Assembly: GCF_000189635.1 (NCBI RefSeq)
Contig: NW_002475930.1
Location: forward strand, 124,001 to 188,000
Source of the DNA: Tetrahymena thermophila SB210
Taxonomy: Eukaryota > Ciliophora > Oligohymenophorea > Hymenostomatida > Tetrahymenidae
Length of the DNA stretch: 64,000 bases
Direction: 5' to 3'
Shown here: positions 1 through 64,000 of the stretch, one piece after another
Position numbering within the stretch: the first letter of the stretch is position 1
Layout: each line of letters opens with the position of its first letter
Program-made: the position numbers and the translations under genes
The notes under the pieces: generated by a model
What the model was told of the DNA's origin: nothing
What the model saw: only the letters and a program-made list of their open reading frames with translations
Databases searched by the model: none

Positions 1-117
1 GTTTATTTATTTTATTTTTGATTGGAAAGAAAAAAAAACTGATTATATTGATTGATTTATCTACTGTAAAAATTATCTTATTGGGTTGAATAATTTCAGT
101 AATTTATTCATTTTGTT

Positions 118-1845
118 TCAGTTAATATATTGCTTAACAAATTCCAAAAGGGCATAACCATTTGAGTGTTAAGAAACATAAAGCTGTGGGTGAGTTTATT
201 ATTGATGTGAATTAGCCCATTATATAAGCTATTGCTCACTATTCGAGACACATATAGAGAAATTTGCTAACTTTAGCATTCCATCATCATTCATTGTGTC
301 TCCAAAAGCAGCAATAACAATATCATTATCTTGCTTATTGATGAGTATATCTTCATATTTGAATTATTTGCTTTTTATTTATTAGGCCTTATTTTGTATG
401 AACTCTAGCTACTCGCTCATATTGCGTTTTTACTCCTCTAGAAGTCTTTGCTGACCTGTTAAATCATCCTTAAATATTATTTTCTAATTTCTCATTTATA
501 TGTAAGGGTAATAAACTTTATGAAGGAGATACTCAAGAGCCAGCCCTTTATCAGTAATTTAAGGTACTATTTCAACATGCATCAGATTTTACTTTTCCCT
601 AATTACTGCATTAAACCCTATGCCTATTTCATTAAGTTCTTACTCTATTTATTTAAACTCATTCTCTCTCTCATAAAATACACTAATTTCGCTATTGTAT
701 CTTAGAGACCATACTTCAGGATCATTCCTAACTTTAAATTTCAACCAACTTGATAACTTTTGCATCTTTTCAAATATTATTTATGGTTACCAAATCTTAG
801 CTAGCTCCATTAGCCATTACTTATCTAGATACAATATACCTTTTGTATAGTCTTTCAAATAAATATATGAACCACATCTACCTATATAGTAATCAGGCAT
901 AATTAAACTCTCTCTTTTCATCAAGAGATTAAAAGGGTGGATTCCTCTTCCTGAGTTATATATCAATTTACAGGATTTATCAAACCAAAAGTATTTAATC
1001 CAGTACTTCATGAATTCAAGTGTTGCTTCAGGTTTACCACAAAGAGTACCACCTAGATCTGTTGTTATAATTAAGCTCTTTCTATTTGATCTCTATTCTA
1101 CTTCTATTAACTCTTAGTTATAGACTACTAACCTCTTTACATTATTATTTTAGTTGTTCTATCCCTCATCAACTTGATTATTTATATTATAATAGGGATT
1201 TTTAAATATGAGTTCTTTAAATTATTCTGATGATTAATCTACATGATTAATTATTACTTATTCTTTTTATTGGCATGGTTTTACTTCATATTTATCTTAC
1301 TATTTCTAGGTAGAGCTTTCTTATTAATTATTTTAGACTTAGTTCTATGAAAAAACAACTAAATTGCCTTTTTATTGGTTTATTTCATCTAAAATTACCT
1401 CTTAGTTATTTTAAACAATTTGTTTCGCTTGTAAATCATCTTAATTTGCTTTAATGCTTAGTTGAGTGTCTGTAGAATTTATATTTTTGTTTTCTACATG
1501 TTTTATTTATATGAATTAGCAATTGGACTGTAAGTAACCTTTATAAACATTGAATGCTCTTTTAGTTCTTTTCATTTCCTATGAGTTGATCAGCTATTTC
1601 TGCTCATTATCTTCTTTAATTTATTCTAAAATAAATGGAGGTTTATGATTAACTAAGTTTTCTGCATTAAACTACACACTTTCATCATAAGTAGAAGGTA
1701 AACATTAAAAATCAAAATAATATAATATGACAGAATATTGGTTTTATTGCATGCTGATTGAGACATTAGTTGACCTGTTTAAATTTTATTCTTTTTGATT
1801 TTCTAATGGAAACTTCAATTCATTTATAATAACGTTGTTGTCCAT
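118..1845 (-). CDS. HAD-superfamily, sucrose-phosphatase-like protein (possible pseudo-phosphatase)
   Basis: Single-exon frame of 575 aa in the ciliate code, ATG at 1845 and TGA at 118-120. Residues 1-255 are Gln/Asn-rich and unrecognised. From about residue 258 the protein matches the S6PP/Cof-type HAD hydrolases that cleave phosphate from sugar phosphates: motif I TTDLGGTLCG (nucleophile Asp263), motif II YNSGRG (Ser298), a PDYYIGRCGS segment typical of S6PP proteins, the motif III lysine in TDKGLALEYLL (Lys433), and motif IV FGDTMNDDGML (Asp516, Asp520). The oddity is motif I: the second Asp of the usual DxD is Gly265, and in ordinary HAD phosphatases that Asp is the general acid/base. The rest of the active site is kept, so the protein may have altered chemistry or only bind ligand. 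The N-terminal extension is absent from typical family members. Family assignment is firm; substrate and activity are unknown. Confidence 0.82.
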
Positions 1846-3384
1846 TCAAATACCCTCTTACCTAACTAATTAGTTTTCAAATAACACTTTGTTTCAATGA
1901 ATTAAATAGAAAAATATTGTTTGATTAATATGATTGTAAAAATTAGAAAATTTTAATGATATTTTAAATTATTATTTTTATTAATGTATAAAAAGATAAA
2001 TAGACAGAGAGATAAAAAATATTAATTAAGTCTAATGAAATTAAAAATAAAAACAATTCAATAATCACTCAAATAAGTTCAAAAATTAATAAAAATCTGT
2101 CAGATTCTCAAATACTATTTTTGATATCAATTATGATTAAAAGTTCACCACCTTTGAAACTTTTTGATAGATTGTGTTTGACACCATATAATCATTTAAA
2201 TTAAATAAGTAAGTATGTTGACGAAATATTTTATGCTTTACTCAATCATATCATACTAACATCCTTATGTAGTCAATATTTTTTTAGAATAAATAGATTT
2301 TTTGAAAAAAAACTTTTAAAACCTAACACTTTTAAATAACTATACTGCTTAAATGTGCAGAAAAATAGTTTAAAATAAAGAATTTTATGAAAGATTATAA
2401 TTTAGCTAACCTAAATTCAAAATTTTTCTTTACTTTTAATTAAGAAATAAAAAAATAACATTACTTTTTAAATAATGATCAAATTTTTGTTATTTATATG
2501 CTTTTTTATAACATTTTATTATAAAATTTAATTGAAAAATTATAAGAAAGCAGGATAAAATTTTATTTAAGCTAATCAAATTAAATCTACAAGCCACTCA
2601 CAATAAAGAATGTATGTATGTATTTATTTATTTTATTAAAATTCATAGAAAAGATATCACTCAATATAAATATTTATGAGTTTAATTTGTAAACTAAAAG
2701 TATCTATAGTAATTTTGATTGATGATTCAAATTAAATTTAAACAAACCTCTCACAAAGCATATATTTGTCAAAAAAATGAAAATGCATAAAAAATATATT
2801 AATCAATCTATGAATTTAATTTGTAACCTAAAAATATCTTTTATAAAATATGATAGATAAATCCTTTTTAAATTTAATATAGCCTTCCTCAAGATAGCAA
2901 GCATTTATTTTTTATTAAAATGTAAATGCGTAAAAAAAAATCAGTCAATTTTTTTAAGTTTTAACCTAAAAGTAGCTTTTGTAAAATATGATTGATAAAT
3001 CATAATAAATTTTAATAAAACCTATTACAAGATTGCTTTATTTGTTATAAAATTAAAATACCTAACAAAGATATCAATCAATTTCTATAAGTTTAATTTG
3101 CAACATAAAAGTAACTTTTGTAAAATATTATTGATAAATCAATTTAATCATTTAAAAATAATGTGATCTGTGTAAATATTATTAAGGAATGTATCTGGTA
3201 TTTGTTTGTACATCTATGAGAGAAAGATGATAAATATCTAATTATAAATATTTGCTCTTTTAATCAAATAATATCTAATTAAAATAATAATTAACATTGT
3301 TAAAGTAGCATTTTTGTTATTTGGATTTTTGATAAAAATAGATTTTGTTTGTTTGATAAATTAATCATAATTGTAATTTTTTTG
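1846..3384. other. Divergent intergenic region with tandem repeat
   Basis: About 1.5 kb of AT-rich DNA between the divergently transcribed HAD-like gene and the GPCR gene. It must hold both promoters, but I can identify no element beyond A/T tracts. The centre is occupied by the diverged ~135-bp repeat listed separately. No open frame with coding-like composition was seen on either strand. Confidence 0.7.
2520..3155 (+). repeat. Diverged tandem repeat, about five ~135-bp units
   Basis: The same ordered blocks recur: a 'tgaatttaatttgtaacct' block, 'aaaagtaacttttgtaaaat', 'attgataaatca', an 'acctctcacaaag' block, then 'aaaatgcataaaaaa' and 'atcaatcaat'. The first block falls near 2677, 2811, 2955 and 3087, giving a spacing of about 132-144 bp. 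A fifth, more decayed unit begins near 2520. Units differ by many substitutions and small indels, so the array looks old. It lies wholly in the intergenic region upstream of the GPCR gene. Function is unknown. Confidence 0.75.
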
Positions 3385-4644
3385 ATGCAAGAAAGGAGTC
3401 GCAGCTAGTAACTATTTATAACTAGCGTTTTAAATCTAACTTCATCTTCTATTTCTATTATTTGCGCTATTTTAGTTCTGTTTGCATATCTAAAAATAAA
3501 AGAATTTAAAACATTATCGATTAAGCTTTATTGCTTTATGGTTATTTCTGACGCTATGTATTCGATTGCATGGTTTTTCATTCCACAGACTATCAAAGGA
3601 GATGAAATAGAAAACAATTGGAGTTGCTAAGCTAGTGCATTTTTACTCTAATTTGGCTAATTATCTTCTGTATTTTGGAGCACCATGATAAGCCATGCTA
3701 TTTATTCTGCTATTATAAAAGGTCATATTGAAGAATCATCTCTACTAAAAAAATACATGGTAATTACTTATGGACTTTCTGGCTTAATTTCATCTGTGTA
3801 ATTACAATTTATAAATTATACCATTTCTTAATATAATTCATTAAATTTATATTAAAAATTAAATGAAATTTGACGAAAAAGTCTTAAAATAATTTTAAAA
3901 AGTTTAATTTTCAATTCATTTTTGGTATATAATTATATTATTAACATATTTTTTGTTTGAATTGACTTAAAAACATAATTATAAAGACCGTTTATTAATG
4001 GATCGTATGGGCCAGTTGAGTATTTTTGCTGGATCTAGATAAGTCAACATGATAAAATAGGCACAAATTAAATAAGAATGAGCCTATTTTACTTACCTAT
4101 CTGGGTTCTCTTCTTAATATAAATATTTTTTTACTACAAAATTGATAGATTTGAAAAGAAAATAGCCAAGGGTAACAATCTTAAGCACAAGACTCATAGA
4201 AAGTTTATATATTATTCTTTGATTTTTATAGAAACTTGGATATCTCCTACTATCTTAAGAACTTTAAATATGTCAGAAGTAACCTCATAATCTGTTTTCC
4301 CCTTAGCTTGTATAGCTATAGTTACTTCAAGGCTTTAGGGATTCATGAGGTTTCTATTATATGTGTTTAGCAAAAAAATAACAAAAATAATAAAACATTA
4401 TCTGACAAGTAGTAGAATAGCTTCTTATCATACATCATCTCAAAGTAATCCTGACATTAAATAAAATTCAAGAAAATCTTAAAAGGCCATTTTTAAAACA
4501 ATTCAAAACTCTCCATAAAAATAGAAATTATCAATTAATAATGAAAAATAAGACCAAAACACTAGTATAAGCAATAATTAAGAAGACTTAGAATATGATA
4601 ATATTAAAGACAGAGATCTTTCTTTTTTATCTATAGAAATGTGA
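3385..4644 (+). CDS. Seven-transmembrane receptor, cAMP-receptor-like GPCR
   Basis: Two exons, 3385-3797 and 3987-4644, with a GT-AG intron at 3798-3986 that joins in phase (codon GT|A). The product is 356 aa. Hydrophobic helices are visible: TM1 (SISIICAILVLFAYLKI), TM2 (LYCFMVISDAMYSIAWFF), TM3 after NWSCQAS, TM4 (YMVITYGLSGLISSV), TM5 (FYLPIWVLFLIQIFFYY), TM6 (FIYYSLIFIETWISPTIL), TM7 (FPLACIAIVTSRLQGFMRF). The Cys at the start of TM3, the YGPVEYFCWI loop between TM4 and TM5, and the LQGF motif in TM7 followed by a basic stretch are typical of Dictyostelium cAMP-receptor/secretin-like GPCRs. The last ~100 residues are a Ser/Gln/Asn-rich cytoplasmic tail suited to phosphorylation. It should sit in the plasma or ciliary membrane and act through G proteins, but the ligand cannot be inferred. 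The gene converges on the giant gene to its right. Confidence 0.85.
3798..3986 (+). other. Intron of the GPCR gene
   Basis: 189-bp AT-rich intron beginning GTAATT and ending ATAAAG. Splicing restores the frame between the TM4 segment and the YGPVEYFCWI loop. Without it the frame hits stops. Confidence 0.85.
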
Positions 4645-5242
4645 AAATGCTGCTTAGTTTATTAACAGATAATTTTAAATTATTCAAATATAACTTATTA
4701 TTTTAATTTGCAAAATATATTATCATTCAGATTTGTCTAATTTAATATTTTTATTTATTTTCAGATTACTATCTTAAACAATTTAGTATGTATCTTATTT
4801 CATATTCAAATTATAAATTGAATCTCTCAATAATATTTAGAATGATTTATTTCAATAAATTAAATTTATTTATCATTTGAAAATTTGTATTAATATAATT
4901 AAAAAATAAAAAAAATCAATTTAAATATATTTTCTACATTTTTTGAATTCTTAAAATACATTTTATATAAAAGATGATTCTAAAAAGAATGTCTGTCTAT
5001 GAAAGTTTATCTATTCTTAATTTCAGAATTATTTCTTATGGAAATTAGCTCAGTTAAAGTCAATCCTCATCAAATTAATAAAAAAATTTAATAGATTATT
5101 ATTAATAATAATTTTTATTAGCATTTTTTTTGGAATATTTTAATCATTCGATTAATTAATGAAAAATTATTTTAAGAAATTTAATTTAAAAAATATAACA
5201 AAATGTATGAAGAAGACTTTTAAAAATAAAAATACATTTTTA
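4645..5242. other. Convergent 3' intergenic region
   Basis: About 600 bp of AT-rich DNA between two convergent stops. A minus-strand open stretch near 4950-5060 could be a short further exon of the giant gene (it would encode a charged tail), but I see no convincing splice link. Otherwise nothing recognised. Confidence 0.5.
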
Positions 5243-8200
5243 TCAATAGATTATTTATAAAATAATTATTAAAGTAAAAAAATGTAGGCAGGTGAGTATC
5301 TATGATAGTGAAGTTATAGTTACTCCTATAGATAGTGATAATGTCTAGAATTATCTTGTAAATACTTCTGTATAAGTCGTTAAATCATCTTAAAATTCAC
5401 TACCACCCATAAAATAAATAATGTATTGTGTTCCATTTTTAAGTTAATCGAAATAAAAACTTGACTGCTTATATAATTGCACATTTTAATAGGCTATTTA
5501 CATTCCATTTTTAAATACAGTTCCTTTATTATTTAAAAATATGTTAATTGATTAAACTCTTAAAAAATATTAAGTTAAAGATATTAATTCTTTTAAGGAA
5601 AACTTCTTAAATTAATTTTACATGTAAAGAAAATTTAGTTAAAAAGTAAAGACAATGATAATATTTAAAAATTTTTTACCTTAGTAATTGACTCCTTTTT
5701 AAAGTTAACTAGGATCAGGTTTAATTGAATTCGCCGATAATTCTTCTAAAGCTAGATAAATGAACCTATTATAAAAACATTCATTATAAAATTTGCTTGT
5801 AGCATAAACTATTACCCATTAGAAGTAAGCTTAAGGTTAGAAATAGTTACGTTAGTTTAACCAATTGTTATTTTGTCAGGAGTACTTAAATCAAATGATA
5901 TTGTTGAATATTGAATTTAGACAGGATTTGAAATAGATTAAATCTTTGGTAAGCTTGGAATGTAGCTTGAAAGTATTCTGATAAAGTTTTTCTAGTCTGA
6001 AATAGCTGCAGCCATGTAGTTAAAATACTAAACATTAGGTAAATAGTTTAAAGGAGCTATATAAACTACTGCTTAGGAAGTGGATTGAGTATTCTATTTA
6101 TAAAAAATAACCATTATTGATCTAAACCAAATACATTTATTAACAAATCAATCATTAAAAATTCTTTTTTTAAGAATATCTTTAAAAATATTTGGAAACA
6201 GTTTTTATGAAGGAAAGAAAGAAATTTAATTTTGGGTTTAATAAAAATTTATGAAAGAATATTGATATGATTGTCTTTAAGTTAAATATAAAATATAAAT
6301 TTTATTAAAATCTACATTAGGTAAGGGTTGTGGACTAATAAAGCTAACTCTTAGTTATGAGGATTTGCATTTGCTCCCTTCCCTTAAGTAAACAAGACTT
6401 GAAGGGATAGTTAAAAATTCAGATATAATACAACATAACTTTCTCTTTTGAGAGTCTGTAAGGTTGGAAACAAATTAAATTGTGAATTAATTGAGAAGAG
6501 ATCCATTATCGCTTGTTTAGAATTAGGCATTCACTTTATCACTACTATCTCCGTTAAACGTTTAGCAAAAGGCTTCCACTTTATACTATTGTAATGAAGA
6601 TAAGTTTGTCATTTGTACAGTAAGCACAGCACCATTTGATAAAATGTATCCATATTATTCAATAAGGCTGTAAGAATCTTAAAAGTTCTTCAAGTTATTT
6701 TAAAAAGTAAAAATAATATTTAGTTTTAATTTTAAATTAAATATTCTAAAATATTCTAAAACATTCAAAAAATAATTCATTTCTTATTTGTAAAACAGTA
6801 TAAACAAGAAACTAATCCTTCTTAATCAATTAAATAGAGAAAAAATCACATTATAAAAGCAATTAAAAAAATATTTTGATATTATGCAATAGCTGAATAA
6901 AGAAAAATAAAATACTTAAAATTATGCAATTGATTATTGCTTTATGAATGCAGCAGTTGCAGGTGGCTAGCTAAGTTAAGATATTCTATAATATATGATT
7001 CCTATGTTGCTACATGTGAATTCAACTGGTTAGCTTGTTGGTGTTACTTTAGTAGAATCTATTGTAATAGATAGCTTAGTAAATTAATAGTTATTTAAGT
7101 CTAACTCCACATTGATTTTGCTATTTGCTTAAATAAATTATGATCCAGGTCCTTTTTTATAAAAAATAAACTTTTAATTGTTTGAAGGCTTAACAAAATT
7201 TAAAATAATTACCAAATGTGTTAAAGGAAATAGTAAAAACACTATCTACAATATTGTTATTAACTTAGAATTAGAAAATTTATTAAACATTGAATTGATC
7301 AAATTTCATAGAAGCTCCTTAAATAACTTCAATATCACCGTTAGCAACAGGTTATACTGTGATGCTATCTATTATTCTTTGATTAGAAAGATCTAGAACA
7401 ATAGGTGGAGATATACCATTTTTAGGAACTTTTAGCTTCATTACAGAGTAGTTTACTGAAACAATATTATTCCTAACATTTATTTCTATGTTTTTTTATT
7501 TTAATTTTATTTATGAATCCCATTAAATAGAAATTTACATATTGATGGGATATTTGAGTATAAATTGAATGGGTCTGAGACTTTATAAAACATAGCAATA
7601 TATGATCCTTATCTAGTTTATGAATTACCTCCAATGAACACCTTTAAACTAGTATCTCCGATAGAACATATAGGAGTCTTTGGAAAAATAGTTAACTTTT
7701 ATTAGCTAGTATCACTTAAACTTATTGAGATTTACCCTTAAAAGCTCAAGCTAGTATTTAGTGGCCTTAAGAAAATTTATGTTTAAAGTACTCCATTAAC
7801 AGCATCTACTTAGTAAATTTGATTTCCATTGCTATCAAACCATCCAAGATATTGAGTTTAATTAATTTACTAAAAATTAATAGCGTTACTATTCATTAAA
7901 TAAGAGTCTCCGTAGTAAATAGTTGAGCCTGTTAGAGTATCTACTAAACTCACAGATGGTTTAACAAAAACAATATTAGAGAGCCAAATTTCTGGATTGT
8001 TTATATCTGAATTAGAAGTAATTAATTAAAATAAATCAATATTTATTTATATTAAGCTTAAATAAAAAATATTTGAGTTATTTATTTATAAATTAGAATT
8101 TTACTTTTTAAATAATTTATTTAATTGTATTTTTTCCAAGTTTGATTAATTCATAATAAAGTATTAACTTTAAAAAATTTATTTTTAATTTAAATAATCA

Positions 8201-11200
8201 AAATTAGAAATACAAAAGTAAAGTTTTAAAATATTTAATTTAATAAATTTTGAATAAAAGTATTAAAAATAATATTTAAGATTAATAAGTCATAAACAAA
8301 TATTTAGAGTTAAGATTTGTCTTTTAAAATAAAATAAGGATGAATGAATATTTTTATCAAATTTTTAATGCTAATATTTTTATTTAAAAATTAAGGTTAT
8401 TTTTTAAGAAGAGGTCTTAAACTAAAATAATTTTGTATCTTAGATTTTAGAAATTTAATTTTAAATTGTTCAACTAGTTAAACAAAGATGTTTAAAATTA
8501 AAATTTTATTTTGAAAAAAACTAGAAATTTTGATATTAATATTAATTTGATGGGAATAAGAATAAATAAAATATTTAAATTATCTGAACTTTTAAATTTT
8601 TAAAAATATAAATAAGTTTTAAAAATAATAAAGAAAGAAAGAAAGAAAAAATAAAATGAGTGAAGTTACTTACTTGTTATATATAATAAAAAAGTGCTGA
8701 GAGTTGAAGATGATGTCTAGTTCTAAGAAATTTCTTAACTTCCTGAAAATATCTTAAATATTACTGTACTTCCTTCTCTTCTACAAAACTATCCCAAAAT
8801 ATTATTTTATTCTACATTTTAAATCAGGCATTGGCTAACATTTTCATCCTATTTTTAATTTAAAATTACAAAATTATTTTTACCAAAGATATTTTTTTAG
8901 TTATAAAATTTATACATTTGTGATTTTCCAAATGGAGGGAAAGTTAACTTAGAATTAAGATGTTGATGTTATGTAAGTTGAGTTTAATGTTAAGTAGAAA
9001 GTATAGCTTGATAACTGATCTAAAATTGTATTTGAAAGCTGCATTGAATTTATAATCAGAGGCTAAGTCGTAAAATTTGACTCCATAATCGAATCTGCTA
9101 CACCTTCTTCAAAAATAGATGGATTTGTATAATCAAAAACAACTAAAAAAGAAAATTTGGCAAATTAGTTGTACTTTGCTAGACTCACACCAGAAACAAT
9201 CACTAAAAGTAAATTTGAACTTTGTTACGGAATTCCACTAAACCTTAGAGTATTCCATGAATCTATAAAGCAATCCACTCTTATAGAATTTACTTAGCAA
9301 GAAAAAGAGTATTTTAGATTACCATTAATATCATAATTAAATGGAAATTGTATGAAAATTGAACTTTTGCCATTTAACAATTCTATTTAAATTTTGTGAA
9401 AATTAGTTTAATAATTTATTTCAATAAATATTTATTCATAAGCTTGTAAATTTTAGTTTAAACAGCAAAGTTTTTTAAATTATTTATATTTTATCAATAA
9501 AATATGTTTTAATATTGGGAAAAATAAACAATAAAATTTACATTTTTTTGTGTTTTAATGGTAATTTTAATTATGTTTTTTTAAAAATAGTCAAAAAAAT
9601 AAATAGTTAATTTATTTACAAGTTGATTTTGTTTTAATGGAAAATGTGATAGAGCTTATAGATCCTTATTTATTTCCTAGAATGCTTTAGATAAAGGGAT
9701 AACCAATTGAAAAATAATTTGGAGGATTAAATTGAGAAGGGAATTGATAATTATCACTTTACTAGAAGACAGATGTATAAAGATAATCTTGAATTACAAT
9801 ATTGATAGGTAAAACAATAGTAGCACTTGGATAAATAACATTAGAGCAAGTAAAAATAAAATTGTTTGTGTCTTTTAAATCTTATTTTATTGTTAAAAGA
9901 AGACTACCTCCTGAGTTTGAGTTTATATATGTAAGAGAACTAAATAAGCCTGTAAGTTATGTGTTTCCGTTTCCATTATCTTAAAAAATCTAGCATATTC
10001 TTGAATTAATTGTTTAATCAAAAAGCTGCTTATTATAAACACCAAAAGTACCTAAATTAAGTACTATTCTATCAAAAATATTTGCATTAAATTGTATCTA
10101 AGCTAAACTTTAGTAATTAAACCCAAAAGAAAGACTAAATTATCCAACCTATCCATAAGACTAAGGCTTAAATTATATTTAGTAAGTATTTATATTCAAT
10201 TTTTGAGGAGGTGGGCTTGAAGAAACATCCTGAAACAAATAAGGAGATGGGTTTGGCTTTTTTTTCAAAAATAAAATGTATATATCTTTTATTTATCAAT
10301 TTTTAATGAAAAAAATAAAATTGATTGATTGATTTAAAATTGAGAAAGTAATGATATTTATTTTATTGATTTAAACAAAGAGAGAGTTTATTTTTTAAGA
10401 AAGTAATTTAAAAAAATGGATGATGAAAAAGTTTGTTTTATTTCTAAAAAACCTTTATTTTAAAAAAGCATTAAATAAAATAAATAAATATTTAATAAAT
10501 TGTATTGATTGTTAGTAAAAATATATTAAAAATATTTGCTGATTAATCAAATATTTTATTTATTCATTTCATTAAAAAAAGAGTTTTAAAAGTGCATCTA
10601 TTATAAAATTATAAAGAAAAAATATAAATTAAATAAATGTATGAATCAAAGTTTGATAAATAAAAAGTTAAGAAAAATCTAAAACAATTCATATCTAGAT
10701 TCGATTTCTATTCATTTTATTAATTTTTAAATTTTGGGTTCTTAACTCTAAAATAAAATGTAGTAATTTTTAAATTAAAAGTGAAATTAGTTACTGTTTA
10801 GGCAAGCAATTAGCATTAGTAAGTACCACTTTAGTTTGTGACATAGGTTAAACATAGATTAGCTGTGAAACTTTTATCTTTATTGTTATTTCCACTTGCA
10901 ATTATTTGGTTTGCATAATGATAAATGACAAATGTACTTTTAAAAGTACAATATTTGCAGGAATTTCCTATCAAGAAATCAATTTGTAAGTTGTTTGAAC
11001 TGATTTACACTGTGCAGGCATATTCAAATACTTAATACTGAGGATCGTAAAATAAGCATTACTTACCTGGAATGATGTATTAGCTCGTAAAGCTCTAAAG
11101 TATTCTAACCATCATACCTTATTAAAAAGGTATGTTAGTGTTGATTTGTGAGATTTAATATTAAATCAGATTATCTTATGTACCCCAAAAAAGTTTTGCT

Positions 11201-14200
11201 GAAAGAACTGTAACTTAAATATTATTTGGATTTTATATGTTTTAAGAGAATTGATAAGCATATCTCAAATATCCCTATGCATTACTTATTGCAAATATAG
11301 TATCAGAAGGAGTTTATGTTGATGTTTAGGGTATCAAAAAGTTACTTATAGATTGTTAAAGACTGCTAGTATCTGCAGCAGAAATCGGGCAATACATCAC
11401 AAATCTTTAGAGTGTTTAAGGAGGATTGCTAGTATTATTATAGCTAAAATTAAAGTAGAAACATCCTTAGCTACTTTGGGTGTTTAAAAAACTCCAAGAT
11501 GCTATTAATGTAAACGCTGATCCAGAAAGAAAACTTGTCTTCTAATCATTTTAATAATTATTTTAAATAGGATCAGAGTCTACAAACTTTAAATCGACAG
11601 ACATTTAAACAGTACTTCCTATATTATTTAAATTTTTAAATGTGAATGAATTTCTCTAAATTGTTGGAAATAAGCTATCATTAGGAAAATTCGTCAGTGA
11701 GCTCAACTAGTTTCCAAAAATAAGTCTTCTATGGATGTTTGAATTAGCCTCAACTAAATTCTGAGAAGAAGCACTCAGCCTGTATATCATGTCATATTAA
11801 TAATAGTTACTCTTTTAAAATTGTTTGTAATTTGGATCAATTTCAATTGTAGCAACATAAACCTCAAATTAATCAGAGTATTGATTTAACTAAATTGGCA
11901 GAATTATTGTTACAGAAGTTCCAGCTGTAAGAGCTATTGAAATAATAAATTTTATTAGTAATTTTTAAATTGGATAAATAAAATCTAAGATTAAATTAAA
12001 AAATAATTAATTTTTTTATTTGAATCTGTAATTTGTTCTTTATTAAAATCAACTCTGAAAAAAAAATTTTCTAGAGATTTAAAGATATAACAAAAATTTT
12101 TATTTTTTAATTTTCAAAGCTTGGTCTTAAGATGTTAGGAATTATATTAACTGACAATTTATGTATTTATTTATTTATTTAATCCTTTTTGTTTATTTCA
12201 AAAATTTTAAAGATAATATAAATTTAGCAGCTTTTTAACTAAATTTAGAAAAATGTTGATTTGGTTAATAATAAATATTCAAATAAAAGAATTTAAGTTT
12301 ACTTAAATTTGTTATGACTAGCTAGTTCATATTTTGATAAATCAATCCATGACTAATTAAGTTTGCTGCGTTTGTAGATATTGTCCCATATCCTAGATAC
12401 TAGGTATTATTATTTAGAATACTGGATCCACACTGAACAATTTAAGGTTTTGTTTCATTATCTTTTAAGTTGATTTAAATGTATAAATTGTATATTTTTT
12501 AATTAAATGTAATTTACTTTAAAAGCTAACATCACTTATGAATGAACCTCCCTCAAAAAAAATGATGAACCCTTAATTTCCTGAAGTAATATCACTTGCT
12601 TGAAAAGTTATGGTAAGAGATAGCAAAGTCGGTACAACAGAAGGAATATTTCCAAATGTAGTTCCTTTGTACTAATTTACTATTGACAATTAGTAATTTT
12701 AATTTTGGACTGAAAAATCTACTGTATATGAATTGGCTAGGTAATATCCTCCAAGAACAGGAGTTGGACCTAAAATTTAATCATAAGTCATTATGTAGAA
12801 ATCCAAAATATTTTATGTTGCATATGGAGTAGTCTTAAAGTTAATTGTTGCTGGGCTTATTGAAAAGTCATTTCTTGTGAAGAGTTTAGAAAGAGCATCA
12901 GTTGTTGAAGCAGATACTTAAATAATTGTGAATAAGCTCTAAGAATAGCTTATGCTGTGACTTATATTTTGGTTCAAAAGAGAGTAACTGTTTACATATG
13001 TATTAACATCAAAAGATATTTGAGGGTTTACTGCTATTTAAACGCCTGCACTGTATGGAACTGTCTATGAAAGAGTCATATTAGTTGTAGTCAAATCTCC
13101 ATTTGGTATATCCAAACTAAAAATTAGCTTCTAAGGAGAGCTTGAAGCTACTATACCCAGAGTACCTCCACTAAGATAAGGCCTTTTAAAAGCTTAATAT
13201 ATAAAAATTATTTATCTCTCAAGTAAAAAGACTTGTTTTATCTCAAAAAAAAAAATGCAGAGAGAAAATTTTAATCAAGTATGAAGAATTAATATTAAAT
13301 ATAGCATTTTATAAGAAATTTTAATAAATTGATTGAAAGCATTTATGAAATAACCTTTCATAAATAAAGAGCTTATTTTATTAATTTTTTAATTTATGAC
13401 AATATTTTATTTATTAAATATTTTATTTGAAATTGTTAAATTACACGCTGCTCTTGTAGTAGTATCAAAAGGTTAAGTTGTAACTATAGTTTGGTTATAG
13501 TAACTATATGACCATGCATTAGCATTTACAGTTCTTACTTAAGTTGTAGTAATTGTTTATTTAACATTTAAAGGTGTAGAGTCTAAAGTTCGAACTTAAT
13601 TGGGATATTAAACAGTAAATATATCAAGTTATGAGAAATTATTTGGTAAATTAGACTGTGCACTGTCATATGAAAGATAAAAACGAAATCCAATGTGATA
13701 GCTAGTTCCTTGCACTATTTAACCCACGTTTGTACATTTAATGTATCTTAAATGTGTTTAGACAAAATTATTGACAACAGTACAAGCTACTGATTATGTT
13801 TTAGAGAGATTTGGTAAGTTTTCAGATATGGATTAAACTAATACATATGATCCAGTGTCTGGAACAGTGCCTGATGGTACCTAATATTTTTAAAAAAGGG
13901 GTTTAGTAATTTTATTAGATAATATGATATACTTAAAAGTGAAGCTCTAATTCTTGGCCTATTGGTGTGCTCTGATTTATTTAGAAAATAAATTTTATGG
14001 CATTGAAAATAGAAGAACCTTAAACTGTGTTTGTGTTTCTTATCAGACAGATTAAAAAATTTGGACTTAATTGAGTATTAATAGGAATTCCGTAAGATAA
14101 ATTGACTGAGGTTTGAGTTAAAAATAGCTGCTACAGTCCAAAAAGATTTTCTTATGAGACTTCATCTGTTATATGACTCCCTTGCTACTAAATAACTCTT

Positions 14201-15496
14201 AATTTAAATCCAACATTTGCTTCGATTCTATTAGCGTTTTATGCAATAGTAGCAATTTTAAGAGCAAAATCTAATAATTCAAATAAATGAGTTGCAATAT
14301 ATATTATTAATGAAAGCAATTAATTACTTGAAGGAATATTTTAGTTATTGTAATAAAATACAAGTTTATTATTTTAAAATTAACAAGAATAAAGTGAAGG
14401 TTCTATAGCTGTTATTTGAGTATCCTAGACGGAGTAACAAAATTATATGAATTAGAAACCCTAAGGTATGAATGATATTTCAAATTTAACATTTCCGTAA
14501 TAAGACTTTGAAGTTATTATTGTAAAAAATATAGGGTACACTCCTCCTGGGCTAAAAGCCTGATCAGAAACTGTGGCGTCAACCGAAAATTACACATTTC
14601 TTTATGGGGCAACAGTGTACCTAATATTTTATAGTAATTTTATTAAAAGCCTTAAAATATTTATTTATTTCATACCTAATAACTGCAAAATTAGGATTGT
14701 AATCATATATGAATGAGTAGTCTGATGTAAAGTCCATGATAGTTTCAACTTCTAAAATAGTGTTGCTAGTTAAAAGTTATTGGTTTAGACTCGCCCCTAA
14801 GGCCGTTGCTTGAATAACCAGTGTGTAGATCAAATTACTGCTAAACTTTTAGCCAAATTAAAAATAATACCTTCCTATGGTATCTACTCTCATATTGATG
14901 GCATATAATTAAACAGTTTACTAAGATATTTTAAAATAATAAAAATAAATAAATAAATTCATATTTTTTTTAATATTGTAAAATAACTCAATCATTTTAT
15001 TTGTTTAATTATAATTTAAGAAACGTTTAAAATCAAATAACTAAATATTTATTTATTTATTATCTATCTATCTGTCTTAGTTATTTGTTATATCTAAAAA
15101 TTTTATGAAGAAGAGAGCAAAAAATTTTTTTTTTGCAAATTTAAATTATGTATTTATTTTTAAGAAGCAAAATTGTTTGTTGCTCAAATAAAGCAATTAT
15201 AATACAGGTGGTGTCACTGTGTTATCTTGATAAGTTAAGGTAACTGATTAAATAGAAGCTGATAGATTTTATGAAGGATCATGTATAGGATTAGGAAATA
15301 TAATTCTAATAGCATCTTTTTATTGATCTAATGTGGTAGTAGAAACCTAAAACTGAAAAGTATATTAAGAAGTATATCCAATATTTGAGTAATCCATCAT
15401 CATGTCATAATTTTAAATACTCCCAGCTAAACAAATTTTTACCAGCCCTAACAGGGCTATCAAAAACTGTATAGTAATTGATATTTTTTAAAGCAT
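5243..15496 (-). CDS. Giant secreted/surface protein, many exons (left copy)
   Basis: The frame starts at ATG 15496 with a signal peptide (hydrophobic core ITIQFLIALLGLVKICLAGS), followed by a β-rich, Ser/Thr/Asn-rich extracellular-looking sequence. Exon 1 is 15206-15496, exon 2 is 14676-14920, and introns such as 14621-14675 keep the frame open. Coding blocks continue to a last exon containing FYFDQLKNGTQYIIYFMGG and a final TGA at 5243-5245. At least a dozen introns are apparent, several unusually long (about 8030-8688, 10233-10795, 11950-12330). The product is probably 2500 residues or more. I see no named domain, only recurring segments of about 100-150 residues with Thr/Ser-rich strands and scattered Cys (for example CLTYVTNQSGTYQC). 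It resembles the partial giant gene at the right end of the window. Exon borders inside are approximate, and two adjacent genes cannot be fully excluded. Confidence 0.6.
8030..8688 (-). other. Large intron in the left giant gene
   Basis: The donor is GTAAGTAACT after coding sequence ending LSTFLLYIT; the acceptor is TTCTAATTCAG before INNPEIWLSNIVF. About 650 bp, very AT-rich, with stops in all frames and a short (GAAA)n tract at 8633-8648. It is longer than most introns in this window. Confidence 0.6.
10233..10795 (-). other. Large intron in the left giant gene
   Basis: About 560 bp. The donor is GTAACTAATT after coding sequence ending TYQCQLLAQT; the acceptor is TTTGTTTCAG before DVSSSPPPQ-like coding sequence. 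It is AT-rich with no coding signal. Confidence 0.55.
14921..15205 (-). other. First intron of the left giant gene
   Basis: 285-bp intron, donor GTATTATAAT and acceptor ATATCTTAG, joining exon 1 (97 codons, phase 0) to exon 2. It contains short TTTA and TATC tracts at 15042-15076. Confidence 0.7.
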
Positions 15497-16939
15497 TTTT
15501 ACAAATTATTTAATTTCTAGTTGAATAAAAGCAAAATATTATTAGATTTTGGCTAATAAATAATTATATAGGAAACTTTAAATTAGATAGAATCTGTAAT
15601 GAATTTTTGCATATTTTTAAATCATAAAAAAACCATCACAACATATTTTAAAAAATAGATAAATCAACTCAATTTAAATATTTTATTTTTACAAAATCTT
15701 TTATTGATTTAAATTCATTATAATTATGAGCATAAAATACTATTTATAAAACCAAAACTCATTTATAAAATATATTTGATCTATTGTTTTGATAATCTTA
15801 AAATTTGTCAAAATATTTCAATAAATTTCGTTAATTTAGTTAAAATTTATTGTTTTGAACTATTATTGTTTATTTAAGAATTAGATATTTTTAAAGATTT
15901 CACTTTATTTACTTAATATTTTTATAAAATCAATCAATATATCAAATTGATTTTTAAAATTTCAAATTAAATCTAGTGATTTTATATATCAAAAGTAAAT
16001 CATTCAAAACATTTTCAATATAATATTTATAAACTATTCAGATCACAATTTTTGAAGGCATTTTTATTATCTGAAATCATTTTTTAAATTATTGTTAAAA
16101 TTATTTACATTTTTGTAAGAATAAGTATATTAAATTAATTAAAAATTTATATAAATGTACAAAATTCCATCAAATTGTCTTTTAATTTTTATAAGAATGA
16201 GTAATTTAAATTGATTTAAAAATTGAATTAAATGCACAAAAAAAGTTCATCTACATCTTTATGTTTTTATTTTCAATACATTCTCATTATAAAATTATTT
16301 ATTAAATTAAAAGTTTATGAGTTATTTTAAAAATTTGAATTCATATTTTTGAATTATATTTATTGTGAATTAAAATTGAATGTATTTTTATTTTACTTAA
16401 ATATATTTTGTAAAAGATCTATTGTAAAATTTAAAAAGTATTCAATTAATTTATTTTTGTTTATTTGTTAATTATTATTAATTGCATATCTCTTTTTATT
16501 CAAAATACTCATTTTTTATTCTTATTAAGTTTTCTTTTTGTTTTGAAATTTAGAAATAGGGCTTCACTAATATTTATTAGTTATTTTTATGTTAAAATTC
16601 AATCAAAAATTAATTATAATAAAAATTTTAATTCAGTAACAATAATATGAAACATATTTGTAAATAATTAAATAAATAATGCTGAAATTGGAATATGATA
16701 TTGTGTAAATTAGTATTACGTTTATGTTCTTTGTGGCAATTGATTATTTAAAAATGAGAAATACCATTTAATATTAATGAATTAGATAGATATATTAATA
16801 TTTAGTTAACAGAAATTATTAAATTAATCTTAATTAATAATACGAATTTACTTACGATTAATTTAATATTCTACTCAATAGGATTTTGGTGATTTTATTA
16901 ACCAAAATTAATATCTCACTTCAAAATTTACATTTAAAA
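15497..16939. other. Divergent intergenic region
   Basis: About 1.4 kb of very AT-rich DNA between the start of the minus-strand giant gene and the start of the plus-strand Gln/Asn-rich gene. It must hold both promoters. A 61-codon open frame near 16465 has a Phe/Leu/Ile/Asn composition expected from AT-rich noise and is not called. No other structure was seen. Confidence 0.7.
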
Positions 16940-19915
16940 ATGAATGAACAAATAAATGAAGAAGTGAATGTAGTAGAACAACAAATCTTTTAAAATGGAG
17001 GCCAAACTAAATAGAATCAGTAAGCTTAAGTAATCAAGAAAGTCAAGAAAGATAAGAACAAAAATTAAAGAAAAAACATGAAGAATAATGCTTAAATACT
17101 AACTGAAGAAGAAAAAGCTGTGAATAAGTTAATGGTAGTCTCTTCGAGCAAAGAGAATTCTCTTTCTAGATAAATAATAGAAGATATTAATAAGGATAAT
17201 CATGAACTTATATAGGTAGATTTAAGTCATTCATCTCTTAAAGACTCGAATACGAGCTGCGGATGGGATGATGGGTTTCATATTAACTATCATTTTTGTG
17301 ATTTAAAGCACTTTTGTTCCTAGATGTAGTCTTTAGATGATTTAGATAAAATGCCTTAAAAAAATCAAAACTAAAAAGAATCAGGAAACGATAATAAAAA
17401 TTAGAAGGATACAGGGAAGTAAAATAATTGTGATAATTGCATGCATAAAATGAGATATTCTCCTTACTTTTAACTGAAGAAACAAGAAATCGCATCACAA
17501 GACAGATGTAGAACTATTTATTAAAAACAATACTAATAAATAATGTAAAATGATTAAGTTTGCTAATGCAAAGATTTTCAATAATAGTAAAATATTACTC
17601 AAAATGGGTTAGTTGAAAAATCTGTCTCCACAGTGAAATCCATCTATTTTTAAAAATCGAGCTAATTTCAGTTTAGTTCTAATAAAAAATTTATAAAAAT
17701 GCTGAGAAAACAGTCTTAAAATATAAGCTATTAAACATAATAGCAGCAAAAGTAGGATAATGACTAAGAAATTGCTCGTATAACTAGAGCAGATATGAAT
17801 GGAGAAATAGTATAGCTGAAAGATATATACAGAAATAAAAAAAATATAAATGTAAGTTCTTATGATGATGATATTTTAAAATAGAAATATGATGGTAATT
17901 TCCATCAATTTCACTCTAATTCTTCTGAAAGGCAAAGTCTAAGAAGCCAATATAAAGCCATTCTAGATTATTACAGTATTCCTTCACCAAAACTGTCATA
18001 AATAAAGTTTAATCCGAATTAATTAAAGACAACTAATTCAAATGTTACTTCATAAGGGTAAAAAATAAAAATTGCTGTGGATAACTAAAAGCAATAAAAA
18101 GTTTCTATAAATCATGTTAATGCTGAAAATAATTATTGCTCTAACAAGAATAACATTTACTCATCACCTAATTTTTAGGACTCCAGTGCTTTGTAGGAAA
18201 ATCCATTTAGAACTATCTAATCTACTTCACCATTATGCTAGAAAAATTTAAATGAAAGCCATCCCATCTAAAGATTAGCTCCATTAGATGTTCCTGGCGA
18301 AGAAACAAAGTCATTATTTAATTAACAAAATAAAAATATTAATTAAAAATTATATAAAACATCACCTCTCTCCAAGCATTGTAGCTCTCCTTTTGATAGA
18401 TTAGATTAGTTATAGCATCCTTAGGTTTTAAAAAATAGCTTTAAAAACATAAAAAAAATATTTTTTAAAACTCCTGATTCTGCCATCAGCCACGGGAGTG
18501 AGAGCACTTTAGAACATAGTAGATTGTAAGAGGTGAAAAAAAATGACAATTCCTCAAATACATCTAACTATGAGACAAATTTACCTAAGCTAAACTAAAA
18601 TTATTAAGCCCAACAAAATAATAAAATCAATCCTGAACTAAAAAATTAGGCTAGCCAAAAAAACTTAAACTAACGCATGCAAAAACATAAATTAGAAAAT
18701 GAATTACTCAGAACAACTACAAGTGATGTAAGTGATACGTCATTAGACCAACCGCTTGAATAGAGAGAGGAGGTGCTATAAAAAATTGAGACTTAAGGCT
18801 TTTAAAAAATTTTTCTAAAAGAGCATAATTAAGCAAAGAATTAGAAAAAATGTAAGGACTTGCACAACTCTGATGATAATATTGCAAATAAAGAAAAAGA
18901 TGAGAATAAATATGAGAGTGTAAATGATAGATAAAATAATATGCTAAAAAAATTAAGTCCAAATAAATAAAATGGAAAAAATGAATTATAATTGTAATAA
19001 ATACTTGAGCAATCGCATGAATAAGTTCATGCAAATAAAGTGAGATTTATTTAGAAAAATAAATAAAATACAGAATAGAATCGGCATATTGATGAGCATA
19101 AAAATCAAAAATAAATATTAAGCGAAGATTCGTCAATAAAAAGTAGTAACAATAAAAATTAATTGGTAAATTAAAGACAGTAGATTATAAATAATTAGAA
19201 ATCTATATAATTAAATAAAAATGCTTAAAGTGGGGAGAAGGAATCGGATGAAGGTATCAGAGAAACCATAAAAATAAATTAGTAAAATTTTTAAAATGTA
19301 AATGATTTTTCTTACATAAATAATAATAATTTATCCATTCCTGTGTAACATTTATAAGCATCTATTAATAAATCAATTAGAACAAAAGAAGATTAGCACT
19401 CTACAAATGTTAACAAAAAGTAAGAGTTACCTGTAAAAAATGCAAGCAGACAAAAAGATATTTAGCATAATAATTAAAATCAGTCTGAATTTACAGATTA
19501 ATTGAATATAGAATGTTAAAGCTATTTAGTATCTTAAAAGCCATTATATAAAGTAAAACCCTTTTCTAGAGAGTATTAATATCCACCAAATTACAAAGCA
19601 TTATGCAACGAAGTTGATAAAAATAGAAGTAACAACAACAAACAAGATCTTGAAGTAAAATAAACAAACTAAAACAAAATCAATAATGAAAAAATACCTC
19701 ACACAAATTAATTATTTGGTTCAAATTTTTAAAATTAAAAAAGCGAAATAACAATTTTAACAATTGAAGAAAGTGAAGCAAACGAAATTAAATTACCATC
19801 TATAGCAATTTATACTCATAAATTTAATTGTAACAATGATCTATATAATAAATCTAAAGTTGCTTATAAACAATCGCCTTCAAGAAATAATTTGATTGAT
19901 TCTAATTTATCTTGA
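16940..19915 (+). CDS. Gln/Asn/Ser/Lys-rich low-complexity protein, 991 aa
   Basis: An uninterrupted frame of 992 codons from ATG 16940 to TGA 19913-19915 in the ciliate code, with no intron needed. Many Gln residues are encoded by TAA or TAG. The protein is hydrophilic, without signal peptide or membrane segment, and rich in Gln, Asn, Ser and Lys. The most distinctive part is around residues 100-125, a Cys/His-containing patch (SCGWDDGFHINYHFCDLKHF); a second cysteine cluster (NNCDNCMHKMRYSPYF) follows near residue 160. These could bind metal, but they match no zinc-finger pattern I know. Several SP/TP sites suggest phosphorylation. The long Gln/Asn-rich tracts imply a largely disordered, probably cytoplasmic or nuclear protein. 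I do not recognise the family. The length of the open frame makes the gene call strong although the function is open. Confidence 0.8.
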
Positions 19916-21690
19916 AGAAGCTTTTTCCATTAAATAACTATTTCAAAGAATGAATTTATTAAGAATATTCAAACAGATTTTGTAGTAACATATTTAAAAT
20001 ATTTAATGGGTGTTGTAAATAAAATTTAACCCTTTTCTTTATATTTATTCAATTAATATCTTATTTATTATGTAAAAATTGCCTGTTTCATCTTTATAAT
20101 TTTTTTATGATAAATTTTATAGATAATGATATTTATGCCTTTCAATTAATACTTAAATCTGCATGTTTACTTGCATTAAGCAAGAGTAAATTAAATTAAA
20201 ATAATATTATGGGGGTTATCATGTATATTTAATATATAGAACGCTAAATTTATTTTAAAAACATAAAATAACTTAATTATTAAATACTTCTGCCATTAAA
20301 TAATTCTTAAAATCTACATACTAGCTTCTATTAATGAAGGATAAAGTGCAATAATTTTATTGGGGCTTCTATGAATATTTAAAATTTAGAATGTTAAATT
20401 GAATTTTCAAAAGAACACTTATTATTTTATAACATATCCTACTATAATATTAAATGAAACATATTCAATAGTAAGTATATGAAATGCTAACAAATAATTC
20501 TAATTAAAATAATAATATCATAATAAATTTTACATTTTTTAATAAATATTTAAAAATCATAAATATGTTTTCTTGCATAAATTAAAATTAAAAAAAAAAA
20601 AATAATCCTAATTTTCTTAGAAAGTAATAAAATTTTTCAATTTACTATAATTGTTATGGAAATGAATATAATTTATAAATTTATTATTGATATTTTATTT
20701 AAAATAAGTGGTTTCTGATGTTAGATCTAAATTATTACTTTTTTAGTTTGGTATTGAAACTATTGATGTCAAATCAACTGAAATCAAATATATAAATAAG
20801 CAATTATTCATACCTTAAATGAATAAATAAATTATCTTGTCTGATTAAGTGAAAAAACCTTCAAATGCTAACCTGTTATTAAATCTTTCTTATTTTATTT
20901 TAATGCTGTGATAAAATTTATGCAAAAATATTTTAAATCTTATTGTTAATAATTTATTAACTTTTTCAATTTAAAATTTAAAATTTAAAATTCGCTTATT
21001 ATAGAATACCCCTATCCAAAAATAATGAATGGATAGCTCTAAATAACATATGCTGAGAAATAATAAATATAGAAGAAAGCTTTATTTTAAAAACGCTCAA
21101 TAAAGTATTTAAGATATTTAAATCCAAAATTATTTATTTTAAAAAAAAGAAAAAAAGAGTGAATATTTATATTTAAATGTTTAAAATATGAAAAGTAGTG
21201 ATGAGGGAAAATTGAAAATTGATGTGTTTTTGGAGAAAGCTTTTATATTTTATTATTTCAAGAAATCTTTGTTTTAAAAAATTGAGCGGCTTACTTTGAT
21301 AGAATAATTGAAATTATTTGGATGTAAAAAATAGACATAAAAGAAAATAAATTGAAAATTAATTAATCTGTCTTAGATAAATTATCTATTTACTACCAAC
21401 ATTGATTGATCTTTTATTAGATGGGAGGATTTAGTTAATTAAATAAAGATATTACGTAAAGCAAAAATGTTTGTAATTAAAACACAAATAGAGTTTATTT
21501 CATTAAGAAAATATAACAAATAATATAAAAAATATTCACTTAAAACAACAAATTTTTAAAGTGATAAAAAAGATACGCTTTTATTTATTTATTTGACATT
21601 GAAAGCAAAAAAAAACTCGCTAAATTTGCCAAATTCCTCTCTACTAAACAAAAAAAAAATAGCTACTTAAATCATTTAACATATTTCTAA
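19916..21690. other. Intergenic region with an imperfect duplication
   Basis: About 1.8 kb of AT-rich DNA between two plus-strand genes. Near 20205-20260 and 20355-20405 the same pattern occurs (a G-rich 'ggggnt' patch, then 'atgtatattTaatatatagaacgctaaat' in variant forms), about 145 bp apart. No coding signal was seen. Confidence 0.6.
20160..20420 (+). repeat. Imperfect direct repeat, two units ~145 bp apart
   Basis: Unit 1 carries 'atgggggttatcatgtatat' and 'tagaacgctaaattt'; unit 2 carries 'attggggcttctatgaatat' and 'tagaatgttaaattg'. Preceding bases also correspond loosely. The divergence suggests an old tandem duplication. Confidence 0.45.
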
Positions 21691-23223
21691 ATGGATTTGA
21701 ATAACTCTGAGTAGCTAAATTAACTCAATCCAAGCGACATATAATGGGATTTTAGTTAATAATACTTAAATTTTGATGTATTAATTCATGAATAGCCACA
21801 GTTAAATAAGAGCGCTGAAAATGAAAAACACTACATTATTGTAAATCTAAGTGACACAATACAAAAAAGCGCTCACAACTTCTGTCCAAAAGAATAACAA
21901 AACCACCCTCCATTTTCTTTTGATCAAATGAGCACTATTCGTGAAGCTGCGGTCTATCATGCTATTGAGAATATTGAGGATTTAGGCTTTAACAATTTAG
22001 AAGTGTCTGAACATTGCATTTATCTTCTTTCTTAGTTAATACCTTACACAGCACCTAATTTCAAAGAATATTCAAACTATATAATAGCGTTTGCTATTAA
22101 TTAAGCGTGTTTTCCTGAAGCTAATATGAAAAATCCCTCAGATTTAGCTAGATTTATAAAGTATAATCCAAACCACTCCTCTGAAGAAAGTAGCTATTTT
22201 CAGTGCTATAGCATTTACATGATGAAAGTTCCTCATTTTCCTTCTTTAGAATTAGACCCAGTCGATGCTAAAAAATAATTTGAGTGTTTTGATATGATTC
22301 ACTCATATTTGTAAGGTCTTTTGCTTTTAAATCAATATGAATTAACGGAAAGACTTAAATAAGAAAACACATCATTTTCTCATATGCTAAAAATCATATA
22401 GACAGTAGATGAACTCACTGATAATGATTTCACAGCCATTTATAACTGTATCAAAATTTATTGGTTGCATGAAGAATTATTCGATAATTATTCAAGTGAA
22501 ATAATTGCTCATGTAATCTTAAAGTTATTACAATATTCCTCAGAAGTTGAATTTAATTTTTCTAAATTCGGAAATTTGGAGTTGCTCTCTAATATATACT
22601 CTTAAGAATGGATAGAAAATTTCAAAAATTGCTTTGTAAATTTTATAAAGATTATCAAAACCTAGATTCCTTAGGAGATTCAAAGCTAATGTTGCCTTTC
22701 TTCTTAGGATGCCCTATTTGACTTTGAGTAGATAGACTAATATACAAGCAGCTTCTATGACATGGAAATAGAACAAAATGATGACTAATCAATAAAATAA
22801 AAATAAATTATTGAGCAAGAAAATTTCTCAAATATAAAATTGAATATGAATTAAAATCAAATTTAGATTTCAAACAATCTTTCAATTAAAAACACTCCCT
22901 AAAATTATAATGAAGAGTTTAACTAATAACTTTTCTCCAGTTATAATTAAATTATCAAAACACCAGAAAAAAAAACCAGCAATTTAAAATTGAATGATGA
23001 TATATCCTCCTTATCCACTGATCCTTAAAATAGGTAGCTGAAATTTCTGAACAGCTACACAGAAGAGACTAATAAATCTTCATCTTCAACAAATAATCTT
23101 TCTATGAGTGTTGAAGATGCAAAAAATTTATTAACTTAAGAATTAACTTGCAAAATATCTCCCACCCCTTTCAATTAACCAGAAATTTCAACATTTTAAC
23201 ATTATTCTGAAATCAAAAACTGA
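21691..23223 (+). CDS. Unrecognised 510-aa protein, helical N-half and Gln/Asn-rich tail
   Basis: Intronless frame from ATG 21691 to TGA 23221-23223 in the ciliate code. Residues ~90-330 look globular and mainly α-helical, with alternating hydrophobic and charged residues: AAVYHAIENIEDLGF, EHCIYLLSQLIPYTAPNF, YIIAFAINQACFPEANM, then EIIAHVILKLLQYSSEVEF. The arrangement of short helices is loosely reminiscent of a cyclin-type fold, but I see no MRAIL-like motif, so this is only a guess. Residues ~340-510 are low-complexity, rich in Gln, Asn and Ser, with TPEKK, STDP and SPTP sites that could be kinase targets. There is no signal peptide or membrane span. It follows the 991-aa low-complexity gene on the same strand, 1.8 kb downstream, as an independent unit. 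Confidence 0.78.
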
Positions 23224-23544
23224 AAATATATAAATTAATCAATAAACAGGTGTGAGTGCGTGATCAGAAAATTAAAAGTTTTAATAACAATTTCAAAATA
23301 AAATCCTTTACCCCTAAACACAATTTTTGTTTCAAATATCAACCAATTAGTTGAAACAACAATATTAATAATTATTTTCAATAAGAATAAATTTTAATTA
23401 TCAAACTATGAATATTATTTATATTAAAGATTTACAAGTTTCAATATTTACCTCATTTCAACCTATATATTTTATTTAGTACGAATTATGCCTCATTTAG
23501 TTTTTAATACAAATATTTATCAATCTTTTTAAATTTCTTTCATT

Positions 23545-23587
23545 ATATCTATCAATCTATCTACCTATATATTTATCGATCTATCTT
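23545..23587 (+). repeat. Degenerate TATC microsatellite
   Basis: Repeated 'atctatc' units (cattatatctatcaatctat and following) in the gene desert. Probably slippage-derived and without a clear role. Confidence 0.7.
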
Positions 23588-26402
23588 AATATCTATAATA
23601 ATATTTATTTTTCTCACAGCAAAGTAACTTCTAAAGAAAAATACTTCCTTAAATAAAATTTAGTTTATTTAAATAAACAGTATTTCTGCTAATATTGTAT
23701 AAAAATTTTGCAAATAATTTGTGCTAAAAATAAATGAATTTTTTAATAATTAGTTCAACAAATATTTAAATATTTTATAAGTCTTTTTTTATATCTTTTT
23801 AATAAAATAAATCAAAGTTAATTTTAGAGGAAATAATATTTTGTGAGTGTTTGATTGTGTTAAAGTCAATTAAGTTTCCTTTATTAAATGATTGAATCAT
23901 AGAAAAAAACAATAGTCAAAAACTTTTTAAAAATTTAGTATGGCAATTGATGTGTTTGAATTTTTGAATTAAGGATTAATCTTTCTTTTATTTTTGTTTT
24001 AAAAAAAATTAGTAAAATTTACATTACAATTGAAGTGTTTGCCCTTTATTTATTTCTGCTAAATTAAGAAGAAAACTTTCAAAATATAGTTGGGGATTTT
24101 AACACTCCAATATTATTAATTATCTGTAGAGAAATCATTATTTATATTTATCTATTATCCTTTTTAAAGGTTAGCGGTAAATTTTTTTATTTAAATAATA
24201 AAGGAGTAATTTTTGTAGAAAATAAATTTCTATTTAGTTATTTTGAAATAAGTATGCCCATTTATTTTTAAAAAAATATACCTTATATCAATTATTATCA
24301 GGATTTAATTATAAAAAATTAACTAAAACATACAGGAGTAAGGAAAAGAATTAATTATTTTTATTTAAACAAATTACATTAAGTATCGCATTTGAAGCTG
24401 AAATGAAGAAAAAAAAGTCGATCTTAAACACAAAATATAAGGCAAAATATGAAAAAAATTTGGATGTAAATATTCATTTGTAAATCTTTTTATTCATTAA
24501 TTTGATAAGAATTAAATGAATAATATTATTATTATTGATATTAATGAAAAGAGAATATTTAAAATTTAAAAATATACCTTTGAACAAAAATAAAAGAAAT
24601 AACTTATAATTCTTGATATTGTTAAACCAATTTTTATTGTGGCAAAGATACCTAAATATAAATATATGTTTATATTTATTATTTTTTGTAATGTTTTGTT
24701 GAGAATCTGAAAAAAGTTAAGTTAGATTTACATATTTAAATAAATAATTTATAATTTCTTTGATTAATAAAATTTATATGCCCAAAAACCACAAACTGAA
24801 ATTAATTAATTGAATTTGATATAAAAACACTCCAAACAAAACCAAAAAAAATTAATTGTTCGATTGTCTATTTTTAAATGATATTATTTCAAAATTGATG
24901 TATTGTTTTACTATATAGTATGTAATTATTATATGACGACATAAAAATTGAAATAATTGTAAATATTTCGGATATATTCTAATTTTGGACCAATCTCATA
25001 AAATAATAAGAATAGCAACTTCGAATGAATAACAAACAAATCACTAAAATTGAATAATTAGATCAATTTTGCTCAATAAAAAATATTACAAATGTTTATT
25101 TAAAATTAAATAAATAAAATTGTATTTCTAATTATGCAAGATACATTTTTAATTCTTGTCTAATAAAATAATTAATGTTTTTCTATTTTACTAAAAATCA
25201 AGATTATCTATCTGTTTTTACATTTCATTTCTGATTAAATTATACTTGATTTAGCAATAATATTTATGATTTTTATTTACTTTTATAATGAGAGCTTAAA
25301 TATTATCATACTTATTAGGCAGTTTCATAATAGTCTGCGCCTTATAAACTCTTTTATTTCTATAAGAATATCAAACAAATAGTATAGATAATTTAATAAA
25401 ATACTGAGAGCTGATAATATATTTGTATTTCAATATGAATAATCTAAAATGTTCAATTTATAGTTTTTAACAATTTGCACAGATAGTAATTTTAAAATAA
25501 ATTTTGTTATAAGAATTAATTGTCGCTCGCTACAAGTATTATTAATAAAATGTATATAATTAATTTATTTATTTTACAAATTCGCATTTTTTAGTTTATT
25601 CTATTTATCCATTTATAAGTTTTTCTAATTTTTTATAAGCTATCAATTTTTTGATAAAATTTGACTACTATTTATAAAAAGCAAATTTTTTATCAAAACA
25701 TTAATTAATTAATTTATTAGTTTAAAAAGATTATTTTTATGATTAAAATATTGCTATATAAGCAATTTTTATATTTAAACCAAAAAAATAAATTAAAATA
25801 AATCTTAATATTTAAAAATAATATATTTTTTTTATGGATTTTTTCCTTATTTTATTTAGATTAATGGACATAAAAATAGATGCCATAATTTTCTTTTAAA
25901 ATTTATTATTTTAAATGAATTTTTTTATTTAAAGCTAGCTATTTTAATTTTTAAAAACTAGATTTTGCTTTAAGATTAATTTAAAATATTTGTTTCATTT
26001 TAAAACTAATTTAATTTTGGAATTTAACCATGAACATGAATTAACAAAAAAAAAAAATCTAAAAAATTAATTTTAAAATCATTAATTTTATTTTTAATTT
26101 GTTTAATAAAGCTTTTCTATAATGTATATGCGTTAAAAGCTATTTACTTAAAGAGCATTTATTAGTTAATTAATGTTCTTAATTAAGATTAAGAAAAAGA
26201 ATTTTTAGTAAATTGATAGATTGACTGATTAATTAATTTATTGATGTACAAGTTTAAATTTTTAATCGATATTAATTCTACACAAATAAGAGTTCAGACA
26301 AAAGTTTAAAATAAACGATTTCTTAAATTTTATTCTATTCAAATAAGTAGAACATTTTTATAGATTTATATTTTTACACAGTTTAATATTTAATTATTGA
26401 TA

Positions 26403-26460
26403 AATATTAACAAGTAATTATTAAAAATAAATTATTAAAAACAAATTATTAAAAAATGTT
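26403..26460 (+). repeat. Short AT tandem repeat
   Basis: Three to four copies of 'aaattattaaaaa' with small variations, near the 3' end of the gene desert. Confidence 0.5.
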
Positions 26461-26867
26461 ATCCAAAAAACATATTTACAAAGATATTTTTAATTATATT
26501 TGAAAAAAAATGACACAGTCACAATTGATAAAACAAATAAATGGTTAAAATAGGGGTTTAAATCAGATTATAAGTTTTTTAAAAGACAATAAACAAATGA
26601 ATAAATACGCTTGTTTTTTCTTCCTTCATATTAAAATATGCAATATTTATAGAATAATATAATATCTTTTCTATATTTTTATTAGATAAATTTTTGATTT
26701 ATTTGCTAAGCTTGTTATTTATTTAAAGACAAACCATTTATCCCTTTATTGATTGATCCACTTTACTTTACTTAATGCTGAAAATCTACTAAATTTAATA
26801 TATAGTCTTAATTAATTTTATTATTTTAATTGTTCTTGATTTGTTTTTATTTTTCTCACTTTAAATA

Positions 26868-28010
26868 TCAAACTGAAGCTTAGGCTACTTTAGTAGCGTA
26901 ATCTTGCAAAAATTGAACTAAACAAGTTATTGCTTCATCAGTTGTTGCTAAACCTAATGAAACTCTAATACCTTAACCTCTTTTATTTTGCAATCCTACA
27001 ATGCCTCTCTTGTTGGCTTCTTCTAAAAAGTGTTGATCTTGCTAAACTCCTAAGACATTAAAAACTATATGAGTGTTTGAGCGGAACTCTTCAGAGATTT
27101 TATTTTGATATATAAGAGGATGAGCATCGATTTCTGTATAAATACGATGTGCATAGCCATTTATTTTCTTTTGGATTTCCTTTACTCCTCCCATTTTTTC
27201 TGCATATAAGAAGAATTAGGCGTTCATATATTAAGGGAATGTGGGTGGAGTGTTTGGTAGACCGTCTGTGGCCTTCAAGGCAGCATAATCAATCATATAA
27301 GGGCATTAGGGATGAGGAGTTCTCATAGCGGATTCTCTAATTATCAAGAAGATAGATCCAGCTATACCTATTTGATATTCACTGCTAACATAAGCAACAT
27401 CTATTTATGACCAATCAATTTCTCTAGTTAAGAAATCTGCAGATAAGTCTGCAACCATTAAAGCATTAGGAGCAATATCAGTTTAACGTCTAGGTTAAAT
27501 GTTAAGAGCTATTCCATCAGCGGGTTCATCAGAAACGTAGTGAATGTAAGCTGTATTAGCTGATAAGGGTTCTTGGTCTGCCAAAGTAATTTTTTTAGTT
27601 CCAGGAGTGAGTTGAATATTTTAAGTGATATTAAGATGAGGAACATATTTTTTAGCCTCATCAATAGCTCTTTGGCTCCAATATCCCGAATTGATGTAGG
27701 TAGCAGTATCTTTTTTATCCAACAAATTAAGAGGTACAGCTGCTATCTGCAAAGCTTAACCACAGTGCATAGTGTAGATCTTAAATTCTGCAGGAATTCC
27801 TAGAAGTCTTTTCATAGCTTGTTCACCTTATGCAATGTAATTCAAGAATTTTGGATTTTTGTTGAACATTTCAATCATAGTGAGACCAACGCCAAAGCAA
27901 TTATACCATTCAGCTTCAATTTATTATAACATTTCCTAAGGTAATCCAATCTGCTCGCCATTAAAATTGTATTTTCTACCTTAAACAGGTTATTAGGGTA
28001 ACTTGTCCAT
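26868..28010 (-). CDS. Phosphoserine aminotransferase homologue lacking the PLP lysine
   Basis: Intronless, 380 aa (family usually ~360-370), ATG at 28010 and TGA at 26868-26870. It aligns end to end with PSAT, the class V (fold I) aminotransferase of serine synthesis: [57 protein letters not shown], the PLP-ring Asp in [30 protein letters not shown], and a C-terminal [13 protein letters not shown] arginine segment. The Schiff-base lysine is missing: where PSAT has AGAQKNIGPAG this protein has [11 protein letters not shown], with Tyr212 in place of Lys. The N-terminal FSAGPA-like signature is also replaced ([12 protein letters not shown]) and the GGGS loop is altered. The frame is intact and codon use is normal, so it is not a decayed pseudogene. 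It is either catalytically dead with a binding role or uses other chemistry. The fold call is firm; transaminase activity is doubtful. Confidence 0.85.
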
Positions 28011-30018
28011 AGTTAATCTATCGAATAATTCCTATTAGTATATTTTTTACTAACTACTTTTACTCTGATTAAATGTCAGATTTTTTGATTTAATTTTTTT
28101 TCTTTCTTTTATATGATTGATAAGACGATGTATTGATATATTGATAAATGATAAGATTTATTTAAATAATATTCTTAGAAAATTGTTCGTTTCAGGTTCC
28201 AATTAAATAAATTCTTGATAAAAAAATATAAATGAAAAATAAGCTTACAAGAAGAATATTATCCAAAACAATCAAAAAACACGCATAAAGGCATTCTTGC
28301 CTGATTATTTATTAATAATATTCAAATTTTTGTTGCAATACCCAATACCCGCTATCAAATAATTTAATTATGATTTGGTATCTGATTGATTGTAATCAAC
28401 TCCTAATTTTCTTTTAATATATACGTAAGATAAACAGCTACATCATCTAAATTACAATAATTACTCACTCACTAATTCAATCAAGTATTCCTCTCATTAA
28501 ATAATGGATATAAGAACACTGATTATAATTATTTAATATTCTTTAATTTTTTTTTCTAGATTAAAAATACGTGTGTTCTAAAATATTGTTTGAGCTCAAC
28601 AGCTTATAATAGAGTTTAGTCCTTCAAGTAACTAACAACAGAATATTCTAAGAAATAAATATCAAATTACTAAACAAAACCACTAAAACGAATAAGTAGC
28701 AATAAATATTTATATTGCTTGATTTTTATGAATAGAGACATAACAAATCAAATACAAAAACAATTGTCAATTAATTTAAATGTAATATATTTATAAAACA
28801 AAGTCTATATTTTTTTGAAGGTATTTGCCTTAATACCAAAATAAAAATACAGTTTTGAATGAAAAAGCCTAATAAAAAGTGATTTTAGAAATTTAAAAAA
28901 AATAATCATCATATGTATGTTGCACGAATATAGATTGATATATATATTTTTAGTTGAAATATAACTTTTAGCTTAGAAATCTTACGCAATATTTTCCAGT
29001 TTTAATAATTAGATTATTGCAATTTCACTGTTAATACGTTTGTAGTAATAGTTTTTTTTGAGTTTTTTATCACATAAACAATTGTTAATTATTTATTACG
29101 CCAAATGAATCAGTTTTTTATAACTTTTGATTTGTATTGTTGTGACGCATCTTCTTAGTATTATTTTCTAATTTAAGAAAATTTTGACATATCTTTAAAT
29201 ATTCTTTTATACATAAATCCTTTAAATAATAAATCTTGATCCTTTTTTTAGCATTACCTACCTAAAATATCTTATGAAAAAGATTCTTCTAACTCTATTC
29301 ATCTACTAAAATATTTATTATTTTTATTCCATATTTATGCTAAAAATGTACAATTCTCTAAGGTATTTAAGCATATGATTTTTTTTTGATTAGAATTGAA
29401 TGCAATAAAAAGGATTAAAAATCTAAAAGTAAACTAAAAAATGTTTTAGATACTTGATAAAATTTTTAAAATGGGTAGATTTACTTGAATTCAAATTAAA
29501 AATAGAAATATGCTTCAAAAAAATATAAACTAAATTTGTAATAACTTTTGATAAAAAATAAATTACTTTAAAATTAAATCATTTTATGATATTATAAAAA
29601 TATTCAAAAATTTATAGACCCTAAGTACCTTCTCACTAAATTCTCATACTTCCAAATTGCAAATAGCTTTAAATAAATTTTATATCATACTTCAATTTAA
29701 CTGTGAGTTTTTATAGTTAAAATAAAAAGAATGGCAATGAATAATAAAAATATTTTTGTTTTATTTTTAAAATTTCATCTGATTTCTCTAAAAAATTTAA
29801 TAATTAATAAAACATAAAATATTTTATGTAATAATTTTAGTTAATTTAATATATCGAATTAAATTAATTTAATTGTACATTTATTATATTTACTAGCTCT
29901 AGGTGATTCGCAATTAATTAATGAATATTTTATTTAATACTACTTTGCTGAATTATAAATATTGCATTTGTTAAGATTATTAAAATAAAAAAGTATTTGC
30001 CTTATTAAGATAGATATT
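28011..30018. other. Divergent intergenic region
   Basis: 2 kb of AT-rich DNA between the minus-strand PSAT-like gene and the plus-strand CNNM gene. A small inverted repeat (aggcattcttgcct) occurs near 28287-28300. No coding frame or RNA gene was recognised. Both promoters must lie here. Confidence 0.6.
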
Positions 30019-32219
30019 ATGAAATAATTATTAAAAGCGAATTTGAAAAATGGAAGAAAGTCTTAAAGATTTCTGATTTATACAATCATTTTAAGTTACT
30101 TGTTTATGGTTGTCTTGTCATAAAACTCCTGTATTTATTTATTTTTTTATTTTCCTCATAAAAATACATATCAATCAATCAATTTAAATATTTCTATTAT
30201 TTACTCTCGTAATAGTTTTGAGTAAGAAAAGGAGTCTTTTTTCAAAATAAGACACAATTAATTTCAGCGGCTCTAAAAAGTACCACGAACCAGGTAGTGC
30301 AGAATTTAACTTTGCTATAGCTATGGTTATTTGTAAACTTCTAATTATTTATAAATGATCTGAAAGTCATGTTTAAATGTAAAATAATCTTAAAAGTTTT
30401 AGTTATGATGGCAGGCATTTGCTCTGGCTTAAATGTTGGTCTTCTCTCGATTGATGTCGTAGCATTAAATCTTAAGATAAAGAGTGGAACAGAAAACGAA
30501 AAGAAGAATGTAATTAAATATGTTTTATTATATTATAATTTTAATTTAATTCAATGATACATATATTTTCTTTAATAAATTTACCTATTTTCTGTATAAT
30601 ACTCACTAACTATATATATTCAACTTTAAGAAGTAATATCTATCTATTTTATTCATTTCGAAATACAGGCATAATAAATTTTAGATGTTCTTTCAAATCA
30701 TCACTTGCTATTATCGACTCTCTTAGTTGCAAATGCATTAGCTATGGAAGCTCTTCCTATATTCTTTCATGAAATAATCCCTGCAGCATTTGCTGTTTTA
30801 TTTTCAACTATTATAGTAGTCGTATTTGGTGAAATTATTCCATAAGCATATTGCACAGGTCCTAAATAATTCGAAATAGCCTCAAAAAGCTTGCCTATTA
30901 TAAAGTACATTTAATATTAAATATATATTCTTAATTTTTATCAAAGAATAAAATTGCCTATATTCAACTAATAGATTGTTGATACTCATTTTTTGGATTT
31001 TCTGTTTCCCAATAGCAAAATTCTTAGACTGGTTATTAGGCAAGCATGACAGTAGTAAATATAGAAAGAACAAAAAAGATTTAAAGGCATTAATTGAACT
31101 CCATGAAAACGGATAGCATGACACTCATTTATAGCAAGTAATAATTAATTATTTATGATTGGTGAATAAAATAGGCACCTTATTTTTTTCTAATCTCAAA
31201 TAATTAAAAATTTTTCAGAACTCTTTGATTTTTATGACACATAATCAATAAAAAATAATCTTATCTGTACATTTGCTTTTAACAAAGTCTTTTTTGTCAA
31301 TCTTTAGAATTCAATTTTAAACATTTTCTTAAAACTATTAAAAATAAAAATAGTTTGGATTCAATAAACAAGAAGTAATGATGATTTCATCAACCCTCGA
31401 TTTAAGAGAACAAAAGGTTACTGAAAAGATGATTAAGTTAGATGATGTAAATAAATTTTACATTTTACTTTTGTTACAAATTACTTTTCTCTAATATGAT
31501 AGTGCTTTATGCTTAATACAGAAGACATTTTTTCGAAAGAACTCATTTTAAAGATAAAATAAAGCGGTTTCTCTACAATTCCTATTTATGACAAGGTTAG
31601 AACTAATATTATTGGATGCTTAAGAACAAAAATTATATTAGGATGCGAAAACAAGCATTTAAATAAGGTAAAGAAAGTTTCTTACTATTAATGTATTAAT
31701 AAAAATATAATATAAAAAGCCTATAGCCACAAGATTCCCTCTAACTTAGTTATTGATGATAGCAAAAGACACAAACATGCTTTAGATGATATAAATCTTT
31801 TAAAAAAAGAAATGTAGTCTAGCAATAGTTACAACAGAAGAAAAAAAGAAGAAAAACAATGAAGAATTGTTAATGAGTGTAATTAATTTAATTTTCAAAT
31901 ATAATCCAGTAGCTGAAGTAATATTGAATTAATATTAATTTATATTTAGTGCAGAGATATGATTGTTGAGCATTATAGTCAAATTGAAGGTATTATCTTT
32001 TTGAAAGATGTATTTGAAGAAATAGTAGATATAGACTTCTAAGATGATGATTTGCATATTAAGGTTATTAATACATTATTTTAAACTAATAATTTTATAA
32101 ATTTTTGTCTTTTTTATTAGCATGATGAAAAAACTAAAAAAAAGACCAAGAGCACTATGAAAATAAATAACTCCCTACAAGAACCTCTTATAAGCCAAGG
32201 ATCAAATAAAAAAAACTGA
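30019..32219 (+). CDS. CNNM/Mam3-like membrane protein (DUF21 + CBS)
   Basis: Multi-exon gene. Exons whose phases agree are 30019-30221, 30268-30332, 30367-30509 and one beginning at 30669; later exons cover the CBS pair, with TGA at 32217-32219. Order: an N-terminal hydrophobic segment (FLIYTIILSYLFMVVLS, probable signal or anchor); YHEPGSAEFNFAIAMV; the DUF21 core MAGICSGLNVGLLSIDVVAL and NALAMEALPIFFHEIIPAAF with VVVFGEIIPQAYC; a further span ending FPIAKFLDWLLGKHD; then the CBS region (STLDLREQKVTEKMIKLDDV, QSGFSTIPIYDKVRTNIIG, ATRFPLTQLLMIAKD, EGIIFLKDVFEEIVDIDF). This is the ancient conserved domain family (CNNM in animals, Mam3 in yeast, CorC relatives in bacteria) linked to divalent metal, mainly Mg, transport in plasma or organelle membranes. 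The C-terminal cNMP-like domain of animal CNNMs is absent; only a short Lys-rich tail follows. Several mid-gene exon borders are approximate. Confidence 0.85.
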
Positions 32220-33104
32220 TTTATTAAAAATTAAACACAACCATAAAAATGATCCTGAATTAAAAAAAGAGTAAAAGAAACAATTAACATACTAACTAAC
32301 TAAAATAAATTTATTTAAAAATATTTAATTTCGTTTAATATACTTGCCTAAACTACATAAAAAATCAAAAAATACCTTTAATTATAGTTAAAATAAACAT
32401 AAATATGCATTTATGTAGGTATATGTATTTTTATGTTGATAAATAATAAATAAATAAAAGTGTTAGAAATTAACTAGAAAAAAATTAATAGAAGTGAGAA
32501 ATTATTATAATTAAATATTTAACTAAAATAAATATTAGAATTAATACTATTAGTATAATTAGTGAAAGGTGAAAGTAATTTTAGTAATAAAATTAATGTT
32601 AAATTTACTTTATTAACAATAAATATTAATTAATATTCAATCCATTTTGTTTTTAAATAATTTTTAATTCATTTAAAATGAATAATCTAAAAGTAGATCT
32701 TAAATATTTTGTTAACTAATTTGAAAAAATATTTTATTATTATTATTACTATTTAATTTACAAAAAGAAATAACAGCATATAAATCCCTAATCAGAAGTT
32801 TTATAAATATTATTAATTTGAATTAAAATTTTGATTATTTTTTTTATAGTTTTAATATTCAATAAATATTCCCAATTTTTAACACCTCCTTTCATATTTT
32901 CATAGAAATATTTCGTATTAATAGTAAAATCAATTCAATTTTTTTGAGCTTTTAATAAATAAAATTTAATTCTTAAAAGGTATCTATCTTTGGAATTTAT
33001 TTATTTGTTAACCTATTAAATTATTTATTTGCTAATTTATTTTTTTATAAAGTAATTTAAATTCTACAAAAAATTATTAATAGTATATTTTTTAATCTAA
33101 ATTT
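32220..33104. other. Convergent intergenic region
   Basis: About 900 bp of AT-rich DNA between the CNNM stop and the WD-gene stop, with a short TTA tract near 32730. No gene was recognised. Confidence 0.65.
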
Positions 33105-34668
33105 TCATTAATTCAGTAACTTTTCAGTGATATTTTTTTGAGATTCATAGTAATCTAAGTTGATTTTAAATATTGAAAAGTAAGGGTTTTAATGCTCTTG
33201 GCAAATAACAGCGATGAAAAGTTCATTTTATCTATTTTTGAAGAATTGCATTTTTGAGTTCATGCATTCATTATAGCAAAAAATTCTATCATCTTCAACT
33301 CTAAATGAGTCCCCTGTTTTCAGGGATTCAATTTTTAAAAATCTATCTGTGTGGCTTGTTGAAATTACAAATGGATGGTCTTTAGAATCGTGCATAGTTT
33401 ATATTGTAAGTATTTCATTAACTGCTCCTGATAAAGTTTTTTTACTTGTTATAACCTCTCCAGTATCAAAATCATAAAGAAATATGAAGCCTCTCTTAGT
33501 ACCTAATGTGATAATTTTTTGGTTTTCAAAAGGTATTAAATTAAACTGTATAGCATCTTAATTTGCTTAAAATTATCTGAGCACCTAAATTTCATAATTT
33601 ATTTTAGCAGAATCATTTTGTTTATTTTATATTTAGTTATCATTATTTTCTTAATCTATTTCTTCTATCAGTATTTCTTAAGATTTACTTTTTGTCTCTT
33701 AAGCATTTTGACTGGTCTTGGTATCTTTTGAAGCCACTATTTTTATTTCTGAAATACATCCTCTTTACAAAACAAGGTAACTATCCCTTTAAATCTAGTG
33801 TAAGGAGTATATTGAACCATGTGATTCTAAATCCATTTCAGAAACTAAATCATCATCTTCTTATCCTATCCCTTCAATTTATTACATTTCTGTTTAAATA
33901 AGATCTTCATAAGCTTCTTGAATAATTAGTCTTTACTAATTACTTATTTAGGATCTTAGTTTTAATACGTTAACAATACGCTTATTTGTGTAGCTCCATA
34001 AGATAATTCTTCCTAATAGTTAATTTGATTTTTATTTAAAATAGATACAAATTTAGAATTTAGTATTATAATATTTAAAGTAATAATTAAATACCATCAA
34101 AAGTTGATCCTACTATAAGATTTTTATCTAAATTGTCACATAATTTTGTTATTTCACATCCACAAGCTTCTAAATCGGTAATCTTTTTCCCAGATAAATA
34201 ATCCCAGACGTTAATAATTTAGTCATACCCTGTGCTGAGTAAAAGAGTTTTATGGAAAAGTCTTAAAGGTTCTAAAATTAATATAGGCTCATAATAATAA
34301 TTTATTTTGCGTACAAGTTTGCAATCATTTTTTAAATTGTATATTGTAATTGTTGCATCAGTTGAGCCAATAGCTAAATACTAATTATCTAAAACAGTAA
34401 GACAAAAAGCATCATCATTATGTTTTGCCTGTATTTAATATTTGAGTTCAAGACCTTTTATTCCTTTCAAGTTATTAATAAATACATTTTTTTATCCTCT
34501 GGATATTGAAATAAACTTCTGATCACTTTAATATTTCAAATGAGAATTATTATTAGGCTATTATTTTTCTTAATTATCTTTAGATGCCTATTGCTCTATG
34601 TCCTATTAGATATTACAAATCTCTTGATCTTATTATGCTATTGAAGTGCTTTTATTTTAAGTAGACAT
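33105..34668 (-). CDS. WD40-repeat protein, 493 aa
   Basis: Two exons, 34095-34668 and 33105-34012, with an 82-bp intron (donor GTATTT, acceptor TATTAG) that restores the frame as G|GA before RIILWSYTNKRIVNVLK. The N-terminal ~60 residues are Gln-rich and probably disordered. Recognisable repeats follow: AIGSTDATITIYNLKNDC, LLSTGYDQIINVWDYLSG, IVGSTFDGRIILWSYTNK and, after an acidic, Ser/Gln-rich insert of about 110 residues, LGTKRGFIFLYDFDTG and VISTSHTDRFLKIES. The GH–WD pattern is only partly kept, giving perhaps five or six blades visible by eye. WD proteins are scaffolds for complexes, and no catalytic role is implied. The insert inside the propeller is unusual. I cannot tie it to a specific WD family. 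Confidence 0.8.
34013..34094 (-). other. Intron of the WD40 gene
   Basis: 82 bp, GTATTT…TATTAG, AT-rich. Its removal joins the blade sequence GSTFDG to RIILWSYT in frame. Confidence 0.8.
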
Positions 34669-35672
34669 TTTTGTGAATATTTTTTTTAAGTATTATAAAA
34701 AATTATTAACTTTAATTTAAAAAAATTTACTGATATAATTATAGTCAATTATTAAAGAAATTAATTTTTGAGTAAATATTGGTAATAATAACAGAAAAAT
34801 CTTTATAGATAGCTTAGTTTATTGCTTATTATATTTGTTTATTTTTGATTTTATAAGATTTTGCTTCAAATACAGAAATATTTTGTTTTAAGTGGAAATA
34901 TAATTCTATTACCTATTTATCTGTCTATCAATAAATTAATAAATAAATAATTGTAAAGTATTCAAATATAATTGCCTCTAACCAATGGATAAATAGGAAG
35001 ATAGCTAAACAAAAAAAATAAATTTTACAAAAAGAGACATCCTATCTATAATTAATTATCATTTTTACTTAAATCAAAAACAAACTAATATCAACAAATT
35101 AAAATTTTTTAATATTATAATAAAAAATTTATGATGAAATCAATTCAATTTAGGGCATTTTATTATTTTTATAAATTTAAAAGGAAATCAAATCAAAAAA
35201 ATTATTTTTAGAAAGCTGAGATTTAATTCTGAAAATTAAAAAAATAAAAATGAAATTCTATTAATATTTTTAATTTAAAATAAAATATTTGAAAATTAAT
35301 TGAAATTTTGATAAATTAAATTTAATTTATTTCAAATAATAAAATTATGAAGAATAAATAAATAAAAGTAATAAAAAAGATATGTTTGAAGAGATTGGTG
35401 TCTTAAATCTAAATATTAATGAATAAATTATAATTAGTAGCAAAAGTAGAGATAATAATTGTAATTATATATAATAAATAAATGCAAATAATTTAATAAA
35501 TATCTATTTTTTGTTTGTTTTTATTAGGAAAATTTATTTTATTAAATTTTGAATAATTCAAAACTTTAAAAACAATCAAATTTGTTTATAGGTTGGACGA
35601 AATGAATTTAAAGGGGCTTATGTTTTGATAATAATTTTCTGATTAATTTGGACAATTTCTATGAGAATTCAT
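34669..35672. other. Intergenic region
   Basis: 1 kb of AT-rich DNA between the start of the WD gene and the stop of the first multi-pass membrane gene (both minus strand). Nothing recognised. Confidence 0.65.
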
Positions 35673-37916
35673 TCATTTATTTGTTAAAACATCAGTTAAT
35701 ACTGATGCTAGAATTGATGCTACTGCTATAGCAATTGAATGGAGAATAACAAAAGTAACTTTGACTCCAAATAGAGTGAAAGGATTATATTCACTGTCAT
35801 AAATGAGCTCTTCTATGTGATTATCGTACTAATTGATTAGGTTATTAACATACTCTGTAAAATTAGTACAAGAAATTTCAGTAATTTTTTCTAAGGCCTT
35901 ATTGTATATGTAATTTTGTGATTTTTTTGGCACCTGTATATACTTTTTACCCACTAATAACATATCAGTAACTACTGTTTTGTTAGATGTAAGAATATTT
36001 TCTTATAATTCAAAAAGTTAGTTTATTTTTGCACCAGTAATTAGCATTCCAAATAGTATACCTAAAGTAAATACTAAATCACTGTAATTTTATATCAATT
36101 AGGCTGTATTCTAAAGGATAATACCAAATTACCCTAACACTATTTGTGCTAGATTACTAGCAACCCAAAAACCTAAATAAAAATAGAATCCTTACACTCT
36201 CAATAAATATGGTTTTCCGTATTCTAAGGCTACCTATCTCATTAAAGACCAACCCTTTAAATTAACACTTCTAAATATATTGATTGTTGGATATATTTTC
36301 TTCATTTCTAAGCTTCTTAATTTGTTTGGGGAAATCATAAATGTCAACTGCCTTAACATGTAGAGCTGTTATGATAATTAATTTATAAAAATGTATTAAC
36401 AAACTATTTTAAAAATGAAAAATATTTATTTACTTTTCTTAGCATATCTATCAAACCTCCAGTCATTATAGATCCACCAATACAGTACAAAGAAAATACC
36501 TGATAAGCAGAAGTAATAGCTATATAATATTCATGCCAGTTACCATAAGGGTTATGTGGATTTATCATACAATTATAAATTATTGGAGCAAGAGCCCTTT
36601 CTAAACTAAAGATGTAAACAAATTTAGATAAATGTTTAGTTAAGATACTACATCTACATTAGAATTTGTTTATCATGTCATGTAAAATAGCATAACCACA
36701 ATGCAATTAATCTGTTTCTTTCATTCTAGCTATAGGAGCTGTGATTTTAGTAGTAACGTCCTTCTTACTTTCAAGAGCCTTTTTCATTAGTTTAAAACTT
36801 TCAGCAATTCTCTCACCTGTATGCTTCTCTGGCTCAGTAATAAATTAGATGTAAAACAACCCTGGATCTATATCAAGAGTCCTTTAAACAAAATAAATTT
36901 AGTCTCCAACTACCTATTATTGTTATTATTTAAAATGCTAAATAAAGAACTAAGTAAATACATTAATTTTAAAAATAATTTAAAAATAGCTACTTTAGCA
37001 GACTATTTAACCCAGTCAGTTAAAAAGAAGTCTGAAACAATTTAATTATATTCTTAATCAAACTCTTTTATAAGTTTGATTGTTAAAGGATCGTATGTAG
37101 CGTATTTACAGGCAATAATCACGCAACGACATAGCACTACAGAAATATTATTTACTATTTCGATTTCAAGTTTGATAGTAGAGTTTTAAAGGCAAAAGAA
37201 AAAAATAATATTTGTAATGTTGATAGTGAAAAATATGAATTAAAAAAGGGCTGGTTTATTCCATCCATATAACAATAAATTCTTTGCTAAAGCTTTGCCT
37301 CTAAATCTAAGAAAGGGAATTATTAAAGGGCCAATTAGAAAGAAATAAAGAAAATGTATGATGAAAAACTCAAAAAATTGCCCGAACCTAAACTTGATGA
37401 AATAGTTTTTTATATTTTTAGGATCCTTTTTAGCCTTTTCATACAAGAGTTACTCTGTAGATTTTCTGTCTTCTTAAAAATAGTTTTCAGATAAAGACAT
37501 TGAAGAATTAAATGTCTTAAATTTTTAAAGTAAATGTTAGGGCTAAGTTGATTTTTAACTATAGTTAGTCATATCATTTTAATTTGCTTTAACTTATTTT
37601 GACTTTATATCAATTCCTTCATTCTATTTTTCAGCATCAATATAAATAACTTCATCTTAATCTTCTTCTTTGTCTGTTTCTGCTCTATTTGTAGCTTCTT
37701 CGTCATTTTGCATATTGATTTAAATTGATTAAACTATGTTTTCATTTTCTAAAAATTTATTTATTTATTAAAATTAGCTAAAATTGTAAAAGTGTATGTA
37801 TTTTTATAAATACCTATTCCTATCACATATTATTCATTATCTCCACTATTCTTTGGAACTTGATTAATACTTATCCCATCTTTTAGAGCAGCTCTAACTG
37901 CAAAAATAGAAGCCAT
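35673..37916 (-). CDS. Multi-pass membrane protein, tandem paralogue A
   Basis: Exon 1 (37814-37916) encodes MASIFAVRAALKDGIS and following residues. An 80-bp intron (37734-37813) joins in phase to exon 2 from 37733. Further introns occur between VKQSAK and the segment TLDIDPGLFYIQF, and after GGLIDMLRK. The Gln/Asp/Glu-rich N-terminus is followed by a membrane pair (FEFFIIHFLYFFLIGPLIIP, QFIFFTINITNIIFFFCL), then VVLCRCVIIACKYATYDP, a soluble loop (DPGLFYIQFITEPEKHTGER), more hydrophobic spans, and a C-terminal span after YNPFTLFGVKVTFVILHS. The stop is TGA 35673-35675. The next gene upstream is a clear paralogue with the same landmarks in the same order. I do not recognise the family. A receptor-like or channel-like role is possible but unproven. 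Starting at exon 1 rather than at the internal Met (37713) is supported by the splice phase. Confidence 0.72.
37734..37813 (-). other. First intron of paralogue A
   Basis: 80-bp intron, donor GTATTTATAA and acceptor AAACATAG, splitting a Val codon (G|TT). It links a short N-terminal exon to the main coding exon. Confidence 0.65.
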
Positions 37917-38466
37917 ATATATAATGTTTACTTCTTCAATTAATTATATTTCTTAATTAAATAACTTTGATGTAAAAAATAATCTATCTTTGTTATTTGG
38001 TATTAAGCAAAATGAGTTATTACTTAATTTTTTATTATTATATATTACATCAATAATGACACACAAATTGATTTAGCAAAAATTATCAAATCGAATATTT
38101 TATTATCAATTATATTATTATCGATCGATTTTAATTGTAACAAATTCATTTAATTTTTTCTACTTACTTCTGTATTTTTAAATTATACAGAAATATTATT
38201 CAAAAATACAATAAAAACTTCCAGAAATTTTTTTGTCAAAGATTATATTATATGTAGAAAAATAAAATACAAATTACAAATATAAATAATTATATAAATA
38301 AACAACTTTTGGTATATTCAGATAAGTGGACAGATTGATATAGACAAATTTATGGATATAAATTTATTTAAAGATATAAGTGGAAATATTGATAAGGTTG
38401 CACTTACATACATGAATAAAAACAAAAAATGATTTAGAAGAAAAATATTTAATTTACTAATTATTG
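37917..38466. other. Spacer between the tandem paralogues
   Basis: 550 bp of AT-rich DNA, probably the promoter of paralogue A and the 3' flank of paralogue B. No open frame. Confidence 0.65.
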
Positions 38467-40784
38467 TCAATGCTTTTTTGTTAGCTACGAAAGAACTGTA
38501 GCTGCGACACTTCCAAATGCAACAGCTGCACTTTAAAGCATAACAAATGTCACTTTTAAGCCAAATAGAGTAAATGGATTGTGGTTTTTATCATAAATTA
38601 ATTCGTTTATGTGGAAATCATAATGTTATAGAAGACTCTATATTTTTTATTCTGGACTTTCTTACTATTATTCCAGTAGTTTTTCTAATGCTTTTGTGTA
38701 AATAAAATTTTCTGAGTGATACTTTTCATTTAAAAAACCATTTATAATGAGCCCTAGATCAGATATTATTGTCTTGTTGGCATTTAATATGCTTTCTTAT
38801 AAATTAAAAACATCATTTATCTAAGCACCTGCTACAATAAGGGCAAAGACCAAAAACAAACTTACAATAGTATCGACATACAATTGAACAAGAAATATTC
38901 TTTCAAAAGTAGTGACAATCTTAAAAGCATCCAAAACTAAAATTATTATGCTGCCTATAATCCATATTCCTAAAAATGTAAACAATCCTTAAACTCTTAA
39001 GCTGTAAGCTTTTCCGTATTCCATACAAACTTTTCTTATTAGAGTCCATCCTTTTATTGTATAGCTGTTGAAAATATCTATTGTGGGTAAAATTTTTTCC
39101 ATATCTAAATTTTTTAATTTTCTTGGTGCGATCATAAATGAAAGTTATCTTTACATGAAAAGCTATTTGATTATTTAATAATATATGATGTTAAAAATAT
39201 TTAATTCATTTTTTTACAATTTTTGATATAAAATTATTAAAAGTTTTTTTGGTATTTAGAATAAAAGATATTTTATAATTCATATGATATTTTAAAGACT
39301 AACATGAGTTTAATTTTAAAAATTGGAGATTTTGATTTTTTTGTTATAAAAAAGAGAGTTAATAATATTTATTACCTTTCTTGTAGTATCGAAATAGCCT
39401 AGCACAGCTTACAAGCAAAAGAAGAGATACATATTAAAAACTTAGAATGTACTTACTACACCTATAAAGTATTCATGAGCGTGCATATATGGATCTGTTG
39501 GTTTACTGGAAATATGAAAAATAAAAGGAATCAGAGATCTCATTAATGAAAATACTACAGCACTTATAATCAAAAATTTTCTGAATTTTCTATGTTTTAA
39601 CTGATAAGTATCAATTAAATCTTTTAAAATTTCATAACCAAAGTATATTTTTTCTTGTTTTTCCTTTTTTGGCCTAACAACTGGAGGTGGTATCCTTTGA
39701 CAAAACTAATCGTTATCTCTGACTTACTTTAGGATGTCTTAATGCTCCTTCAATCGAGCATCAGTCTTTTGCTCTGGAGTTACCATAAATTATATATAAA
39801 ATAAACTAGGATCAATATTAAATGCCTTTTAACATTGTAATACTGAGCGATGGATAATCTTATTTAATTATTTAAAATTTTTAATTTTTAGAATGATGAA
39901 ATTAAAATTAATTTACTATTGGTGTTTAGCTTGTCCATCCTGCAAAAAAAAGCTCTGAATTCCTAACCTCGTTTGATAATATATTATCTCTTAAATATTA
40001 CATTTTTTTGCGATCGTAAGTAGCATATTTACAAGCTAAAACTACACATCTTGTTATCATAATTGCTATGATATTAATCATTTCTACTTAAAAAGTAACC
40101 ACATCACATTTTTTAGTGTAAAATACAGCAAATGCTGTAATATTTAAAAGATAGATTACGAACTACTAAATAGAAAAACCAGATATTCCTGAAAATTGCA
40201 TATTTCTAGATAAAGCTTTGCCTCTTAAATTAATCAGAGGTATAGCCAGTGGTCCAAGTAATACAAAATATATAAAGTGATAGCAGAAAAATTCAAAAAA
40301 GTATCTAAATCTAAATTGCTCAAAAAAATTATTATTAACACTTGGATTGAATTCATCATGAACATTTACTTCGTTTAATTTTTCTCTCTCCTTTGACTTT
40401 TTAATATCCTCCTTGAGATATAAATATTCTGCATCTGCTGATTGTTATGAATTTTACAATAATTGTTAAAATTTAATTAAGTGTTCCATATCTAAATCAT
40501 CCTTTTCATGCTTTTTAGAACACTAAGCGATAAGAGTAAGTTTTGTATTTAACTCATTTTTAGGTGAAGTTTCATTAGAGTTGCTGCTTTATTATGGAGT
40601 GTTTTGATTAATATCCAAAAGTCCATGTTTTTCTTTTTCGTTCACAAGTTAGCCTAATTCTATTTTAAAATAATTTCAAATTTTAACAAAAAATGCAATC
40701 AAGTTAGTCCTTACATATTATTCTATTTGAATTTTAATCCTAAATGCTAACTATAGAGTTAATGGTATATTTAGGGGTATTCAT
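38467..40784 (-). CDS. Multi-pass membrane protein, tandem paralogue B
   Basis: Exon 1 (40715-40784) starts MNTPKYTINSIVSIQDQ. A 55-bp intron (40660-40714, donor GTAAGG) joins in phase through a split TAA Gln codon to a Gln/Asn-rich segment. Then come landmarks shared with the gene to its left: FFEQFRFRYFFEFFCYHFIY, INLRGKALSRN, ITRCVVLACKYATYDR, FNIDPSLFYIQFMVTPEQK, and near the end NPFTLFGLKVTFVMLQS; stop TGA 38467-38469. Corresponding motifs in paralogue A are FRFRGKALAKN, RCVIIACKYATYDP, DIDPGLFYIQF and NPFTLFGVKVTFV. Both proteins share a Cys-containing CKYATYD motif after the second or third membrane span. The family is unknown to me. Same orientation and ~0.55 kb spacing point to a tandem duplication. 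Internal exon borders were not all resolved. Confidence 0.72.
40660..40714 (-). other. First intron of paralogue B
   Basis: 55 bp, GTAAGG…AAATAG. It splits a glutamine TAA codon as T|AA, which only makes sense in the ciliate code. Confidence 0.6.
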
Positions 40785-41354
40785 CCTCAAATTTAGTTTG
40801 TATTCAGTAGCCAAAAAATTTAATATTTATAACTAGTTGTTAAATATGGGTTCAGTTTTGTAATTATTTATTTATTTAGAACTAAAGAAAATAAAATAGC
40901 AAAGTTTAATACACAAATTAATAAATGCTTCATTCAATAAGTATTAATTATAATTAAAATTGTAAAAAAAATCATTCTTAACTTAATTTTTGCAAAGTTG
41001 CTTACTGAATTTATATCAAATTTTATTAAACAACAAAGAAAGATAAATAGAATATTAATTAATATTGATTCATTAATTTATAAACAGATAGATAATAAAT
41101 ATTTCTGTAAATATTATGGAAAATTTCCAATAACTTTTTATAGACAAAGTTGATAGTAAACTCTGAGTTTTACATATTTTAAATTTGTTTTGAATTTTCT
41201 ATATTAATAAGATAGAAATATTTATGAGTAGTCAGTCAATCATACTTCTAACATTAAAACACAAAAAATACAATACGATCTTAGTTAGTGCCAAGCACTA
41301 GAAAAATATAAATTTAAATTATCTATTTCAAAAACTACAAAGTATATTGCTTTC
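40785..41354. other. Intergenic region
   Basis: 570 bp between the start of paralogue B and the stop of the aldehyde dehydrogenase gene. It holds a small hairpin (tagtgc-caa-gcacta) at 41286-41300, just downstream of the ALDH stop, of unknown meaning. Confidence 0.6.
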
Positions 41355-44080
41355 TCAAAGATCGAACTTGATACCTTGAGCCAAGGGGAGAGATTTACCG
41401 AAATTGACAGTGCAAGTAGATCTTCTCATGTATTATTTCCATGAATCTGAACCACTTTCACGACCACCACCGGTTTCCTTTTCACCACCGAAAGCACCAC
41501 CTATTTCAGCACCAGAAGGACCAATATTTACATTAACAATACCAGTGTCAGCTCCCAAAGGACCAGTCCACTTAATTTTAATTTAAAAATAAAATTTTAA
41601 TTACAGAATATTAAATTTATAACTTCAGAATGATTCTTCTAATATTAGTAATTTTTATGTTATTTACCTTAAAGAGATTTTGGAGATTGCTAGTGAAAAG
41701 AGAAGCAGAAAGACCTTAAGGAACAGAGTTATTGATGGCAATAGCTTCATCAAGGTCATCAAACTTCATAATGTATAAAATAGGAACAAACAATTCATGT
41801 TGTAAGATAGGAGCATAAGGATTAGTCATTTCAACGATAGTAGGTTCAACAAAGTTACCAGGTCCATCCATAACCTTTCCTCCAGTTAAAATCTTACCAC
41901 CTTGTTCTTAGATTTACTTTAAACCATCTTCATAGATCTTAATTTGAGCCTTTGAATGTAAAGGACCACAAAGAGTGCCATTATTTAAAGGATCACCAAC
42001 AACGACTGATTTGTATGCTTTAACAAGTTTTTCCTTCAAAGATTCATACTTAGAAGAGTGAATTAACTATTTTATATTTAAAATAATTTTTTTTATTTAA
42101 AATTTCGATGCTATTTAAATTAATAAAATTAATTTGTTTTTCTTTCTATAAATTAATTTGGTAAAAAACCTAATTCTTTTTACAATTAACTAATTGATAG
42201 CTTTCTATCTATTTATATAATTAACTAATTCAATTTGCTTTTTTATTCTCAAAAATAAATATTATTTTTATTACAAGTCTTCTAAGGGAAGTACATCTTT
42301 GACCGCAAGTACCTACGGCAGCGAAGCAGGAAGCCTTTAATGCTAATTCTTCGTTGGCATCTTCACAAACAATTAAGCAGTTGTTACCACCCAATTCAAG
42401 GATAGTCTTACCAAATCTCTTGCTAACCTTTTCAGAGACGATTCTACCGACTTGAGTTGAACCAGTGAAAGAAATCAAGGGGAATCTCTTGTCTTCAACC
42501 ATCAAATTACCGATATCAGCTTCACCCATACACAAGGTTAAGGCAGCTTTGGGTAAATTATTCTTTTCTAAGATATCAATGATAATCTTTGTGCAAGCAA
42601 CACTGCAAAGAGAAGTAGAAGGAGAACCTTTCCACATAGTCAAGTTACCGCAAACAGCAGCAATCATGAAATTCCATCCAAAGACAGCAGTGGGGAAATT
42701 GAAAGCGGAGATGACACCAACTAAACCTATAATTTTGATATAATTTTTAAATTTAGAATAGAATTATCAAGTAGAAAAAAATATAATAAGATTTTTAAAT
42801 AAAATCTAAGGAATAATCAACGAATGAATAAATGAATGAATAATCCAATCAAAAAGATTAAATTTTTCTGGAAAGATATTTTGAAAAATCAGATTTTTTT
42901 GATAAAGTAATAAATATTAACAATTTTTTATATCTGATTATCTTAAATAAATCTTTTTATGATAATCAAAAAAATAAATAGAAGGTGGGGAGATCAAAAA
43001 TTTGTTAATAAGGAAAATATTAATAGTTTTTTGTATTATTTACTAACTCATTATTAAGCTAATAAAGGTTTATTTAAACGTAATAAAGATCTAAATAGAG
43101 AGTAGCTTAAGATTAATTTAATTACTGAATTTATTTAGACCTTCCATTAAAGTCAAAAATTGTAAATTTATTTATTTATTTTATAAATTTTATTACCAAG
43201 AGGGTTCCATTGCTCCATCATAAAGTGATCAGGACGTTCAGAAGGAATAATTTAACCATTGAGACTTCTAGATAAACCGCAAGCCATATCACAAATATCA
43301 ATAATTTCTTGAACTTCACCTTCTCCTTCAGCAACAATTTTACCTACTTCTAAGGAAACAAGTCTACCTAAAGCAGCCTTGTGCTTTCTGAAAGCGTCAC
43401 CAATTTAACGGACGATTTCACCTCTTCTGGGCAAGGGTAACTATAAGTATTTTTAATATTTAATTAAAAGAATTCATATTTGCAAATTTTAAAACTACCT
43501 TAACCCATTCAGCTTTAGCTTTATTCATATTTTGGACAGCTACTTCATATTCTTCAGGGGTAGCACCTCTAACTTCAGCGATAACCTAATAAAATAAAAA
43601 TAAAATTAATTTTCTGCTTCCTGCATTAGTATAATTTAGATTAAGTTCTCATTTGCAAATTATTAAGTCATAATTGGTCTTTTAAACTGACCATGTATTT
43701 AAAATTTCCAAATCAAGCTTTATGAGGTAAATGTCAAATAAGCCAAAACTTATCTGATTTCAAAACACTTATTGCCAAATTTATTTTCATCTGTTTAGAG
43801 CTCATTGGAATGTAAATTCTTTTTGAAAAATAACATCCAAAAGCTTTAAACAAAATAATTTTTGGAATTTTTTATTTATTTTTTAAGGTAATCATTATAA
43901 AATGCAAACTTTTAGTTAAAATAAAAATTGGATATTTACTTCGTTGTTGGTTGGGTTGACTGACAAGAAAGTTTTACCATTACCAGTCCACTTCTCACCA
44001 TCAAAGCAGCCGTGGTTAGTTTGTTCAAGACCTAATTCCTTAAGGAAAGGGTACTTTTCAAAGGCGAAAGTTTAAGACAT
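41355..44080 (-). CDS. ALDH7A1: ALDH7A1-type aldehyde dehydrogenase (antiquitin)
   Basis: Six exons, all in phase: 43940-44080, 43499-43585, 43197-43440, 42275-42726, 41668-42066 and 41355-41570, giving 512 aa. It matches antiquitin throughout: [20 protein letters not shown] at the start, [18 protein letters not shown], the NAD-binding FTGSTQVGR, the general-base Glu in [11 protein letters not shown], the catalytic Cys in [32 protein letters not shown], and the C-terminal [20 protein letters not shown] that marks the ALDH7 group. The enzyme oxidises α-aminoadipic semialdehyde to α-aminoadipate with NAD+ in lysine breakdown and also handles lipid-derived and betaine aldehydes. All catalytic residues are present. 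No obvious mitochondrial presequence is seen, so a cytosolic location is more likely. Codons are more GC-ending than in neighbouring genes, which suggests high expression. Confidence 0.95.
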
Positions 44081-44240
44081 TTTAAATTTTGATAATATTT
44101 TTTGCAAATTTATTTAATTTTTTGTTTGTTTATTAATTTTTTTTGTTGTTCAGATCTTTTGAAGAATTTATATTCACCAAAGTGTTAAAACTTATATTGA
44201 AATAAACAACCTTTTCTAATATTATTATTAAAGTATCAGA

Positions 44241-44495
44241 CTATCTAATATTGCCCATATTGTGGGGGATCTACAAATTTATTCAACTTGAGATTTCTTC
44301 CACTACTTATTTTTGCATCTAACTTGAGTCTACTTGTTTATATCTTTCCCACCTTTTATTCGTCTAGCATATCTTCCAGAAAACTTTTATTGAAGCTATT
44401 ATTACGTCACTAATATCCTGATACTGAGGGTGTTTTTATCTTAGCTTAACTTTCTTGACCTATTTTTAAAAATGTAATCCACCATCTAAGTATAT
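44241..44495 (-). pseudogene. Possible small or broken gene with in-frame TGA
   Basis: One minus-strand frame reads IGQESQAKIKTPSVSGYQ, then a TGA, then NNSFNKSFLEDMLDEQKVG and SSGRNLKLNKFVDPPQYGQY before a second TGA. Base composition is less AT-biased than the flanks, and codon choice in this frame follows the purine-first pattern of real genes here. The first TGA could be a true end with chance sequence after it, a single-base change from TGG, or a selenocysteine codon. Another frame starting at an ATG near 44480 is also open, so the reading is uncertain. No start codon or upstream exon was found for the preferred frame. Product unknown. Confidence 0.25.
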
Positions 44496-45805
44496 TTTTT
44501 ATAAAACTTAAAATAGTATTTTTTCTTTTTATTTTTATAAATATTTTTGGGTTTTTTTCAGTAATTTATTATTAAAACCAATTAATATTTAGCTAATAAA
44601 ATAAAAAAAATATTTATAAACTAATTCATTTTTATTTATTTTCTAAAAATAGTATTTTGAATATATTATAAATAATATAAAATTATGATATTAATCAATA
44701 TTTTATTGACTTTAATTAAAAAAATTTATTTTGAAAAATCAATTAAAAATACATTTATGAAATTTGATATTATTGATAAAACCATAATGATGATAAATGC
44801 TCAGAAATTAACTACTGAAGTTAAATAATAATTTTAGATAATAAACAAATAATAAAATTAATTTATTCCAAAGTTTCTGATAAAGCCATCATTATCATTA
44901 TTCATCAAAATATTCAAATTATTAATTTTTGTCAATAATTTTTTTGTAAATTTAAATCTTTGATTTAGAAAATTGCTAAAATAGTTTTATTCATTTTTCA
45001 CAATTGATAAAAAGTCTGTCAACAGCTTTTAAAATCAAACAATAATTTATTATTATATATTTTAATTAAAATAATTTTATTTACTTATTTTTTTAGCTAA
45101 AATTCAATTTTAATCTAATATTTTAATTATTTTAAATTTAAAATAGGAAAATAAAAAATAATTTGAAAAATTTTTAATTAATTTTAAGAATATAATTATT
45201 GATTTAATTCAATTTAAAATTTATTTATGATTTATTAACAAATTTTTCAAATTAATTTTAAGTTTAATTTAAAATAATAAAATTTAATTGCGAATTAAAG
45301 ATTAAATAATAAAAAAGACAACTATAATTCTTGAAAAAGTCAAATCACTTTTTTTAAAGTGAAAATATTAAGAGGTATTTATTAATTTTTTAATTTTTTA
45401 TATTAGAATTTTTTAAATCATTGCTCTTTTAAAAAATATTATTTTAATGATTTAAAAATCATTTTATTCTTATAATTTCTATTTTTTTTAGTTCTTTAAA
45501 AATAGAAAAATTTTTAATTTATAAATGAAAAATAATTATTAAAAAATAATTCTCTTTAAAATAAAGTAGAAGGAATTTATAGCGATATAAATAACATTGA
45601 TTCGCGGTTTATGAATTGGTTTTTTACTGAAATTGAAAATTTAAAAATTCAAAATCAAAATTTGATTTGTTAAGATTTTTAGTAATTTTTTCTATATATT
45701 GATTTTACTATTTAATTGAATAGATTTTTAAAGAGAAATTTCATTTAACAATAATATTAGATCAAAAAGATATTGATAAAGAAAGAGAGAAAGAATATAT
45801 TAAAG

Positions 45806-45830
45806 CATATATATATACATACATAAATAC
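45806..45830 (+). repeat. AT/ATAC microsatellite
   Basis: A run of 'atatatatatacatacata' in intergenic DNA. Simple slippage repeat. Confidence 0.7.
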
Positions 45831-46073
45831 AGTTTTAAGATAATAATAACAACACTCTCATTTTTATTTGGATTTACTTTGATTAATAAATAAGTAAACT
45901 TAATGTTCTTTTGATAATAAATCAATTAATTTGTATTCATAAAAAATAAAACAAGTTAAAAGGAAAAGAATAATAGTGTTTTCTGCTAAAATAACTAAAA
46001 TTATAAATTTTATAACTTAAATCTATAATAAATCTCAAAGAATTTAACACTAACAAACTATTATTTTAGGCAA

Positions 46074-49000
46074 ATGATTAAAGAAGCTGAGTGCTCTCTG
46101 AAAATTCCATAAACATTCTGCCAAGTCCACACTGAAAGATCAGTTCTTTCAGTATGTTTGGATCAAGATTGCTCATACAGAGGAATGTTCTGCTATCAGT
46201 GCATAAAATATCACTATTAGCATCTTGACAAGACTTTTGAAATTAAAGAGTTCCTTAATCTCATCAGTGAAAATATAAATGACCTCTCTTTTAATATGCT
46301 TCCTACTAGTCCCTCACCATCACTCAAAGATATTTATAAAAATAAATTTGATTAGCTTCATCTAAATAAGGAAAATCTCCTGAGATAAAAGGAATTGGTT
46401 ATCGAGGCAGTTTGCAAATATGTAGATTTGGCAATTGAGAATGCTGAAAATAAAGTTGAATTAATAGAAGTAATTTTAAATTTTTAATTATTTATTATAT
46501 ATAATTTGGAAAAGTAGAAATACTACTCATTCAATGAATCACTCATACAACAAATTTTATTAACTTTTTACAATCTAATAGATTATTTAATATAACTCAA
46601 TCAATTTATTTTATAAATTTAATTATTAAATTAAAAAGACTAAAAATCCTGCAAGCCAAGATACTCAGTCTTTATAGGAGTTAACTACTTATCAAGAAAA
46701 ATTTTTTGACCTGGCTAACTTGCAACCAGATGAGCTATATGATTTGTTAATATATTTTTCTAAATTCATTCATAAAGAAGATGACAAAATAGAAATTGTT
46801 AACTATTCTCCATCAAATGGATAAATTCCTAAAAGTTAGTCTTTGATGATTGAGAACGATCTAGACAACACAAGCTAAAATTTAAGAAACTCTGAGTTGG
46901 TTCTTTAGAAATTAACAGGAATATTAGATCATCTCCCTCCAGATGATAGAAGCGCTCACCAAAAATTAAGCTGCTTAAAAATAGCTCCATAATAAACACC
47001 TCGTCGTTTTGGTTAACCAGTCACTTTTCAACCAAATCCTAATCCTAGTTTTGGAGGATACAATAATACATACCACCATAACAGTATAAGTTTGAGTAAC
47101 CACTTTTAGAGAGCTTCTTCAAATCAAGGGAACAATTAGGGATAGATGAATAATATGAATAATCATGATAATAACCATAATAATAATATCAGAAATAACC
47201 ATTTTTCTAGCAGTAATAATTATTAAAACCAAAGTGGCTCTAACAGTGGATAAAACAGCAATAAATTTACTCATTACACAAATAATAATCCTTCTTAAAA
47301 TTCTAATAATACTTAATAGACAAGAGAGAGAGAAGAATCAAACAATTCTAACAATAATAACAATAACAATAATAATAGTAATAAAGAATAATCATAATAG
47401 AACAATGATGGAGGAGAGAATAGTAATAATGGGGCTTCCAGTTTTTTGTAGAAGTTTTAACAAAAATTAAATGAAAATAGTAAAAATTAAAGTGAAAGTT
47501 AACAAAATAGCTAAAGCAATAGCAGTAGCTCCACAGCTTAATCTTCATAATAGAACTCCTAAAATAACTCAAATAATATATCTTAGCAAATAAATAACAA
47601 TAAAGCATAAGGAAGTGGTTAAGCAAATATTACTAAACTCTAAAATTTAGTCTAGTAATCAAATGCCTAAATGGCTTAATCAAATAGTTAAACTTAATAA
47701 CTATAAGGATTTGCCTCTCTTGCATAACACTTTTAGTAATCATCACAGTAATAAAACTCAAATAATACTAGCTAAAATGAGAGCAATCGTATCTCCTACT
47801 AGCAAAAGAAATAATAAATAGCTAACTAAAAAAGGAACGAGTTATTTAGTGAGTAGAGACTTGCTTTGAGAAGTGTTGAGCATTTCTGTGATTCCTTAGA
47901 AGTTGGTTATAATACTGCGTGGTGTATATCATTTAGAACACAAAAAGAATGTGCTCTGAATGGTATATATCATATGCCCATTTTTGTTTATGATTCAACA
48001 GTTGGAGTTTCATTAGAGAGTGCTTATCTTCAATTAACCTTATTTGAAGGTAACAGCTCCTTTTCTAAAAAGCTTTATGAGCAATCGTTCTTATTAAAAA
48101 AGACAACCAAACATATCTCCTCTGATGAAAGTAATTTAATGAATGTACTTGAGAAATTGAATTTGAACACTTCATATAAATTGAGAAAAAATAGTGATTA
48201 CACAATTGTTATAAGAAATAAAACTTCTGAATAAGAAGATCCTTCAAGTTTAAAACAACTTTATATATTATATGGCGATGACTAATCTGAAGATCTTAAA
48301 AACTAGCCTGAGTCAGAAGGAGCAAAGCTAATCTCATTCATAAAAACTAATACAAGCAATCTTTCATAATAATTAGAAAATACAAAATTAATTACCTAAA
48401 GCAATGACTCTCTAGAAAATCCCCAATTAACTGATTATTTCGTACCTTATTTAAGCATTTCTCATCTCAGCTAGGAATAACAGCATTATAAAAATAATTT
48501 TTATAGCTCTACAAACCAAACTGGAGAAGATACTGTTCTTTAGAGCCTTCGTAAATACATTTTTAATATATATTTATTTTGATTTATTAATTTATTAAAT
48601 AATAGAAGAAAATGAATAAAAGACTCCAAAAAGGACAGAATATGAGCACAACCACATAGGAAATCATTATAATAGCAATAACAATAACAACTAATCTTAA
48701 AGTAAATTTAAATTTTCTGTTTTTACTAAATCTTATTAATTTAATTAAAAAATAGGAGGATTTAAAGATTTTATGAATAATTTTAAAATTGGAAATGGTT
48801 TAGGTGGTTAAAGTAGCAGCCAGCATGGAAACAATTAAAATAATGAAAATGATTTCAATAAATATAGTAATAGAACAAATTAGGGAAACAATAAGAGAAA
48901 GTATCTTGGTGGAGAAGGTTCTTAAACCAATTATAATAGCAGTCGCTCTAGTAACTCAAATCCTTATAGCAATAATTAAAGTAGTTCATATCAATAGTCT

Positions 49001-49133
49001 TCTTCATATTCTTCCAACAATTGTAAACTTTCAAAATTAAAAAAATCTTTTAATTAATTATAATTTTTATAATTTAGATGAGAAAAGTTCGATTATCCCT
49101 GGATTTGTAGCTTAAAAAAAATAAAAAAAGTGA
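46074..49133 (+). CDS. B-box zinc finger protein with Asn-rich linker and PHR-like domain
   Basis: Exon 1 starts at ATG 46074. A B-box-like zinc-binding motif occupies residues ~7-60: FCQVHTER, SVCLDQDC, GMFCYQCIKYHYQH, in a C-x2-H…C-x4-C…C-x2-C…H-x3-H layout. After an intron (from about 46471) comes a helical segment and then a very long Asn/Gln/Ser-rich stretch (about 47000-47820) with runs of Asn. A folded region follows (about 47860-48370: GYNTAWCISFRTQKECALNG, SLESAYLQLTLFEGNSSF, LRKNSDYTIVIRNK) that resembles the β-sandwich PHR domain of MYCBP2/PAM and BTBD proteins. More introns then lead to a Gly/Ser/Asn-rich tail and the end EKSSIIPGFVAQKKQKK, TGA 49131-49133. B-box plus PHR would fit an adaptor or ubiquitin-ligase-related role, but no RING is seen. 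An acceptor-like TTTTAG just before the ATG leaves room for an upstream exon. Confidence 0.7.
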
Positions 49134-50474
49134 AGTAAAAAGAATTAATGAAAGAATCAAAAGCTAAATAATGAAGAAAATAGTTAATCAATTAATAATA
49201 CTTGAAATATAAATTAAAAAGAAACTAATCAAAATATAGTAAAACAGAACGACACTCATTCATTTATCAATAAAAATTTCAATAAATATTTAATGAATAG
49301 GTAGGTAAATAATAAAATCAAAAAATAATGCACTAAAAATATAAAAACAAAATTTAGATAATTTCAATTTGTCAACCAACAACTTATTAACAAACAAACA
49401 TACAAATAAACAAAAAACATTTCATGTATATTTATTTTGTTTTAAAATTAAATTTAATGCTTTATAATAATTTTAAATCAAAATATCTAAATGTTTTAGT
49501 ATAATTACTTATTACTTATATAATAAATAAATTACCCTTTTTAATTAAGTCAAATAAAAATACTTTTAAATTACTTTAAAATTGAATTTACTTTCCTTTA
49601 AATCAATTAAATATTCTAATATGTATACTTGAAAATATACTAATATGTATACTTGATACTAAACTATTATTAATTTTGATAATGAAATATTAAATTTTTA
49701 GAAACTAATTTTAAAATATAACAGGATATTCAATATCACTGCTTTAAATTATTAACAATAAAGTATAGAAATATTACTCATTTAAATTAAGATGATTTTT
49801 TAAAAGATGCACTAATTTAATAATTTTTTTAATTCAATAAATTTTCTTTTAGGATATTTTAAAAATTAAGTTTAATTAATTTTATTGAAAAAAATAATAC
49901 TCTATTTATAAATAAAAAATGTTGATTTGCTCAAATTAAAATAAATTTTTGAATAATATTCTAAATAACAATAAATATTTTTTAATAACTACTAATATGT
50001 TCAAATAAAATTTTTATAAAGAAGAAGAATGAAGTAAAATAAAAACTTATTTTGAAAAGATTTCAAACAATTAAACTTTCGTTTTAATTTATCATTCTAT
50101 TTTTTTTAAGTGTTTCTAAAATAAAATTCTATAATTTTAAATAACAAATTTTAGAGCAAGATTCAGTTTTATTAATAATTTTATTTGCTTATTAATTTAG
50201 AGTTAATAATAATTAAAATATTATTTTCGCTGTGATTATTAATAATATTTATTACTAGATAAATGAATAAGATGACTTGCTAATAATACTAGAAATTTCT
50301 TTTATCTTTTAACTTATAAATCAAATTTTTTGAATAATAAAAGAAAGATACATTTATTGATTTATTGACTTATTGAATGAATGCAATGAATTTGATTAGA
50401 TTCTATCAAATTATAATTAATAATAAAATCTTTAGTCAAATTTAATACATTTATTTATAAATATTTATTTAAAA
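49134..50474. other. Intergenic region
   Basis: 1.3 kb of AT-rich DNA between two plus-strand genes. It has a 24-bp tandem duplication of 'ctaatatgtatacttga' near 49617-49660. No gene seen. Confidence 0.65.
49617..49660 (+). repeat. Two-copy tandem repeat
   Basis: 'ctaatatgtatacttga' occurs twice, about 24 bp apart. Each copy contains the palindrome gtatac. Confidence 0.6.
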
Positions 50475-52453
50475 ATGATATTAGCAAGATAGTTAAATAA
50501 TTTTATTAAGCTAAACAAGAGAAACTTAATTGCAACTACCTTATGTTTCTCTTATTAAAAACATTTTTCTAGTGTTACTGAGTAAATTCGTAAAGAAATC
50601 GAAGAAAAAAAATCACCTTATGGCAATATTACTCCAAAGATTATAGAGTTAGCAGGCCAAGAGTTGTATAAGCAACCTAACCATCCTTTAGGAATTATGC
50701 GTTATAAGATGGAAGAATTTTTTACAAATGACAAATATAAGAAGGGCTTTTTGCATGAAAAGAAAAAGTTTCCTTTCGTAATTGGAGATAGTTTCTCTCC
50801 TGTAATCAGTGTTCAGTAGAACTTCGAAGATCTTCTCATCCCAAAAGATCATGTTTCTCGTAAAAGATCAGATACTTACTATATTTCTGAAAATTACATT
50901 ATGAGACCATAAGCAACTGCAAATGAGCGTAACATGTTTGAACAAAAAGCTGAAGCTTTCGTTATTTTTGGTAATTACTTTATTTTGTTATTTAAGAATT
51001 ATAATAGAAATTGTCATTAGATTTATTTAAAATGCAAGATTATCTCTATCAAATTCATATTATAAAAGAAATAATATTCAAGATGTTATGTATTTTAAAT
51101 TAAAATTTTTTTTTATAAAATATAAGCTGATTGCTTTAGAAGAGACGAGATAGATGCAACACATTACCCTGTTTTCCATTAAGTAATATATAACTAATAA
51201 ATCGAAAAAGAGAAAATAAAATAAACTTATAGAATCAAGATTGAACTTTTTCTTAATAAGAATTAATTAAATATTTAAATGAAAATAAATTCAACAAAAA
51301 ATATTCTATTCAGCAATAAATTTAATCAATTTAATGTAATTAACTAATTTTGTATCATATTAAAGATGGAAGTTGTTAGAGCATACACTCAAGATTACTT
51401 TGATACTAAGAATGAAGATATTAAAATATAAATGGTTATGAAGGATCTTTAAGAAACATATGAGAGTTTAGTCAGAAATATTTTTGGTGAAGATGTTTAA
51501 TATAGATGGATACCAGCTTATTTCCCATTCACGGAACCTTCTTTGGAAATGGAAATATATTTCAATGGAGAATGGGTAGAAATGTTTGGATGTGGTATCC
51601 TTCGTAAAGAAATTATGAAAAACTTCGGAAGACATGATGATGATATTGCATGGGCATCAGGTGGTGGCTTAGAAAGATTCGCAATGCTTCTTTTTGGCAT
51701 TCCTGATATTAGGTTATTTATTAATTTAAAATTATACTAAAATAAGTTTATTTGCCTACTAACAAAAGTTTAATCTTTTGGATGGATAAATCTACTTTTA
51801 GAATAATAAAAAGTTAAAAATATCGTTTGATTTAATTTAATTATTTTTATTTCTATAGACTTTTCTGGAGTAAAGATTCTAGATTTTTGAATCAATTTAA
51901 GGCTGGACAAATTAACAAATTTTAGCCATTCAGTAAATATCCTGCTTGCTATAAGGATATATCTTTTTGGATAAAAGATATGACAACTTTTGAAGAAAAT
52001 GATATTTATGAAATTGTGAGAGAAATTGGAGGTGATCTTATTGAATAGGTAGAGTGTGTTGACACCTATGAGAATAAAAAGACTGGGAAAACTAGCAAAT
52101 GCTTTAGAATAAATTACAGATCATTAGAAAGAACTCTTACAAATTAAGAAGTAAAATTTTTATTTCGACCCATTTTAATTATCAATTAAATATCTTTTGA
52201 ATATTTACTTGAATATTTAATTAATGTCGTTTTTAGTTTTTAGGTTAAGATTGAATAAATAAAAAAATTTTTATTTATTTTTTTTATGCTAATAAAAAAT
52301 AAGAATATTCTTTCGGCATAATAAATTTAATTGTTAGTATAATAACCTAAATTAATTAATTAAGATTATTAAGAAGAACTTTCACAAACTCTGTTCTAGC
52401 TTAACTTGTCGAATAATTTCTTCATTAACTTTTTTTTCTTAAAAATAGATTGA
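50475..52453 (+). CDS. FARS2: Phenylalanyl-tRNA synthetase, mitochondrial (single-chain) type
   Basis: Exons 50475-50970, 51127-51182, 51366-51712 and 51859-52150 join in phase. A last exon follows, either from 52244 or from 52237. The start [20 protein letters not shown] is a good mitochondrial presequence (basic, no acidic residues). Class II synthetase signatures are clear: [32 protein letters not shown], motif 2 [17 protein letters not shown], and motif 3 [20 protein letters not shown]. The C-terminal ferredoxin-like anticodon-binding domain follows ([43 protein letters not shown]). It charges organellar tRNA-Phe as a monomer, unlike the cytosolic α2β2 enzyme. The 3' end is uncertain: the TGA at 52252-52254 and the one at 52451-52453 both fit different acceptor choices, and the last ~20-60 residues cannot be fixed by eye. 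Confidence 0.88.
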
Positions 52454-55352
<2,899 letters not shown>

Positions 55353-56442
55353 TTAATAACAAATTTTAAATAATAATAATCATTTAAATTTCTAGAGTAC
55401 TTAATAAATTTTACTAAATTATTATGAAATAAATAATGCAAATCTAATTAAGACTATATATATTTTACATATTTTAGTATGCTTTCTTAATTATGAATTG
55501 CTCATTCAAGCTAAATGCTTCATTAGAATTTTTATTTGTTTAAATAATTACTTAAAATTTTAATTATATTCTAATTCATTTAAAATTATTCTTCTTAATT
55601 GTTATCCTAATAATGTTTCATTGATTTATCCATCTATTTAATCATTCATTGATCTTTGTATACTCAATTATATGAAATTTTAAAAGAAATTTAATAAATT
55701 ATTTTGATCTTCTTTAATTGACCTTTTCTTGTTTAAAAATATGTAAACATCCAACAATTTTAGGAAATATTATTTGTAAAATAAAATAAGACAAACAATA
55801 TTTTCTATTAAGTGATAATAGTCTATAGTATTTATCCTTTGAAAGTCTATAAAAATGTTGTAATGCCTATGAATTTAATTTAAAAAAAAAATAGATCTAT
55901 CTAAATAGCAAATTAGTTTTAGAAATATAACACATAATATGACATTAAATTTAATATACTCACAAAAGAAAAAATTTATAGTATTATAAAAATTTAATGA
56001 AATTATAGTAGAGATTATGATAAATATATTTTTATTATCATTTATTCGAATTTATTTTTTTTAAATTCACGTTAAAAATCAATTAAATTTAAACCTCAAA
56101 TTTAATATGTAGAAAAGGTTTACTAACATTATTTTTTTTGTTTATTTTTATCATTATTTATCAAGTAAATCAAATCTTAGAAATATATATCATATAATAT
56201 ACACACAAATCGATTAATAATTTTACTTACAACTAATATAAGAAAAGATTTATCTAATTTTAAATATAATAGAAGCTCTCTTTATATTCTATCAATAAAT
56301 AAGAATCTGAAAATAAAACTACCATAATTATTCTTATTGATCTTAATTGCTTTTGGCTCAACAGTCAGTACCATCAATAAAAAAGCCAAATATTTCACTA
56401 TAAAGAAGTTTTTTCCTTTCAATTTTTGGTTCATCATAAAAA
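55353..56442. other. Intergenic region
   Basis: 1.1 kb of AT-rich DNA between HPPD and the right giant gene. No coding frame seen. Confidence 0.65.
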
Positions 56443-59400
56443 ATGATTATAAAATTAAAAAGCTTGCTGTTTTACTTGGTTACCTTTATATAATTATAAC
56501 ATATTAAGTTTGTTATTTGTGGTGCAATCGAGGTTTAGGATTATTAATTGGACTATACTAATTTAAATGCAGTAACTTAAATGACATTTATATTTAGGCT
56601 TTAATCAGGACTAGGAGCTGGCAACTTCCTTAGACTTTCCTTCCCTTAAAAAATATTTGCTACATCAATTACTAAAGTTGTTGTTTAATATTCATATTAA
56701 GGGACAAACGGCTGCTCATCTATGTAAACATTGCCAGCAATAATTAATTTAGATGGATCTTCCTAAACAGATTACTTAATATCATTTCTAAATGATATTT
56801 CATAGCCTGTTGATTTATAAGCAAGTCCAAATTGGTATGCTCTCTATATTTATCCTGAGGGTAACAATTATTTTCAAAATTATTTATTGAAAATAAATAT
56901 GCAAAGAGACAAACTGTTTTTATTGAAATATACAAAAGACTTTTATTAAATTTTGAAATACATGATATTAAGAAAACTAAGTGCTTTATAAGCAACTTTT
57001 TATATTTTTAAAACTAAGATTAATGAATTTAGTCCAATTAGACTATTTAATGAATGTACCAAAGAATTAATTAATTAGTTATTTTGCTTATGATTTACAA
57101 ATAAAAACGATTATATAAATAAATAAATTATTTTTACTATATTAAAGCTGGCACTATTTTTAACTAAGGTATACAAAAACCTATTTAGGCTAGGACTTAA
57201 TCAATAGACACTGTTGCTGCATTATACGGAACTCCAATCATTTATGATGTAACTGATTCTTTTGCTGTACTAGAGTTTGATTCTAGTCCATCCACTGCTG
57301 GAATTACTGCATCTGCTATATTTTCCCCTCAATACGCATCAGTAAACAAATTACCTGGATCATAATATGAAGTATCCGTGATTGTAATTCCTAATACAGC
57401 TATTTTAAATGGTGCAAGAATAGTGTTAAGAATCACAAACGATTAAAATTACAAATTTCTGCCACAATGCATTTCAGAAGAAAATATTACTCCTTCCTAA
57501 ACCACTCCTCCTTTAGATCCAAGTCAATATAAATGCACTCTAGGTAAAAAAATCAATCAAATAAAAAATGTCAACTTCATTGTTTTTTAGTCTCATCAAA
57601 AATGCTATTTTTTCAATAAAAACATAGCAAAAAGAAAATTTCATTCAAAATAAATTATTTACTAAAAATATTTTGCTAATCAAATTCTTTTTGGTTTCAA
57701 TAAATTCTAGTATTTCATATGGAATTGAACTATTTTAATTTATTTCATACATTTTTTATAAATTTTAAATAATTAATACTTTATTTTAATTATTTAATTT
57801 ATAAAAATTACATAAAGACTCGAATAAGAATAGGATCATTATTCTAATCAACTAAGGATTAGTTGTTTCTTAAATATACAGATTTAGAGTAACTGTTTAA
57901 AATCCTAGTTATGTTTCACCATAATAAGCTCAAATCGAAGTGAGGACTATGCTCCTTAGCTCTAATAAAATTATTGAACTTAAAGTTATACCTGCTTTTT
58001 AGTTATCAGTTAGTCTACTATAGGTCTAACAAAAAGTATTGATAACTTTCTTTTAAATAATTAATAAGAATATTATTTCTTTCTATAAAAAAGGTAATTA
58101 TGGGTAATGGAATAGATCTCTCAGATCCTAATTATTAAAATATGGCTAGAATTTTAGCAGGATAAAACTTTTACAATCCTTTTACTTTTTAGTTTATGCC
58201 TAATTTTCCTACTCCAGATAAAACTAAATTAAGAGTTACTTTCAAAATAACTGTAAATAGTATGCTTAATGATGCTATACTTACAGGCTCAATTTAGCAC
58301 AATCTTCCTCGATTTGATATGTATTTAGATTTTTTTCATTTTAAATTTACTTATTTCCAATTTAAATATAGTAACACTCCTGTAAATTGTGTATTAAATA
58401 CTCTAGCAGCAAATTATGAAATAAAATGTGATAATGTAGGGCCTCTAACTTCTACTAACTGGTATTATAGTACTGCTAGAGTTTATTTTTAAAATTCGGG
58501 AGTTAATATTGATTCATATTTTGGAAGTGTTTAAATATGGACAGTAGACAGCTCTGGAAATGCTGTTACTTTAGTTAGTATCAGCATGTAAAATTTTGTT
58601 TAGCCATTAATTAAACCCAATTAGCAAGTTATTGATACTACTACTACAACTTACGGTTATTAGCTTGTACATACATAGGTATAAAAAAATCTATTAAATG
58701 AATTTTAAATTTAAAATTAGATTTTTATTTATTTATTTATATCTTGGCTTTTTTAAACATTTTAAATTCATTTATATTAATTGTAATTTCATAGATTTTT
58801 AAATAATTTTAAATTATTTATAAAATAAATAGCCATCACAAGATGCTTCAGGAAATTAGTTGTCACTATCTCCAATCAGTCAAAATAGTGCAGGAATTAA
58901 ATTTTGCACTAACAAATCCTTACCTTAGAAATTAGTTTTTACATTAAATTCAGGTCTTACTGGATAGTTTGGCGGTGGAACTAATCAAGCTTTTAGATTA
59001 ATTGGCTCTCCATTAATATAAGCTAACCCAGGATAAATTGGGAGTTAATTTTATGTGGAATCTACAAATCCAGGATGTACAATATCATCTTCTTTCCCTT
59101 CTGATGCTAATAGGATGATTACCACTTATACAACTTATACTGATATTCTATTTGCATCTGGAGGCTCATCTACAGTAAATTTTTTAGAAAAAACTAATAT
59201 AGTAAAAATTACTAAATAAAAATTATATAGTGCATGAGCTAAGGGGGAGCGACTTCCACTTTTAGTATTGGTGATGTTTTTATTTTGAGTCATGGAAGCT
59301 CTTATGCTGGAAGAGATGGATTTGATTTTTATGGTTCCTTTTATTCTAACTATGTTGATAATACTTCAATTCCAAATTCATGGTTTGCTGTAAATGCAAA

Positions 59401-62400
59401 TACTATTTCTGTTACTGGTAGTGCATGTACTTTGACTAATCTTTAGTATATAAATATTGTTCTATCTAATTATCAAACATCCAGTGGAGCATAAACTTAA
59501 ATTGCTGATGGCACAAAATACACTGCATTTATACGGTAAATATTTTGAATTTAATAGTGAAGAAAGTAACTTTTTATGATTTTAAAAGTGTAACAGGCTA
59601 TTTAACGGCTGAAGAAATGGTTAACGCAAAGAGGATTGCCGTATTCTTTAACAATGTTAATTTTTATTCTATTGGTCTTGATTCGTATGGACAAATGATG
59701 GTATTTTCAAAAAATAATTACTTGATTTTAAAAATTATTAAATTCTTTAAATAATTAAAAGGTAAGCTGCTCTAGCAGCATGAATACAAATCAGAAGTGC
59801 TGGGGATATTCTGGACAGATTAATTAATCTCAATCTTTTCATTCTATGAAAAGAGTTGAGTTTGATATTAGTCCTTTTATTGCTCAAACAGGCTCTTCAT
59901 CTCCTTTCTAACTATTAATTCCAGTTTAAGCTATACGTATATTTAATATTCAATAAAAATCATTTCTTTATTTACATTTTCCAACAATAAATATTCTTAA
60001 AAACTCAAACAATTTCTAAATCAATAGAAAACTTTCAATAAATAATTATTAAAAGCAAATTTAAATCTTCAAAGATTGTAGGTGGCTGTACTAGTAGATA
60101 ACCCCTATTTTGGCCACTAAACACAGGCTTATTAAATTTCAAAAACCATGCCAGGTTATACTATTTTGACAGGTAGTATTCAGCCTTATTATGCAACCCT
60201 AGCAGATTTGAGTTACTAGCTAGTTGTGTCCACTAGAACTTAAGGAGCAGTAAAATAATTTTTCACAGAAAATGATACAATAAAAAATATTTCTAATTTA
60301 GGTCGATGATGCTTAATTAAATATTGGACATAGTCTGACTGTTCCAACCATTAACTAAAATAATCCTAATAATGATCCAATAAATATTGGAGCAGCCTTT
60401 GTCATAGTTGGTAACTGGTAAATGTATACTAATACATTAGCCGTTGCTACAACAAGTGTTGTAAACACTAATGTTATGTCAGAACATTGCTTGCCCTTTT
60501 CAGTAATTTTTAATTAATTTACTAACTATTTTAATTTCTTTTAATAAATATTTTTTAAAAAAGTATTAAACAGGAGGAGTTTAAAAATATGGAATTTTTT
60601 GCCCATTTACCTATAAGGATACTTCAATTACAGTCAGTCCAACAACTTCTGTAACTTTTAATAATTTCAAATACCCAGCTCAAGGCCCTCTTAAATTGAG
60701 TGGGACCTATATTTCATGGAGTTAAAACAATGGTGCCCTTATTTCAGTACTTTAAGATAGTACTTCTATAACATAAACCCTCAACGCTAATCTCATTTAC
60801 AATGTAAAAAGTTTAATATTAAGGAGATACATATAATACAACAGGGTTTAATGGTACTTCACAACAACAAATCCTTTCCCAGGAAATGGCAAAATAACTG
60901 TAAATTTATTTTCTAACAATTTTTTTAAAACATTATAAAAATTGCTATTAACTTAAAGATAAATTTAAATGATTCTGGAAATCCATGGGGTTTTTAAGTG
61001 TATGCTGGTAATTTAGCAGCATGCATCCTTTAGCTATAGTTTGGAACATTTTCAACATCAGCTTGCTCAGTTTCGGTAAGCACCATCAATATAATTTTTA
61101 CTTTCTCTTATTCTGGAACATTCCCAGCAGGAAGTTACATCTTAAACTAATATGGATTTTAATCTCCAAGCACTTCCTTGAGTAAAACTTATGCAATAAC
61201 CATTACTACATCAAATGCTGTAGGAAATATTGACTAATCTAATGGTTCTGCTACTCTTACATTCGATAATAATGTAGCTTTGAACACAGCAGTAGATTAA
61301 ATAAAATTTCAGTTTACTCATTCGTTGATTAGTAACAGTGTTGGAAATTTAGATTTATTTTTCAGAATAAATAGTAGGCCTATTCTTGCTCTTGCAACTC
61401 CTAATCCTGGTGCTGGGCTTATAGCAGGATAATATGTCCAAATTTAAATAAGTAGCTAGTCCAATTATTTTATTGAAATTTAAAACAAACAAATGTTTTT
61501 CTTACAATTTTTTAATAATTACTACATTCTTTTTACACCTTATGCTTTAGTTAATTGTAAATAAAGATATGTTTAAACAATCCATTTAGAAAGTTTATTA
61601 ATTTTTTTAAATTTTTTAATTTGATGGTATTATAAACATATAGGTATTTATAGAATTTATTTTTAAATTTTATAATCTTTTTAAAATAAATCTATTTTTA
61701 ATTCCAACCTAAATTGCTAATAATAATTTTCCTCATTCTCAATTTCATATTTATTTAAAATAAAAAATAAAAGGCTAATTAGTAGGATAAGAGAGCACAA
61801 CATAATGCAGCGTAATGTAAAATAGTGTTACATACTTTGGTTTTAAATCTATTGACAGCTCAAATGCTAATCAAATAAGACTATTTCCAAGAAACGATAT
61901 ATTGACTGAAAGTTTAACATTCTAGCTACACTGCTTAAATGTGATAAATACCTTTTCAGCTTCTCCAACATTTAAAATTGATCTTGATTTCAATGATGGA
62001 GCTGTGTAAACAGTTATAACTGGTACGCTTTCTCCAACAGGAGTTTCAAATCCTTCATACACAACACCTGCTGCACTTACAAGTGCTACATTAAGCAAAT
62101 TCAATGGCTTAGCTGGATCAAAGTTGCATTATAAATTTTAATTGACATTTTCTGCAACAGGTGTGACTTAATCCTCAGCTATTTTCCTTCATTTTCCTTT
62201 AAAATTCAATCATTTAGTGGGATCTTCTTCTTTAAGTTGCCAAGTTAATGGGAAAGTAGTTTATTGCTACAACTTTATTGAAAGATGCATTTTAGTTACA
62301 GTAAATTTAAATAAATAAATTTAATTTAGTTATACATTCACTTTTAATTAAATTTTAGGCTTTCCCCTTAAACATAGCAGCAGGAACTTAATTCACTCTT

Positions 62401-64000
62401 GAAGTTTATGGAGTATATGCCCCATTAAATGCAGCAGGAGCAGCAAATATTTAAATAAGTCTAAGTAAAACTACTAGCCCTGATTAAGTTGTTGAGTAAA
62501 TAAATGTATCAGATGCTGCTACTTTAAGTGATTCGACATCTAGCTTATACATAGTATCTACAACATTATCCGATATGTATTCTCGTGAATAAAATAACTA
62601 TTAATTTACCATAAACTCTCTAAGTGCAATAAGCTCTGGATCTAATATATATATTGAGTATCCATCAGAATATGGAACTTCTATTGCTGTTAGTCCACCT
62701 ACTACCTGCAATATACAATCAACAAACCTTGCAAGTGTGTATGGTCAAGGATGTAACATTTTTGGCTCTAACATGTAAATTAAATTAATATATTAACAAT
62801 TATTTGTTCATTTAATTAAATACAAAATTAAAGAAATTTATTAATTTTAAAAAAAGATTAATTTCTGTAAGTACTAATATACCTATTGGATCTTTTGTCA
62901 TTTAGATTTAATCAATTATAAACCCGGAAGATACAAAATGCCAGATTAACAGAATTATGATTTCAGTTTTAAGCTCAGATAGGACTCAAGTGCTTGCTAA
63001 ATCATCAGTCTCTTCATCTAATTAATAGTTATTCCGCTCAACCTATAACTCTAACTTAAAATACCTGAATTGGTTTTAAGGTTCTTCTGAAATATTGTAT
63101 AATTTTGCTACTGTTTAACTTATTTCAGGTTCTTACTCTGCTCTTCTTGCTTTAAAAGATATTACAGGTTCAATTAGTAGAAAGATTTCATATACTTTAG
63201 CAAGTTAATCATTAACTAATTTCTAACTAATATCTAGCAACAATAATTAGTAAATATATCCAGGCTAATAATAAGAAAATATTTATATAGGCTGCCCATC
63301 TAATTCTATACCTGGGTTATATACATTAATATTCTCAAAAACAGAGAATCACAGTAATGCGGTTTATGGTAATATCGGTCTCCTTAATATTATAGTTTCA
63401 AACTCCTAAAATATAATATCACCTTAATACACTACATACTAAGTCTTTGCAGGAGGGTATAGTCTTCCTATCAATTTTGATTTAAGTAATATGCTACCTT
63501 TCAGTGGAGTCTCAATTCAATTTACTATAGTTTAAGGTGGAACCACTGACCCATAAATTAGCTTGGTAGATAATAACTTGTCAACAGTACCCTAATTAAC
63601 ACTAAATTTCTCTCCAACACAACCAAAAGGAAGTATCTTAGTAAGATCTGCAGTCTCCATGCCAGCAACAGCACAAACTTGGTCTAAATTATAAATGACA
63701 ATTTTCGGAACTGATGCAGTAAAATTTCATAATTTCATACTCATGAATTACTAATTTAATTTATTATTTAATAGAACGCATATACTTCCACTACAACTCC
63801 AATAGTCCTCAAACTTATAAATCCAAATCCCATACCAAGCTTCTAATATGTTTAGTCAGTTGATTAAGTATCTTAATTAGCAACTTAGCAGAATTTAAAT
63901 GTCTAAGCAACACTTCCTTGCACTGTGTATTACTATATTAGAAATGCTAATGGTCCTGTTAGGTAATTTGCTGAAGTGTAAAATCTAGTGAAAAATTATG
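56443..64000 (+). CDS. Giant secreted/surface protein, many exons (right copy, 3' end cut by window)
   Basis: Starts at ATG 56443 with a basic n-region and hydrophobic core (LKSLLFYLVTFIQLQ), then CGAIEVQDYQLDYTNLNAVT. Exon 1 ends at 56860; a 287-bp intron (56861-57147) joins in phase to AGTIFNQGIQKPI; exon 2 ends at 57543. Coding blocks separated by short AT-rich introns continue to the window end, with sequences such as VLEFDSSPSTAGITASAIFS, STFSIGDVFILSHGSSYAG and NPNNDPINIGAAFVIVGNW. The sequence is Thr/Ser/Asn-rich, strand-forming, with sparse Cys and many N-x-S/T sites, as expected for an extracellular or cell-surface protein. More than ~2000 codons are present without a recognisable named domain. 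The N-terminus resembles that of the left giant gene (paired DY-x(3-4)-DY/Y motif, then a TF-F strand), so they are probably paralogues. Internal exon borders are approximate and the C-terminus is unseen. Confidence 0.6.
56861..57147 (+). other. First intron of the right giant gene
   Basis: 287 bp, donor GTAACAATTA and acceptor TATTAAAG, splitting a codon G|CT (Ala). AT-rich with stops in frame. Confidence 0.65.

Follow-up and report, generated by a model that had tools for sequence, protein, structure and literature searches.

A gene on the minus strand of a 64,000-nucleotide (64-kb) stretch of Tetrahymena thermophila DNA, called the window below, encodes a homolog of phosphoserine aminotransferase (PSAT; SerC/PSAT1). 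An earlier note had read a tyrosine at the PLP-lysine position of this protein and had offered three roles for it: a regulatory subunit, a PLP or phosphoserine sensor, or an enzyme with new chemistry. This raises the question of what a PSAT homolog without its Schiff-base lysine can still do.

Gene and family membership

The gene occupies positions 26868..28010 (minus strand) and encodes 380 amino acids in a single, intron-free open frame that runs from an ATG at 28008-28010 to a TGA at 26868-26870. Under the ciliate code (table 6) the frame was open from the Met at 28010 to the TGA, with 18 glutamines encoded by TAA or TAG. This fits the ciliate origin proposed earlier and bears out the statement that the frame is intact over 380 residues. 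Codon usage was scored against a training set of 1651 codons drawn from other genes in the genome; the frame reached +0.44 bits per codon, and the other five frames were negative. The score was positive in 9 of the 9 scored 40-codon blocks and dropped sharply directly upstream of the Met (-0.44) and downstream of the stop (-0.42). Because the score is high within the frame and falls outside the Met and the stop, we regard the gene as one coding exon.

The PSAT match spans the length of the protein. With the NCBIfam model PRK05355 the homolog scored 253.8 bits and passed the cut-off of 253 by 0.8 bits, which places it, just, in a curated full-length family. The score with TIGR01364 was 239.5 bits, below the cut-off of 443.6; the Lys-bearing PSAT of the same genome described below (C10 PSAT) also fell short of it (300.9 bits). 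In six-frame searches of 14 control genomes, the TIGR01364 cut-off was passed in 4, and any match was obtained in 11. Pfam PF00266 (Aminotran_5) matched with 53.6 bits, and solved PSAT chains matched with E values as low as 2.7e-59. Structure prediction yielded a confident model with the PSAT fold. These scores call for caution, since PRK05355 is curated for "phosphoserine transaminase" and yet accepts, with 0.8 bits to spare, a protein that lacks the catalytic lysine.

Ten further open frames of the window were scanned for domains, and five of them matched: a sucrose-phosphate phosphatase-like hydrolase (121-1845, minus strand), CNNM (30558-31046, plus strand), an aldehyde dehydrogenase (41551-42474, minus strand), a class II tRNA synthetase (F) (50361-51827, plus strand) and a glyoxalase domain (54508-55140, plus strand). 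No link between these five frames and PSAT was seen within the 64-kb window. A stop-to-stop open frame of 1044 codons at 16781-19912 (plus strand) had no Pfam match at an E value of 0.001. Elsewhere in the genome, a 78-residue segment of a RIB43A-type protein agreed at 77 of 78 positions with PDB 6u0u_A (also 8g2z), entries from T. thermophila, in keeping with that species as the most likely source.

The active site of the Lys-less homolog

The homolog was aligned by MAFFT with 103 bacterial PSATs (72 + 1 + 30 loci from three homolog searches), the PSATs of E. coli, human and Arabidopsis, and C10 PSAT. Its residues are counted from the Met at 28010; Lys198 and the other PSAT residues carry E. 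coli numbers. The Lys198 column displayed Lys in 102 of the 103 bacterial PSATs (X in the remaining one) and also in the E. coli, human, Arabidopsis and C10 proteins. At this position the homolog has Tyr212, encoded by TAT (27375..27377, minus strand, as are all features below). The tyrosine reported earlier was thus confirmed, as was the remark that more than one change is needed, any Lys codon being at least two base changes away from TAT. No neighboring Lys substitutes for Lys198 at the PLP site, because the closest in sequence are residues 140 and 246.

Further site residues and their subunit of origin were taken from the available text of the Arabidopsis (PMC6043687) and human (PMC10031235) PSAT structure papers and converted to E. 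coli numbers by alignment. As described there, Trp102, Thr153, Asp174, Ser176, Gln197, Lys198, His328, Arg329 and Arg335 belong to the same subunit, and His41, Arg42, Asn239 and Thr240 are contributed by the other one. Several of these positions are altered in the homolog. Glu211 (27378..27380) replaces Gln197, which forms a hydrogen bond to the PLP phosphate in known PSATs, and Pro163 (27522..27524) replaces Thr153, which forms one to PLP O3'. The glycine loop, which in known PSATs holds the PLP phosphate through its backbone, reads C83-G-Q-A86 (27753..27764) instead of the GGGR of E. coli, and in the N-terminal signature the near-invariant Gly10-Pro11 is exchanged for E19-Q20 (27951..27956), so that both motifs have diverged as had been stated. 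Other contacts are kept, among them Asp188 (27447..27449), the equivalent of Asp174, whose retention as partner of the PLP ring nitrogen had likewise been pointed out. Trp111 (27678..27680) corresponds to Trp102, which stacks on PLP, and Asn253-Thr254-Pro-Pro (27243..27254) to the Asn239-Thr240-Pro-Pro loop, in which Asn239 and Thr240 contact the phosphate of the PLP bound in the neighboring subunit (PMC6043687). The homolog therefore retains four of six PLP contacts (Asp174, Trp102, Asn239 and Thr240, not Thr153 and Gln197). Only Arg329 is kept among the four substrate-phosphate residues: Asn50-Lys51 (27858..27863) replace His41-Arg42, which are provided by the other subunit, and in the same-subunit pair (26979..26984) Lys343 replaces His328 beside Arg344, the equivalent of Arg329. 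Arg349 (26964..26966), corresponding to the substrate carboxylate residue Arg335, is present, as is Ser176; the near-invariant Asn199 and Gly195 are changed.

In total, 7 of 13 site residues are kept, close to the 42 of 81 at other near-invariant columns, and thus the active site has not been singled out for loss. Near-invariant columns were still favored as a class (49/94 kept versus 72/257 of the others; p = 4e-5), which, together with the intact frame and the host-like codon usage, fits the claim that the protein is maintained. The new observation in the aligned sequences is that the site has changed beyond the lysine, alongside a kept Asp174, Trp102, Arg335 and Asn239-Thr240-Pro-Pro loop.

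The Lys-bearing relative, the serine pathway and the origin of the gene

The earlier note had advised a search for a second, Lys-bearing PSAT in the same genome. Such a gene was found on contig C10, with exons within 97750-99471 (minus strand). TIGR01364 detected two PSAT loci in the genome, the Lys-less homolog and C10 PSAT, matched exon by exon, and a genome search with the Lys-less protein as the query added no third locus. The C10 gene has seven exons and six GT-AG introns, and its spliced product of 374 residues contains the motif AAAQKNLG including the Lys. It scored 306.3 bits with PRK05355, and its nearest solved chain by phmmer score was human PSAT (8a5v). C10 PSAT keeps seven of nine same-subunit site residues (Arg329 is Pro and Ser176 is Thr), compared to one of four from the other subunit (Asn239 is kept; His41 is Gly, Arg42 is Asn and Thr240 is Met). 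This retention bias gave a Fisher p of 0.22, and that of the Lys-less homolog a p of 1.0. Because the equivalents of His41, Arg42, Arg329 and Thr240 are lost, C10 PSAT may not use phosphoserine as its substrate.

Genome profile searches found no clear phosphoglycerate dehydrogenase (PGDH) or phosphoserine phosphatase. The PGDH and 2-hydroxyacid dehydrogenase domain models matched one locus in the genome, a 267-residue fragment for which D-lactate dehydrogenase models gave 211 and 184 bits and PGDH gave 178 bits, none of them above its own cut-off. The SerB model gave 15 weak matches (best, 30.5 bits; cut-off, 144). All eight of these that were examined scored best with P-type ATPase models (60.9-128.2 bits versus 30.1-33.5 for SerB); in Pfam, the same eight displayed HAD domains only, plus two weak flippase-domain matches, a result that alone does not decide. 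Genome profile searches can miss genes, as the PF00266 search returned four loci with neither PSAT among them, although the Lys-less homolog matches PF00266. On inspection, two of these four loci resembled cysteine desulfurases, with scores under the curated cysteine desulfurase cut-offs. For Paramecium tetraurelia, the available text of a published survey describes the phosphoserine pathway as not detected (PMC5715807).

The Lys-less homolog is 30-34% identical to enterobacterial and Vibrio PSATs. These best matches and the lack of introns prompted us to consider horizontal transfer from enterobacteria, which was dropped, as no bacterium stands out. In a set of bacterial genomes of one class, 311 of 369 had a match, with 32-33% identity among the best matches listed. 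Across the 24 columns that separate 58 enterobacterial and Vibrio rows from the other 48, the homolog agrees with the former at 3, with the latter at 5 and with neither at 16. Viral contigs searched with the protein alone contained no relatives, and a search with a two-row alignment retrieved one bacterial-type locus. After the 108 rows had been reduced to 31 (by identity under 72% and by length), a tree placed the homolog beside the enterobacteria (92/94, unstarred), with the longest of all end branches, 5.1 changes per column. Alternative clades with C10 PSAT or with eukaryotes were not rejected (AU p 0.41-0.42), and a recent duplication of C10 PSAT is unlikely at 21% identity between the two proteins. 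The very long branch fits the long-term change of role that had been proposed.

Possible roles

The Lys-less homolog is probably a pseudoenzyme of the PSAT family in which the predicted fold has been kept. It is very unlikely to be an ordinary transaminase: Lys198 and several cofactor and substrate contacts are gone, with a Glu at the phosphate and a Pro at O3', and therefore an ordinary transamination cycle is not expected. Among the three roles offered earlier, a regulatory or partner subunit is the slight favorite, with a partner model that is itself weak, and we tentatively suggest as one possibility that the homolog serves as a non-catalytic partner of C10 PSAT. It would act through protein contact: the two proteins would form an asymmetric dimer with the Lys-less homolog as the non-catalytic half, and its intact Asn239-Thr240-Pro-Pro loop would be offered to the PLP phosphate of C10 PSAT, which retains only the Asn of that loop. 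Both this pairing and the action of the pair on a substrate other than phosphoserine are what we infer from the residues. The pairing is attractive because C10 PSAT has lost most of the residues lent to a neighbor and the Lys-less homolog keeps part of them. The gain is small, however, as a mixed site would contain 9 of the 13 site residues, compared to 8 in a C10 homodimer and 7 in a Lys-less homodimer. Against the pairing we also counted that the retention bias is not significant in C10 PSAT and absent in the Lys-less homolog, that the two proteins differ as much as they do and are left unplaced relative to each other by the tree (AU p 0.41), and that the site residues of the homolog were lost no more than other near-invariant ones.

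The closest kind of known system is SPT1/LCB1, a Lys-less serine palmitoyltransferase subunit that, in the available text of the source, forms a heterodimer with a Lys-bearing relative and a presumed single site (PMC6148460). Tetrahymena likewise encodes a Lys-less PLP-enzyme homolog together with a relative that has the Lys; however, its two proteins belong to another family and share 21% identity, and their pairing is hypothetical. A literature search, with subscription papers mostly outside its reach, found no lysine-less PSAT. It is conceivable, though rather unlikely, that PSAT was divided between two unlike subunits that share a single active site, and that this pair was shifted to another, non-phosphorylated substrate after loss of the serine pathway; the Lys-bearing subunit would then have lost most of the lent residues while the Lys-less subunit kept part of them. 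A phosphoserine sensor is disfavored, because three of the four substrate-phosphate residues are changed and no clear enzyme upstream or downstream in the phosphoserine route was found in the genome.

Nearly as likely as the pairing, and thus also doubtful, is a stand-alone role for the homolog: as a homodimeric pseudoenzyme it would bind either a protein or a carboxylate ligand and, independently of C10 PSAT, serve as a sensor or scaffold. A carboxylate pocket may remain, because Trp102, Asp174, Ser176, Arg329, Arg335 and the Asn-Thr-Pro-Pro loop are kept, and an identity of merely 21% to C10 PSAT also speaks for independence. The changed glycine loop and Glu211 should nevertheless disfavor PLP in such a protein.

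A gene in decay is improbable. PSAT would have become dispensable once the serine pathway was lost, leaving the protein to drift; this would be consistent with a pathway that may be gone, with the longest end branch and with site residues that were not spared. However, 380 open codons with host-like codon usage in every scored block, near-invariant columns that are still favored and a confident predicted model argue against it, and so long a branch without a stop or frameshift would be hard to reconcile with neutrality.

Similarly improbable, and less likely than either the pairing or the stand-alone protein, is an enzyme that uses PLP or PMP without a lysine, the new chemistry of the earlier note, with Tyr212 as an acid/base by analogy to the His of the sugar 3-dehydratases ColD and E1. 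In ColD, E1 and SpnQ, a functional His occupies the Lys position and PMP is bound, according to the available text of the source (PMC8987622). The homolog resembles these proteins in that the catalytic Lys of its aminotransferase fold has been replaced, and it keeps Asp174, Trp102, Ser176, Asn239 and Thr240; however, it has a Tyr rather than a His, and its PLP-phosphate contacts are damaged. The residues holding O3' and the phosphate of PLP are both lost, Thr153 being Pro and Gln197 being a Glu whose charge should repel the phosphate, and neither the literature search nor our alignments contained an aminotransferase relative with a catalytic Tyr at the Lys position. An artifact of sequencing or assembly at the Tyr212 codon is very unlikely, as at least two changes from a Lys codon would be required and the near-invariant Gln197, Asn199, Gly195, Thr153, His41 and Arg42 are changed as well.

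T. thermophila is a genetic model, and therefore direct testing is feasible. In the PSAT dimer, each active site includes residues lent by the neighboring subunit, as described in the available text of the structure papers (PMC6043687, PMC10031235). For this reason, a Lys-less PSAT relative beside a Lys-bearing one in which most of these lent residues are gone would provide a clean test of how a homodimer may turn into an asymmetric pair.
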